Both the position numbers and the translations under genes were made by a program. From assembly GCA_947585795.1 (NCBI GenBank), contig CANPXG010000022.1, positions 1 through 37,305 of the forward strand: 37,305 bases of DNA. Direction: 5' to 3'. Under the pieces are notes generated by a model that worked only from the letters and a program-made list of their open reading frames with translations, ran no database searches and was not told the DNA's origin. Positions within the stretch are counted from its first letter, which is position 1; the number at the start of each line of letters is the position of its first letter. Shown one piece after another: positions 1-37,305 of the stretch. Origin of the DNA: an uncultured Clostridia bacterium. Lineage in GTDB: Bacteria; Bacillota; Clostridia; UBA1381.

Positions 1-590
1 TACTTAAACGCCTGATACCCGTACACCGCGAGCAGCGGAAACTGCGCGATAAGCTGCAGACACTGGCGCAGAACGTTCGGCAGGGAAATATCGTCGGCTC
101 TGTCGTCGTACGCGTACATCGTCAAAACGCTTCTCGAGAGCGCGTTCATCATGTCCTTGCTCGGTGCCTGCATGATTATGTCGCGCACGAACGAGGGCGG
201 TATTGTGCGCAGCTTCGCGAGCGTGTCGTTAAATACTTTAAGCTTTTCCGCGTTCGGGAGTTCCCCGAACAAAAGCAGATATGTAACCTCCTCAAACCCG
301 AAACGGTCGTCCTTGATAAAGCCTTTTATAAGCTCCTCAACGTCGTAGCCATGGTAGTAAAGTTTGCCGTCGCACGGCTCTGTTATGCCGTTTGGCAGGG
401 TGTTGTACGCGTGTATTTCACCGATGTCGGTAAGACCGGCGAGGACACCTTTACCGTTTATATCCCTCAGCCCCCTTTTTACGTCATACTTCGCATACAG
501 TTCAGGGTTTATAAGCTTATTTTTCTTGCAAATGTCAAGCATTTCAAGCATTTCGGGGGTGACTTCTACGGGCACAATTTTCTCTCTCAT
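1..590 (-). CDS. gltA: Citrate synthase, N-terminal part (runs off left edge)
   Basis: The minus strand is open from an ATG at 588-590 to the window edge, giving the first 196 residues. The protein starts MREKIVPVEV and contains RGLRDINGKGVLAGLTDIG, then LYYHGYDVEELIKGF and FEEVTYLLLFGELPN. These are the small-domain signatures of citrate/2-methylcitrate synthase, which condenses acetyl-CoA (or propionyl-CoA) with oxaloacetate. The catalytic His/Asp region lies in the missing C-terminal half, so citrate and methylcitrate synthase cannot be told apart. A ribosome site GGAGG lies about 8 nt before the ATG. In Clostridia this enzyme usually feeds an incomplete TCA cycle towards glutamate. The gene is divergent from the DJ-1 operon, and its leader is the unusual repeat array described separately. 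Confidence 0.88.
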   Translation of the reverse strand, partial: MREKIVPVEVTPEMLEMLDICKKNKLINPELYAKYDVKRGLRDINGKGVLAGLTDIGEIHAYNTLPNGITEPCDGKLYYHGYDVEELIKGFIKDDRFGFEEVTYLLLFGELPNAEKLKVFNDTLAKLRTIPPSFVRDIIMQAPSKDMMNALSRSVLTMYAYDDRADDISLPNVLRQCLQLIAQFPLLAVYGYQAFK

Positions 591-594
591 ACCT

Positions 595-843
595 AAATTC
601 CTCCGTTTTTTTTCATTAAAATTGCGTGTTTTTTCACCTATATTTGCGTTATTTTTCGCCTAAATTGGCGCTAAATTCACTTAAATTGGCGTTAAATTTA
701 CCTATATATGCGTGTTTTTTCACCTAAATTGACGCTAAATCCATCTATGTCAGCGTGTTTTTTCACTTATATTTATGCAAAATAACGCCTTTTTATACCT
801 ATAAAGTTAAATTTTTCACTTATTTTATCATTATATTTACCTA
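595..843 (-). repeat. Degenerate 21-22-bp tandem array filling the citrate synthase leader
   Basis: On the plus strand, successive units end in CACCTA, CGCCTA, CACTTA, TACCTA or CATCTA at positions 640, 662, 683, 704, 726, 747, 769, 801, 822 and 843. The intervals are 22, 21, 21, 22, 21, 22, 32, 21 and 21 bp. Weaker units end at 595 and 618. There are two unit flavours, one with GCGTGTTTTTTCACCTA and one with GGCGCTAAATTCACTTA. Read on the minus (mRNA) strand, a unit looks like TAGGTGAAAAAACACGC. The array lies between the predicted citrate synthase promoter and its start codon, so it should be transcribed as a leader of about 255 nt. No function is known to me. Confidence 0.85.
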
Positions 844-851
844 TTTTTATA

Positions 852-880
852 ATTATATCAGAGAACATATTTCATTACAA
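852..880 (-). promoter_or_regulatory. Predicted citrate synthase promoter
   Basis: On the minus strand, TTGTAA (875-880) and TATAAT (852-857) are 17 bp apart, with TGA directly before the -10 box (extended -10). The start point would be near 845, exactly where the repeat array begins. Confidence 0.6.
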
Positions 881-899
881 TTAAAATTATGTAAACTTA

Positions 900-928
900 T
901 TGTGAATTATTTAAATTTATGGTATAAT
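900..928 (+). promoter_or_regulatory. Predicted promoter of the DJ-1/fthC/tatD/holB operon
   Basis: TTGTGA (900-905) and TATAAT (923-928) are 17 bp apart, with an extended -10 TGG. The promoter is divergent from the citrate synthase promoter, with about 19 bp between the two -35 boxes. Confidence 0.65.
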
Positions 929-966
929 ATAGATAAGATTTTAAATTAAGGAAAGGGATGACGGAT

Positions 967-1500
967 ATGGTATACGTAATGCTCGCGGACGGATTTGAGG
1001 AAACGGAAGCGATAGAGCCGATAGATATTCTGCGTCGAGGCGGCGCAAAGGTAACTACGGTCGGAGTAAAAAATAAAACGGTGACATCAGCTCACGGGAT
1101 AACAGTGACGGCGGACGCGGATATGACGGAGGTAGAGCCCGAGGATATGGAACTTCTTATGCTGCCCGGCGGCGCGGGACATGAAATTTTGGACGCTTCA
1201 AACGAGGTGCACGCTCTCATAAGCCGCGCTTTGGCTGACGGCAAATATATAGCAGCGATATGCGCCGCGCCATCTATCATAGGCAAAAGAATGGTTTTGG
1301 AGGGAAAAAGGGCGACTTGCTTCCCCGGCTACGAAAAGTACCTTTACGGCGCGGAGGTGACGGGCGAGAAAGTCGTCACGGACGGTAAAATCATAACCGC
1401 GAAGGGCGCGGGAGCCGCGTCCGACTTCGGCTTCGCCATGCTTACCGCGCTCAAGGGCAAGGAAACCGCTGACAAAATAAAGGAGATCATGCAGTATTGA
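967..1500 (+). CDS. DJ-1/PfpI family protein
   Basis: A 177-aa DJ-1/ThiJ/PfpI-fold protein. It begins MVYVMLADGFEETEAIEP, with the family glutamate at about residue 12. The glycine-rich LMLPGGAGHE follows at 64-73, and the nucleophile elbow AICAAP places the conserved cysteine at residue 99. Members act in oxidative or carbonyl stress as deglycases, glyoxalases or chaperones, and the exact activity cannot be read from sequence. I chose the ATG at 967 rather than 958 because AAGGAAAGGG (948-957) sits about 9 nt before 967 but abuts 958. It is the first gene of a four-gene operon and overlaps fthC by 4 bp, which suggests translational coupling. Confidence 0.88.
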   Translation: MVYVMLADGFEETEAIEPIDILRRGGAKVTTVGVKNKTVTSAHGITVTADADMTEVEPEDMELLMLPGGAGHEILDASNEVHALISRALADGKYIAAICAAPSIIGKRMVLEGKRATCFPGYEKYLYGAEVTGEKVVTDGKIITAKGAGAASDFGFAMLTALKGKETADKIKEIMQY

Positions 1501-2048
1501 TTAAGGAAGAATTGCGCCTTAGGATGCGCGAAAAAAGACGCGCCCTGACAAACGACGATGTTTCACAGTTAAGCAAAGCGATACAGGATAATCTGTTTAC
1601 GCTTGACGCGCTGAGGGACGCAAAAAGCGTTTGCGTGTTTATGTCGTCGTTTAAGGAACCCGACACGACCGCGGTCATAGCCCGTCTTTTCGATGAGGGA
1701 AAGACGGTGAGCGCGCCCGTATCAGACACGGAAACGAGCACGCTCACTCTTATACGCGTCAAAAGCATGAAAGATTTTCGCAAGGGCGCATACGGCATAG
1801 CAGAGCCTTCGGGCACGGAAAAGGTCAATGACGCGGACGTTATACTCGTGCCGGGGCTGGCGTTTGACAGAAGCGGCGCACGCATGGGCTTTGGCAAAGG
1901 TTACTACGACAGGCTGCTCTCTTTGGCGAACGCGGTCAAAATAGGGCTTTGCTACGATTTTCAGCTTTTTGACGATATACCGAAGGAGGAGCACGACGCG
2001 CCGATGAATTATATAGTTACGGAAAAAGAAATTATCGATACGAATTGA
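1497..2048 (+). CDS. 5-formyltetrahydrofolate cyclo-ligase
   Basis: A 183-aa protein of normal family length. It carries the signature VPGLAFDRSGARMGFGKGYY at about 121-140 (ATP/folate site), after a basic N-terminus typical of the family. The enzyme converts 5-formyl-THF to 5,10-methenyl-THF using ATP, in the cytoplasm, and so recovers one-carbon units. It starts with TTG at 1497-1499. That codon overlaps the TGA of the DJ-1 gene (TTGA), and an AAAGGAG site lies about 11 nt upstream inside the preceding gene. The next in-frame ATG (about residue 10) would leave a truncated N-terminus. Genes of this family are often called ygfA or fthC. Confidence 0.9.
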   Translation: MIKEELRLRMREKRRALTNDDVSQLSKAIQDNLFTLDALRDAKSVCVFMSSFKEPDTTAVIARLFDEGKTVSAPVSDTETSTLTLIRVKSMKDFRKGAYGIAEPSGTEKVNDADVILVPGLAFDRSGARMGFGKGYYDRLLSLANAVKIGLCYDFQLFDDIPKEEHDAPMNYIVTEKEIIDTN

Positions 2049-2066
2049 AGGAAAAGGGTGAACGAT

Positions 2067-2852
2067 ATGTTATTTGACTCACACGCGCATTATAACGACG
2101 AGCGTTTTGACGGTGACCGCGACGAGGTTTTATCGTCAATGACGGAAAACAACGTCGGTCTTATAATGAACTCCTGCTCGTCATTGGACGAAGTACCGCT
2201 TATTTTCGACATATGCGAAAAATACCCGTTCGTTTACGCGTCGGTCGGAATACACCCGCACGAGGTCGAAAATCTGACGGAAAACGATATGACGAAGCTT
2301 ATGGAATACGCGAAAAATCCGAAGGTCAAGGCAATCGGTGAAATCGGTCTTGACTACTACTACAATTTTTCGCCGCGCGAAACGCAAAAAAAGTGGCTCG
2401 AGCGCCAAGTCGAGATAGCCAAGGAAATTCATATGCCCGTCATTATACATGACCGCGACGCGCACAAGGACTGCATGGATATTCTGCGCGATTGCTCCGT
2501 GCGCGAGGCGGGCGGCGTGTTCCACTGCTATTCGGGAAGCGTCGAAATGGCAAGGGAAATAATCGATTGGGGCATGTACATCGCCTTCGGCGGTTCTCTC
2601 ACGTTCAAAAATTCCGTGCGTCCCGTCGAGGTCGCAAAATACGCGCCGCTTGACAGGATACTGATAGAAACGGATTGCCCGTACCTCACGCCCGTGCCGC
2701 ATAGAGGCGAGCGCAACTCATCCCTTTACATTCATTACGTCGCGGAAAGGCTTGCCGAGATCAAGGGCGTTACGCCGCGTGAAATAGAAGAGGCGACGTT
2801 TGAAAACGCGAAAAAATGCTTTAACATAACTGAAGGAGAGGCGGCTTTATAA
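2067..2852 (+). CDS. tatD: TatD family metal-dependent deoxyribonuclease
   Basis: A 261-aa TIM-barrel metallohydrolase of the TatD/YcfH/YabD type. The metal-binding motifs are in order: the N-terminal HxH in MLFDSHAHYND (His6, His8), the glutamate in GEIGLDYYY, histidines in PVIIHDRDAH and FHCYSG, and the aspartate in ETDCPYLTP. The family has 3'-5' exonuclease/DNase activity in DNA repair and turnover. The ATG at 2067 is preferred over the upstream GTG at 2058, because GGAAAAGGG overlaps the GTG but lies 8 nt before the ATG. The gene is 18 bp after fthC and 2 bp before holB. A tatD-holB neighbourhood is common in Firmicutes. Confidence 0.93.
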   Translation: MLFDSHAHYNDERFDGDRDEVLSSMTENNVGLIMNSCSSLDEVPLIFDICEKYPFVYASVGIHPHEVENLTENDMTKLMEYAKNPKVKAIGEIGLDYYYNFSPRETQKKWLERQVEIAKEIHMPVIIHDRDAHKDCMDILRDCSVREAGGVFHCYSGSVEMAREIIDWGMYIAFGGSLTFKNSVRPVEVAKYAPLDRILIETDCPYLTPVPHRGERNSSLYIHYVAERLAEIKGVTPREIEEATFENAKKCFNITEGEAAL

Positions 2853-2854
2853 CA

Positions 2855-3817
2855 ATGTACGGATATGATACCTTTCACGAGGAGCTTATGCAAAGCTTAA
2901 TAAACTCCGTCCATGACGGACTCAGCTCTCACGCCTATATATTCGAGGGCGCGAAGGGCTTAGATCTCATGTCCTCGGCGCGTCTTTTCGCCGCCGCGCT
3001 CACCTGCCGCGACAGAGCTATCGCGCCTTGCGGAGCATGCCCGTCCTGCAAGGAGGCGAAGGCGGACACGAACCCCGACATCGTATACGTCAATTCGGGA
3101 GAGAAAAAGAGTATCGGCGCGGAGCAGATGCGCGCTCTCGAGGAGGACGTTGCAGTAAAGCCGTTCGCCGCCGCGCGGAAGGTGTATATAATCGAGGACG
3201 GCGCCGAGCTTACGGAGGCGGCGCAAAACGTGTTTTTAAAGACGTTCGAGGAGCCGCCCGAATACGCCGTGTTTATAATCATAATCGAAAACCTTGCGCC
3301 GCTTTTGGAAACGGTGCTTTCACGCTTCACACTCATACATTTCCCGCGCGTCAGCGACGCGAAGGTGAGAGAGTACATCAAAAGCAAGTACCCAAAGGAA
3401 ACGGACAAGCTTGATTTCCTCGTTAGGTACTGCGCCGGAATACCCGCAGAGGCGGACAAAATCGTCGGAAACGAGAGCTTTGAGGAGCTTCGCGCCTCGT
3501 CGCTCGAAACGCTCGGCGCGCTGCTTTCACAGAGCAAAGCCCACGCTTTTACCGTATCCGAATTCGCGGAGCAAAACAAGGACCGTTTCGGTGAGGCGCT
3601 TGATTTTTGGCTATCGTTCACGCGCGACATAACGCTTCTGCAAAACGGCGCGGAGGATAAAATAATAAATATCGACAAACGCTTTGAGCTTGAAAAATTG
3701 GCGGAGAGGTTTGAGCCGAAAAATGTCGTTAAGACCTCCGAAAAAATAATCAAGACTCAAAAAATGCTCGCGCGCTACGTAAATACAAGGGCTGCGGCTA
3801 TGTGGCTCGCCCTTTGA
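2855..3817 (+). CDS. holB: DNA polymerase III subunit delta'
   Basis: A 320-aa clamp-loader subunit. Four cysteines (51, 59, 62, 65) form the zinc module of the gamma/tau/delta' family. The Walker A region is degenerate (EGAKGLDLMSS, with no GKT), as expected for delta', which does not hydrolyse ATP. The conserved segment AAQNVFLKTFEEPPEYAVFI follows, then LSRF in place of the SRC motif. Delta' joins delta and tau/gamma to load the beta clamp. AAGGAGAGG ends about 14 nt before the ATG, which is rather far. It is the last gene of the operon, and no GC-rich terminator stem is visible after it. Confidence 0.92.
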   Translation: MYGYDTFHEELMQSLINSVHDGLSSHAYIFEGAKGLDLMSSARLFAAALTCRDRAIAPCGACPSCKEAKADTNPDIVYVNSGEKKSIGAEQMRALEEDVAVKPFAAARKVYIIEDGAELTEAAQNVFLKTFEEPPEYAVFIIIIENLAPLLETVLSRFTLIHFPRVSDAKVREYIKSKYPKETDKLDFLVRYCAGIPAEADKIVGNESFEELRASSLETLGALLSQSKAHAFTVSEFAEQNKDRFGEALDFWLSFTRDITLLQNGAEDKIINIDKRFELEKLAERFEPKNVVKTSEKIIKTQKMLARYVNTRAAAMWLAL

Positions 3818-3871
3818 TTTTTCCGCAAAATCCCACAAAAAAATATTTTTTTACTTATTTTTCCTTTTTTA

Positions 3872-3900
3872 TTGACAAATTCCCATATTTGTGTTACAAT
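3872..3900 (+). promoter_or_regulatory. Predicted abrB promoter
   Basis: TTGACA (3872-3877) and TACAAT (3895-3900) are 17 bp apart with an extended -10 TGT. The promoter is followed by a strong ribosome site AAAGGAGGGG at 3912-3921. Confidence 0.75.
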
Positions 3901-3926
3901 GAGTAAAAAGAAAAGGAGGGGATTTT

Positions 3927-4178
3927 ATGAAATCCGTAGGAATTGTAAGAAAGGTCGATAATCTCGGGAGAATTGTTATTCCCATAGAGCTCCGCAAAAA
4001 GTTCGATATTGAAATAGCGGATTCTATGGAAATCTATACTGACGACAATTGTATTATCCTTAAGAAATACGAGCCGTCATGTATATTTTGCGGGGATGCG
4101 AACGATATTTTCCGTTTCAACGGAAGAAATATATGCCGCAACTGCGCAAAGGCAATGATGGGATATATTAACGACTGA
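3927..4178 (+). CDS. AbrB family transcriptional regulator
   Basis: An 83-aa regulator. Residues 1-48 form the swapped-hairpin AbrB DNA-binding domain (MKSVGIVRKVDNLGRIVIP, then ELRKKF and MEIYTDDNCIILKKY), nearly identical in pattern to B. subtilis AbrB/Abh/SpoVT N-termini. The C-terminal part has two cysteine pairs, CIFC and ICRNC, which could bind one zinc ion. Such Zn-containing AbrB proteins are common in Clostridia. It probably acts as a dimer or tetramer on transition-state genes, but the targets are unknown. It is a single-gene unit with its own strong promoter and a bidirectional terminator. Confidence 0.92.
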   Translation: MKSVGIVRKVDNLGRIVIPIELRKKFDIEIADSMEIYTDDNCIILKKYEPSCIFCGDANDIFRFNGRNICRNCAKAMMGYIND

Positions 4179-4180
4179 CA

Positions 4181-4223
4181 AAAACCGCCCGCGCTGTCAT
4201 AGACAGCGCGGGCGGTTTTTTTT
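4181..4223. terminator. Bidirectional intrinsic terminator, abrB / coaX
   Basis: A perfect 14-bp stem: CCGCCCGCGCTGTC (4185-4198), loop ATA, GACAGCGCGGGCGG (4202-4215). It has eight T on the plus side and A residues on the left, so it can stop both converging transcripts. The coaX stop codon overlaps its T-run. Confidence 0.95.
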
Positions 4224-4983
4224 ACACGTTTTTACCGTATATTATCATAAGTCCTTTGAGAAGGAGCTCGTCGTCGAGTATTATCTCGTTTTTGCAAAGA
4301 GGCACGACGGATGAGGCAAGTCCGCCCGTCGCGACGACGGTCATCTCCCCCATCTCGCCGCGTATACGGTCGATAATTCCGTCCATGCTCGCGGCTGCGC
4401 CGTAGAGTATACCGTTTTGCATACAGTCGACCGTGTTTGTGCCTATAAGCTTTTTCGGCGGATCGAGGCTTATTTTCGGAAGCTGCGCGGCGGAGCTTAT
4501 CATGGCGTTCATAGATACCATGATCCCCGGCATTATCATGCCGCCCAAGTACTCGCCCGCGCCGTTTATGACCGATACGGTCGTCGCCGTTCCCATGTCG
4601 AATATGATAAGCGGCGCGCCGTAACACTCTATTCCCGCGACGGCATCGACCGCAAGGTCGCTGCCAAGGTGGTCGGGATCGTCCGTTTTTACGCAAAGTC
4701 CCGTCTTGACACCGCGCCCCACAACCATCGGGGAGAGCGACGTAAGCTTTTTCACCGCCGCGTAGACCGCGTCCGTTACGGAGGGCACGACGGACGAGAT
4801 GATAGCGCCGTCTATGCTCTCTTTTTTGATTTCGTGTATGTCGAGCGCCGCCCGAAGCTCTATCGCGTACTCCAACTGCGTGGCGTTATGGTCGGTGGTA
4901 AGGCGCTCCATGAAGAGGACGCTGTTTTTTTCACAGCAGCCTATAACTATATTGGTATTTCCTATATCTATCGCAAGTATCAT
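4222..4983 (-). CDS. coaX: Type III pantothenate kinase
   Basis: A 253-aa protein starting MILAIDIGNTNIVIG, with the ASKHA-fold phosphate motif DxGNT at 6-10. It also has the pantothenate motif DDPDHLGSDLAVDAVAG, the adenosine motif FDMGTATTVSVI, and GGMIMPGI. CoaX phosphorylates pantothenate in the first step of coenzyme A synthesis and needs a monovalent cation. AGGAGGG lies 7 nt before the ATG. The gene is 15 bp downstream of the PHP gene on the same strand and is probably co-transcribed from the promoter at 5690-5718. Confidence 0.95.
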   Translation of the reverse strand: MILAIDIGNTNIVIGCCEKNSVLFMERLTTDHNATQLEYAIELRAALDIHEIKKESIDGAIISSVVPSVTDAVYAAVKKLTSLSPMVVGRGVKTGLCVKTDDPDHLGSDLAVDAVAGIECYGAPLIIFDMGTATTVSVINGAGEYLGGMIMPGIMVSMNAMISSAAQLPKISLDPPKKLIGTNTVDCMQNGILYGAAASMDGIIDRIRGEMGEMTVVATGGLASSVVPLCKNEIILDDELLLKGLMIIYGKNV

Positions 4984-4998
4984 TGTTTTTCCCTCCTG

Positions 4999-5640
4999 TT
5001 ACGGCATCGGTATGCCGAGTCTTTGTAAAAGTTCGTTCGCGGCGCGTATCTGTTTTTTGCGGTACTCCGCGAGGCTGTGGGTGTCGGAGCCGACGCTTAC
5101 GCATATGCCGCCGTCACGCACGGCGCGCTGCTTTTTCTCGTTCGTGAGAAAGTCGTAGTAGTACGGGTAATTCCCGGAGGTGTTTAGTTCCCAGAAAATG
5201 TCGTTATCGCGCATTAGGCGTATCATGTCAAGCACGTATCTCTCGCCGAGCTTGAAAATGTCCGTGTGGGCAAGTCCGACCTTGCAGGTGAATAAGCGCC
5301 GCCATTCAAGAAATTCGTAAAGGTCCATCGCGCGCGCGTCGTCAAGGCTTTCAAAAAGCACGTAGTCAAAGCGGCTCGTAGCCTTGGGCAGGGCCTCGGG
5401 CGGCGCGGGACGCGTGCCTATTTCAAGTCCGCACAGTACGCGTATTTTGTCGGCGTATTTTATTTTGCAGTGCTGTATGTATTCGTAATATGTCGGTAGG
5501 TTTTCGCCTATCGTAAACTGGTGGTCGGTTATGCCTATCACGCTCACGCCGCAGTTTATCGCGTTTTCTATTATCGCGTCGGGCGTGTCGGAACCGTCGT
5601 AGCTGAATATTGTGTGGTTGTGCAGATCCGTGATGTACAT
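4999..5640 (-). CDS. PHP-domain phosphoesterase (histidinol-phosphatase-like)
   Basis: A 213-aa protein opening MYITDLHNHTIFSYDGSD, the HxH...D metal motif of PHP phosphoesterases. Further ligand candidates are ITDHQF, the glutamate of CGLEIG, GLAHTDIF, and GSDTHSLAEY near the C-terminus. The substrate is unknown. It could be histidinol phosphate, another phosphomonoester or a nucleotide, and no his genes are nearby. The frame stays open up to 5718, but AAAGGAGA 8 nt before 5640 and the family start MYIxDLHxHT place the start at 5640. It is first in a unit with coaX. Confidence 0.87.
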   Translation of the reverse strand: MYITDLHNHTIFSYDGSDTPDAIIENAINCGVSVIGITDHQFTIGENLPTYYEYIQHCKIKYADKIRVLCGLEIGTRPAPPEALPKATSRFDYVLFESLDDARAMDLYEFLEWRRLFTCKVGLAHTDIFKLGERYVLDMIRLMRDNDIFWELNTSGNYPYYYDFLTNEKKQRAVRDGGICVSVGSDTHSLAEYRKKQIRAANELLQRLGIPMP

Positions 5641-5689
5641 AGCCGTTTCTCCTTTCCGTGCATATAATGAAAATATATCATATATTGTA

Positions 5690-5718
5690 ATTGTATCACA
5701 AATGAAACGTAAATTCAA
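5690..5718 (-). promoter_or_regulatory. Predicted PHP-coaX promoter
   Basis: On the minus strand, TTGAAT (5713-5718) and TACAAT (5690-5695) are 17 bp apart, with TGA before the -10 box. Confidence 0.6.
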
Positions 5719-5736
5719 TCGTAAGGTGATAATTTG

Positions 5737-5765
5737 TTTACAAATGCGTGAATTTGTGATAAAAT
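5737..5765 (+). promoter_or_regulatory. Predicted promoter of the LOG-family gene
   Basis: TTTACA (5737-5742) and TAAAAT (5760-5765) are 17 bp apart, with TGA before the -10 box. The promoter is divergent from the PHP promoter. Confidence 0.65.
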
Positions 5766-5799
5766 GTTTGTGTAAGAATTAAAAGCGGGGTGAACGGTG

Positions 5800-6402
5800 A
5801 TGGAGATTTGTGTGTTCGGTGCGTCGAGCAGCGTGATCGAGCAAACGTATATTGACAGCGTGGAACGGTTGGGACGTAGGATAGCGGAGCGTGGTCACGG
5901 GTTGGTGTACGGTGCGGGAGCGTCCGGACTTATGGGTGCGGCGGCGCGTGGCGCGTACAGCGCGGGCGGCGCGATAACGGGAGTGGTGCCCGATTTCTTT
6001 ATGAGTGAGGATATGGGCGTTGACGGAAGGATTTTCGGTAAGTGTACGGAGCTTATAAAGACGGAGAGTATGCGTGAGAGAAAGCGTATTATGGAGGAAA
6101 GGGCGGACGCGTTTATAATCGTGCCGGGAGGTATCGGTACGTTTGAGGAGTTTTTTGAGGTGCTTACGCTGAAGCAGCTTGAACGGCATAATAAGGCTAT
6201 TGTGATACTGAATATAAACGGTTATTATGACGCGATGTTTAAAATGCTCGGTGAGGCGGTAAAGCGTAAGTTTTTGCGTGAGGCTTGCAGCCTCCTGTAC
6301 GAGGTTTGTACCGATGAGGAGGAGGCGCTTGATTACATAGAAAATTATAAGGCGCCGGTAATCAATGTTTTTGAGATGAAAAATATCGAAAATGGGAAAT
6401 AA
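5800..6402 (+). CDS. LOG family protein (TIGR00730, Rossmann fold)
   Basis: A 200-aa protein with the hallmark PGGIGTFEEFFEVLTLKQL at about 110-128, the PGGxGTxxE nucleotide-binding motif of the LOG/YvdD family. An N-terminal Rossmann segment, MEICVFGASS then LVYGAGASGLMGAAARGA, precedes it. Characterised members hydrolyse nucleoside 5'-monophosphates to base plus ribose phosphate (cytokinin-type phosphoribohydrolase). Older databases call them lysine decarboxylases, which is usually wrong. A GTG at 5797 directly before the ATG at 5800 could also start translation. The ribosome site (AAGCGGGG) is weak for this genome. Confidence 0.88.
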   Translation: MEICVFGASSSVIEQTYIDSVERLGRRIAERGHGLVYGAGASGLMGAAARGAYSAGGAITGVVPDFFMSEDMGVDGRIFGKCTELIKTESMRERKRIMEERADAFIIVPGGIGTFEEFFEVLTLKQLERHNKAIVILNINGYYDAMFKMLGEAVKRKFLREACSLLYEVCTDEEEALDYIENYKAPVINVFEMKNIENGK

Positions 6403-6418
6403 TGGGTAAAAAATAAGT

Positions 6419-6446
6419 AAACAGGACGGTCAAACGTCCTGTTTTT
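6419..6446. terminator. Bidirectional terminator between LOG-family gene and GT2 gene
   Basis: Stem ACAGGACG (6421-6428) / CGTCCTGT (6435-6442) with a 6-nt loop, T5 on the right and A-rich flank on the left. It separates two converging genes. Confidence 0.85.
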
Positions 6447-6448
6447 CG

Positions 6449-7717
6449 TTATATTTCTTTGGTTTTTTCTATCTTTTCCGTGCTTACGGTAGGTCCGTGG
6501 TGGCGCGTAGGCTCCCACTGCACGTTCTTGAATATCGCGACTACCGAAATGGGCGCGTAGGTGAAAAGGAATACGGGGAAGGTGAAAAGGTATTTCACTT
6601 TCTTCCACTTGCTCGTGTGGATGCGTTTGTTCTCGGTGAGCGTCGTCACAAGTCCTATCAGGAACATCATTACATACGCGCCGGCTACCCATTGCGCGAG
6701 CGATATTAAAAGCGGCAGACAGTTTTCGCCCATTATCGCTCCCGCGATCAGCGCCGCGGCGTTTATGCAGAGTATAAAAAGCGTTATGAATATCGACGGT
6801 AAAATCGTCATGCACATGTCGTAGCAGGTGGATCTGTTTTTGCGAAACATGTTGCCGATGAGCTTCGCGCCGTACTTTCCGAATACCTGTAAAAATCCGC
6901 GCGCCCATCTTAGGCGCTGCGTCCATGACTGTCTGAACGTCTGCGGCTGCTCGTCGTATAGTATCGCGTCGGAGCAGAAGGCTATCTTCTCCCCCGCCAT
7001 CGCGTTAGCTATGGAAAATTCTATGTCCTCGGTGAGGAGGAAGTACTTCCAGCCTCCCGCGTTATTTACAATGTCCTTATGCACCAAAAATCCCGTGCCC
7101 GATATGGCGCAGCCCGTGCCCAAAAGCATGCGCGAATGGTTTAAAAACTTAGACTCCCTTATATACCAAAGCGCGTAGCCCGCCGTTATCCAGTTCGTGC
7201 CGTAATTCGTTGAGTTTCTGTAGCTCGTGATTATCCTGTGACCGTCGGAAAACGTCCTGTTCATGGCGCTTATATAATTTCTGTCGAGGATGTTGTCCGC
7301 GTCAAAGACGAAAAATCCGTCGTAAAAATCCTTGCCCTTCTCGCTCGTTATTTTATTTAGGGCGTAATCGAGGGCGTAGCCCTTGCCAAGCTTCTCCATG
7401 TCGTTGCGCACGAACACGAACGCGCCCGCCTTGCGCGCCTCCTCGGCGGTGTTATCGGTACAGTTGTCGGCTATGACGTATATGTCTATAAGCTCCTGAG
7501 GATAGTCCTGATGGTGAATGGAATTGACGAGCGTCGCTATCACATTCTCCTCGTTGCGCGCGGAAATCAGCGCCGCGAACCTATGCGGCACCTCCTCCTT
7601 GTGCGGCTTATCCTTTTTCAGAAAAGGTATAAAAAAGTATACGAGTTGATAAAAGTACAGCGCAAAAAAGAGTACGCCGACAATTAAATCAATATCTTTA
7701 ACCGTTTCTATAATCAT
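6449..7717 (-). CDS. Processive family 2 glycosyltransferase, membrane-bound
   Basis: A 422-aa enzyme. One N-terminal membrane segment (about 9-33) precedes a cytoplasmic GT-A domain with ISARNEENVI, DNCTDNTAE, the metal-binding DAD in FVFDADNILD, TEDIEFS (catalytic base) and QRLRWARGF (the Q/RxxRW motif of processive enzymes). About three C-terminal membrane segments follow. This arrangement resembles poly-N-acetylglucosamine, hyaluronan and cellulose synthases and points to synthesis and export of an envelope polysaccharide. The sugar is not predictable. The open frame continues to 7786, but GAAGGGGAA about 7 nt before 7717 and loss of similarity upstream favour this start. It has no partner synthesis genes here. 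Confidence 0.86.
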   Translation of the reverse strand: MIIETVKDIDLIVGVLFFALYFYQLVYFFIPFLKKDKPHKEEVPHRFAALISARNEENVIATLVNSIHHQDYPQELIDIYVIADNCTDNTAEEARKAGAFVFVRNDMEKLGKGYALDYALNKITSEKGKDFYDGFFVFDADNILDRNYISAMNRTFSDGHRIITSYRNSTNYGTNWITAGYALWYIRESKFLNHSRMLLGTGCAISGTGFLVHKDIVNNAGGWKYFLLTEDIEFSIANAMAGEKIAFCSDAILYDEQPQTFRQSWTQRLRWARGFLQVFGKYGAKLIGNMFRKNRSTCYDMCMTILPSIFITLFILCINAAALIAGAIMGENCLPLLISLAQWVAGAYVMMFLIGLVTTLTENKRIHTSKWKKVKYLFTFPVFLFTYAPISVVAIFKNVQWEPTRHHGPTVSTEKIEKTKEI

Positions 7718-7935
7718 TAATATTCCCCTTCGTAAATCCTTCCAAAAGCTCCGCCGCCCGCCGCCGATTTCGGCAGTCGTCCCCACAGAAGCGCGCTTTT
7801 TCCGACGCCTTTGCCGCCAAAGCTTTTATCGAAACGCCGCGCGTCAAGGCGCGCCGCTAAATACCGTTTTCCCCGTTAAAATCAAGCAAAAACCTTGCCG
7901 CGCGGTAAAGTGCGCCGCAAAATTATGAATATTGT
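7718..7935 (-). other. GC-rich, hairpin-prone leader of the GT2 gene
   Basis: About 218 nt separate the predicted promoter from the GT2 start. Unlike other leaders here it is GC-rich and contains short stems, for example GCCGAAATCGGC, and GCGCG/CGCGC around CCTTGA. I do not recognise a known riboswitch, including the c-di-GMP classes. It may be a structured leader or decayed coding sequence. Confidence 0.4.
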
Positions 7936-7942
7936 ATAACTT

Positions 7943-7971
7943 ATTTTACTATTTTTATCATAAAATAGCAA
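7943..7971 (-). promoter_or_regulatory. Candidate GT2 gene promoter
   Basis: On the minus strand, TTGCTA (7966-7971) and TAAAAT (7943-7948) are 17 bp apart. The region is very AT-rich, so the chance of a coincidental match is higher than elsewhere. Confidence 0.4.
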
Positions 7972-8030
7972 TACATTTATGATAAATTTTTTTAATTTAA
8001 TAATTATTTAATAATTGCTTGTCCCGATTT

Positions 8031-8192
8031 TCAGTACGGCATGGAGGAAATTATAACATAAATTCCCGCGCATATAACGGAAAAAGCAAAGAAAAATACG
8101 AGCAAGGCGCTTCTGAGCTTCCTCTCCCTGCGCCTTATCCTGTAATTGGCAGACGCTATATAAACGCTGTTTCTTTCATATTGTGTATTCAT
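8031..8192 (-). CDS. Small basic single-pass membrane protein (53 aa)
   Basis: A minus-strand ORF of 53 codons. It starts MNTQYERNSVYIASANYRIR, followed by RRRERKLRS, a very basic cytoplasmic segment. One hydrophobic segment, ALLVFFFAFSVICAGIYVII (29-48), comes next, and the protein ends SSMPY. GGGAG lies about 10 nt before the ATG, and a TATAAT occurs about 40 nt upstream at 8232-8237. The clean domain split between charged and hydrophobic parts, positive-inside topology and ribosome site support a real gene despite its size. I do not recognise the family. It lies alone between the GT2 and clpE genes. Confidence 0.6.
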   Translation of the reverse strand: MNTQYERNSVYIASANYRIRRRERKLRSALLVFFFAFSVICAGIYVIISSMPY

Positions 8193-8310
8193 ATTCGTTC
8201 ATCTCCCGTAAATATTTTATTTATTACATAAATTATATGCTCGTAATTTACAAAATATTCCAATTATTTTCGAAAAAAATGAAATATTTGTAAACATATT
8301 AAAAAAGGGG

Positions 8311-8339
8311 TTTAAAAATTTAATTTTATGTGATAAAAT
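8311..8339 (+). promoter_or_regulatory. Predicted clpE promoter
   Basis: TTTAAA (8311-8316) and TAAAAT (8334-8339) are 17 bp apart with an extended -10 TGA. I saw no convincing CtsR operator (direct heptads of the GGTCAAA type) around it. Confidence 0.5.
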
Positions 8340-8381
8340 AAATCTTAACCCATAATTATATAATTCAGAAAGGGAACCAAA

Positions 8382-10715
8382 ATGAATTTATGTTCAAGGT
8401 GTAAGAAAAACCCCGCGGTTTTTTACATCACAAAAATGGAGGGCAACAAGACCAGCAGCGAAGGTCTTTGTTTGTCGTGCGCAAAGGAAATGGGCATAGC
8501 TCCTTTAAATAAAATGATCGAGAATTTCGGTGTTTCCGACGACGAGCTTAACATGCTCAACTCGCAAATGTCGGATTTTATGGAAAGTCTTGAAAATATG
8601 GAAGATATGGACGAGGACGCGATGGAGATGATGTCGCGCCTGTCGGGCGGCGAGGACGACGAGGGCGGCGCGGCGACGGCTCCTCTCGACATATTTAAAA
8701 ACTTCTTCGCCGGCGCTCCGCAAAGCGGTCAAAACGACGAGGGAACGACCAAGTCGAAGGAAAAGAAGCAGAAGAAAAAGCAGAAAAAGACCATGCTTGG
8801 CACCTACGGCACAAATCTCACGGAAAAAGCCGCCGAGGGTAAAGTCGACAGAGTAGTGAGCAGGGACGCGGAAATCGAGCGCGTAATTCAGATTTTGAAC
8901 CGTCGCTCAAAGAACAATCCCGTGCTTCTCGGTGAGCCCGGCGTGGGTAAAACGGCTGTCGCGGAGGGGCTTGCCTGCAGGATATTCGAGCAAAGCGTGC
9001 CTCCGAAGCTGTTCGGGTACCAGCTTTACCTCTTGGACTTCGCCGCGCTTGTCGCGGGAACTCAGTTTAGAGGTCAGTTTGAGGCGCGTCTTAAGGGCGT
9101 TTTAAACGAGGCTGCCGAAAGAGGAAACGTCATACTCGTAATAGACGAGATACACAACATCGTCGCCGCCGGTGACGCGGAGGGCGCGATGAGCGCCGCA
9201 AATATCCTAAAGCCGGCTCTCGCGCGCGGAGAAATACAGATAATCGGCGCGACGACGCTCACGGAGTACCGCAAGCATATCGAAAAGGACAGCGCGCTCG
9301 AAAGGCGTTTTCAGCCCGTTATAATCGATGAGCCGTCCATAGACGAGAGCATAGATATATTAAACGGTATAAAGGACTATTACGAGAATTACCATAAGGT
9401 AAAAATATCGGATGACACGATAGAGCAGGCGGTCAGAATGTCGGAACGCTACATCACCGACCGCTTCCTCCCCGACAAGGCGATAGACGTTATCGACGAG
9501 GCGGGCTCAAGGGTGAACCTTCGCAACAAGGCGCTTTACAACGTTAAGGTGCTCGAGGGCAGGCTCGACGTGCTTGACGCGGATATGGCTGTCGCTCAGG
9601 AAAACGGTGATTTTGAAAAGCTTGCCAATCTGCGCGTTGAGAAGATAAATACCGAAAACGAAATCGCGAAAGCCGCCGCCGAGGCGGAGAAGGCGGAAAT
9701 CACGTTCGACGACATAGCCGCCGTTATAGAAAGCTGGACGAAAATACCCGTGCACCGCCTTACGGAGAGCGAAACGGATAAGCTTTTGAATTTGGAAAGC
9801 CGCATACACAAGCGCGTTATCGGTCAGGATGAGGCGGTCAGGGCGGTCGCGCGCGCGATACGGCGCGGCAGAGCCGATATTACGACGCGCAAGCGTCCCG
9901 TATCGTTCATATTCGCCGGTCCCACGGGCGTGGGTAAAACGGAGCTTGTAAAGACTATCGCGGAGGTAATGTTCGACAACGAGGAGGCGCTTATCCGTAT
10001 AGATATGTCGGAGTACATGGAAAAACATTCGGTGTCGAAGCTTATCGGCTCGCCCCCGGGCTACGTCGGCTACGACGACGCGGGACAGCTTACCGAAAAG
10101 GTGCGCAGAAAGCCGTATTCGGTAATACTGCTCGACGAGATAGAAAAGGCGCACCCGGAGGTGTTTAACCTGTTTCTGCAAATCCTCGACGACGGACGTA
10201 TCGCGGACAGTCACGGTAAGATAATAAATTTCGAGAACACGATAATAATAATGACGACGAACGCCGGCTCGGAGTTTAAAACGTCCGCCGCGGGATTTAA
10301 TATCAGCGACGAAAAACGAAGTGAGGACAACGTTGACAAGAGCCTCAAGCAGTTCTTTAAGCCCGAATTTCTTAACAGAATCGACGAGATAGTAACGTTT
10401 AAGCCGCTTACGGACGATAATTTGCGCGATATTATCGACCTGTTGCTCAAGGATATTGTGGCGAAGCTTGATGAAAAGCACGCGAAAATATTCGTTACAG
10501 ACGCGGCGAAGAATCTTATACTCGAAAAGGGCACCGATAAAAAGTACGGTGCAAGACCGCTTAAACGCGCCATTCAGAAGCTTTTGGAGGATAAGCTGGC
10601 GATGCTGTCCCTTAAGGGTGCTGTAACCGAAGGCTGCGTCATCACAGCCGACCGCGCGGGAGATGAAATTTCGCTGACGGTGAAGAGTATCTTTGAGAAG
10701 GCAGCCGATTTGTAA
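8382..10715 (+). CDS. clpE: ClpE-like AAA+ Clp protease ATPase with N-terminal zinc finger
   Basis: A 777-aa class I Clp/Hsp100 unfoldase. An N-terminal C4 zinc finger (Cys4, Cys7, Cys30, Cys33), as in ClpE, replaces the usual Clp_N repeats. An acidic linker (about 45-95) and a lysine-rich stretch around 123-137 follow. The first AAA+ domain has GEPGVGKT (about 184) and [10 protein letters not shown] short UVR/coiled-coil middle lies near 395-430. The second AAA+ domain has GPTGVGKT (about 513) and [11 protein letters not shown]. The ClpP-docking loop reads AGF after [13 protein letters not shown], where ClpC/ClpE have VGF and ClpA has IGL. It should unfold damaged proteins for ClpP, which is not in the window. 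AAAGGGAACC precedes the ATG. Confidence 0.87.
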
Positions 10716-10801
10716 AAATTTGCCTGTGTATTTTAAGCTCTGCACGCAAATAATATTTATGTCGGACAACGGCAAAATACTATTTACGGAGGTAAAATAC
10801 T

Positions 10802-10978
10802 ATGTCATGCGATTGCAGCAATGCCAACAGAAGCATCAAGTGTACTGTTACACAGTGCGCTAACCACTGTGACAGCGCGGATTACTGCGCTCTCTCGTCC
10901 ATCCAGGTCGGCACGCACGAGGCGAACCCGACTGTTGTTGAGTGTACGGATTGCAACTCTTTTGAATTGAAGAAGTGA
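10802..10978 (+). CDS. DUF1540 domain protein (58 aa, cysteine-rich)
   Basis: A short gene of 58 codons with an ACGGAGG ribosome site 9 nt before the ATG. The product has eight cysteines in the DUF1540 pattern: IKCTVTQCANHCDSADYCA, then IQVGTHEANP and VECTDCNSFEL, plus an N-terminal CDC. The cysteine spacing suggests a small metal-binding fold. DUF1540 proteins are widespread in clostridia and their function is unknown to me. The gene is 86 bp after clpE, in the same direction, and is followed by a terminator. No clear promoter is seen in between, so co-transcription with clpE is possible. Confidence 0.9.
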   Translation: MSCDCSNANRSIKCTVTQCANHCDSADYCALSSIQVGTHEANPTVVECTDCNSFELKK

Positions 10979-11005
10979 TCCGAAAAAATTTCAGGACCCA
11001 TAGTG

Positions 11006-11069
11006 ACCGTCGGTTGAATTTTGGCTGTTTGACCGACGGTTATTAAAAGCAGGCTGTGACCTGCTTTTT
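11006..11069 (+). terminator. Double hairpin ending in an intrinsic terminator
   Basis: The first hairpin pairs ACCGTCGGT (11006-11014) with ACCGACGGT (11032-11040) around a 17-nt loop. The second pairs AAGCAGG (11047-11053) with CCTGCTT (11060-11066) and runs into a T-stretch. The second is a standard terminator for the DUF1540 gene. The role of the first is unclear. Confidence 0.8.
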
Positions 11070-11088
11070 GCGTAGAAAGTGAAAAGGA

Positions 11089-12042
11089 ATGGAAAATAAG
11101 TTTAGGTTTTCGGATGATAATAAAAGGTACCATACGTGGAATTATCACCTGCGTCACAAGTTCGGGTGTAAGGTGTTTAAGGTCGCGTTAAACGGCGGCT
11201 TTACGTGCCCGAATATCGACGGCAGCAAGGGCGTGGGCGGGTGTATATACTGCTCGGGCGGAAGCGGTGATTTCGCGGGTGACAGGTCGCTTGGCGTGTA
11301 TGAGCAGTTTGAGGAAATACGTGAGCGTATGCATAAAAAGTGGCGCGAAGCGAAGTATATCGCGTATTTTCAGGCGAATACGAACACGTACGCGCCCGCG
11401 TCGGTGCTGCGTGAACGGTTTGAGCCGGCGCTCGCGCATGAGAATACGGTCGGTATAAGTGTCGCGACGCGTGCGGATTGCTTGGAAGCGGACGCGCTCG
11501 ATTATTTGTCGGAGATAAATGAGCGTACATATTTGGTCGTGGAGCTGGGATTGCAGAGTATATTTGACGGTACGGGCAGACTTATAAACCGATGTCACAC
11601 GTACGCGGAATTTTTGGAGGGGTATGAAAAGCTTCAAAGGCGCGGTATAAACGTGTGTGTGCATCTTATAGACGGGCTTCCGGGTGAAAGTGCGGAGATG
11701 ATGCTTGAAAGTGCGAAAGCGGTCGCGGCGCTTCGTCCGCACTGCGTAAAGCTGCATCTTTTGCATGTGCTTAAAAATACGCGTCTGGCGGATATGTACG
11801 CGAACGGTGAGTTCGAGCTTATGACGCTCGAGGAGTACGTGGAAACGGTGGTAAGTCAGCTTGAGGTGTTTCCGGAGGAAACGGTGATACAGCGTCTTAC
11901 GGGTGACGGTGGGCGTGACGCGCTTGTAGGTCCGATGTGGAGCTTGAAAAAATTTGTCGTGCTTAATGAGATAGATAAGCGTATGGTGAGGTCAGATACG
12001 TATCAGGGCGCGAAATGTGCGCAAAAAAACAGCGAAGAATGA
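11089..12042 (+). CDS. Radical SAM protein, TIGR01212 (YhcC-like) family
   Basis: A 317-aa radical SAM enzyme of the YhcC/TIGR01212 family. The opening WNYHLRHKFGCKVFKVAL is followed by the cluster motif CPNIDGSKGVGGCIYC (Cx11CxxC instead of the classic Cx3CxxC), which is typical of this family. GSGDFAGDRS, AYFQANTNTYA, and ELGLQSIFDGTGRLINRCHT follow, then HLIDGLPGE. The reaction is not established to my knowledge. There is an in-frame TGA three codons upstream, so 11089 is the first usable start. Its ribosome site AAAAGGA nearly touches the ATG, so translation may be weak. Its last codons form part of the terminator stem. Confidence 0.9.
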   Translation: MENKFRFSDDNKRYHTWNYHLRHKFGCKVFKVALNGGFTCPNIDGSKGVGGCIYCSGGSGDFAGDRSLGVYEQFEEIRERMHKKWREAKYIAYFQANTNTYAPASVLRERFEPALAHENTVGISVATRADCLEADALDYLSEINERTYLVVELGLQSIFDGTGRLINRCHTYAEFLEGYEKLQRRGINVCVHLIDGLPGESAEMMLESAKAVAALRPHCVKLHLLHVLKNTRLADMYANGEFELMTLEEYVETVVSQLEVFPEETVIQRLTGDGGRDALVGPMWSLKKFVVLNEIDKRMVRSDTYQGAKCAQKNSEE

Positions 12043-12059
12043 TGCTTCGCTGTTTTTTT
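12023..12059. terminator. Bidirectional terminator overlapping the radical SAM stop codon
   Basis: Stem AAAAAACAGCGAAG / CTTCGCTGTTTTTT with a 7-nt loop that contains the TGA stop (12040-12042). The last four residues of the radical SAM protein (NSEE) are encoded in the left arm and loop. It also serves the converging HIT gene. Confidence 0.88.
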
Positions 12060-12061
12060 AT

Positions 12062-12397
12062 TTAAAAGTCGGTGAATTTTCTGCCGCCCAAAAGGTGGAA
12101 GTGTAAGTGGTTGACGGTCTGTCCGCCGTCCTCGCCGCAATTGTTTATAACGCGGTAGCCGTTTTCGGCGAAGTGTAGTTCCTTCGCTATTTTGGGTATC
12201 GCGCGCCATATCGCCGTGACGTTTGATATATTGTCCTCGGTAATGTCGTTCGCGCTGTCCATGTGGGTCTTCGGGACGAGCACTATATGTTCGGGTGCTT
12301 GCGGGTTGATGTCGCGGAACGCGTAGACCGCGTCGTCCTCGTAGACTTTGGTTGACGGGATCTCGCCCGCGATTATTTTGCAGAATAAGCAGTCCAT
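12062..12397 (-). CDS. HIT family protein (HinT-like nucleotide hydrolase)
   Basis: A 111-aa histidine-triad protein. It starts MDCLFCKIIAGEIPSTKVYE, has FRDINPQAPEHIVLVPK in the middle, and carries the HxHxHxx signature VNHLHFHLLGGR at about 95-106. The family hydrolyses purine nucleoside phosphoramidates and aminoacyl-adenylates. The upstream frame is open to 12472, but AAAGGAGG 7 nt before 12397 and the family N-terminus set the start. It lies downstream of alaS on the same strand, separated by a MITE-like element whose end supplies a -35 box. The alaS-HIT pairing is suggestive, since HinT processes aminoacyl-AMP, but may be chance. Confidence 0.93.
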   Translation of the reverse strand: MDCLFCKIIAGEIPSTKVYEDDAVYAFRDINPQAPEHIVLVPKTHMDSANDITEDNISNVTAIWRAIPKIAKELHFAENGYRVINNCGEDGGQTVNHLHFHLLGGRKFTDF

Positions 12398-12431
12398 TGG
12401 TTTGCCTCCTTTTTTGTGTGTGGTAAATTGT

Positions 12432-12460
12432 GATTTAATGCAATGAGGCCCCCTTGTCAA
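12432..12460 (-). promoter_or_regulatory. Candidate hybrid promoter for the HIT gene, -35 from a MITE end
   Basis: On the minus strand, TTGACA (12455-12460) lies inside the element's terminal repeat and points outward. TAAATC (12432-12437) follows at 17 bp, or TTAAAT at 16 bp. The -10 box is poor, so the call is tentative. Confidence 0.35.
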
Positions 12461-12622
12461 AGTGAACCACACGCCACGCGTGTGGCAGGCGTGTTGCGCT
12501 TTGGCAAACGCCGTAGTAAAGGGGGCTGTCAGCGAAGCTGACTGGGGGATTCCTTTTCGATTTTTACAATGAATCCCTCCACCATGCTCCGCATGGTCCC
12601 CCTCCCTTTGACAAGGGAGGCT
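12446..12622. mobile_element. MITE-like non-coding repeat element, 177 bp
   Basis: The ends are inverted repeats: AGGCCCCCTTGTCAAAG (12446-12462) against CTTTGACAAGGGAGGCT (12606-12622). Inside are compact hairpins: CCACACGC/GCGTGTGG (12467-12485), GTCAGC/GCTGAC around GAA, and ACCATGC/GCATGGT around TCC. There is no coding capacity. From general familiarity, similar CTTGTCAAAG-ended palindromic elements are scattered between genes in gut Clostridia. No target-site duplication was identified. Confidence 0.7.
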
Positions 12623-12625
12623 AAC

Positions 12626-12655
12626 GGGCGACCGTAAAGGTCGCCCCTACGGGGG
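12626..12655. repeat. Palindromic repeat directly after the MITE-like element
   Basis: GGGCGACC (12626-12633), loop GTAAA, GGTCGCCC (12639-12646), then CCTACGGGGG. It looks like a second dispersed intergenic palindrome type next to the first. It could fold as a terminator-like structure after alaS, but no T-run follows on either strand. Confidence 0.55.
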
Positions 12656-12682
12656 TTTGTGAATACAAATCGTCCGTATGTT

Positions 12683-15325
12683 TTATTTTATTTGTTCGAT
12701 TACGATATCGTCGACGGCGGCGAGTGCGTCGTCGATTTTGTTTGCTTCGGTGCCGCCGCCCTGTGCCATGTCGGGCTTGCCGCCGCCGCGTCCGCCGGCT
12801 ATGGCGGTGATCTCCTTTATGATTTTTCCGCAGTGAACGCCCTTTTCCACAGCCTCCTTCGACGCCATGGCGATGAACGTGATCTTGCCCATATTTTCGG
12901 AGCCTATAACAACAAGTGAATTCTTGTTTCTCGCCTTGATATTATCAGCCAACTTGCGCATTTCGTTTACGTCGATATTGTCGCGCTGAACGATAGCCGC
13001 GCGTATATCGCCTATATGTCTTATGCTCGCCATAAGGTCGCTTGCCGCCGCTGCAGCCAGTTTGTCCTTAAACTCTTCTATCTTCCTGCCGAGCTCGCCG
13101 CGCTCGTCCATAAGCGCCGCGGCTTTTACGTCTATTTCGTTCGTAAGGTGCGTTTTGAGCGCCGACGCGGTCCTCTCTATAAGCGCGTCCTTTGAGGCGA
13201 TGTAGTCAAGCACGCCCTGTCCCGTGACAGCCTCTATACGTCTTACGCCGGCAGCAACGCCGCTTTCCGACGTGATCTTGAACAGACCGCACTGCGCGGT
13301 GTTCGTAAGGTGCGTGCCGCCGCAAAATTCTATGCTGTAATCGCCCATCGACACTACTCTTACAACGTCGCCGTACTTTTCGCCGAACTGTGCCGTCGCG
13401 CCGAGTCCTCTCGCCTCGTCTATCGGAAGCTCACGAACGTTTATGTCGAGCGCGGCAAGTATCGCGTCGTTCACTTTTCTTTCCGTTTCCTTTATCTCCT
13501 CCGCCGTCATCGCCTCGAAGTGCGAAAAGTCAAAACGAAGATGCGACGCGTCGACAAGTGAGCCTGCCTGCGCGACGTGCTCGCCCAGCGTTTCCTTCAA
13601 AGCCTTGTGCAGAAGGTGCGTCGCGCTGTGGTTCCTCGATATGGCAAGTCTGTTCTTTCTGTCCACCGACAGCGTCACCGTGTCGCCGACGCTTATCGGG
13701 GTATCTGCCAAAAGTGTTTCGTGCATGTAATAGCCGTCGGCGGTTTTTGTCGTGTTCAAAACCTCGCCCGCTTTTTTGCCGTTTACGTAAATAGCGCCTA
13801 TATCGCCCGTCTGTCCGCCCATTTCGGCGTAAAACGGCGTTTTGTCGGTCACTATAAAACCCTTGTCGAGAGCACCGAGCGCGTCCTTCGAGCCCTCGCC
13901 CTCTACCGCGGTTCCCGTTACCTTCGCCTCCGCCTCGAGAGTGCCGTAACCCACAAACTCCGTGGGCGCGGCGTTCTCAAACACGTACACGTCGTCACCG
14001 TCCCAGCTTGAGCCGTCCTCGCGTGCGCTTCGCGCCGTTTCCTTTTGAGCGCGCATAGCCTCGTTAAAGCCGTCGATATCGACCTCCAAGCCCTGCTCCT
14101 GCGCCATTTCTACCGTTAAATCAAGCGGGAAGCCGTAGGTGTCGTGAAGCTTAAACGCCTGCTCGCCCGTGAGCGATTTTTTATTATCGTTCTTCGCTTC
14201 CTCAATGTAAGACGTGAGCACCGATATACCGTTGTCTATAGTCGCGTCAAAGCGCTCCTCTTCCTTCTCGATGATTTTCTTTATATAGCTTCTCTTTTCC
14301 TCAAGCTCGGGGTACGCGTCCTTCGAGCAGTTAATAACCGTGTCCGCAACCTCGTACAAAAACGGGCGGTCGATATTTAAGAGCTTGCCGTGGCGCGCCG
14401 CGCGTCTTAAAAGGCGGCGAAGCACGTATCCCCTGCCCTCGTTCGACGGTATAACGCCGTCCGATACCATCATTACGGTACTCCTTATATGGTCGGTTAT
14501 AACGCGCAAGGAAACGTCGTTCTTTTCATTGTTTTTGTACTCGATACCGGCTATGCGCGATATGTGCTTCATAACGTCCTGCACGGTATCGACCTCGAAA
14601 AGGTTATCCACGCCCTGCATAACGACCGCAAGTCTTTCAAGTCCCATGCCCGTGTCGATATTGGGGTTCGGAAGCGGGTCATAGTTGCCGTCGTCGTCCT
14701 TGTCAAACTGCGTGAACACGAGGTTCCATACCTCCATGTACCTGTCACAGTCACAGCCCACGCCGCACGTCGGCTTGCCGCATCCGTATTCCTCGCCGCG
14801 ATCGTAGTAAATCTCGCTGCACGGACCGCACGGACCTGTTCCGTGCTCCCAAAAGTTATCGTCCTTGCCAAGCTTCACGATGCGCGACGCGTCAACGCCG
14901 ACCTCGTTTATCCATATATCCTTAGCCTCGTCGTCCTCCTCGTAAATCGACACCCAAAGGCGCTCCTCGGGTATTTCCATTACCTTCGTAAAAAACTCCC
15001 ACGCCCACGCTGTCGCTTCTCTTTTAAAGTAATCGCCGAAAGAGAAGTTTCCCAGCATCTCAAAAAACGTGCCGTGGCGCGCGGTCTTGCCCACGTTTTC
15101 TATATCGCCCGTTCTGATACATTTCTGACACGTCGTGACGCGCCTTCTCGGGGCGGTTTCGGGGCTTTGGAACCATGCCTTCATCGGCGCCATGCCGGAA
15201 TTTATCAAAAGCAGGCTCGCGTCGTTCTTCGGCACGAGTGGGAAGCTGTCAAGCCTTAAACATCCCTTCGATTCAAAAAAGCTGAGAAATTTCTCGCGGA
15301 TCTCATTTACACCCATTGATTTCAT
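12683..15325 (-). CDS. alaS: Alanyl-tRNA synthetase
   Basis: An 880-aa full-length enzyme. The class II catalytic core has SFPLVPKNDASLLLINSGMA, TTCQKCIRTGDIENVG, RHGTFFEMLGNFSFGDYF and NIDTGMGLERL. The tRNA-binding region and the editing domain follow, with HSATHLLHKAL (HxxxH) and CGGTHL zinc ligands. The C-Ala domain ends with GGRGGGKPDMAQGGG. It charges tRNA-Ala and clears mischarged Ser/Gly. AAGGAG lies 12 nt before the ATG; an in-frame ATG three codons later is further from it. The short leader has no room for a T-box. Confidence 0.97.
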   Translation of the reverse strand: MKSMGVNEIREKFLSFFESKGCLRLDSFPLVPKNDASLLLINSGMAPMKAWFQSPETAPRRRVTTCQKCIRTGDIENVGKTARHGTFFEMLGNFSFGDYFKREATAWAWEFFTKVMEIPEERLWVSIYEEDDEAKDIWINEVGVDASRIVKLGKDDNFWEHGTGPCGPCSEIYYDRGEEYGCGKPTCGVGCDCDRYMEVWNLVFTQFDKDDDGNYDPLPNPNIDTGMGLERLAVVMQGVDNLFEVDTVQDVMKHISRIAGIEYKNNEKNDVSLRVITDHIRSTVMMVSDGVIPSNEGRGYVLRRLLRRAARHGKLLNIDRPFLYEVADTVINCSKDAYPELEEKRSYIKKIIEKEEERFDATIDNGISVLTSYIEEAKNDNKKSLTGEQAFKLHDTYGFPLDLTVEMAQEQGLEVDIDGFNEAMRAQKETARSAREDGSSWDGDDVYVFENAAPTEFVGYGTLEAEAKVTGTAVEGEGSKDALGALDKGFIVTDKTPFYAEMGGQTGDIGAIYVNGKKAGEVLNTTKTADGYYMHETLLADTPISVGDTVTLSVDRKNRLAISRNHSATHLLHKALKETLGEHVAQAGSLVDASHLRFDFSHFEAMTAEEIKETERKVNDAILAALDINVRELPIDEARGLGATAQFGEKYGDVVRVVSMGDYSIEFCGGTHLTNTAQCGLFKITSESGVAAGVRRIEAVTGQGVLDYIASKDALIERTASALKTHLTNEIDVKAAALMDERGELGRKIEEFKDKLAAAAASDLMASIRHIGDIRAAIVQRDNIDVNEMRKLADNIKARNKNSLVVIGSENMGKITFIAMASKEAVEKGVHCGKIIKEITAIAGGRGGGKPDMAQGGGTEANKIDDALAAVDDIVIEQIK

Positions 15326-15368
15326 AACTGATGCAATCTCCTTTTTTCTAAACTGTTCCTATCCTGTT

Positions 15369-15397
15369 ATTATATAAAAAATACCATGCCGTGTCAA
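15369..15397 (-). promoter_or_regulatory. Consensus alaS promoter
   Basis: On the minus strand, TTGACA (15392-15397) and TATAAT (15369-15374) are 17 bp apart, both perfect. It is one of the few promoters here without a TG before the -10 box. Confidence 0.85.
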
Positions 15398-15476
15398 GTG
15401 CCGCAAGGTCAATATGTATTGAAAAGTTAAAATGTGCGCGCTTATTTTGCGTATAAATTTTGTGTAAATTTACCGT

Positions 15477-15505
15477 TTGAAAAACGGCAAAGCGCGTGTT
15501 AAAAT
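15477..15505 (+). promoter_or_regulatory. Predicted MATE gene promoter
   Basis: TTGAAA (15477-15482) and TAAAAT (15500-15505) are 17 bp apart with an extended -10 TGT. Transcription should start near 15512, upstream of the leader terminator. Confidence 0.7.
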
Positions 15506-15524
15506 ATAAATACATCGTGTAGCG

Positions 15525-15572
15525 AAACGGCGCGTAAATCCGGATGGATTTTACGTGTCGTTTTATTTTTTT
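15525..15572 (+). terminator. Leader terminator (putative attenuator) before the MATE gene
   Basis: A 17-bp stem: AAACGGCGCGTAAATCC (15525-15541), loop GGAT, then GGATTTTACGTGTCGTTT (15546-15563). It has one bulged T and two G-U pairs, and is followed by TATTTTTTTG. It lies between the promoter and the ribosome site AAAGGAG (15581-15587), so it must be bypassed for expression. No riboswitch aptamer or anti-terminator was recognised in the 13 nt before it. Confidence 0.7.
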
Positions 15573-15595
15573 GCACAATGAAAGGAGAACAAATA

Positions 15596-17029
15596 ATGGA
15601 ACAATCAAATTATCTCGCAACGGAAAAGGTCGGAACGCTTATGAGGAAATACGCCGTTCCGTGTATTATATCGCTGCTCGTCGCGGCGCTTTACAATATC
15701 GTCGACCAGATATTCATAGCCAACGCCGACTATCTCGGCTCTTACGGAAACGCCGCAAACACCGTCGTGTTCCCGCTTACGGTTATCGCGCTCGCGATAG
15801 CGGTAATGATAGGCGACGGCTGCTGCGCGTTCGTGAGTTTGTGCCTGGGCAGACAGAACAAAGGCGACGCGGAAAAGAGTATCGGAAACTCGGTCGTTTT
15901 GTCCGTTGTAAGCGGCATAGCGCTGTGCGCCGTTTACCTGATATTCCAAAACGCGATAGTCACCGCGTTCGGCGGCACGGTCAACGCTGAAACGTTTGAA
16001 TATTCAAAGGAATATTTTTTCTACATCACGCTCGGTATACCGTTTTATATGTTCGGTCAGGCGATGAACCCCGTCATGCGCTCCGACGGCAGCCCGAAGT
16101 TCGCGATGGTGTCGACGCTCGCCGGCGCGGTCATAAATATTATACTCGACCCGATTTTTATATTCATATTTAAATGGGGAATGATGGGCGCGGCTGTCGC
16201 GACGGCCGCGGGACAGATCGTGACTGCCGCGCTCGCGGTGTGGTACCTCGTTCACACAAAATCCGTAAAGCTCAAAAAACGCAGCTTTAAACTCAGCATA
16301 CGCGTGATAGGCAAAATAATACCCTTGGGAATTTGCAGTTTTCTGTCGCAAATCTCGCTCGTCGCGGCAATGGCGGCGATAAACAACATGATAAGAAAAT
16401 ACGGCGCGCTCGACGAGGTTTTTTCACAGACGCAGTACGCGCAGATACCTATGGCTGTCGTGGGGATAGTGATGAAATTCTTCCAAATCGTAATATCGGT
16501 CGTTGTCGGTATGGCGGCGGGCTGTATACCGATAGTCGGCTTTAACATGGGCGCGGGCGAAAAGGCGAGAGTGAAAAAGCTGTTTACCATGCTGCTCGTG
16601 TGTGAAGCGGCTGTCGGTGCGGTCGCGCTTCTTGTAGCCGAATTTTGTCCGCGACAGCTTATCATGGTATTCGGCGCGGCAAACGAGAGCGCGTACTACA
16701 CCGATTTCGCGGTAAAGGCGTTTCGGATATATCTTTGCATGATGATTTTCGCGTGCGTAAACAAAGCCGCGTTTATATTCCTGCAAGCTATGGGTAAAGC
16801 GGTCGCTTCAACAATGCTCTCAATGGTGAGAGAAATCGTTTTCGGTGTGGGCTTCGCGCTGCTTCTGCCGGTATATTTCGGACTTGACGGTGTGCTGTAT
16901 TCGATGCCGGTGTCGGATATACTGACGTTTGCGATTTCAGCCGCGGTAATTATGGTGACGTACCGCGAACTCGCGGAAAACGGGGGCGGTGAGGAAAAAA
17001 TACTTGCCGCAAATAAAATTTATTCTTGA
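15596..17029 (+). CDS. MATE family multidrug/cation efflux transporter
   Basis: A 477-aa inner-membrane protein of about 12 helices. It begins MEQSNYLATEKVGTLMRKYA and continues VPCIISLLVAALYNIVDQIF, the characteristic DinF/NorM-like start. The two MATE halves are seen as FPLTVIALAIAVMIGDG and, in the second half, VVGMAAGCIPIVGFNMGAG. These transporters export cationic drugs or metabolites by Na+ or H+ antiport, and the substrate is unknown. The frame is open from an ATG at 15578, but AAAGGAG (15581-15587) lies inside that extension and 8 nt before 15596. A leader terminator suggests controlled expression. The next gene's promoter overlaps its stop codon. Confidence 0.92.
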   Translation: MEQSNYLATEKVGTLMRKYAVPCIISLLVAALYNIVDQIFIANADYLGSYGNAANTVVFPLTVIALAIAVMIGDGCCAFVSLCLGRQNKGDAEKSIGNSVVLSVVSGIALCAVYLIFQNAIVTAFGGTVNAETFEYSKEYFFYITLGIPFYMFGQAMNPVMRSDGSPKFAMVSTLAGAVINIILDPIFIFIFKWGMMGAAVATAAGQIVTAALAVWYLVHTKSVKLKKRSFKLSIRVIGKIIPLGICSFLSQISLVAAMAAINNMIRKYGALDEVFSQTQYAQIPMAVVGIVMKFFQIVISVVVGMAAGCIPIVGFNMGAGEKARVKKLFTMLLVCEAAVGAVALLVAEFCPRQLIMVFGAANESAYYTDFAVKAFRIYLCMMIFACVNKAAFIFLQAMGKAVASTMLSMVREIVFGVGFALLLPVYFGLDGVLYSMPVSDILTFAISAAVIMVTYRELAENGGGEEKILAANKIYS

Positions 17030-17055
17030 CAAAATCGAAAACCGTATGGTAAAAT
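17026..17055 (+). promoter_or_regulatory. Predicted DUF2798 gene promoter
   Basis: TTGACA (17026-17031, overlapping the MATE stop codon) and TAAAAT (17050-17055) are 18 bp apart with an extended -10 TGG. Confidence 0.65.
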
Positions 17056-17073
17056 AACGCTTGCAAAAACGAC

Positions 17074-17148
17074 GACACATGTGTTATCCGAAGGGTATGT
17101 AAATCTGATCACGGAACGTACTGCTTTTTGGTGACACGTGTGTTTTTT
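17074..17148 (+). terminator. Long leader hairpin with U-run before the DUF2798 gene (putative attenuator)
   Basis: CACATGTGT (17076-17084) pairs with ACACGTGTG (17134-17142) with one wobble, and TTTTTT (17143-17148) follows. An inner stem pairs GTATGT with ACGTAC, and CCGAAG can pair with CTTTTTGG. A 7-codon ORF (MCYPKGM, then stop) begins inside the left arm at 17079 and ends at 17102. The element could simply terminate MATE transcripts, but the promoter lies upstream of it. Confidence 0.55.
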
Positions 17149-17182
17149 ATTGCAAATTTAAAGAATTAACGGAGGATTTATT

Positions 17183-17755
17183 ATGCCGAGAAATCAATTT
17201 CAAAGGATGGTATTCGCGTTTTTGACCGTGCTTGTGACGGTCCACGCGTATGTGTTTTACAGTCTGTACGTCGTAAACGGCGGCGCGTTTACAGAGATGA
17301 CGGGTACCAAAAGCGTGCTTGAGGCGATACGCGCGATGGGCGGCGTGAGCGTATTCGGAAAGCCCGTGCCGATATGGGCGGTCGTGCTGATAGAGTTCGC
17401 GTTCGCGTACTCGCTTGAGGTACTTATGGGAAGTCCGTGCTCGTTTAAGCTTGCGTCGAAGGTGTTTGAGCCGACGCAAACGCATCCCGTGCTTTTTGAA
17501 ACGGCGATAATCTGTGCGACGGTGGGGCTTATGTGTCCCGCGATGAGCTTTATAGCGGCGTGGCTGTATTATCCGTATTACGCGGGATTTGATATATTTA
17601 CGCTGCTCGCAAACTGGTTAAAGCTCGTGTGCTTTAACTTCCCGTTCGCGTTTTTCACGCAGCTGTTTTTCATTCAGCCGCTGATACGTACGGTGTTTAA
17701 GTTACTGTTCCGCAAGGATATTGCCGCGCGTGCGGGGGTGAATTTGCAGGGGTGA
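17183..17755 (+). CDS. DUF2798 family membrane protein
   Basis: A 190-aa protein with four hydrophobic helices in two similar pairs. Helix 1 begins MVFAFLTVLVTVHAYVFYSL, helix 2 is VPIWAVVLIEFAFAYSLEVL, helix 3 VLFETAIICATVGLMCPAMS, and helix 4 is near FPFAFFTQLFFIQPLIRTVF. The pattern matches the DUF2798 repeat family, small integral membrane proteins of unknown function, often near drug or redox genes. The ribosome site ACGGAGG lies 8-9 nt before the ATG. It follows the MATE gene but has its own predicted promoter and leader hairpin. Its C-terminus is short and basic, ending near RAGVNLQG. Confidence 0.72.
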   Translation: MPRNQFQRMVFAFLTVLVTVHAYVFYSLYVVNGGAFTEMTGTKSVLEAIRAMGGVSVFGKPVPIWAVVLIEFAFAYSLEVLMGSPCSFKLASKVFEPTQTHPVLFETAIICATVGLMCPAMSFIAAWLYYPYYAGFDIFTLLANWLKLVCFNFPFAFFTQLFFIQPLIRTVFKLLFRKDIAARAGVNLQG

Positions 17756-17852
17756 TTTTTAAAATGAAACGTGAGAAAACGTGAGTATGAAAGAGAAAAT
17801 TGGAGAAAATGCGAGATTGTAAAATAAATTATTAAATTTTGCAAAAAAGGTG

Positions 17853-17881
17853 TTGACAATGAGGGGAAAAGATAGTAAAAT
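17853..17881 (+). promoter_or_regulatory. Predicted rplM-rpsI promoter
   Basis: TTGACA (17853-17858) and TAAAAT (17876-17881) are 17 bp apart, with no extended -10. The 97 bp before it, after the DUF2798 gene, are purine-rich and hold nothing else I can name. Confidence 0.8.
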
Positions 17882-17883
17882 AG

Positions 17884-17940
17884 CCGTTGTGAGTTAAAGA
17901 AACGGTCTTTAACCGATTATACTAAGTACAGGAGGAAACT
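17884..17940 (+). ncRNA. rplM leader with hairpin and possible pseudoknot (L13-leader-like)
   Basis: In the short 5' leader, GTTAAAG (17893-17899) pairs with CTTTAAC (17907-17913). The loop sequence AACGG (17901-17905) can pair with the upstream CCGTT (17884-17888), giving a pseudoknot. A known L13 leader family occurs in Firmicutes and is thought to let L13 control its own synthesis. Whether this matches that family model was not tested. Confidence 0.5.
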
Positions 17941-17943
17941 ACT

Positions 17944-18384
17944 ATGAATTCAAGCTATTTGCAGAAGCCGCAGGACGTTCAGAGAAAGTGGTACATCGTT
18001 GACGCGGCTGACAAGCCGCTTGGACGCGTGGCGGCAACGGTTGCAAGTATTTTAAGAGGCAAGCACCTGCCGACGTTCACGCCGAACGTAGACTGCGGCG
18101 ATCACGTTATCGTTATAAACGCCGATAAGGTCGTTCTTACAGGTAACAAGCTTAATCAGAAGATCCGTTATTATCACACCGGCTGGGTAGGCGGAATTAA
18201 GGAGATCCACTACGATAAGCTGATGGCGGAAAATCCGGAGAAGGCTGTTATGTACGCCGTAAACGGTATGCTGCCGAACAACACGATCGGCAGAAAGGCA
18301 CTGACAAGACTTCGCGTTTACAAGGGCGAGGAGCACGGTCACGAGGCGCAGTGCCCTATCGCATGGACAGGCGAAATAAAGTAA
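17944..18384 (+). CDS. rplM: 50S ribosomal protein L13
   Basis: A 146-aa protein with the full L13 pattern: [19 protein letters not shown], then [31 protein letters not shown], and the C-terminal [20 protein letters not shown]. It binds 23S rRNA early in large-subunit assembly. AGGAGG lies 7 nt before the ATG. It forms the conserved L13-S9 operon with rpsI, 13 bp downstream, which has its own AAGGAGG. Confidence 0.98.
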
Positions 18385-18397
18385 GGAGGACAAAATA

Positions 18398-18793
18398 ATG
18401 GCAAAAGAACAATACTACGGTACAGGTAGAAGAAAGTCGTCCGTTGCAAGAGTTCGTCTTATCCCGGGCAACGGTAAAATTACTATAAACGGCAGAGATA
18501 TTGACGACTACTTTGGTCTTGGCACATTGAAGCTTATCGTTCGTCAGCCTTTGGAGCTTACAAAGACAACGGATAAGTTTGACGTGGTAGCTAAGGTTGA
18601 AGGCGGCGGTTTCACAGGTCAGGCGGGCGCTATCCGTCACGGTATTTCGAGAGCGCTTTTGGAAGTGGACAGTGAGGCTTACAGAGCAGATCTTAAAGCC
18701 GCGGGCTTCCTGACAAGAGATTCGAGAATGAAGGAAAGAAAGAAGTACGGTCTGAAAGCCGCAAGAAGAGCACCGCAGTTTAGTAAGAGATAA
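18398..18793 (+). CDS. rpsI: 30S ribosomal protein S9
   Basis: A 131-aa protein of normal length. It opens [20 protein letters not shown] and has [20 protein letters not shown] in the middle. The invariant C-terminal tail [16 protein letters not shown] reaches the P-site tRNA in the ribosome. It is co-transcribed with rplM, and a bidirectional terminator follows. Confidence 0.98.
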
Positions 18794-18804
18794 ATTTTAT
18801 ATAC

Positions 18805-18838
18805 AAAAAAATCATCGGGTTTGCCCGATGATTTTTTT
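18805..18838. terminator. Bidirectional terminator, rpsI / srtB
   Basis: Stem ATCATCGGG (18811-18819) / CCCGATGAT (18824-18832) with a 4-nt loop, seven A on the left and seven T on the right. It ends both rplM-rpsI and the opposing adhesin-sortase unit. Confidence 0.93.
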
Positions 18839-18846
18839 GGTTATTT

Positions 18847-19605
18847 TTATCTTATTTGCGTTACCTTGCCCTGAACGACGTATCTTGCGCCGCTGAAGCC
18901 GTAGGAGCAGGTGGCGAAAGTTATTATGTTATCGTTCGTGGTTATGGGCATCCACGCCGTATTTACCGTTGACCGTCCGCGCATGGTGCTTAAATAGCTG
19001 CTGTACGCCTGCTCGTTCGGGAAGAATATCGTAAACGCGTCGGAGTCGCACGTGGTTTCAAAGCCCGCGAACACATCTATCTGATAATCGTGCTCGTTCG
19101 TTATGTAGTACATAACGGGGTGAGCGTCGTAATACCACACGCCGTCATAGTTCTGAAGCGACGCGAACATCGAGCCGTTTTTCATGTTGTGACCGTAAAT
19201 AATGGTATTGATGTTCGACAAATCGGGCGAATTGCGCGCGTCCATGAATATCGTTCCCGACGAATTTGACTGGTTGTCGTAAAGGTGCGTCAGGTAATAT
19301 GAGTTATCGGTGCTTTGTACCACGGGGTAATTTATCTGCGTGCCCGGGCAGTACAGCCAGCCAACAACGTTGGCGTTCATAGCTTTAAGCGCCTCAAAGT
19401 TTACGTCTATCGGCGCTCCGCCGTTTTCCTTTTTGGAAACATACAGGCTCGTGTCAAGGTTCGACACCATTATGTTTGCCAAATTTTCATATTCCTTTTC
19501 GCCCTGTCTATACTCATGTGTTACCCTTATAACCTGACTTATTGATAAAACGCAAGCCAATACACACAGAACAGACGTTATGCTTAAAAATATTTTCTTC
19601 TTCAT
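18847..19605 (-). CDS. srtB: Class B sortase
   Basis: A 252-aa membrane-anchored transpeptidase. An N-terminal signal anchor (about 4-25) precedes the sortase B fold. That fold shows NVVGWLYCPGTQINYPVVQS, the catalytic histidine in IYGHNMKNGSMFA, the cysteine in ITFATCSYGF and the arginine in GARYVVQG. The extended helical N-terminal part is typical of class B. It cuts a five-residue sorting signal between Thr and Gly and links the protein to the cell wall or to another subunit. The gene is 21 bp after the giant adhesin on the same strand, with GGGAGGG 7 nt before the ATG, so that protein is its likely dedicated substrate. Confidence 0.93.
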   Translation of the reverse strand: MKKKIFLSITSVLCVLACVLSISQVIRVTHEYRQGEKEYENLANIMVSNLDTSLYVSKKENGGAPIDVNFEALKAMNANVVGWLYCPGTQINYPVVQSTDNSYYLTHLYDNQSNSSGTIFMDARNSPDLSNINTIIYGHNMKNGSMFASLQNYDGVWYYDAHPVMYYITNEHDYQIDVFAGFETTCDSDAFTIFFPNEQAYSSYLSTMRGRSTVNTAWMPITTNDNIITFATCSYGFSGARYVVQGKVTQIR

Positions 19606-19626
19606 ATCATTACCCTCCCATGTATA

Positions 19627-22600
19627 TTATTGATCACGTTTTTTCTTGAGCTTGCCGAGCGATACGACTGCTCCGCCTCCGAATACTATCGCGGCAGCCA
19701 TCCACAGCAGCAGCATATTGCTGTCGCCCGTCTGAGGCGTTACGCCTCCCGACTGACCGTCCGTATAACGCGGCGGTTCCGTGGGTGTCGGCGGAGGAGC
19801 CGGCGTGGAAACGGGCGCGGGTGTTGCTGTCGGGTTTGGCGATGCTGTCGCCGTAGGTTTGGGTGAAGCTGTCACCGTAGGTTTGGGCGAAGCTGTAGCC
19901 GTCGGTTTGGGAGAAGCGGTCGGCTTCGGCGTTGCTGTCGGGCGGTGCTTGCTCGGTGACTTCGTCGGCAGCGGTGACGGTTTTACATACGTGTTTGTGT
20001 ATTCAACCTTACTGTCAGCCGACGCGGCTATCGCGCCTTCAAATCCACTTGCCGACGTTACCTTGCTCGTATAGTTATCGGCAGCCTTTTCCGTTACGCT
20101 GTATTGCGTACCCTCGGGTATTTCCTTTATCGTAATCGTTTCATCCTTTTCCAGATATACCGTGGCTTTGCCTTGCGCGTCAAAGGTTATCTTTTTATTT
20201 GCCTCGCTCGCGCCGTCGACCGCAGTCGCGGGACCTTCAAAGTCATACGTTTCACCCGCAATGCCCTTAAGCGTTACGGTGAACACAAACGCCTCGTTCT
20301 TCGGCGCGTCAGCGCCCGTGACCTTTTTGCTCACCGTCAGCGAACCTGTTTTGGGTTCGGGCGGATTTGGCGGGTTTGGCGGCGTTACTGTTTTATACGT
20401 ATTCGTGTACGCGACTGTACTTCCCGCTTCAACAATATTGCCGCTTTCGCTGCCCGTTACTGTCTTATTATAATCGTCGTCATCGGCTTCGCTTACCGTG
20501 TACGCCGTGTTTTCGGGTATATCCTTAACCGTGATCGACTTGTTATGTTTTAGTGTGACAGTCGCCTTACCGTTTGTAAAGGTTATCTTATTATCAGTCG
20601 GTGCAGCGCCGTTTACAGTCGTCGGATCGCCGTCGTAATTGTACGTTTCGTTCACGTTTCCAAGCGTTATATTGAACGTAAACGCATCATCCGTGCCCGC
20701 CGGCGCGTCTACGACCGTCTTGCTCACGGTCAGTGAGCCTGTTTTCGGCGGATTGGGCGGTGTCGGCGGTTTTTCATATGTATTGGTATACGCGACTGTG
20801 CTGCCCGCTTCGACAATATTGCCGCTTACAGCGCCGTCGGTCAGCGTTCCGCCCGTTACCGACGCGGTGTAATGCTCCACCGCTGTTTCCTCGACCTTAT
20901 ATTTTGTAGTCAGCGGCAAATCGGATATTGTAAACGATTCGCCGTTTTTAAGAGTAAACTCAGCCGTTCCCGTGCCGCTTGTAACCGTGACGGTGCCTGT
21001 GGTTTCACCTTTTTTGGTGGTATAAGTTCCGTCCGCCGCTTCGGTGAGTGTGACTTTAAAATTAAAATCCTGACTTGTCGAAGCGCCTTCACCGGCTACC
21101 CTCTTGCTCACCGTCAGTGAGCCTGTTTTTTCGGGCGGCGCAGGCGGTATGTACGTGTTCGTATACGCGACCGCGTTATCAACAGTATTGGAAATCGTGC
21201 CGCTTTCGCTGCCTGTTACCGTCTTTGTGTAGTCATCGTCATCTTCTTCGCTTACCGTGTACGCTGTGCCCGGCAGTATATCCTTTATTGTGATAGACTC
21301 GGCATTTTTCAGCGTAACTTTAGCCGCGCCGCCCGTAAACTCAATTGTCTTATCCGTCGGCACAGCGCCGTTTACGGTCGTCGGATTGCCCTCATAGCTG
21401 TACTCGGCTGTGCTTACACCGTCAAGCGTTATCGTAAACTCAAACGCCTCATTCTCACCTTCGGGTGCGTTTACAACCTGTTTGCTGATTGACAGAGCCG
21501 TCTTGTCGATACTCGCCGTAACCTGCGCCATAGCGTAACGTTTGTCACGGTAGTCACTGCCGTCGGACGTCTCTCCTCCTATTTTAATTGTACCGTCCGC
21601 AGCGGTTTCAGCCGCGAACTCGTCTACGGTGTGCGCTGTTCCTGTTGTTCCGTTAAGTATTTCTTCGGCTGTTTTTGTGTTATTGTCGCTGAATGTTTTG
21701 AAAGTGTACGCCTGACTGTCCGCGAGAGCACCCTTCGTAATATCGCCGAATTTTATACCGAAGCCCTCACCGCTTACCGGCTGTACCTCGTATTCACCGA
21801 GCGGCAAGCCGTATGTTCCGTCAAAGTCCCCGCTGTATTTTACCGAAACAGGGATTTTAACCGCTGCAGGCGCAGTATCGGGAGCAGTCGGGACTTTATA
21901 CTCGGCGGTATACGTTCCTATTGCGTCCGTCTCACCCTTCCTGACGAGCTTCGCCTGATATGTAACGGTCTGACCGGGCGCGTATTTTTGCAGATACTCC
22001 ACAACATCTTTCGGAAGTATCATCTCAAACGCGACTTCGCCGCTTACGATATTTGTCGTATACGGTCCGTCCGCTGTAAGCGCGTCTTTTTGCTCCGTAC
22101 CGGGGGCGGGCTTGAAGTTCACGTCCCACTGATAAACATTCTCGCCGCCTTCTGTTTCATTTACAACGCCGTTACTGTTTCTGTCATCGGCTACAAGCGG
22201 CGTATACGTTACTGTCAGCTTTGAGCGTCTGGAATTTGTGTCGCTCGTTATGCCGCCGTCAGGATATGCGCTGTATCCTTCCACAATATCCTGCCATGTA
22301 AATGTCAGTGTGCCGAGCTTATCCTTCTCGTGCTTCGCACTGTCACCAGTCTGGGTGGTGTCCACGCCCTCGCCGACATTGGGGATATAGAAGTAATCAT
22401 ATGAAATCGGCTCACCCGTGGTAGCCGTCGCTATGATTTCCTCAAGTAACTGGTCAAACGGGTTTTTGTCGGGGTCAGTATATTTCGTATCTTTGTAATA
22501 TTCCGCGTAACGTTTCAGATAATTCCAGTACCACGTGGTTGTATTTGTACCTTCCGCATCCCACATATCTCTTATGCTTTCGCCGAGCTTTCTCGCCACG

Positions 22601-25600
22601 CCCTTGTTTGTAAGCTCATCGCCCATGAAAATTACCTGTTTGCCTTCGGTAATTTCAGGTGTGGGGATTTTTACGTTTACAGCCGTTCTCGGGAAGCCCT
22701 TGGAGGGAAGATCCGTTACTTCGTCACCGGTCATTTCGCGCGATGTATCACCTGTACCCGAGGTTGCGTTTTCAGCTTTGTCGCTTGTGGAATACACGTA
22801 GTTTTCAAGCTGTACGTTACCGTTCGTAAGAACCGCGTTACCGCCGATAAAGTCGTCCTTCGCTTTAACTGTAACCTCCGCGTTCCACACGCTTAGCGTG
22901 GTTACGCCCTCCGAACAGCCGGGAATCGTCGCGCCGTCCCATTCGAGGTAGTACATTTTCTTATCGCTGTCGTAGTAAAGCTTTGCGCTTCTACCCTCTA
23001 TCTTTCGGTCGTCGCGGAGCGTTATGTCTTGTCCGCTTTCGGATATATCCACCGCGTCACCGCTGCCTACGGTTACCATGCCGTCCTTTTCGAGCTTCCA
23101 TACTGTACCGCTTGCGTCAACGAGGTTAAATCTTGGGTCGATGTAGTCCTTTACCGTGTACGAGTCAAGGTTATCGGCAATTCTGCCGACGATGTCCTCC
23201 GAAAACGCCTCGGTTATCTCGTCGGAGGTGTGTCCCTCGAATACGTTATTGTATTTACCGGTGTTGCCGGCGTAGTCTTCCGATTTTTCATCATAGTTCG
23301 CAGGTAATTTATCTTCATCGTATGCCTCGCCCGCGATCGCGGCAAGGAATTGGATAGACTGATTATAGTCCTCACTGCCGCGCGTTACCGAACCGCCGGA
23401 AAGCATTACGCAAAGAATCGTGTAGCCGTCTTCGCGAAGTTGGTTTGCCAGCGTAACGGCTTCAAGCGTTTTTCCGCTTGTGTTTTCAGGATCAAGTAAT
23501 TCTGTTATGTCCGTGCCGTCCTTCAAAGCATCTGTCAAATCGGTATCTTTACCGTCTGTGAACAGGATAATATACTTTTTCGTTTTTGCATCATCTGCCG
23601 CGTCTGCCGCAAGACACGCGTTGTACGCCTTAAATCCCGCGGCGGTCGATGTGTTACCGGTAAGTACGTAATTGTACTGTCCGTCGTCGTTCGCCATAAT
23701 GCCGTTGGCTTCAGTTCCATTGCCGCGTTCGCGGTTCAGTATTGAAATAGCGCCCGCAGCGTTATCCGCCGGTTCCGTCCAGTTGAGAAGATTAAACATC
23801 TTATAATTTGCTTCGCTGCCCTCAAATTTCTCCGAACTGAAACGTACCGCAGATACACGGCTGCCGGGCGAGTTTTCGTTCATCTTTGTAATGAACCTTC
23901 CGAGAGCGTGCTGCAGTACCTCCGACTTAACTCTCGTCGTGTCCTTCTTAAGATATACGTGCGACCAGCCGTTTCTGTCCATTCCACCACCGCCGGTGCT
24001 GTAGAAGCAGCAGAGGTGACCGTTTTCGTCGAGGAAGAACTTTATCGGCTCAAATTTATCCGGCTGATAGTAGAAATATTTGCCGTCCTCTTTTCCCTCT
24101 TTTATTTCCTTGTCGACTTCGTCATTGAGTTTGCCTTCGGCGGTCACATCCGAGGTGCCGGTATTGTAGCCGTTGTAATAGTACTTCTTATCATCGCCCA
24201 CGTTATCTCTAAGCGCGTGCATATATTTTGCCGTGCCTACTTTAAGAATATCCTTCCAGTTCGAGTCCGATGTTACGTAATACCAACCGGCTCTGTCTGT
24301 TTCGGTGGCTATTTTATCATCAATTCTTGCCGTCGCCGAATTGTTTGCGTTCGCGCTGAAATAAGGCAGTCCGGGATCCGCCGGAGCCTCCGTTGTCGGC
24401 GTAAGCGTCCACGGCTGCGCCTGTGTTGTGCCCGATTCCTTTACTTTGGGATCACTCTGATAATCGTTGTAAAGTTTTTTAACCTCACTTGACGACAGAG
24501 CTGTGTCAAATATGTATACGTTGTCGACGTACAGATCCTGTCCGTCGTATTCATCCTTCAAGCCGTTGAGGATGATACTGCTGTTTGCAGGCAGCTCCGT
24601 ACCCAAATCATAGCCCGAATTGCCGGGAACACGACTGGAGTCACTGCTATCTTTTTCAGCGGTAACGCCGTCTGTATATACTTTTACGTTGGTTGTACCT
24701 GCGCTATTGTCAAAAACAAGCGTGTACGTAATCGGCGTTTCTTTGCCGACAATTTTTTCAAAATCCTTATTGCTGTAAATATTGCTGCCTCCGCTTTCGC
24801 TGATTTTCAGTCTTGAAGTGCTGCCGGAGTTACCCCTGTGTATATTTACATAATTTTTATCGGGATTATTAAGCGGACCTATATATAAAATCTGATCCTC
24901 ATATGTATTTTGAGTCTTGTCATTTACGTACTTATGCTTTGAAGCTAATGTAAAAGATACCGTAAAGCTTTTGCTTCCCACTTGACCAAGAAGAAGCGAT
25001 TTATCTCTATCGGTTGCGTTTTTACCATATGACACGTTAAAGCCGTGACTTTCATCCCAGTTTAATTGATTCCAAGGCGCCTCCTCCTTAGTTGTTGCGG
25101 GTAAATTGTCATCTATATCTGTGCCGGAATCGCTAAAGTTTATATCGCTGGCGCTGACTGATACAATACTTCTCGCATACTTTCCATTGGACTCTAACGC
25201 ATTGCCTTCAGAGTCCATCTTTATACGGTTTATTCCCCATGTTCTTGCATCGGAATTATGTGATGAGTCAGCATAAAATAGTGTTTCCTTCTGAAAATCA
25301 TAATAGCCTACAAGGTGGTTGTTGGCGGGGGTCGCGGAATATCCCGGCATACCTTCTTCGTCCGGTTCTGTCGGTTCTTCGTTCGTATAATGCACATTTT
25401 TGCCGTCCCAGTAGCCTATGGGCACGTACTCGTTTGTGGTCGCGCGCTTGTCGAATATGTAGTAGCTGTAACCCGTGTAGCTTAGTGATGAATTGTCTGT
25501 GAATTTGGTCGAATCTACAGTGCCCTGGCTCTCGCCGGGGACGTGATCTCTGAAAATCTGAGCGACTTCATCGTCCGTAAGGATTTGTTTTCCTTCCACC

Positions 25601-26655
25601 ATTTGGGTACCGTCTGCGGTAGCGTTATCTATGATGGTTTCTCTGGCTTTCAGTTTAGGATCATCCTTAGTATCATCACCGCCTTCAAACATTTTACCGG
25701 TGGTTTCAATCTTTTCAAATCCCTCGTCTGCGTCGCCCGCGGACGAGAACGCCATACTTCCCGACGCGTCAAGAATAAGACCTACGTCCGCCTTGTTGTT
25801 GCCGACGAACCAGGACTCCAAATCGAGCTGATATGTACGGTCGTCCTCGTTTAAAACGGAAGCCGTTTTATCCGTGTGCAAACCGTCCGTGGTTTTGTAA
25901 ACCTTCGCGTCGGTAAGCTTGGTTGTTGTCCAGTCGATAGATCCTTCGGTGCCGGTTATTGTAATTTCATTTTTTGCTAAGCGCTCTTCTACTCTTTCCT
26001 TTGCCTTATCTTCCGAGCCGGCGGCGCTTTTCATTATATATTCATCTTTACCGTCGATATTTTCGGTTATCGGAGTTTTCGACAAATCAGCGGTCGTAAT
26101 CGCGTCCTTTGTTCCCTCGGGATAGCCCCATGCCGCGGCGGTGTCCTGCTCGGGATTTTCTAAAGCTTCGGTCGTGCCGCCGTAAACAGCCTTGTCATTC
26201 GAGCCCGCGACCTGTACGCCCGCGCTCTTGAAAAACGCGTGCGCCTTTACGACGTGAACATCGGGGTTGTACTTTATAACCAAATTGCCGTCTTCGTTGA
26301 TCGACGCGGCGTCCTGTCCGGAGGAAATCGAAAAGCCCTGAAATTCCTCGTCGCTGATATCGAAATTGCTCGGAGTTACTATAAGGGTGTCCGGTACGCC
26401 TTGTTTCGGTTTCAATTCGCCGGTCCATTCATATCCGCCTGTACCCTTTTCGTAAGCGTAACCGTCTTTTTGCTGATAGGTGCCGTCGGAACGCCACGCG
26501 CGGATAATGTAATGCATTGCCGCTGAATCACCTTCCGCCGCCGTAACGGGCAGCACGATATTCATCATTGAAATCAGCGTGAACATACAAATCAAGCCCG
26601 CCGTAAAACGGCGCGCCGCAATTTTAAATGTAGGTCTTAATCTGTGTTTTTTCAT
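19627..26655 (-). CDS. Giant sortase-anchored VWA / Cna-B-repeat surface adhesin (2342 aa)
   Basis: A signal peptide (about 1-40, ending VTAAEG) comes first. The MIDAS motif DASGS is near 295, but the rest of the VWA fold (VLQHALGRFITKM about 910, KYIILFTDGKDTD about 1030) comes some 600 residues later. The insert includes a LamG/concanavalin-like region (about 490-730, ending DLYVDNVYIFDTALSSSEV). Long uncharacterised domains (about 1150-1700) follow. Four Cna-B-like repeats of about 110-125 aa (about 1720-2225) each have a VSK lysine, a glutamate in V-E and YTNTY asparagine, as for isopeptide bonds. A Pro/Thr wall-spanning stretch, the sorting signal TPQTGD (about 2304), a membrane helix and KKKRDQ end the protein. 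The plan resembles pilus-tip adhesins such as RrgA/GBS104. The ligand is unknown. It forms an operon with srtB. Confidence 0.88.
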   Translation of the reverse strand: MKKHRLRPTFKIAARRFTAGLICMFTLISMMNIVLPVTAAEGDSAAMHYIIRAWRSDGTYQQKDGYAYEKGTGGYEWTGELKPKQGVPDTLIVTPSNFDISDEEFQGFSISSGQDAASINEDGNLVIKYNPDVHVVKAHAFFKSAGVQVAGSNDKAVYGGTTEALENPEQDTAAAWGYPEGTKDAITTADLSKTPITENIDGKDEYIMKSAAGSEDKAKERVEERLAKNEITITGTEGSIDWTTTKLTDAKVYKTTDGLHTDKTASVLNEDDRTYQLDLESWFVGNNKADVGLILDASGSMAFSSAGDADEGFEKIETTGKMFEGGDDTKDDPKLKARETIIDNATADGTQMVEGKQILTDDEVAQIFRDHVPGESQGTVDSTKFTDNSSLSYTGYSYYIFDKRATTNEYVPIGYWDGKNVHYTNEEPTEPDEEGMPGYSATPANNHLVGYYDFQKETLFYADSSHNSDARTWGINRIKMDSEGNALESNGKYARSIVSVSASDINFSDSGTDIDDNLPATTKEEAPWNQLNWDESHGFNVSYGKNATDRDKSLLLGQVGSKSFTVSFTLASKHKYVNDKTQNTYEDQILYIGPLNNPDKNYVNIHRGNSGSTSRLKISESGGSNIYSNKDFEKIVGKETPITYTLVFDNSAGTTNVKVYTDGVTAEKDSSDSSRVPGNSGYDLGTELPANSSIILNGLKDEYDGQDLYVDNVYIFDTALSSSEVKKLYNDYQSDPKVKESGTTQAQPWTLTPTTEAPADPGLPYFSANANNSATARIDDKIATETDRAGWYYVTSDSNWKDILKVGTAKYMHALRDNVGDDKKYYYNGYNTGTSDVTAEGKLNDEVDKEIKEGKEDGKYFYYQPDKFEPIKFFLDENGHLCCFYSTGGGGMDRNGWSHVYLKKDTTRVKSEVLQHALGRFITKMNENSPGSRVSAVRFSSEKFEGSEANYKMFNLLNWTEPADNAAGAISILNRERGNGTEANGIMANDDGQYNYVLTGNTSTAAGFKAYNACLAADAADDAKTKKYIILFTDGKDTDLTDALKDGTDITELLDPENTSGKTLEAVTLANQLREDGYTILCVMLSGGSVTRGSEDYNQSIQFLAAIAGEAYDEDKLPANYDEKSEDYAGNTGKYNNVFEGHTSDEITEAFSEDIVGRIADNLDSYTVKDYIDPRFNLVDASGTVWKLEKDGMVTVGSGDAVDISESGQDITLRDDRKIEGRSAKLYYDSDKKMYYLEWDGATIPGCSEGVTTLSVWNAEVTVKAKDDFIGGNAVLTNGNVQLENYVYSTSDKAENATSGTGDTSREMTGDEVTDLPSKGFPRTAVNVKIPTPEITEGKQVIFMGDELTNKGVARKLGESIRDMWDAEGTNTTTWYWNYLKRYAEYYKDTKYTDPDKNPFDQLLEEIIATATTGEPISYDYFYIPNVGEGVDTTQTGDSAKHEKDKLGTLTFTWQDIVEGYSAYPDGGITSDTNSRRSKLTVTYTPLVADDRNSNGVVNETEGGENVYQWDVNFKPAPGTEQKDALTADGPYTTNIVSGEVAFEMILPKDVVEYLQKYAPGQTVTYQAKLVRKGETDAIGTYTAEYKVPTAPDTAPAAVKIPVSVKYSGDFDGTYGLPLGEYEVQPVSGEGFGIKFGDITKGALADSQAYTFKTFSDNNTKTAEEILNGTTGTAHTVDEFAAETAADGTIKIGGETSDGSDYRDKRYAMAQVTASIDKTALSISKQVVNAPEGENEAFEFTITLDGVSTAEYSYEGNPTTVNGAVPTDKTIEFTGGAAKVTLKNAESITIKDILPGTAYTVSEEDDDDYTKTVTGSESGTISNTVDNAVAYTNTYIPPAPPEKTGSLTVSKRVAGEGASTSQDFNFKVTLTEAADGTYTTKKGETTGTVTVTSGTGTAEFTLKNGESFTISDLPLTTKYKVEETAVEHYTASVTGGTLTDGAVSGNIVEAGSTVAYTNTYEKPPTPPNPPKTGSLTVSKTVVDAPAGTDDAFTFNITLGNVNETYNYDGDPTTVNGAAPTDNKITFTNGKATVTLKHNKSITVKDIPENTAYTVSEADDDDYNKTVTGSESGNIVEAGSTVAYTNTYKTVTPPNPPNPPEPKTGSLTVSKKVTGADAPKNEAFVFTVTLKGIAGETYDFEGPATAVDGASEANKKITFDAQGKATVYLEKDETITIKEIPEGTQYSVTEKAADNYTSKVTSASGFEGAIAASADSKVEYTNTYVKPSPLPTKSPSKHRPTATPKPTASPKPTATASPKPTVTASPKPTATASPNPTATPAPVSTPAPPPTPTEPPRYTDGQSGGVTPQTGDSNMLLLWMAAAIVFGGGAVVSLGKLKKKRDQ
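19823..19930 (-). repeat. 24-bp tandem repeat coding the Pro-rich wall-spanning stretch
   Basis: Three near-identical 24-bp units (19841-19864, 19865-19888, 19889-19912) with degenerate flanks encode the SPKPTATA-type repeat of the adhesin. Copy number may vary between strains. Confidence 0.8.
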
Positions 26656-26688
26656 AGTCAGCTACTCCTTAAATAACAGTGTTTTACA

Positions 26689-26698
26689 CCCCCCCCCC
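26689..26698 (-). repeat. Ten-base homopolymer (G10 on the coding strand) in the adhesin leader
   Basis: C10 on the plus strand, hence G10 in the adhesin transcript. It lies about 30-40 nt after the predicted start point and about 34 nt before the ATG. Long G/C runs are prone to slippage, so both true variation and sequencing error are possible. Confidence 0.9.
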
Positions 26699-26735
26699 GA
26701 TTTTTCGCGGACGGGTTTTATTGTAAGTTGTAGCA

Positions 26736-26764
26736 ATTTTACCATAAAAACGTGTGAAAATCAA
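26736..26764 (-). promoter_or_regulatory. Predicted adhesin-srtB promoter
   Basis: On the minus strand, TTGATT (26759-26764) and TAAAAT (26736-26741) are 17 bp apart with an extended -10 TGG. The G10 tract is downstream of it, inside the leader. Confidence 0.65.
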
Positions 26765-26837
26765 TAGTCTTTTTGTATAGTTTTAACAAAGTTTTGTTGG
26801 GTTTAACATCATTTTGTAGTGTTCTAAATTTTGTATA

Positions 26838-26866
26838 CAAAAAAAGACGCTTACGCGTCCTTTTTT
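26838..26866 (-). terminator. Terminator of the DUF362 gene
   Basis: Stem GACGC (26846-26850) / GCGTC (26855-26859) around TTAC, extended by A/T pairs with one mismatch. It gives a T-run on the minus strand after the DUF362 stop codon. Confidence 0.75.
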
Positions 26867-26868
26867 TG

Positions 26869-27735
26869 TTACCATTTTATGAGTTCGTACTCCTTGCTGC
26901 CGATACCAAGCTCCGCCGCAGCGTCAACAGTGTGCGCGCCGTTACGGCTCTCGATACGCTCTATCAGGTGCGCCTGCCCCGAATCGTCAGTCGCGGCGTA
27001 AACCAAGTCGAGGCACGCCTTGTCGATCGCTACGGGATCGAGTGAAATCAAAATTCCTATATCCTTCATGCAAGGATCCTCCGCCACCGCGCAGCAATCG
27101 CAGTCGACGGACATGTTGCACATGACGTTTATATACACGATGTTGTCCTTGAAGCGGTTCGCGACAGACCAAGCAGCGTCAGCCATCGACTCCAAAAACG
27201 AATCGTGGTCGGAGGTCCAAAACGCGTCGGGATCGCCCGCGCCGTGGATATACGCCTTGCCGTAGGAGGAGGCGGTACCGATGGATATTTGTTTGAGCGC
27301 GCCGCCGTAGCCGCCCATCGGGTGTCCTTTAAAATGCGCGAGCACGAGCATTGAGTCGTAATTTGCAAGATTTTTGCCGACGTAATTCTTCTTGATACGC
27401 TTGCCTACGGGAATATCAAGGACTAAGTCGGGACCTTCCGCGTCGAGCAGATCCACGTCGAACGCGTCCTCCCAGCCGTGTTTTTTCAGTGTTTTTAAGT
27501 GTTTTTCCGTCGTGTCGCGCTCGCCCTCGTAAGCCGTGTTGCACTCGACGACGGTGCCGCCGACGTAGTCCGCAACGGGCTTCCAAAAGGCAGGCTTTAG
27601 GAAATTTTGGTTGCCCGCCTCACCCGAATGTACCTTGACAGCGGTTTTGCCGGTAAGCGTTTTGCCAAGCTTTTTGTACATTTCAAGCACTTTTTCGGGC
27701 GATATTGTCCTCGAAAAATATACTTTTGATTTCAT
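26869..27735 (-). CDS. DUF362 domain-containing protein
   Basis: A 288-aa protein of the DUF362 family, recognised by TAVKVHSGEAGNQNFLKP, LVLAHFKGHPMGGYGGALKQ and ILISLDPVAIDKACLDLVY. A cysteine group, MCNMSVDCDCCAVAEDPC, lies where longer relatives carry ferredoxin-type clusters. It is too irregular to call as a 4Fe-4S site, but it could bind metal. The function is not established, and members are often labelled iron-sulfur or uncharacterised proteins in anaerobes. AGAGGTG precedes the ATG. It is divergent from the C1 peptidase gene and shares an unusual symmetrical promoter region with it. Confidence 0.88.
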   Translation of the reverse strand: MKSKVYFSRTISPEKVLEMYKKLGKTLTGKTAVKVHSGEAGNQNFLKPAFWKPVADYVGGTVVECNTAYEGERDTTEKHLKTLKKHGWEDAFDVDLLDAEGPDLVLDIPVGKRIKKNYVGKNLANYDSMLVLAHFKGHPMGGYGGALKQISIGTASSYGKAYIHGAGDPDAFWTSDHDSFLESMADAAWSVANRFKDNIVYINVMCNMSVDCDCCAVAEDPCMKDIGILISLDPVAIDKACLDLVYAATDDSGQAHLIERIESRNGAHTVDAAAELGIGSKEYELIKW

Positions 27736-27750
27736 TTTTACACCTCTTTT

Positions 27751-27828
27751 TTATTCAGTCAGATCCTCAAGCACTTCGTCCTCGACGTAAATCGACACGC
27801 TGCCGAAGCCGCCCGTGAATGAAAATAT
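27751..27828 (-). pseudogene. Orphan C-terminal-like reading frame in the DUF362 leader
   Basis: On the minus strand an open frame of 25 codons without ATG reads FTGGFGSVSIYVEDE then VLEDLTE and a stop. It lies between the predicted DUF362 promoter and start codon. The sequence looks protein-like (glycine turn, alternating hydrophobics, acidic end). It may be the tail of a lost gene, or a leader peptide starting at an internal GTG. I do not recognise its family. Confidence 0.35.
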
Positions 27829-27839
27829 TTATCGGTTAA

Positions 27840-27868
27840 ATTATACCACATCTTATTCCGAAACGCAA
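27840..27868 (-). promoter_or_regulatory. Predicted DUF362 gene promoter
   Basis: On the minus strand, TTGCGT (27863-27868) and TATAAT (27840-27845) are 17 bp apart with an extended -10 TGG. The -35 box is one arm of the inverted repeat AAACGCAA / TTGCGTTT (27861-27868, 27881-27888). Confidence 0.65.
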
Positions 27869-27880
27869 GTGCTAACGTTA

Positions 27881-27909
27881 TTGCGTTTTTGGCTGAAATG
27901 TGGTAAAAT
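27881..27909 (+). promoter_or_regulatory. Predicted C1 peptidase gene promoter
   Basis: TTGCGT (27881-27886) and TAAAAT (27904-27909) are 17 bp apart with an extended -10 TGG. It mirrors the DUF362 promoter with 12 bp (GTGCTAACGTTA) between the two -35 boxes. Confidence 0.65.
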
Positions 27910-27947
27910 AATATGTAAGAAAAGTTTACGGGGAGGGGGCGGCAGAC

Positions 27948-30314
27948 GTGAGTAACCGAACCGAATTACGGCGTTTCGCGGCGCTTGTTTTAAGCGCGGT
28001 TTTGTTGCTGTGCCCTATGTTCCCCGTGCGCGCGGAAGCCGACTTTATGTGGGGCGATACGAGCTTTGACGGCGGCGTGTTTTCCGCGTCCGTATCGGAC
28101 GCGGCTGACGGTCAATCGCTCATTTTGGCAGTGTATTTTGAAAATCGGCTCGTCGGCGTAAGTATCGGTGATGATTTTGCGGAAGTGTCGGTCGATACTT
28201 CGGTCGATACGGCAAAGCTGTTTTTGTGGGATATGGAAAATATGTCACCCGCGTGCGGCGTGCTGTCAACGCTTACGCGTGAGGATGTGCCGACGGTGTC
28301 GCCGGCGGTTACGGTGTCGCCGACACCCGAACCTACGCCGGAGCCGACACCCGAGCCGACACTTGAACCTACTCCTACACCAAGTCCCACGCCAAGTCCT
28401 ACAGTGTCGCCAAGTCCGACACCTTCGCCAACTCCGACAGTGTCGCCTACAACAACGCCAACTCCGACACCTACTCCTACACCTACTCCTACACCGGAGC
28501 CGACTCCCTCGCCCACGCCGAATATTGACACGTCGGGTGAGCCGAAGGACTTGGAGGTGCTTCAGTCCGCCAATGACGCGGCGATCGATGAGCTTGCGAA
28601 GCTGCCGTCGTACGACGGGCGCAAGTACGGCATTGTAACGCCAATCAGAACTCAAAACGGCAATATTTGTTGGGCGTACTCCGTTACGGGTGCGGCGGAA
28701 ATAAATATTTTGCGTAAGGGTATTGACGCGGACGCGTCAGCCGACACGCTTCATTTTAACGAGCAGCATCTCGCCAACGCCTTCTTAAATCCCGCCATCG
28801 ATCCCTTGGGCAACAATCTGCCCGATTACAGTGATTCCTTTGTCGGCTGGTACTCGGGTGCCGGAACGCACGATGCCGTTTACGCGATGCTTCGCTGGAG
28901 CGCACCCGCGCTTTCGTCCGAGTCGAACGAGGCGCGAATAAGTAAGCCCGCGTATATTCTTGAAAACGCGGTTAATGTCCCCAACAGCAAAAACGGCATA
29001 GACGCGTTAAAGCGCGCGATCGTCAAATACGGCGGCGTGGCGGTATGCTGGGATTGCGGCAACGGCGGAACACGCTACTACTATAACAACAACGGCTACG
29101 TCGGCAACGGGCACGCGAGCGTTATAGTCGGCTGGAACGACAACACGAATAAAGACTGGTTTTGCTTTGACGATATACCCAATCCCGCTACGCGCGACGG
29201 CGCGTGGATCTTGAAAAACAGTTGGGGTAAAAGTTACGGCGCGAACGGCTACTATTACGTGTCGTATGATGTTCCGCTGTCTGCATGCTTCGCTCTCGAT
29301 ATGTGTATGCCCGATACGTACGATAACAGCTATCACTACGATACCGCCGTGACAAGAAGCTCAAGCTGGTCGCTCGATTCCGGTACGCGCGGTGCGGCGA
29401 TGTTTGAGGCGAGAACGGCGTTTGCCGACAGGCGTGAATATATTACGGGCGTGAATGTGGCTGTGAACGAGGGCAGTAATTATAAGATAAAAGTAAAAAT
29501 TTACAAAAATCCAAGCGCGGATTTTACCGATATATACAGTGAGAAAAACGATCCCGAATCGGGTGAGCTTGTCGCCGTGGCAGAGTCGGATACGCTTGCG
29601 TACCCCGGAGCGTACACGGTGAGGCTCGACGAGCCCGTTGAATTGGAGCAAAATCAGGTGTTCAGCGCGGTCGCGGAGCTCACAAACGGTGCAAAAATAC
29701 GCGTTGTGACCGAGTACGAAAAACCCGACGGTAAATATCCCGCCAACGATATGACCTTCTCAAATTCCGGCGGCGGTTGGACAAATACGCGTTTGAAAGG
29801 ATCGCACGTCGCTCAAATCAAGGTGTTCACGAAAAACGAAACCGTTCCCGATGAGGAGTATGGGGGTAAGTCGCTCAAATACGCGGATGTTCGTTTTGAC
29901 CGCCGCACCGTGCCGTATGACTGGGAAAATGCGGCGCACCCCGAGCTCACCGTGTATTTTGACGGTAAGGAGCTTGTCGAGGGTGATGATTATACGGTGG
30001 AGTATCCCGATACCAAGGGTTTGGGACGGTATACGGCGACCGTTACGGGCGCGGGTGAATACGAGGGGACGCGTGAGATAGATTATGCCGTCAGGAAAGC
30101 AAGTGCGCCGCCGAATAAACCGGATAGGTACATGTACTTCACGGAAAATTACGCAACCTACAATGATATTCCGCTGCCCGAAAACTGGGTTTGGGGTGAA
30201 CCGAATGCGGCATTCGTTTCGGGACGAACCACATGGGTAATATACAAAGGCGACGATGCGGATTGCTATGAAAACTATATGGCGGACATTTCTGTCACAA
30301 TAAAAAATGAATAA
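27948..30314 (+). CDS. Secreted papain-like (C1A) cysteine protease with Pro/Thr linker
   Basis: A 788-aa protein. A signal peptide (about 1-27, cleaved near VRAEA) and a short N-terminal domain precede a Thr-Pro-rich linker (about 118-195). The C1A protease domain has Gln and Cys241 in [12 protein letters not shown], His389 in [10 protein letters not shown] and Asn424 in [21 protein letters not shown] beta-rich domain (about 465-630) and an Ig-like module (about 640-720, YTVEY...TGAGEYEGT) follow. There is no sorting signal, so it is probably released or wall-associated. The start is GTG with GGGAGGGGG upstream; the ATG codons further in would remove the signal peptide. Its substrate is unknown, and the neighbouring adhesin could be matured by it, which is speculation. 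Confidence 0.9.
28300..28530 (+). repeat. Pro/Thr-coding low-complexity repeats in the C1 peptidase gene
   Basis: Six-base and twelve-base repeats of the ACTCCTACA / CCGACACCC type encode [14 protein letters not shown] and SPTPSPT. They form a flexible linker, and their number probably varies between strains. Confidence 0.85.
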
Positions 30315-30316
30315 AA

Positions 30317-30341
30317 AAAACGGACTTGCGTCCGTTTTTTT
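30317..30341. terminator. Bidirectional terminator, C1 peptidase / lipoprotein
   Basis: Stem AAAACGGAC / GTCCGTTTT around TTGC, with A and T runs on the two sides. It serves the two converging genes. Confidence 0.92.
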
Positions 30342-30345
30342 ACTG

Positions 30346-30963
30346 TTAGAATGTGAATACCTTTACGAGTGGATCCGCGATGGAGTTGCCGCCGACAAAG
30401 TCCTCGACCTGCACGGTCATATCGGAGTCGTCGTCAAGTCTGTACGTTTTCTGCACCGTTATCGTCTTGCCGGGCTTTACGTACTCCGTCTGCGCCATTA
30501 AGTCCACGCCTTCCACGCCGTTTATTACCACCGGACGGAGGGAGCCGCCGTTTTGGAACGCGCTCACGCGCAGTGAGCTTGTGAACTGCTGGTCATCGTC
30601 GGACGTGTTCTTGTACTTGAACGATACGACCACGACCTTTTCATCCTCATAGTCTATGACCTTTGCGTCCTCGATCGTAACGTCAGCCTTGGTGAGCTTA
30701 CCGTCAAACTCCTCCTTGTCCGAAGATGAGGAAGCCTCCTCGCCGTCCACCTTGTCCATATCGACATTGTCGGAATAAGAGGTGTTTTCGTCGGTTTTCT
30801 CGTTCTTCTCCTCGGCTTTGTTTGTGCCGTTCTCCGCCGTACTTTCGGTCTTTACGTCCGAATTTTGCGGCGCAGAGCCGCCGTTATCTCCTTTTTGGGC
30901 GCAGCCCGCCGCGGATAACGCGAGTAAAAGAGAAAGCGCCGTAATCATAATTTTCTTTTTCAT
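30346..30963 (-). CDS. Lipoprotein with DUF5067-like domain
   Basis: A 205-aa protein with signal peptide and lipobox: MKKKIMITALSLLLALSAAG, then Cys21 in LSAAGC. A charged low-complexity spacer follows (about 22-95, rich in Glu, Lys, Ser). The C-terminal beta domain, with VVVVSFKYKNTSDDDQQFTS and VKPGKTITVQKTYRL, matches the DUF5067/DUF4352 immunoglobulin-like family of extracellular lipoproteins. The function is unknown. The frame is open from 31023, but AAAGGAAAG before 30963 and the signal peptide define the start. Confidence 0.86.
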   Translation of the reverse strand: MKKKIMITALSLLLALSAAGCAQKGDNGGSAPQNSDVKTESTAENGTNKAEEKNEKTDENTSYSDNVDMDKVDGEEASSSSDKEEFDGKLTKADVTIEDAKVIDYEDEKVVVVSFKYKNTSDDDQQFTSSLRVSAFQNGGSLRPVVINGVEGVDLMAQTEYVKPGKTITVQKTYRLDDDSDMTVQVEDFVGGNSIADPLVKVFTF

Positions 30964-31001
30964 ATTTAACTTTCCTTTCCGAATAAAAGTTTTGTACACA
31001 T

Positions 31002-31030
31002 ATACTAACACAGACTTTTTCAAAAATCAA
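31002..31030 (-). promoter_or_regulatory. Predicted lipoprotein promoter
   Basis: On the minus strand, TTGATT (31025-31030) and TAGTAT (31002-31007) are 17 bp apart with an extended -10 TGT. Confidence 0.55.
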
Positions 31031-31062
31031 GTCACTTTGAAAAAATTCATATTCTGTTCACA

Positions 31063-31091
31063 TTGACATAACACCTTCGGCGATATATAAT
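31063..31091 (+). promoter_or_regulatory. Consensus promoter of the HAD gene
   Basis: TTGACA (31063-31068) and TATAAT (31086-31091) are 17 bp apart, both perfect, without an extended -10. Confidence 0.8.
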
Positions 31092-31096
31092 AGAAG

Positions 31097-31116
31097 GGCG
31101 GGTGTTTTGACCCGCC
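31097..31116 (+). other. Hairpin at the start of the HAD gene leader
   Basis: GGCGGGT (31097-31103) pairs with ACCCGCC (31110-31116). The CCGCC arm could instead pair with a downstream GGCGG (about 31137-31141), so two folds compete. The rest of the leader is GC-rich up to the GGAAAGGA ribosome site. Confidence 0.4.
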
Positions 31117-31176
31117 GCGCACGCGTATTGCCCTAAGGCGGCGCGCGTATTACATACGGGCGGAAAGGAAATTCAT

Positions 31177-31833
31177 ATGGCACAAGTTAAAGCGTGTATA
31201 TTTGACCTCGACGGCACGCTTACCGACACGATACGCGCGATAGCGCATTTCGGTAACACGGCGCTCGCCGCTTACGGCATGGAGCCGATAGGCGTTGAGG
31301 ATTATAAAATATACGTCGGTGACGGACGCGACAAGCTTATTCACCGTATTTTAGCCGCGCGCGGCGCTGATACGTCCGAAATGTTTCAAAAAGTCGGCGC
31401 GGTCTACGACGAGAATTACGAGAAGGATTGGCTCTACGACACGAACGTTTACGACGGTATGCGCCCTCTTTTGGACGCGCTTAAGGAGAGGGGCGTTAAA
31501 ATAGCGGTGTGCTCGAACAAGCCCGACAACGTGGCGCACTTCGTCCTTGACAGTTTCTTCGGCGAAAACTACTTCGACGCGGTCTGCGGCGCGGTCAGCG
31601 GTGCTCCGACAAAGCCTGATCCCTACAGCGCCGAAAAAATCATGGACGACCTCGGCGTAAAGCCCGAGGAATGTCTTTTTATCGGTGACACGAACGTCGA
31701 TATTTTTACCGCGAAGAACGCGGGTATAACGTCCGTCGGAGCGCTTTGGGGCTTCCGCACGCAAGCAGAGCTCGTCAAGGCGGGCGCGGACTATATCGCG
31801 TCCGAGCCCAAAGTGATTTTACAGCTTATATAA
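31177..31833 (+). CDS. HAD superfamily phosphatase, phosphoglycolate phosphatase-like
   Basis: A 218-aa HAD subfamily IA hydrolase. Motif I is FDLDGTLTDT (nucleophile Asp10), motif II the serine in VCSNKPDN, motif III the lysine in TKPDP, and motif IV GDTNVDI. A helical C1 cap lies between motifs I and II. Relatives dephosphorylate phosphoglycolate or pyrophosphate (PpaX-like), and the substrate cannot be fixed here. GGAAAGGA lies about 8 nt before the ATG. It is transcribed in the same direction as malQ, 67 bp downstream. Confidence 0.9.
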   Translation: MAQVKACIFDLDGTLTDTIRAIAHFGNTALAAYGMEPIGVEDYKIYVGDGRDKLIHRILAARGADTSEMFQKVGAVYDENYEKDWLYDTNVYDGMRPLLDALKERGVKIAVCSNKPDNVAHFVLDSFFGENYFDAVCGAVSGAPTKPDPYSAEKIMDDLGVKPEECLFIGDTNVDIFTAKNAGITSVGALWGFRTQAELVKAGADYIASEPKVILQLI

Positions 31834-31851
31834 TTTTTTTGCGCGCCGGCA

Positions 31852-31887
31852 GCCCGCGACGACGCGCTCGTAACATTTTTCGCGGGC
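31852..31887 (+). promoter_or_regulatory. Inverted repeat touching the malQ ribosome site
   Basis: GCCCGCGA (31852-31859) pairs with TCGCGGGC (31880-31887) over a 20-nt loop. The malQ ribosome site GGGAAGG starts at the next base (31888). It could be an operator or a structure that limits ribosome access. Confidence 0.35.
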
Positions 31888-31900
31888 GGGAAGGTATGGT

Positions 31901-33382
31901 ATGATTATGAGAAAAAGCGGAATACTGATGCACATATCGTCGCTGCCGTCCGACTACGGCATAGGCACGATGGGTAAGGAGGCTTACAAATTCGTTGATT
32001 TTTTGCGTGACGCGAAACAGCGGTGCTGGCAAATACTGCCGCTTGGTCCGACGAGCTACGGCGACTCGCCGTATCAGTCGTTCTCGACGAACGCAGGTAA
32101 CCCGTATTTTATAGACCTCGACGTGCTCGCGGAGGAGGGACTTTTGAAAAAAAGCGACTACGCGTCCTTAAATTGGGGTAAAAGCTCAAAAAGCGTTGAC
32201 TATGAGGCAATTTACAACAACCGCTTTAAAGTGCTCCGCAAGGCGTTTAACGCGTTTAAAAAGCACGTCCCCGACGAGTTTAACGAATTTTTGCGCAAAA
32301 ACGAAAAGTGGATCTCAAATTACTCTCTTTTTATGAGTATAAAAGACAAAAATAACGGAAAATCGTGGTTTGAATGGGAGGATAATCTCAGAAAACGAGA
32401 TTCGCACGCGCTTTGGGAGTTCGGCTCACAGCACGGCGACGACGTGATGTTTTGGGAGTTTTTGCAGTTCAAGTTCTTTGAACAGTGGCAAAAGCTCAAA
32501 AAGTACGCGAACGAAAACGGTATATCGATCATAGGCGATATTCCGATATACGTCGCTCCCGACAGCGCGGACGTTTGGGTGTATCCCGACTTGTTCGAGC
32601 TTGACGGTAACTTGATGCCAACGTCGGTGGCGGGCTGTCCGCCTGACGCGTTCTCCCCCACCGGTCAGCTTTGGGGCAATCCGCTTTACCGCTGGCAGCG
32701 GCACAGGGAGCTCGGTTACGGCTGGTGGATAGACAGGATCAGGGCGGCTACGGAGCTTTACGACATAGTAAGGATAGACCATTTTCGCGGCTTCGAAAGC
32801 TACTATTCCGTTCCTTACGGTGAAAAGACCGCGGAGCGCGGTCAGTGGCTCAAAGGTCCCGGTACGGAGCTTTTCGGCGCGGTCAAGAACGCGCTCGGCG
32901 ATTTGCCTATCATCGCGGAGGATCTGGGCTTTCTCACGGAGGACGTGCACAGACTTCTCGCGGATTGCGGTTTCCCCGGCATGAAAGTGCTCGAGTTCGC
33001 GTTCGATCCGCGCGAAGAGAGTAATTATCTGCCGCATACATATACGAAAAACAGCGTCGTGTACGTCGGAACGCACGATAACGACACCATTCTCGGCTGG
33101 CTCAAGGACCTTGACAAGGACACCGCTAATTTTTGTAAAAAGTACCTCGACACAGAGGACGATATTGTGTGGCGCATGATAAAAACCGCTATGGCGAGCG
33201 TGAGCGACACGGCGATAATTCAGATGCAGGACTGTCTGGAGCTTGGCAACGAGGCGAGAATGAATATTCCGTCCACGCTCGGCGGCAACTGGCAGTGGCG
33301 TATGGGCAAAAGGGACGCGACGAAAAAATTGGCAAAAAAAATAGCCGATATTACGCGTACATACGGCAGATGTGAAAGATAA
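31901..33382 (+). CDS. malQ: 4-alpha-glucanotransferase (amylomaltase, GH77)
   Basis: A 493-aa GH77 enzyme. It opens with RKSGILMHISSLPSDYGIGT and GDSPYQSFSTNAGNPYFIDL, the family signature. The nucleophile aspartate is in RIDHFRGFESYYSVP, the acid/base glutamate in IIAEDLGFLTEDV and the third acid in VGTHDNDTILGWL. It moves maltosyl units between 1,4-glucans in the cytoplasm, so that malto-oligosaccharides can be used or rebuilt. GGGAAGG precedes the ATG by 6 nt, with an in-frame ATG two codons later. The GH13 gene 2.5 kb downstream probably works in the same pathway, but as a separate unit. Confidence 0.95.
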   Translation: MIMRKSGILMHISSLPSDYGIGTMGKEAYKFVDFLRDAKQRCWQILPLGPTSYGDSPYQSFSTNAGNPYFIDLDVLAEEGLLKKSDYASLNWGKSSKSVDYEAIYNNRFKVLRKAFNAFKKHVPDEFNEFLRKNEKWISNYSLFMSIKDKNNGKSWFEWEDNLRKRDSHALWEFGSQHGDDVMFWEFLQFKFFEQWQKLKKYANENGISIIGDIPIYVAPDSADVWVYPDLFELDGNLMPTSVAGCPPDAFSPTGQLWGNPLYRWQRHRELGYGWWIDRIRAATELYDIVRIDHFRGFESYYSVPYGEKTAERGQWLKGPGTELFGAVKNALGDLPIIAEDLGFLTEDVHRLLADCGFPGMKVLEFAFDPREESNYLPHTYTKNSVVYVGTHDNDTILGWLKDLDKDTANFCKKYLDTEDDIVWRMIKTAMASVSDTAIIQMQDCLELGNEARMNIPSTLGGNWQWRMGKRDATKKLAKKIADITRTYGRCER

Positions 33383-33407
33383 AAAAAGCCCCTCGGGGCT
33401 TTTTTTA
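33383..33407. terminator. Bidirectional terminator after malQ
   Basis: A7, GCCC, loop CTCG, GGGC, T7. The short GC stem is extended by A-T pairs. It also overlaps the end of the converging small membrane protein gene. Confidence 0.9.
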
Positions 33408-33710
33408 TTGAACAAATATCGATACCGCGTATACGGCGGCGATGATTATAAAAAGAACGTGCAGGTAAAACAGCGCGGCGGCGGCGCTCTCGCGTCCGTC
33501 GTCAATGCACTGTCGTATTATTTTTATCAGAATAAGCGCCGCGCCGCATATTATAAGCGGGAAGAAGAAAAACGCCAAAAGTCCGCCGCCCGCGCTCGTG
33601 TGCGCGAGTATGAAATTCAGTATGACCGCGTAATACGCGCAGCCGCTTATAAGCGCGAACACAAGCAGCGCCCATCGGTTTTTTAAAAGATCGATTATTT
33701 TTTTGTTCAT
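33405..33710 (-). CDS. Small membrane protein of unknown function (101 aa)
   Basis: A 101-aa hydrophobic protein beginning MNKKIIDLLKNRW. It has three predicted membrane helices: ALLVFALISGCAYYAVILNF, LLAFFFFPLIICGAALILIK and ALFYLHVLFIIIAAVYAVSI. The second and third are separated by a short charged loop, IRQCIDDGRES. AAGGAA lies about 9 nt before the ATG. I do not recognise the family. Similar three-helix proteins are common, poorly conserved orphans in Clostridia. It lies downstream of yebC, after two copies of a promoter-like module. Confidence 0.75.
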   Translation of the reverse strand: MNKKIIDLLKNRWALLVFALISGCAYYAVILNFILAHTSAGGGLLAFFFFPLIICGAALILIKIIRQCIDDGRESAAAALFYLHVLFIIIAAVYAVSIFVQ

Positions 33711-33722
33711 ATTCGTTGTTCC

Positions 33723-33768
33723 TTAAATACTGCTCCAAAGAGTTGTGAGTATAGCGATTTTAACAGGC
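33723..33768 (-). repeat. Copy B of a duplicated promoter-like module
   Basis: On the minus strand it reads GCCTGTTAAAATCGC, then ACTCACAACT and GCAGTAT. TGTTAAAAT is an extended -10 match. It lies just before the small membrane protein gene. Confidence 0.6.
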
Positions 33769-33822
33769 GGTAAGCCTCGGAAAAATCGTTCGGATCGCCG
33801 CTTTGAACGAAGGTGCCGTATG

Positions 33823-33871
33823 TTTATACTGCCCTGAGTGAAAAGTGGTGAGCCGGGCGATTTTAACAGGC
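33823..33871 (-). repeat. Copy A of a duplicated promoter-like module
   Basis: On the minus strand it reads GCCTGTTAAAATCGC, then GCTCACCACT and GCAGTAT, in the same order as copy B about 100 bp away. It begins directly after the yebC stop codon. Confidence 0.6.
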
Positions 33872-34609
33872 TTACTCTTCCGGCATGTCCCAGTTGTGAT
33901 ATACATTCTGTACGTCGTCATTATCTTCAAGCATATCGAGCAGCTTGGTCATGGAGGCGATTTGCGCTTCGTCGGTAAGCTGAGTCATGGTTTGGGGAAC
34001 CATGCTTACCTCGGCTGACGATACGGGGTACTTTTCCGCGAGCATATCGCGGACAGCGCCCATTTCGTTCGGATCGGTGGTGATTTCGACGATGTTCTCG
34101 TCTACCTCCAAGTCCTCCGCGCCCGCCTCGAGCGCGTCCATCGTAACGGCTTCCTCGTCTATGTCGTCACCGTCCTCGGCTTCAATGACGATCACGCCCT
34201 TACGGTCAAACATAAAGCTTACACAGCCGGTCTGTCCCATGTTGCCGCCGTTCTTGTCGAACGCGTGGCGCACGTCGGCAGCCGTTCTGTTTCTGTTATC
34301 CGTAAGCGCGTCCACTATGACAGCCACGCCCGCGGGACCGTAACCCTCGTAGGTAACGCTCTCGTAGTTGTCGCCGTCGGTGTCGCCCGCCGCTTTCTTT
34401 ATCGTGCGGTTGATGTTGTCGTTCGGCATATTGTTCGCTCTCGCCTTGGCGATTGCGTCCTTTAAGCTCGAATTGTTGTCGGGATCGGGACCGCCCGCCT
34501 TTACCGCGACGATTATCTCACGTGCTATTTTAGTGAATATCTTGGCTCTTTGCGCGTCATTCGCGCCTTTTTTACGTTTAATTGTACTCCATTTTGAATG
34601 TCCTGACAT
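33872..34609 (-). CDS. YebC/PmpR family protein
   Basis: A 245-aa protein with the family start MSGHSKWSTIKRKKGANDAQ and RAKIFTKIAREIIVAVK, then YEGYGPAGVAVIVDALTDNR and RTAADVRHAFDKNGGNMG. The acidic C-terminal region is typical. The family was annotated as transcriptional regulators. Recent work links YebC proteins to translation of proline-rich stretches on the ribosome, which is notable given the Pro-rich surface proteins in this window. AAAAGGAG lies 8 nt before the ATG, and the gene has its own predicted promoter. Confidence 0.96.
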   Translation of the reverse strand: MSGHSKWSTIKRKKGANDAQRAKIFTKIAREIIVAVKAGGPDPDNNSSLKDAIAKARANNMPNDNINRTIKKAAGDTDGDNYESVTYEGYGPAGVAVIVDALTDNRNRTAADVRHAFDKNGGNMGQTGCVSFMFDRKGVIVIEAEDGDDIDEEAVTMDALEAGAEDLEVDENIVEITTDPNEMGAVRDMLAEKYPVSSAEVSMVPQTMTQLTDEAQIASMTKLLDMLEDNDDVQNVYHNWDMPEE

Positions 34610-34643
34610 AATAAAAACTCCTTTTAAATTTTCATACCTACGT

Positions 34644-34672
34644 ATTTTATCACACGTTTACGCTTTTTTCAA
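34644..34672 (-). promoter_or_regulatory. Predicted yebC promoter
   Basis: On the minus strand, TTGAAA (34667-34672) and TAAAAT (34644-34649) are 17 bp apart with an extended -10 TGA. It overlaps the end of the acyltransferase gene. Confidence 0.6.
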
Positions 34673-35723
34673 CACTTTTGTTAGGTTTTTGCGTGATTGG
34701 TTTCAATATAGATCCCGATACCTTATGCACAAGCACCGACATTACGACCGTGCCGACAATTATCGCGGCGAAGTAGAACGCGTCCTTGTCGAAAAGCGTC
34801 GGCGCGACGTTGTACCAAAATCCCATTCTCAGCCACGATATCCACAGCGCGTGCGTGAGGTACAGCTCCAGCGAAAGGTCGCCGCAGAAGTCGAGTATCG
34901 GGTTGGCGATTTGTATTTTCATCGACAGCGCCGCAAGCAAAAACGGGAACGTCGTCGTGCTTACCACCGACACAGCGAAAAGAATAAACGTTCGGTCGTT
35001 CGCGTGGAGGCAGTAGTACGCGTAGCTTAAGGCGAATACGAGCGCGAGCAGCGGCGTTTTGAGGAAATAGCGTTTTTGAAAAAAGTCGGTAAACGCTTTC
35101 ATTCCGTGGCAAACCCATATTCCCGCCGCGAACGCGAGGCACGAGTTGTACCACCAAAAGCCGAAGCCCAGTCTGTTCATCACGACCATGTAAAGCAGTA
35201 CGAACACCGTCATGGCGATCGGTACGCGCCGCTGCACGAACAGCTTGCCGCATATGTAGAAGCCTATGTAGAATATAGCTATCGCCATTACGAACCACAG
35301 GTTGTAGCCCGTGAGCGAAATGAGGATACTGCGCAGGTCCATATGATTTGTCACGATGTAGAAAATATTTATAATGTAATACGGCACGGCGATCGACAGC
35401 ATTCTTTTTTTGAAAAATCCGCGTAGGTAGTCCTTCTTGTTCATCAGTCCGTACTGCAGTCCGTAGCCGGACACGAAGAAAAATCCCGCGACCATTATAG
35501 CGCCGACGTATTTAAACGCGTACAGCGACTTGAACGTGTCGCCAAGGTACGTGCAGATGTGGCTCAAAAGTATGAACACGGCGCACATGCCTTTGATAGA
35601 GCGCGTTTCACAGACGGAAAAGTAATTTTCAAAGAAGTCGCCCCTGCCGATCATCTTCGCGCGCCACGCGAGCATGAATACGCAAAATATGATTATCGCG
35701 GCGGATACCGCAGTTTTTACCAT
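34650..35723 (-). CDS. Membrane acyltransferase (acyltransferase 3 / OafA-like)
   Basis: A 357-aa protein with about ten hydrophobic helices. The acyltransferase-3 landmarks are RSIKGMCAVFILLSHICTYL near the N-terminus (containing the family histidine), VAGFFFVSGYGLQYG, the basic loop FFKKRMLSIAVPYYIIN, and ELYLTHALWISW near the end. Such proteins O-acetylate sugars of the envelope or peptidoglycan. The substrate is unknown and no polysaccharide genes adjoin. AAAGGA sits about 14 nt before the ATG, somewhat far. It ends in a basic tail (about 341-357). Confidence 0.85.
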   Translation of the reverse strand: MVKTAVSAAIIIFCVFMLAWRAKMIGRGDFFENYFSVCETRSIKGMCAVFILLSHICTYLGDTFKSLYAFKYVGAIMVAGFFFVSGYGLQYGLMNKKDYLRGFFKKRMLSIAVPYYIINIFYIVTNHMDLRSILISLTGYNLWFVMAIAIFYIGFYICGKLFVQRRVPIAMTVFVLLYMVVMNRLGFGFWWYNSCLAFAAGIWVCHGMKAFTDFFQKRYFLKTPLLALVFALSYAYYCLHANDRTFILFAVSVVSTTTFPFLLAALSMKIQIANPILDFCGDLSLELYLTHALWISWLRMGFWYNVAPTLFDKDAFYFAAIIVGTVVMSVLVHKVSGSILKPITQKPNKSVEKSVNV

Positions 35724-35759
35724 AAAATTATCAGTCCTTTATTGATTTTTACGCCCTAT

Positions 35760-35788
35760 ATTCTATCATATACGACAGGCTTTGTAAA
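35760..35788 (-). promoter_or_regulatory. Predicted acyltransferase promoter
   Basis: On the minus strand, TTTACA (35783-35788) and TAGAAT (35760-35765) are 17 bp apart with an extended -10 TGA. Confidence 0.55.
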
Positions 35789-35804
35789 TATAAAATGATA
35801 AATA

Positions 35805-35834
35805 TTGACTTTTTGCACAGAATAATGGTATACT
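35805..35834 (+). promoter_or_regulatory. Predicted GH13 gene promoter
   Basis: TTGACT (35805-35810) and TATACT (35829-35834) are 18 bp apart with an extended -10 TGG. Confidence 0.6.
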
Positions 35835-35867
35835 TCTATTATTGATAATACATAAGGAGGTACGCAT

Positions 35868-37178
35868 ATGTGGGCATATGAAAGCGTATTTTACCAGATT
35901 TACCCGTTGGGCTTCTGCGGCGCACCTTACGAGAATGACGGCGTGCTAAAGCACAGAATTACGAAGGTAAACGGCTGGATAGGTCATATAAAGGATTTGG
36001 GCGCGGACGCGATTTATTTTTCGCCCGTATTTGAAAGCGATACTCACGGCTACAATACGCGTGATTATAAAAAAATAGATTGCCGTCTTGGCACGAACGA
36101 GGATTTTAAGTCGCTCGTTTCCTCATTGCATAAAAACGGTATAAAGGTAGTTCTCGACGGTGTGTTTAACCACGTCGGACGCGGCTTTTGGGCATTTCAA
36201 GACGTTTTGCAAAACCGTGAAAACTCCCGTTACCGCGACTGGTTTTTCATCAATTTCAGCGGCAACTCGCACTATAACGACGGTTTGTGGTACGAGGGCT
36301 GGGAAGGTAATTATGACCTTGTGAAATTAAATCTGCGCAACGAGGAAGTAATAGGACATATATTCGACGCGGTCAAGTACTGGATCGAGGAATTTGAGAT
36401 CGACGGTTTGCGCCTCGACGTGGCGTACTGTCTTGACAGGGACTTTTTAAAGCGTCTGCGCTCGTTCACAAGCGGTTTAAAGGACGATTTTGTGCTTATC
36501 GGCGAGCTCCTGCACGGCGATTATAACCGGTTCGTGAACGACGAAATGTGCCACAGCTGCACGAATTACGAGTGCTACAAGGGCGTTTACTCGTCGTTTA
36601 ACAGTATGAATATGTTCGAGATAGTACATTCGCTTCTGCGTCAGTTCGGTCCCGAGCAGTGGACGCTCTACAAGGGTAAGCACCTTTTAAGCTTTGTCGA
36701 TAACCACGACGTGACACGTATAGCGAGCATACTTACAAACGAAAAGCATCTTCCGCTTGCGTACGGCATGATATTCGGTATGCCGGGCATACCGTGCGTG
36801 TACTACGGCAGCGAATGGGGAGCGAAAGCGAACAAGAGCGAAGGCGATCCCGCGCTGCGCGCGTGCTTCGACGAACCCGTGGAAAACGAGCTTACAGAAT
36901 TTATCGGAAAGCTCGCGAACGCGCACAAAAACAGCAAAGCGCTCTGTTACGGCGATTTTCGCTCTGTTGTGCTGCAAAACGGCTACTGCATATTCGAGCG
37001 CAAATGTGAGGACGAGCGCGTAATGGTCGCGATAAACGCCACGGTCAGTCCCGTTACGGCGCACTTTGACGCGGGCTGCGGTCTTGCGGAGGACTTGATA
37101 ACCGGCAGTACGCACGATTTCGGCGGCGGCAGCGAGCTGCCCCCTTACAGCGTACAGTACTGGAAAATGGAACGGTAA
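35868..37178 (+). CDS. Alpha-amylase family (GH13) glucan hydrolase
   Basis: A 436-aa TIM-barrel enzyme. The GH13 regions are in order: DGVFNHVG (region I), GLRLDVAY with nucleophile Asp184 (II), IGELLHG with acid/base Glu213 (III) and FVDNHDV with Asp278 (IV). The start WAYESVFYQIYPLGFCGAP is typical of neopullulanase, cyclomaltodextrinase and maltogenic amylase relatives. The N-terminal starch-binding domain of some members is absent. No signal peptide is present, so it acts inside the cell on maltodextrins, probably together with MalQ. AAGGAGG lies 7 nt before the ATG. No terminator is visible after the stop. Confidence 0.93.
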   Translation: MWAYESVFYQIYPLGFCGAPYENDGVLKHRITKVNGWIGHIKDLGADAIYFSPVFESDTHGYNTRDYKKIDCRLGTNEDFKSLVSSLHKNGIKVVLDGVFNHVGRGFWAFQDVLQNRENSRYRDWFFINFSGNSHYNDGLWYEGWEGNYDLVKLNLRNEEVIGHIFDAVKYWIEEFEIDGLRLDVAYCLDRDFLKRLRSFTSGLKDDFVLIGELLHGDYNRFVNDEMCHSCTNYECYKGVYSSFNSMNMFEIVHSLLRQFGPEQWTLYKGKHLLSFVDNHDVTRIASILTNEKHLPLAYGMIFGMPGIPCVYYGSEWGAKANKSEGDPALRACFDEPVENELTEFIGKLANAHKNSKALCYGDFRSVVLQNGYCIFERKCEDERVMVAINATVSPVTAHFDAGCGLAEDLITGSTHDFGGGSELPPYSVQYWKMER

Positions 37179-37238
37179 AATATAAAAAAGCGTATCAACT
37201 GAACAGAACCAGTAAAAACAGACAATAGAAAAAAAGAG

Positions 37239-37273
37239 CCTCCTATGGTATAATATAAAAAAACCATAGGAGG
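37239..37273 (+). promoter_or_regulatory. 11-bp inverted repeat around a -10 box and ribosome site
   Basis: CCTCCTATGGT (37239-37249) and ACCATAGGAGG (37263-37273) form a perfect inverted repeat with 13 bp between them. An extended -10 (TGG TATAAT, 37249-37254) starts at the end of the left arm, and the right arm contains the AGGAGG ribosome site of the next gene. The -35 (TAGAAA, 37226-37231) is poor. Confidence 0.8.
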
Positions 37274-37280
37274 AATTTTT

Positions 37281-37305
37281 ATGAAAAGAAGCTATAGGCA
37301 CATGC
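37281..37305 (+). CDS. Start of a gene cut by the right edge (possible IS30-type transposase)
   Basis: Only eight codons are visible, MKRSYRHM, 7 nt after a strong AGGAGG. N-termini of the K-x-Y-K/R-H-L-T type are familiar from IS30-family transposases, and the ribosome-site-occluding inverted repeat upstream is a device known from transposase genes. Eight residues cannot prove it. No terminal inverted repeat of an IS could be confirmed between 37179 and 37238. Confidence 0.35.

Follow-up and report, generated by a model that had tools for sequence, protein, structure and literature searches.

The window analysed here, a stretch of 37,305 nucleotides from an uncultured Clostridia bacterium, opens within a gene which, following the first-pass annotation, we take to be citrate synthase (gltA), and the leader of this gene is occupied throughout by degenerate repeats spaced at about two turns of the DNA helix. 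The question raised by this locus is whether such an array is an element of citrate synthase, working as curved DNA or as an RNA platform, or whether it belongs to something more general. The analysis indicated that the gltA leader array is one worn member of a dispersed array family, and not a citrate synthase element. The reading favoured below, to which a probability of just under one half (about 0.48) was assigned, is that the family consists of phased A-tract arrays with fast turnover, whose effect, if they have one, would come from DNA shape.

The array in the gltA leader

The analysis recovered twelve units, ten of them clear and two weak (Table 1). From the gene towards the promoter, their spacings are 24, 21, 22, 21, 21, 22, 21, 22, 32, 21 and 21 bp, of which the last nine are exactly the nine numbers given in the first-pass annotation. 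In a comparison with 1000 dinucleotide shuffles of positions 591-846, the mean self-match at lags 21, 22, 43, 64 and 86 was 0.474 (shuffle maximum 0.363) and the AAA/TTT periodogram peaked with a height of 28.8 at 10.75 bp (shuffle maximum 17.1), while the TRF score was 182 against a maximum of 74 in a separate second set of 1000 shuffles. A microsatellite with identical copies was discarded, the copies matching each other at only 71-72%, as was a CRISPR array, the unit being degenerate and lacking a constant repeat with variable spacers. A coding role was also rejected, since stops occur within the sense units (by eye).

Table 1. Features at the gltA end of the window, in window coordinates
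Feature	Position	Strand	Remark
Citrate synthase gene (presumed)	1..590	(-)	start codon 590-588; extends beyond window edge
Phased array, gltA leader (C22)	595..843	(-)	ten clear and two weak units
Clear unit starts	843, 822, 801, 769, 747, 726, 704, 683, 662, 640	(-)	
Weak unit starts	619, 595	(-)	
Ribosome-binding site GGAGG	600..604	(-)	within last weak unit
Array core, seven units	620..769	(-)	compared with G015 by eye
Three-turn unit, 32 bp	770..801	(-)	compared with congeners by eye
Predicted gltA promoter TTGTAA-17-TATAAT	852..880	(-)	similar stretch in congeners, by eye
Predicted divergent promoter TTGTGA-17-TATAAT	900..928	(+)	serves gene 958-1500

The predicted gltA promoter stops 9 bases ahead of the first unit, so that the array begins at about the predicted transcription start, and it reaches the start codon, as had been proposed. 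The divergent promoter precedes a gene presumably of the DJ-1/PfpI-like type, and the stretch between the two promoters (852-928; AATTCACAATAAGTTTACATAATTTTAATTG), which appeared well conserved in the genus by eye, is possibly a regulator site. Elsewhere in the window, a run of about ten C residues upstream of a T-rich stretch (~26688-26700) represents a possible slippage site, and 12-, 18- and 24-bp tandem repeats are clustered at 28319-28495.

A protein related to the product of this gene was found in 60 of the 61 genomes of the order (own genome included), and leaders were read by eye at 14 loci of the genus (L003-L016); for a fifteenth congener (G008) only a second, more distant citrate synthase was obtained, and it was left out of the comparison. 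In the closest relative, G015, whose protein is 97% identical across the 196 residues compared, the leader has kept the promoter together with the 32-bp unit and the weak units near the promoter, with about one core unit against seven in the window (all by eye), and the leader region is 130 bp shorter (240 vs 370, a comparison of lengths only, in which the MAFFT alignment was not used). The remaining thirteen congeners (L004-L016) have gltA leaders of about 60-150 bases in which no array was seen by eye. The lack of an array in relatives had been named beforehand as evidence against the original proposal, and it was found in these thirteen, G015 having kept part of the array. Regulation specific to gltA was set aside for lack of conservation before gltA in the thirteen congeners, and the description of the array as a citrate synthase element was abandoned both on this ground and because similar arrays adjoin unrelated genes. 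Within the 32-bp unit, the GGCG..CATAAATATAA part looks like a stretch found in the leaders of G015 and other congeners (by eye), a likeness suggesting that the unit is probably an older leader stretch, predating the array core, rather than a phase step introduced for gltA.

A dispersed family of phased arrays

When the bacterium's own genome was searched by BLAST and with a pattern, more arrays came to light that share core and period with that of gltA. Scanning of a 400-kb own sample (20 stretches, that of C2 chosen for a known hit) with TRF and the AAA/TTT periodogram revealed C3, C14, C16 and C17, the last of which had earlier given a weak hit, and a sequence-only profile built from 23 units of seven arrays revealed eight arrays beyond its training set (C1, C20, C27, C47, C50, C51, C67, C80). 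C10, one of ten further places retrieved after the profile search, had no phased region and was dropped, and the profile match at C2:39503 lies ~0.6 kb from a phased region (C2b). In total, 17 further arrays of the same kind were measured, making eighteen with that of gltA (191-951 bp as trimmed by the author). Both the genome, a draft (86.5% complete, 130 contigs), and most of the named congeners, assembled from metagenomes, may carry errors in array length; since the units are degenerate, arrays invented by assembly are unlikely.

At E up to 0.1, the profile gave 71 matches here and 0 or 1 per genome in 15 congeners, the counts resting on the best 150 first-look candidates of each genome. 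At E up to 0.001, there were 26 matches in the own genome and none in 69 other genomes of the taxonomic family, with 91 candidates scored per genome under stricter filters. Moreover, the motif pattern matched 19 times in the own genome and in none of 390 other genomes of the class, its reversed control giving 0 matches in the own genome and 2 elsewhere. Judged from sequence, the array family appears to be confined, among the genomes searched, to this uncultured gut bacterium; because profile and pattern were derived from this genome, the restriction concerns the sequence family and not phased arrays generally. A viral origin was rejected: the pattern was present in 32 IMG/VR stretches, once in each, which was taken as chance.

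In the T-rich orientation, the common unit reads T5-6 (C)ACC NN TTTTG NNNN and comprises two half-units, each of about one helical turn (by eye). Its T5-6(C)ACC part reads GGTG-A5-6 on the minus strand of the gltA units, which are degenerate, as first described, but less free in sequence than was claimed, this motif being common to other arrays of the genome. Periodogram peaks fell at 10.65-10.95 bp in 18 of 18 arrays; in the gltA copy, A/T runs are sparser and the peak still lies at 10.70-10.75 bp. Of 399 spacings between the ends of T4+ runs, which are not independent because higher-order units recur within arrays, 377 fell at 9-13 (244), 20-23 (114), 31-33 (12) or 41-43 bp (7), the others being distributed over 5-8 (11), 14-19 (3), 24-30 (3), 34-40 (0) and higher values (5).

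Among TRF rows, those of the family (score at least 120, arrays assigned by position) had periods of 43, 64, 85-87, 107-109, 129 and 139 bp, near whole turns of 10.7 bp. In 17 of 18 rows the period lay within 0.2 turn of a whole number, the exception being the gltA edge (56 bp, 5.2 turns). Sixteen other tandem arrays in the same DNA include periods of 199, 69, 59, 103 and 145 bp, equal to 18.6, 6.5, 5.5, 9.6 and 13.6 turns, and also some near whole turns (42, 54, 64 and 33 bp). C14 gave no row at that score, and its stretch 1360-1620 shows hardly any tandem structure (best row 31 bp x 2.1). Adjoining the longest phased array, on L071 (G000:C88), are tandem arrays of 199 bp x 6.9 (3966-5321, 81% matches) and 69 bp x 9.4 (6600-7251, 89-90% matches), both about half G+C and not of whole turn number. 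A degenerate array at L096 2769-3555 (G000:C14), with 64- and 53-bp periods, is likewise about half G+C and lacks regular A-tracts.

A phase scan in 160-bp windows found nine regions in the 400-kb own sample, all at 10.4-11.1 bp (eight in 380 kb once the C2 stretch is set aside), and none in the shuffled sample. In G015, 13 regions were found in 493 kb, eight of them in this band; four other congeners gave one region in 268 kb, and 80 Clostridia gltA loci, 13 of them from congeners, gave five in 487 kb, one in band. Lag-correlation z was 16.4, 5.2, 0.4 and -0.5 in these four sets, respectively. Strict masking of the phased regions (3.3% of the own sample) lowered the own z from 16.4 to 1.8, a value reached by 6 of 100 shuffles, and left 0.3 in G015; phase is therefore not a chromosome-wide property, and a residue outside the arrays seen at first look was gone under the stricter masking.

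Phasing of the tracts should give the DNA a strong curvature. Bend was predicted with a wedge model over 107 bp at the model twist, using parameters that are reportedly those of Bolshoy et al. 1991. The maxima of the 18 arrays ranged from 150 (gltA) to 287 degrees (C24), and 15 exceeded the congener maximum (181 degrees in 268 kb); C22 (gltA), C14 (169) and C2b (167) lay below it yet in the congener top 0.1%. For the gltA array the bend prediction called for in the first-pass annotation gave a double result, a value at the 99.9th percentile of the congeners and the weakest bend of the family. Across the whole family, A/T runs recur at the helical period and the predicted bend exceeds the genomic background, as in phased A-tract curved DNA, and the earlier suggestion of DNA curvature gained support in this way.

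The arrays lie mostly in gaps between genes (called by longest ORF, with neighbours named from Pfam), and no common function was apparent among their neighbours. These are cyclophilin and MCRA (C50), Mfd and rotamase (C51), integrase and Cthe_2159 (C80), RNase R and RlmL (C1), QueA and GH2 (C27), rhamnogalacturonan lyase and amidotransferase (C20), polysaccharide deacetylase and RACo (C47), WhiA and a CofD-like protein (C24), BirA and MreB (C14), amidase and AraA (C17), S8 peptidase and QPRTase (C3), ECF-S and arabinofuranosidase (C6), GH43 and histidine kinase (C2), a periplasmic binding protein (C16, right), an ABC transporter (C67, left) and tRNA-Arg (C88, left); Pfam gave no match for the ORF to the right of C67 or for the one closest to C16 on the left. 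An ORF likewise unmatched in Pfam overlaps C2b, which was omitted from the orientation count.

Five orthologous sites were identified by comparing the flanks of 17 arrays with a 504-kb part of G015, which at these sites has no array, a shorter one or another sequence in its place. At the C1 site, RNase R is followed by a phased array (10.8 bp) unlike that of the own genome in sequence, and RlmL is not the next gene. The C27 site holds a G+C-rich tandem repeat with a trace of T-tracts (L261, ~8660-8950), adjoining the orthologue of queA, beside which a phased array lies in the own genome. The flanks of C3 are ~110 bp apart in G015 vs ~244; no array is found beside AraA at the C17 site, where the left neighbour differs, and only the right flank of C2 could be aligned, with no array next to it. 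The G015 sample is significantly phased yet without profile or pattern matches to the motif family, and part of its phase comes from coding DNA, with contributions from the lysine-rich terminus of RNase R and from a second ORF with internal repeats. In both species the last part of the RNase R gene overlaps the array (L237, ~2820-3170; L250, 16550-16950), which there encodes a lysine-rich tail that differs in sequence between the two. In the G015 region L106, repeats of about seven residues (KND/KNG) occupy an ORF whose DNA is phased at 10.7 bp (15300-15600), and a short TTTTTTCACC stretch is present.

Shape, descent, binding or RNA

Under the favoured reading, arrays would grow by in-register tandem duplication, as the higher-order units of 43, 85-87, 107-109, 129 and 139 bp suggest, and would turn over fast. 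The property kept, if any, would be the curved shape; by favouring the ends of plectonemes, or an architectural protein, it would contribute to local nucleoid organisation. The gltA copy would have become part of a leader, any effect on gltA being secondary. Several points count against a role of shape: in-register duplication from one founder could carry the helical period without selection, the array sites are not conserved between species, phase is confined to the arrays, indels give no sign of selection, the gltA copy is the least bent and the HU copy number is ordinary.

The chief rival, possible though with the odds against it, is a neutral satellite, in which a founder with a T-tract every turn would have spread across the genome and its copies would lengthen and shorten by slippage and unequal exchange, the period being inherited and not selected. 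Such descent is consistent with higher-order units that are multiples of the basic unit, with the (C)ACC common to the arrays after T-runs, with the continuation of the C1 array into a gene, with the G015 sites that have no array or a shorter one, and with the other tandem arrays of the genome, which often are not whole turns (199, 69, 59, 103 bp). Moreover, indels gave no sign of selection: the indel/mismatch ratio (weighted 0.21 in the family vs 0.32 in other tandem arrays; medians 0.22 vs 0.15) fails to separate the two groups, and the selection on phase originally suggested is not proven. However, a neutral satellite would need a route of dispersal, and G015 has a differently sequenced phased array at one orthologous site together with significant phase lacking profile or pattern matches, while C14 1360-1620 is phased yet barely tandem. 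A more novel reading, a dispersed satellite evolved in one lineage with shape itself under selection, comprising tens of superhelical arrays with one tract per turn and a sequence that is free while phase holds, was considered unlikely; such arrays between genes would anchor the ends of plectonemes or recruit an architectural protein of their own.

It is rather improbable that the arrays serve a sequence-specific protein that recognises T5-6(C)ACC from a single side of the helix and binds every two turns. ACC follows 17 of 76 T4+ runs in C2, C3, C14, C16 and C17, and 5 of 32 once C2 is removed, against a masked background of at most 2.8%, and C is enriched at +2 to +4 past T-runs; ACC after T-runs is consistent with common descent or with a binding protein. 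However, the motif is degenerate, the neighbouring genes are unrelated and no candidate protein emerged. Extra copies of HU or AbrB-type proteins were rejected as the cause, HU being present once, a number common to 14 of the 16 genomes of the genus (the own among them), and the AbrB-type domain twice (genus range 1-4). When spacers were scrambled and T-runs kept, 70-79 of 153 array pairs were still similar vs 102 in the real arrays, with a maximum of 100-142 bits vs 193; similarity across arrays is mostly reproduced by phased T-runs and was not accepted as proof of common descent.

An RNA-level element, in which an A-rich leader with repeated GGTGAAAAA would serve as a ribosome standby site or protein platform, is very improbable, even though C22 and C16, both leader arrays, have an A-rich sense strand, a bias that is strong in six of the eight arrays in co-directional gaps (weak in C17, absent within the trimmed C3; AAA/TTT counts in these gaps of 120/0, 35/0, 48/3, 51/7, 115/16, 83/4, 30/23 and 59/44), and C22, C16, C1 and C27 extend to a likely ribosome-binding site (by eye): C2 and C80 each separate a pair of convergent genes that both match Pfam, C6 lies between divergent genes, upstream of promoter-like sites (by eye), a helical period has no evident meaning in single-stranded RNA, no Rfam family matched window 1-3000 at E up to 1, and the gltA leader folds weakly (z -1.96). 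The UAGGUGA said to be carried by each unit did not hold up either, AGGTGA being intact in two of the ten gltA units.

Comparison with known systems

In E. coli, A/T runs phased with the helix are largely intergenic, have an intergenic period of 11.3 +/- 0.4 bp and were tied by the authors to curvature, nucleoid structure or transcription (PMC3940949, PMC516772). A-tract periodicity and its possible nucleoid role are established topics (PMC3940949, PMC516772, PMC7537859, PMC4060949), the physiological role of phased A-tracts being called unclear in one (PMC3940949) and core periodic motifs being argued in another not to impart bending (PMC7537859). No description of a dispersed phased-array family, or of repeats before citrate synthase, was found among the open-access literature matches listed. 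The bacterial role of phased A-tracts is unsettled, and the many long, well-phased arrays, together with a close relative without arrays at several of the same sites, constitute a natural experiment. Each array lends itself to tests of bending, supercoiling and binding, and selection on phase could be distinguished from neutral growth.

Bacterial minisatellites and VNTR loci are tandem intergenic repeats with higher-order units, which the present arrays resemble in all three respects, while differing from them in a spacing quantised by helical turns and in a unit common to many loci. The repeats of the Mannheimia leukotoxin promoter are likewise tandem units with A-tracts in helical phase, limited to some lineages; they are perfect repeats at one promoter, whereas 18 loci, degenerate units and many intergenic positions are involved here (PMC2697988). 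Prokaryotic chromosomal A-tract periodicity (10-11 bp; PMC3940949, PMC516772) shares the A/T runs in helical phase, but it is a statistical property of many regions spread along the chromosome, whereas masking lowered z here from 16.4 to 1.8, and the arrays of this bacterium are discrete, dense and built on a shared motif, with a period of ~10.7 bp vs 11.3 +/- 0.4 bp in E. coli intergenic regions.
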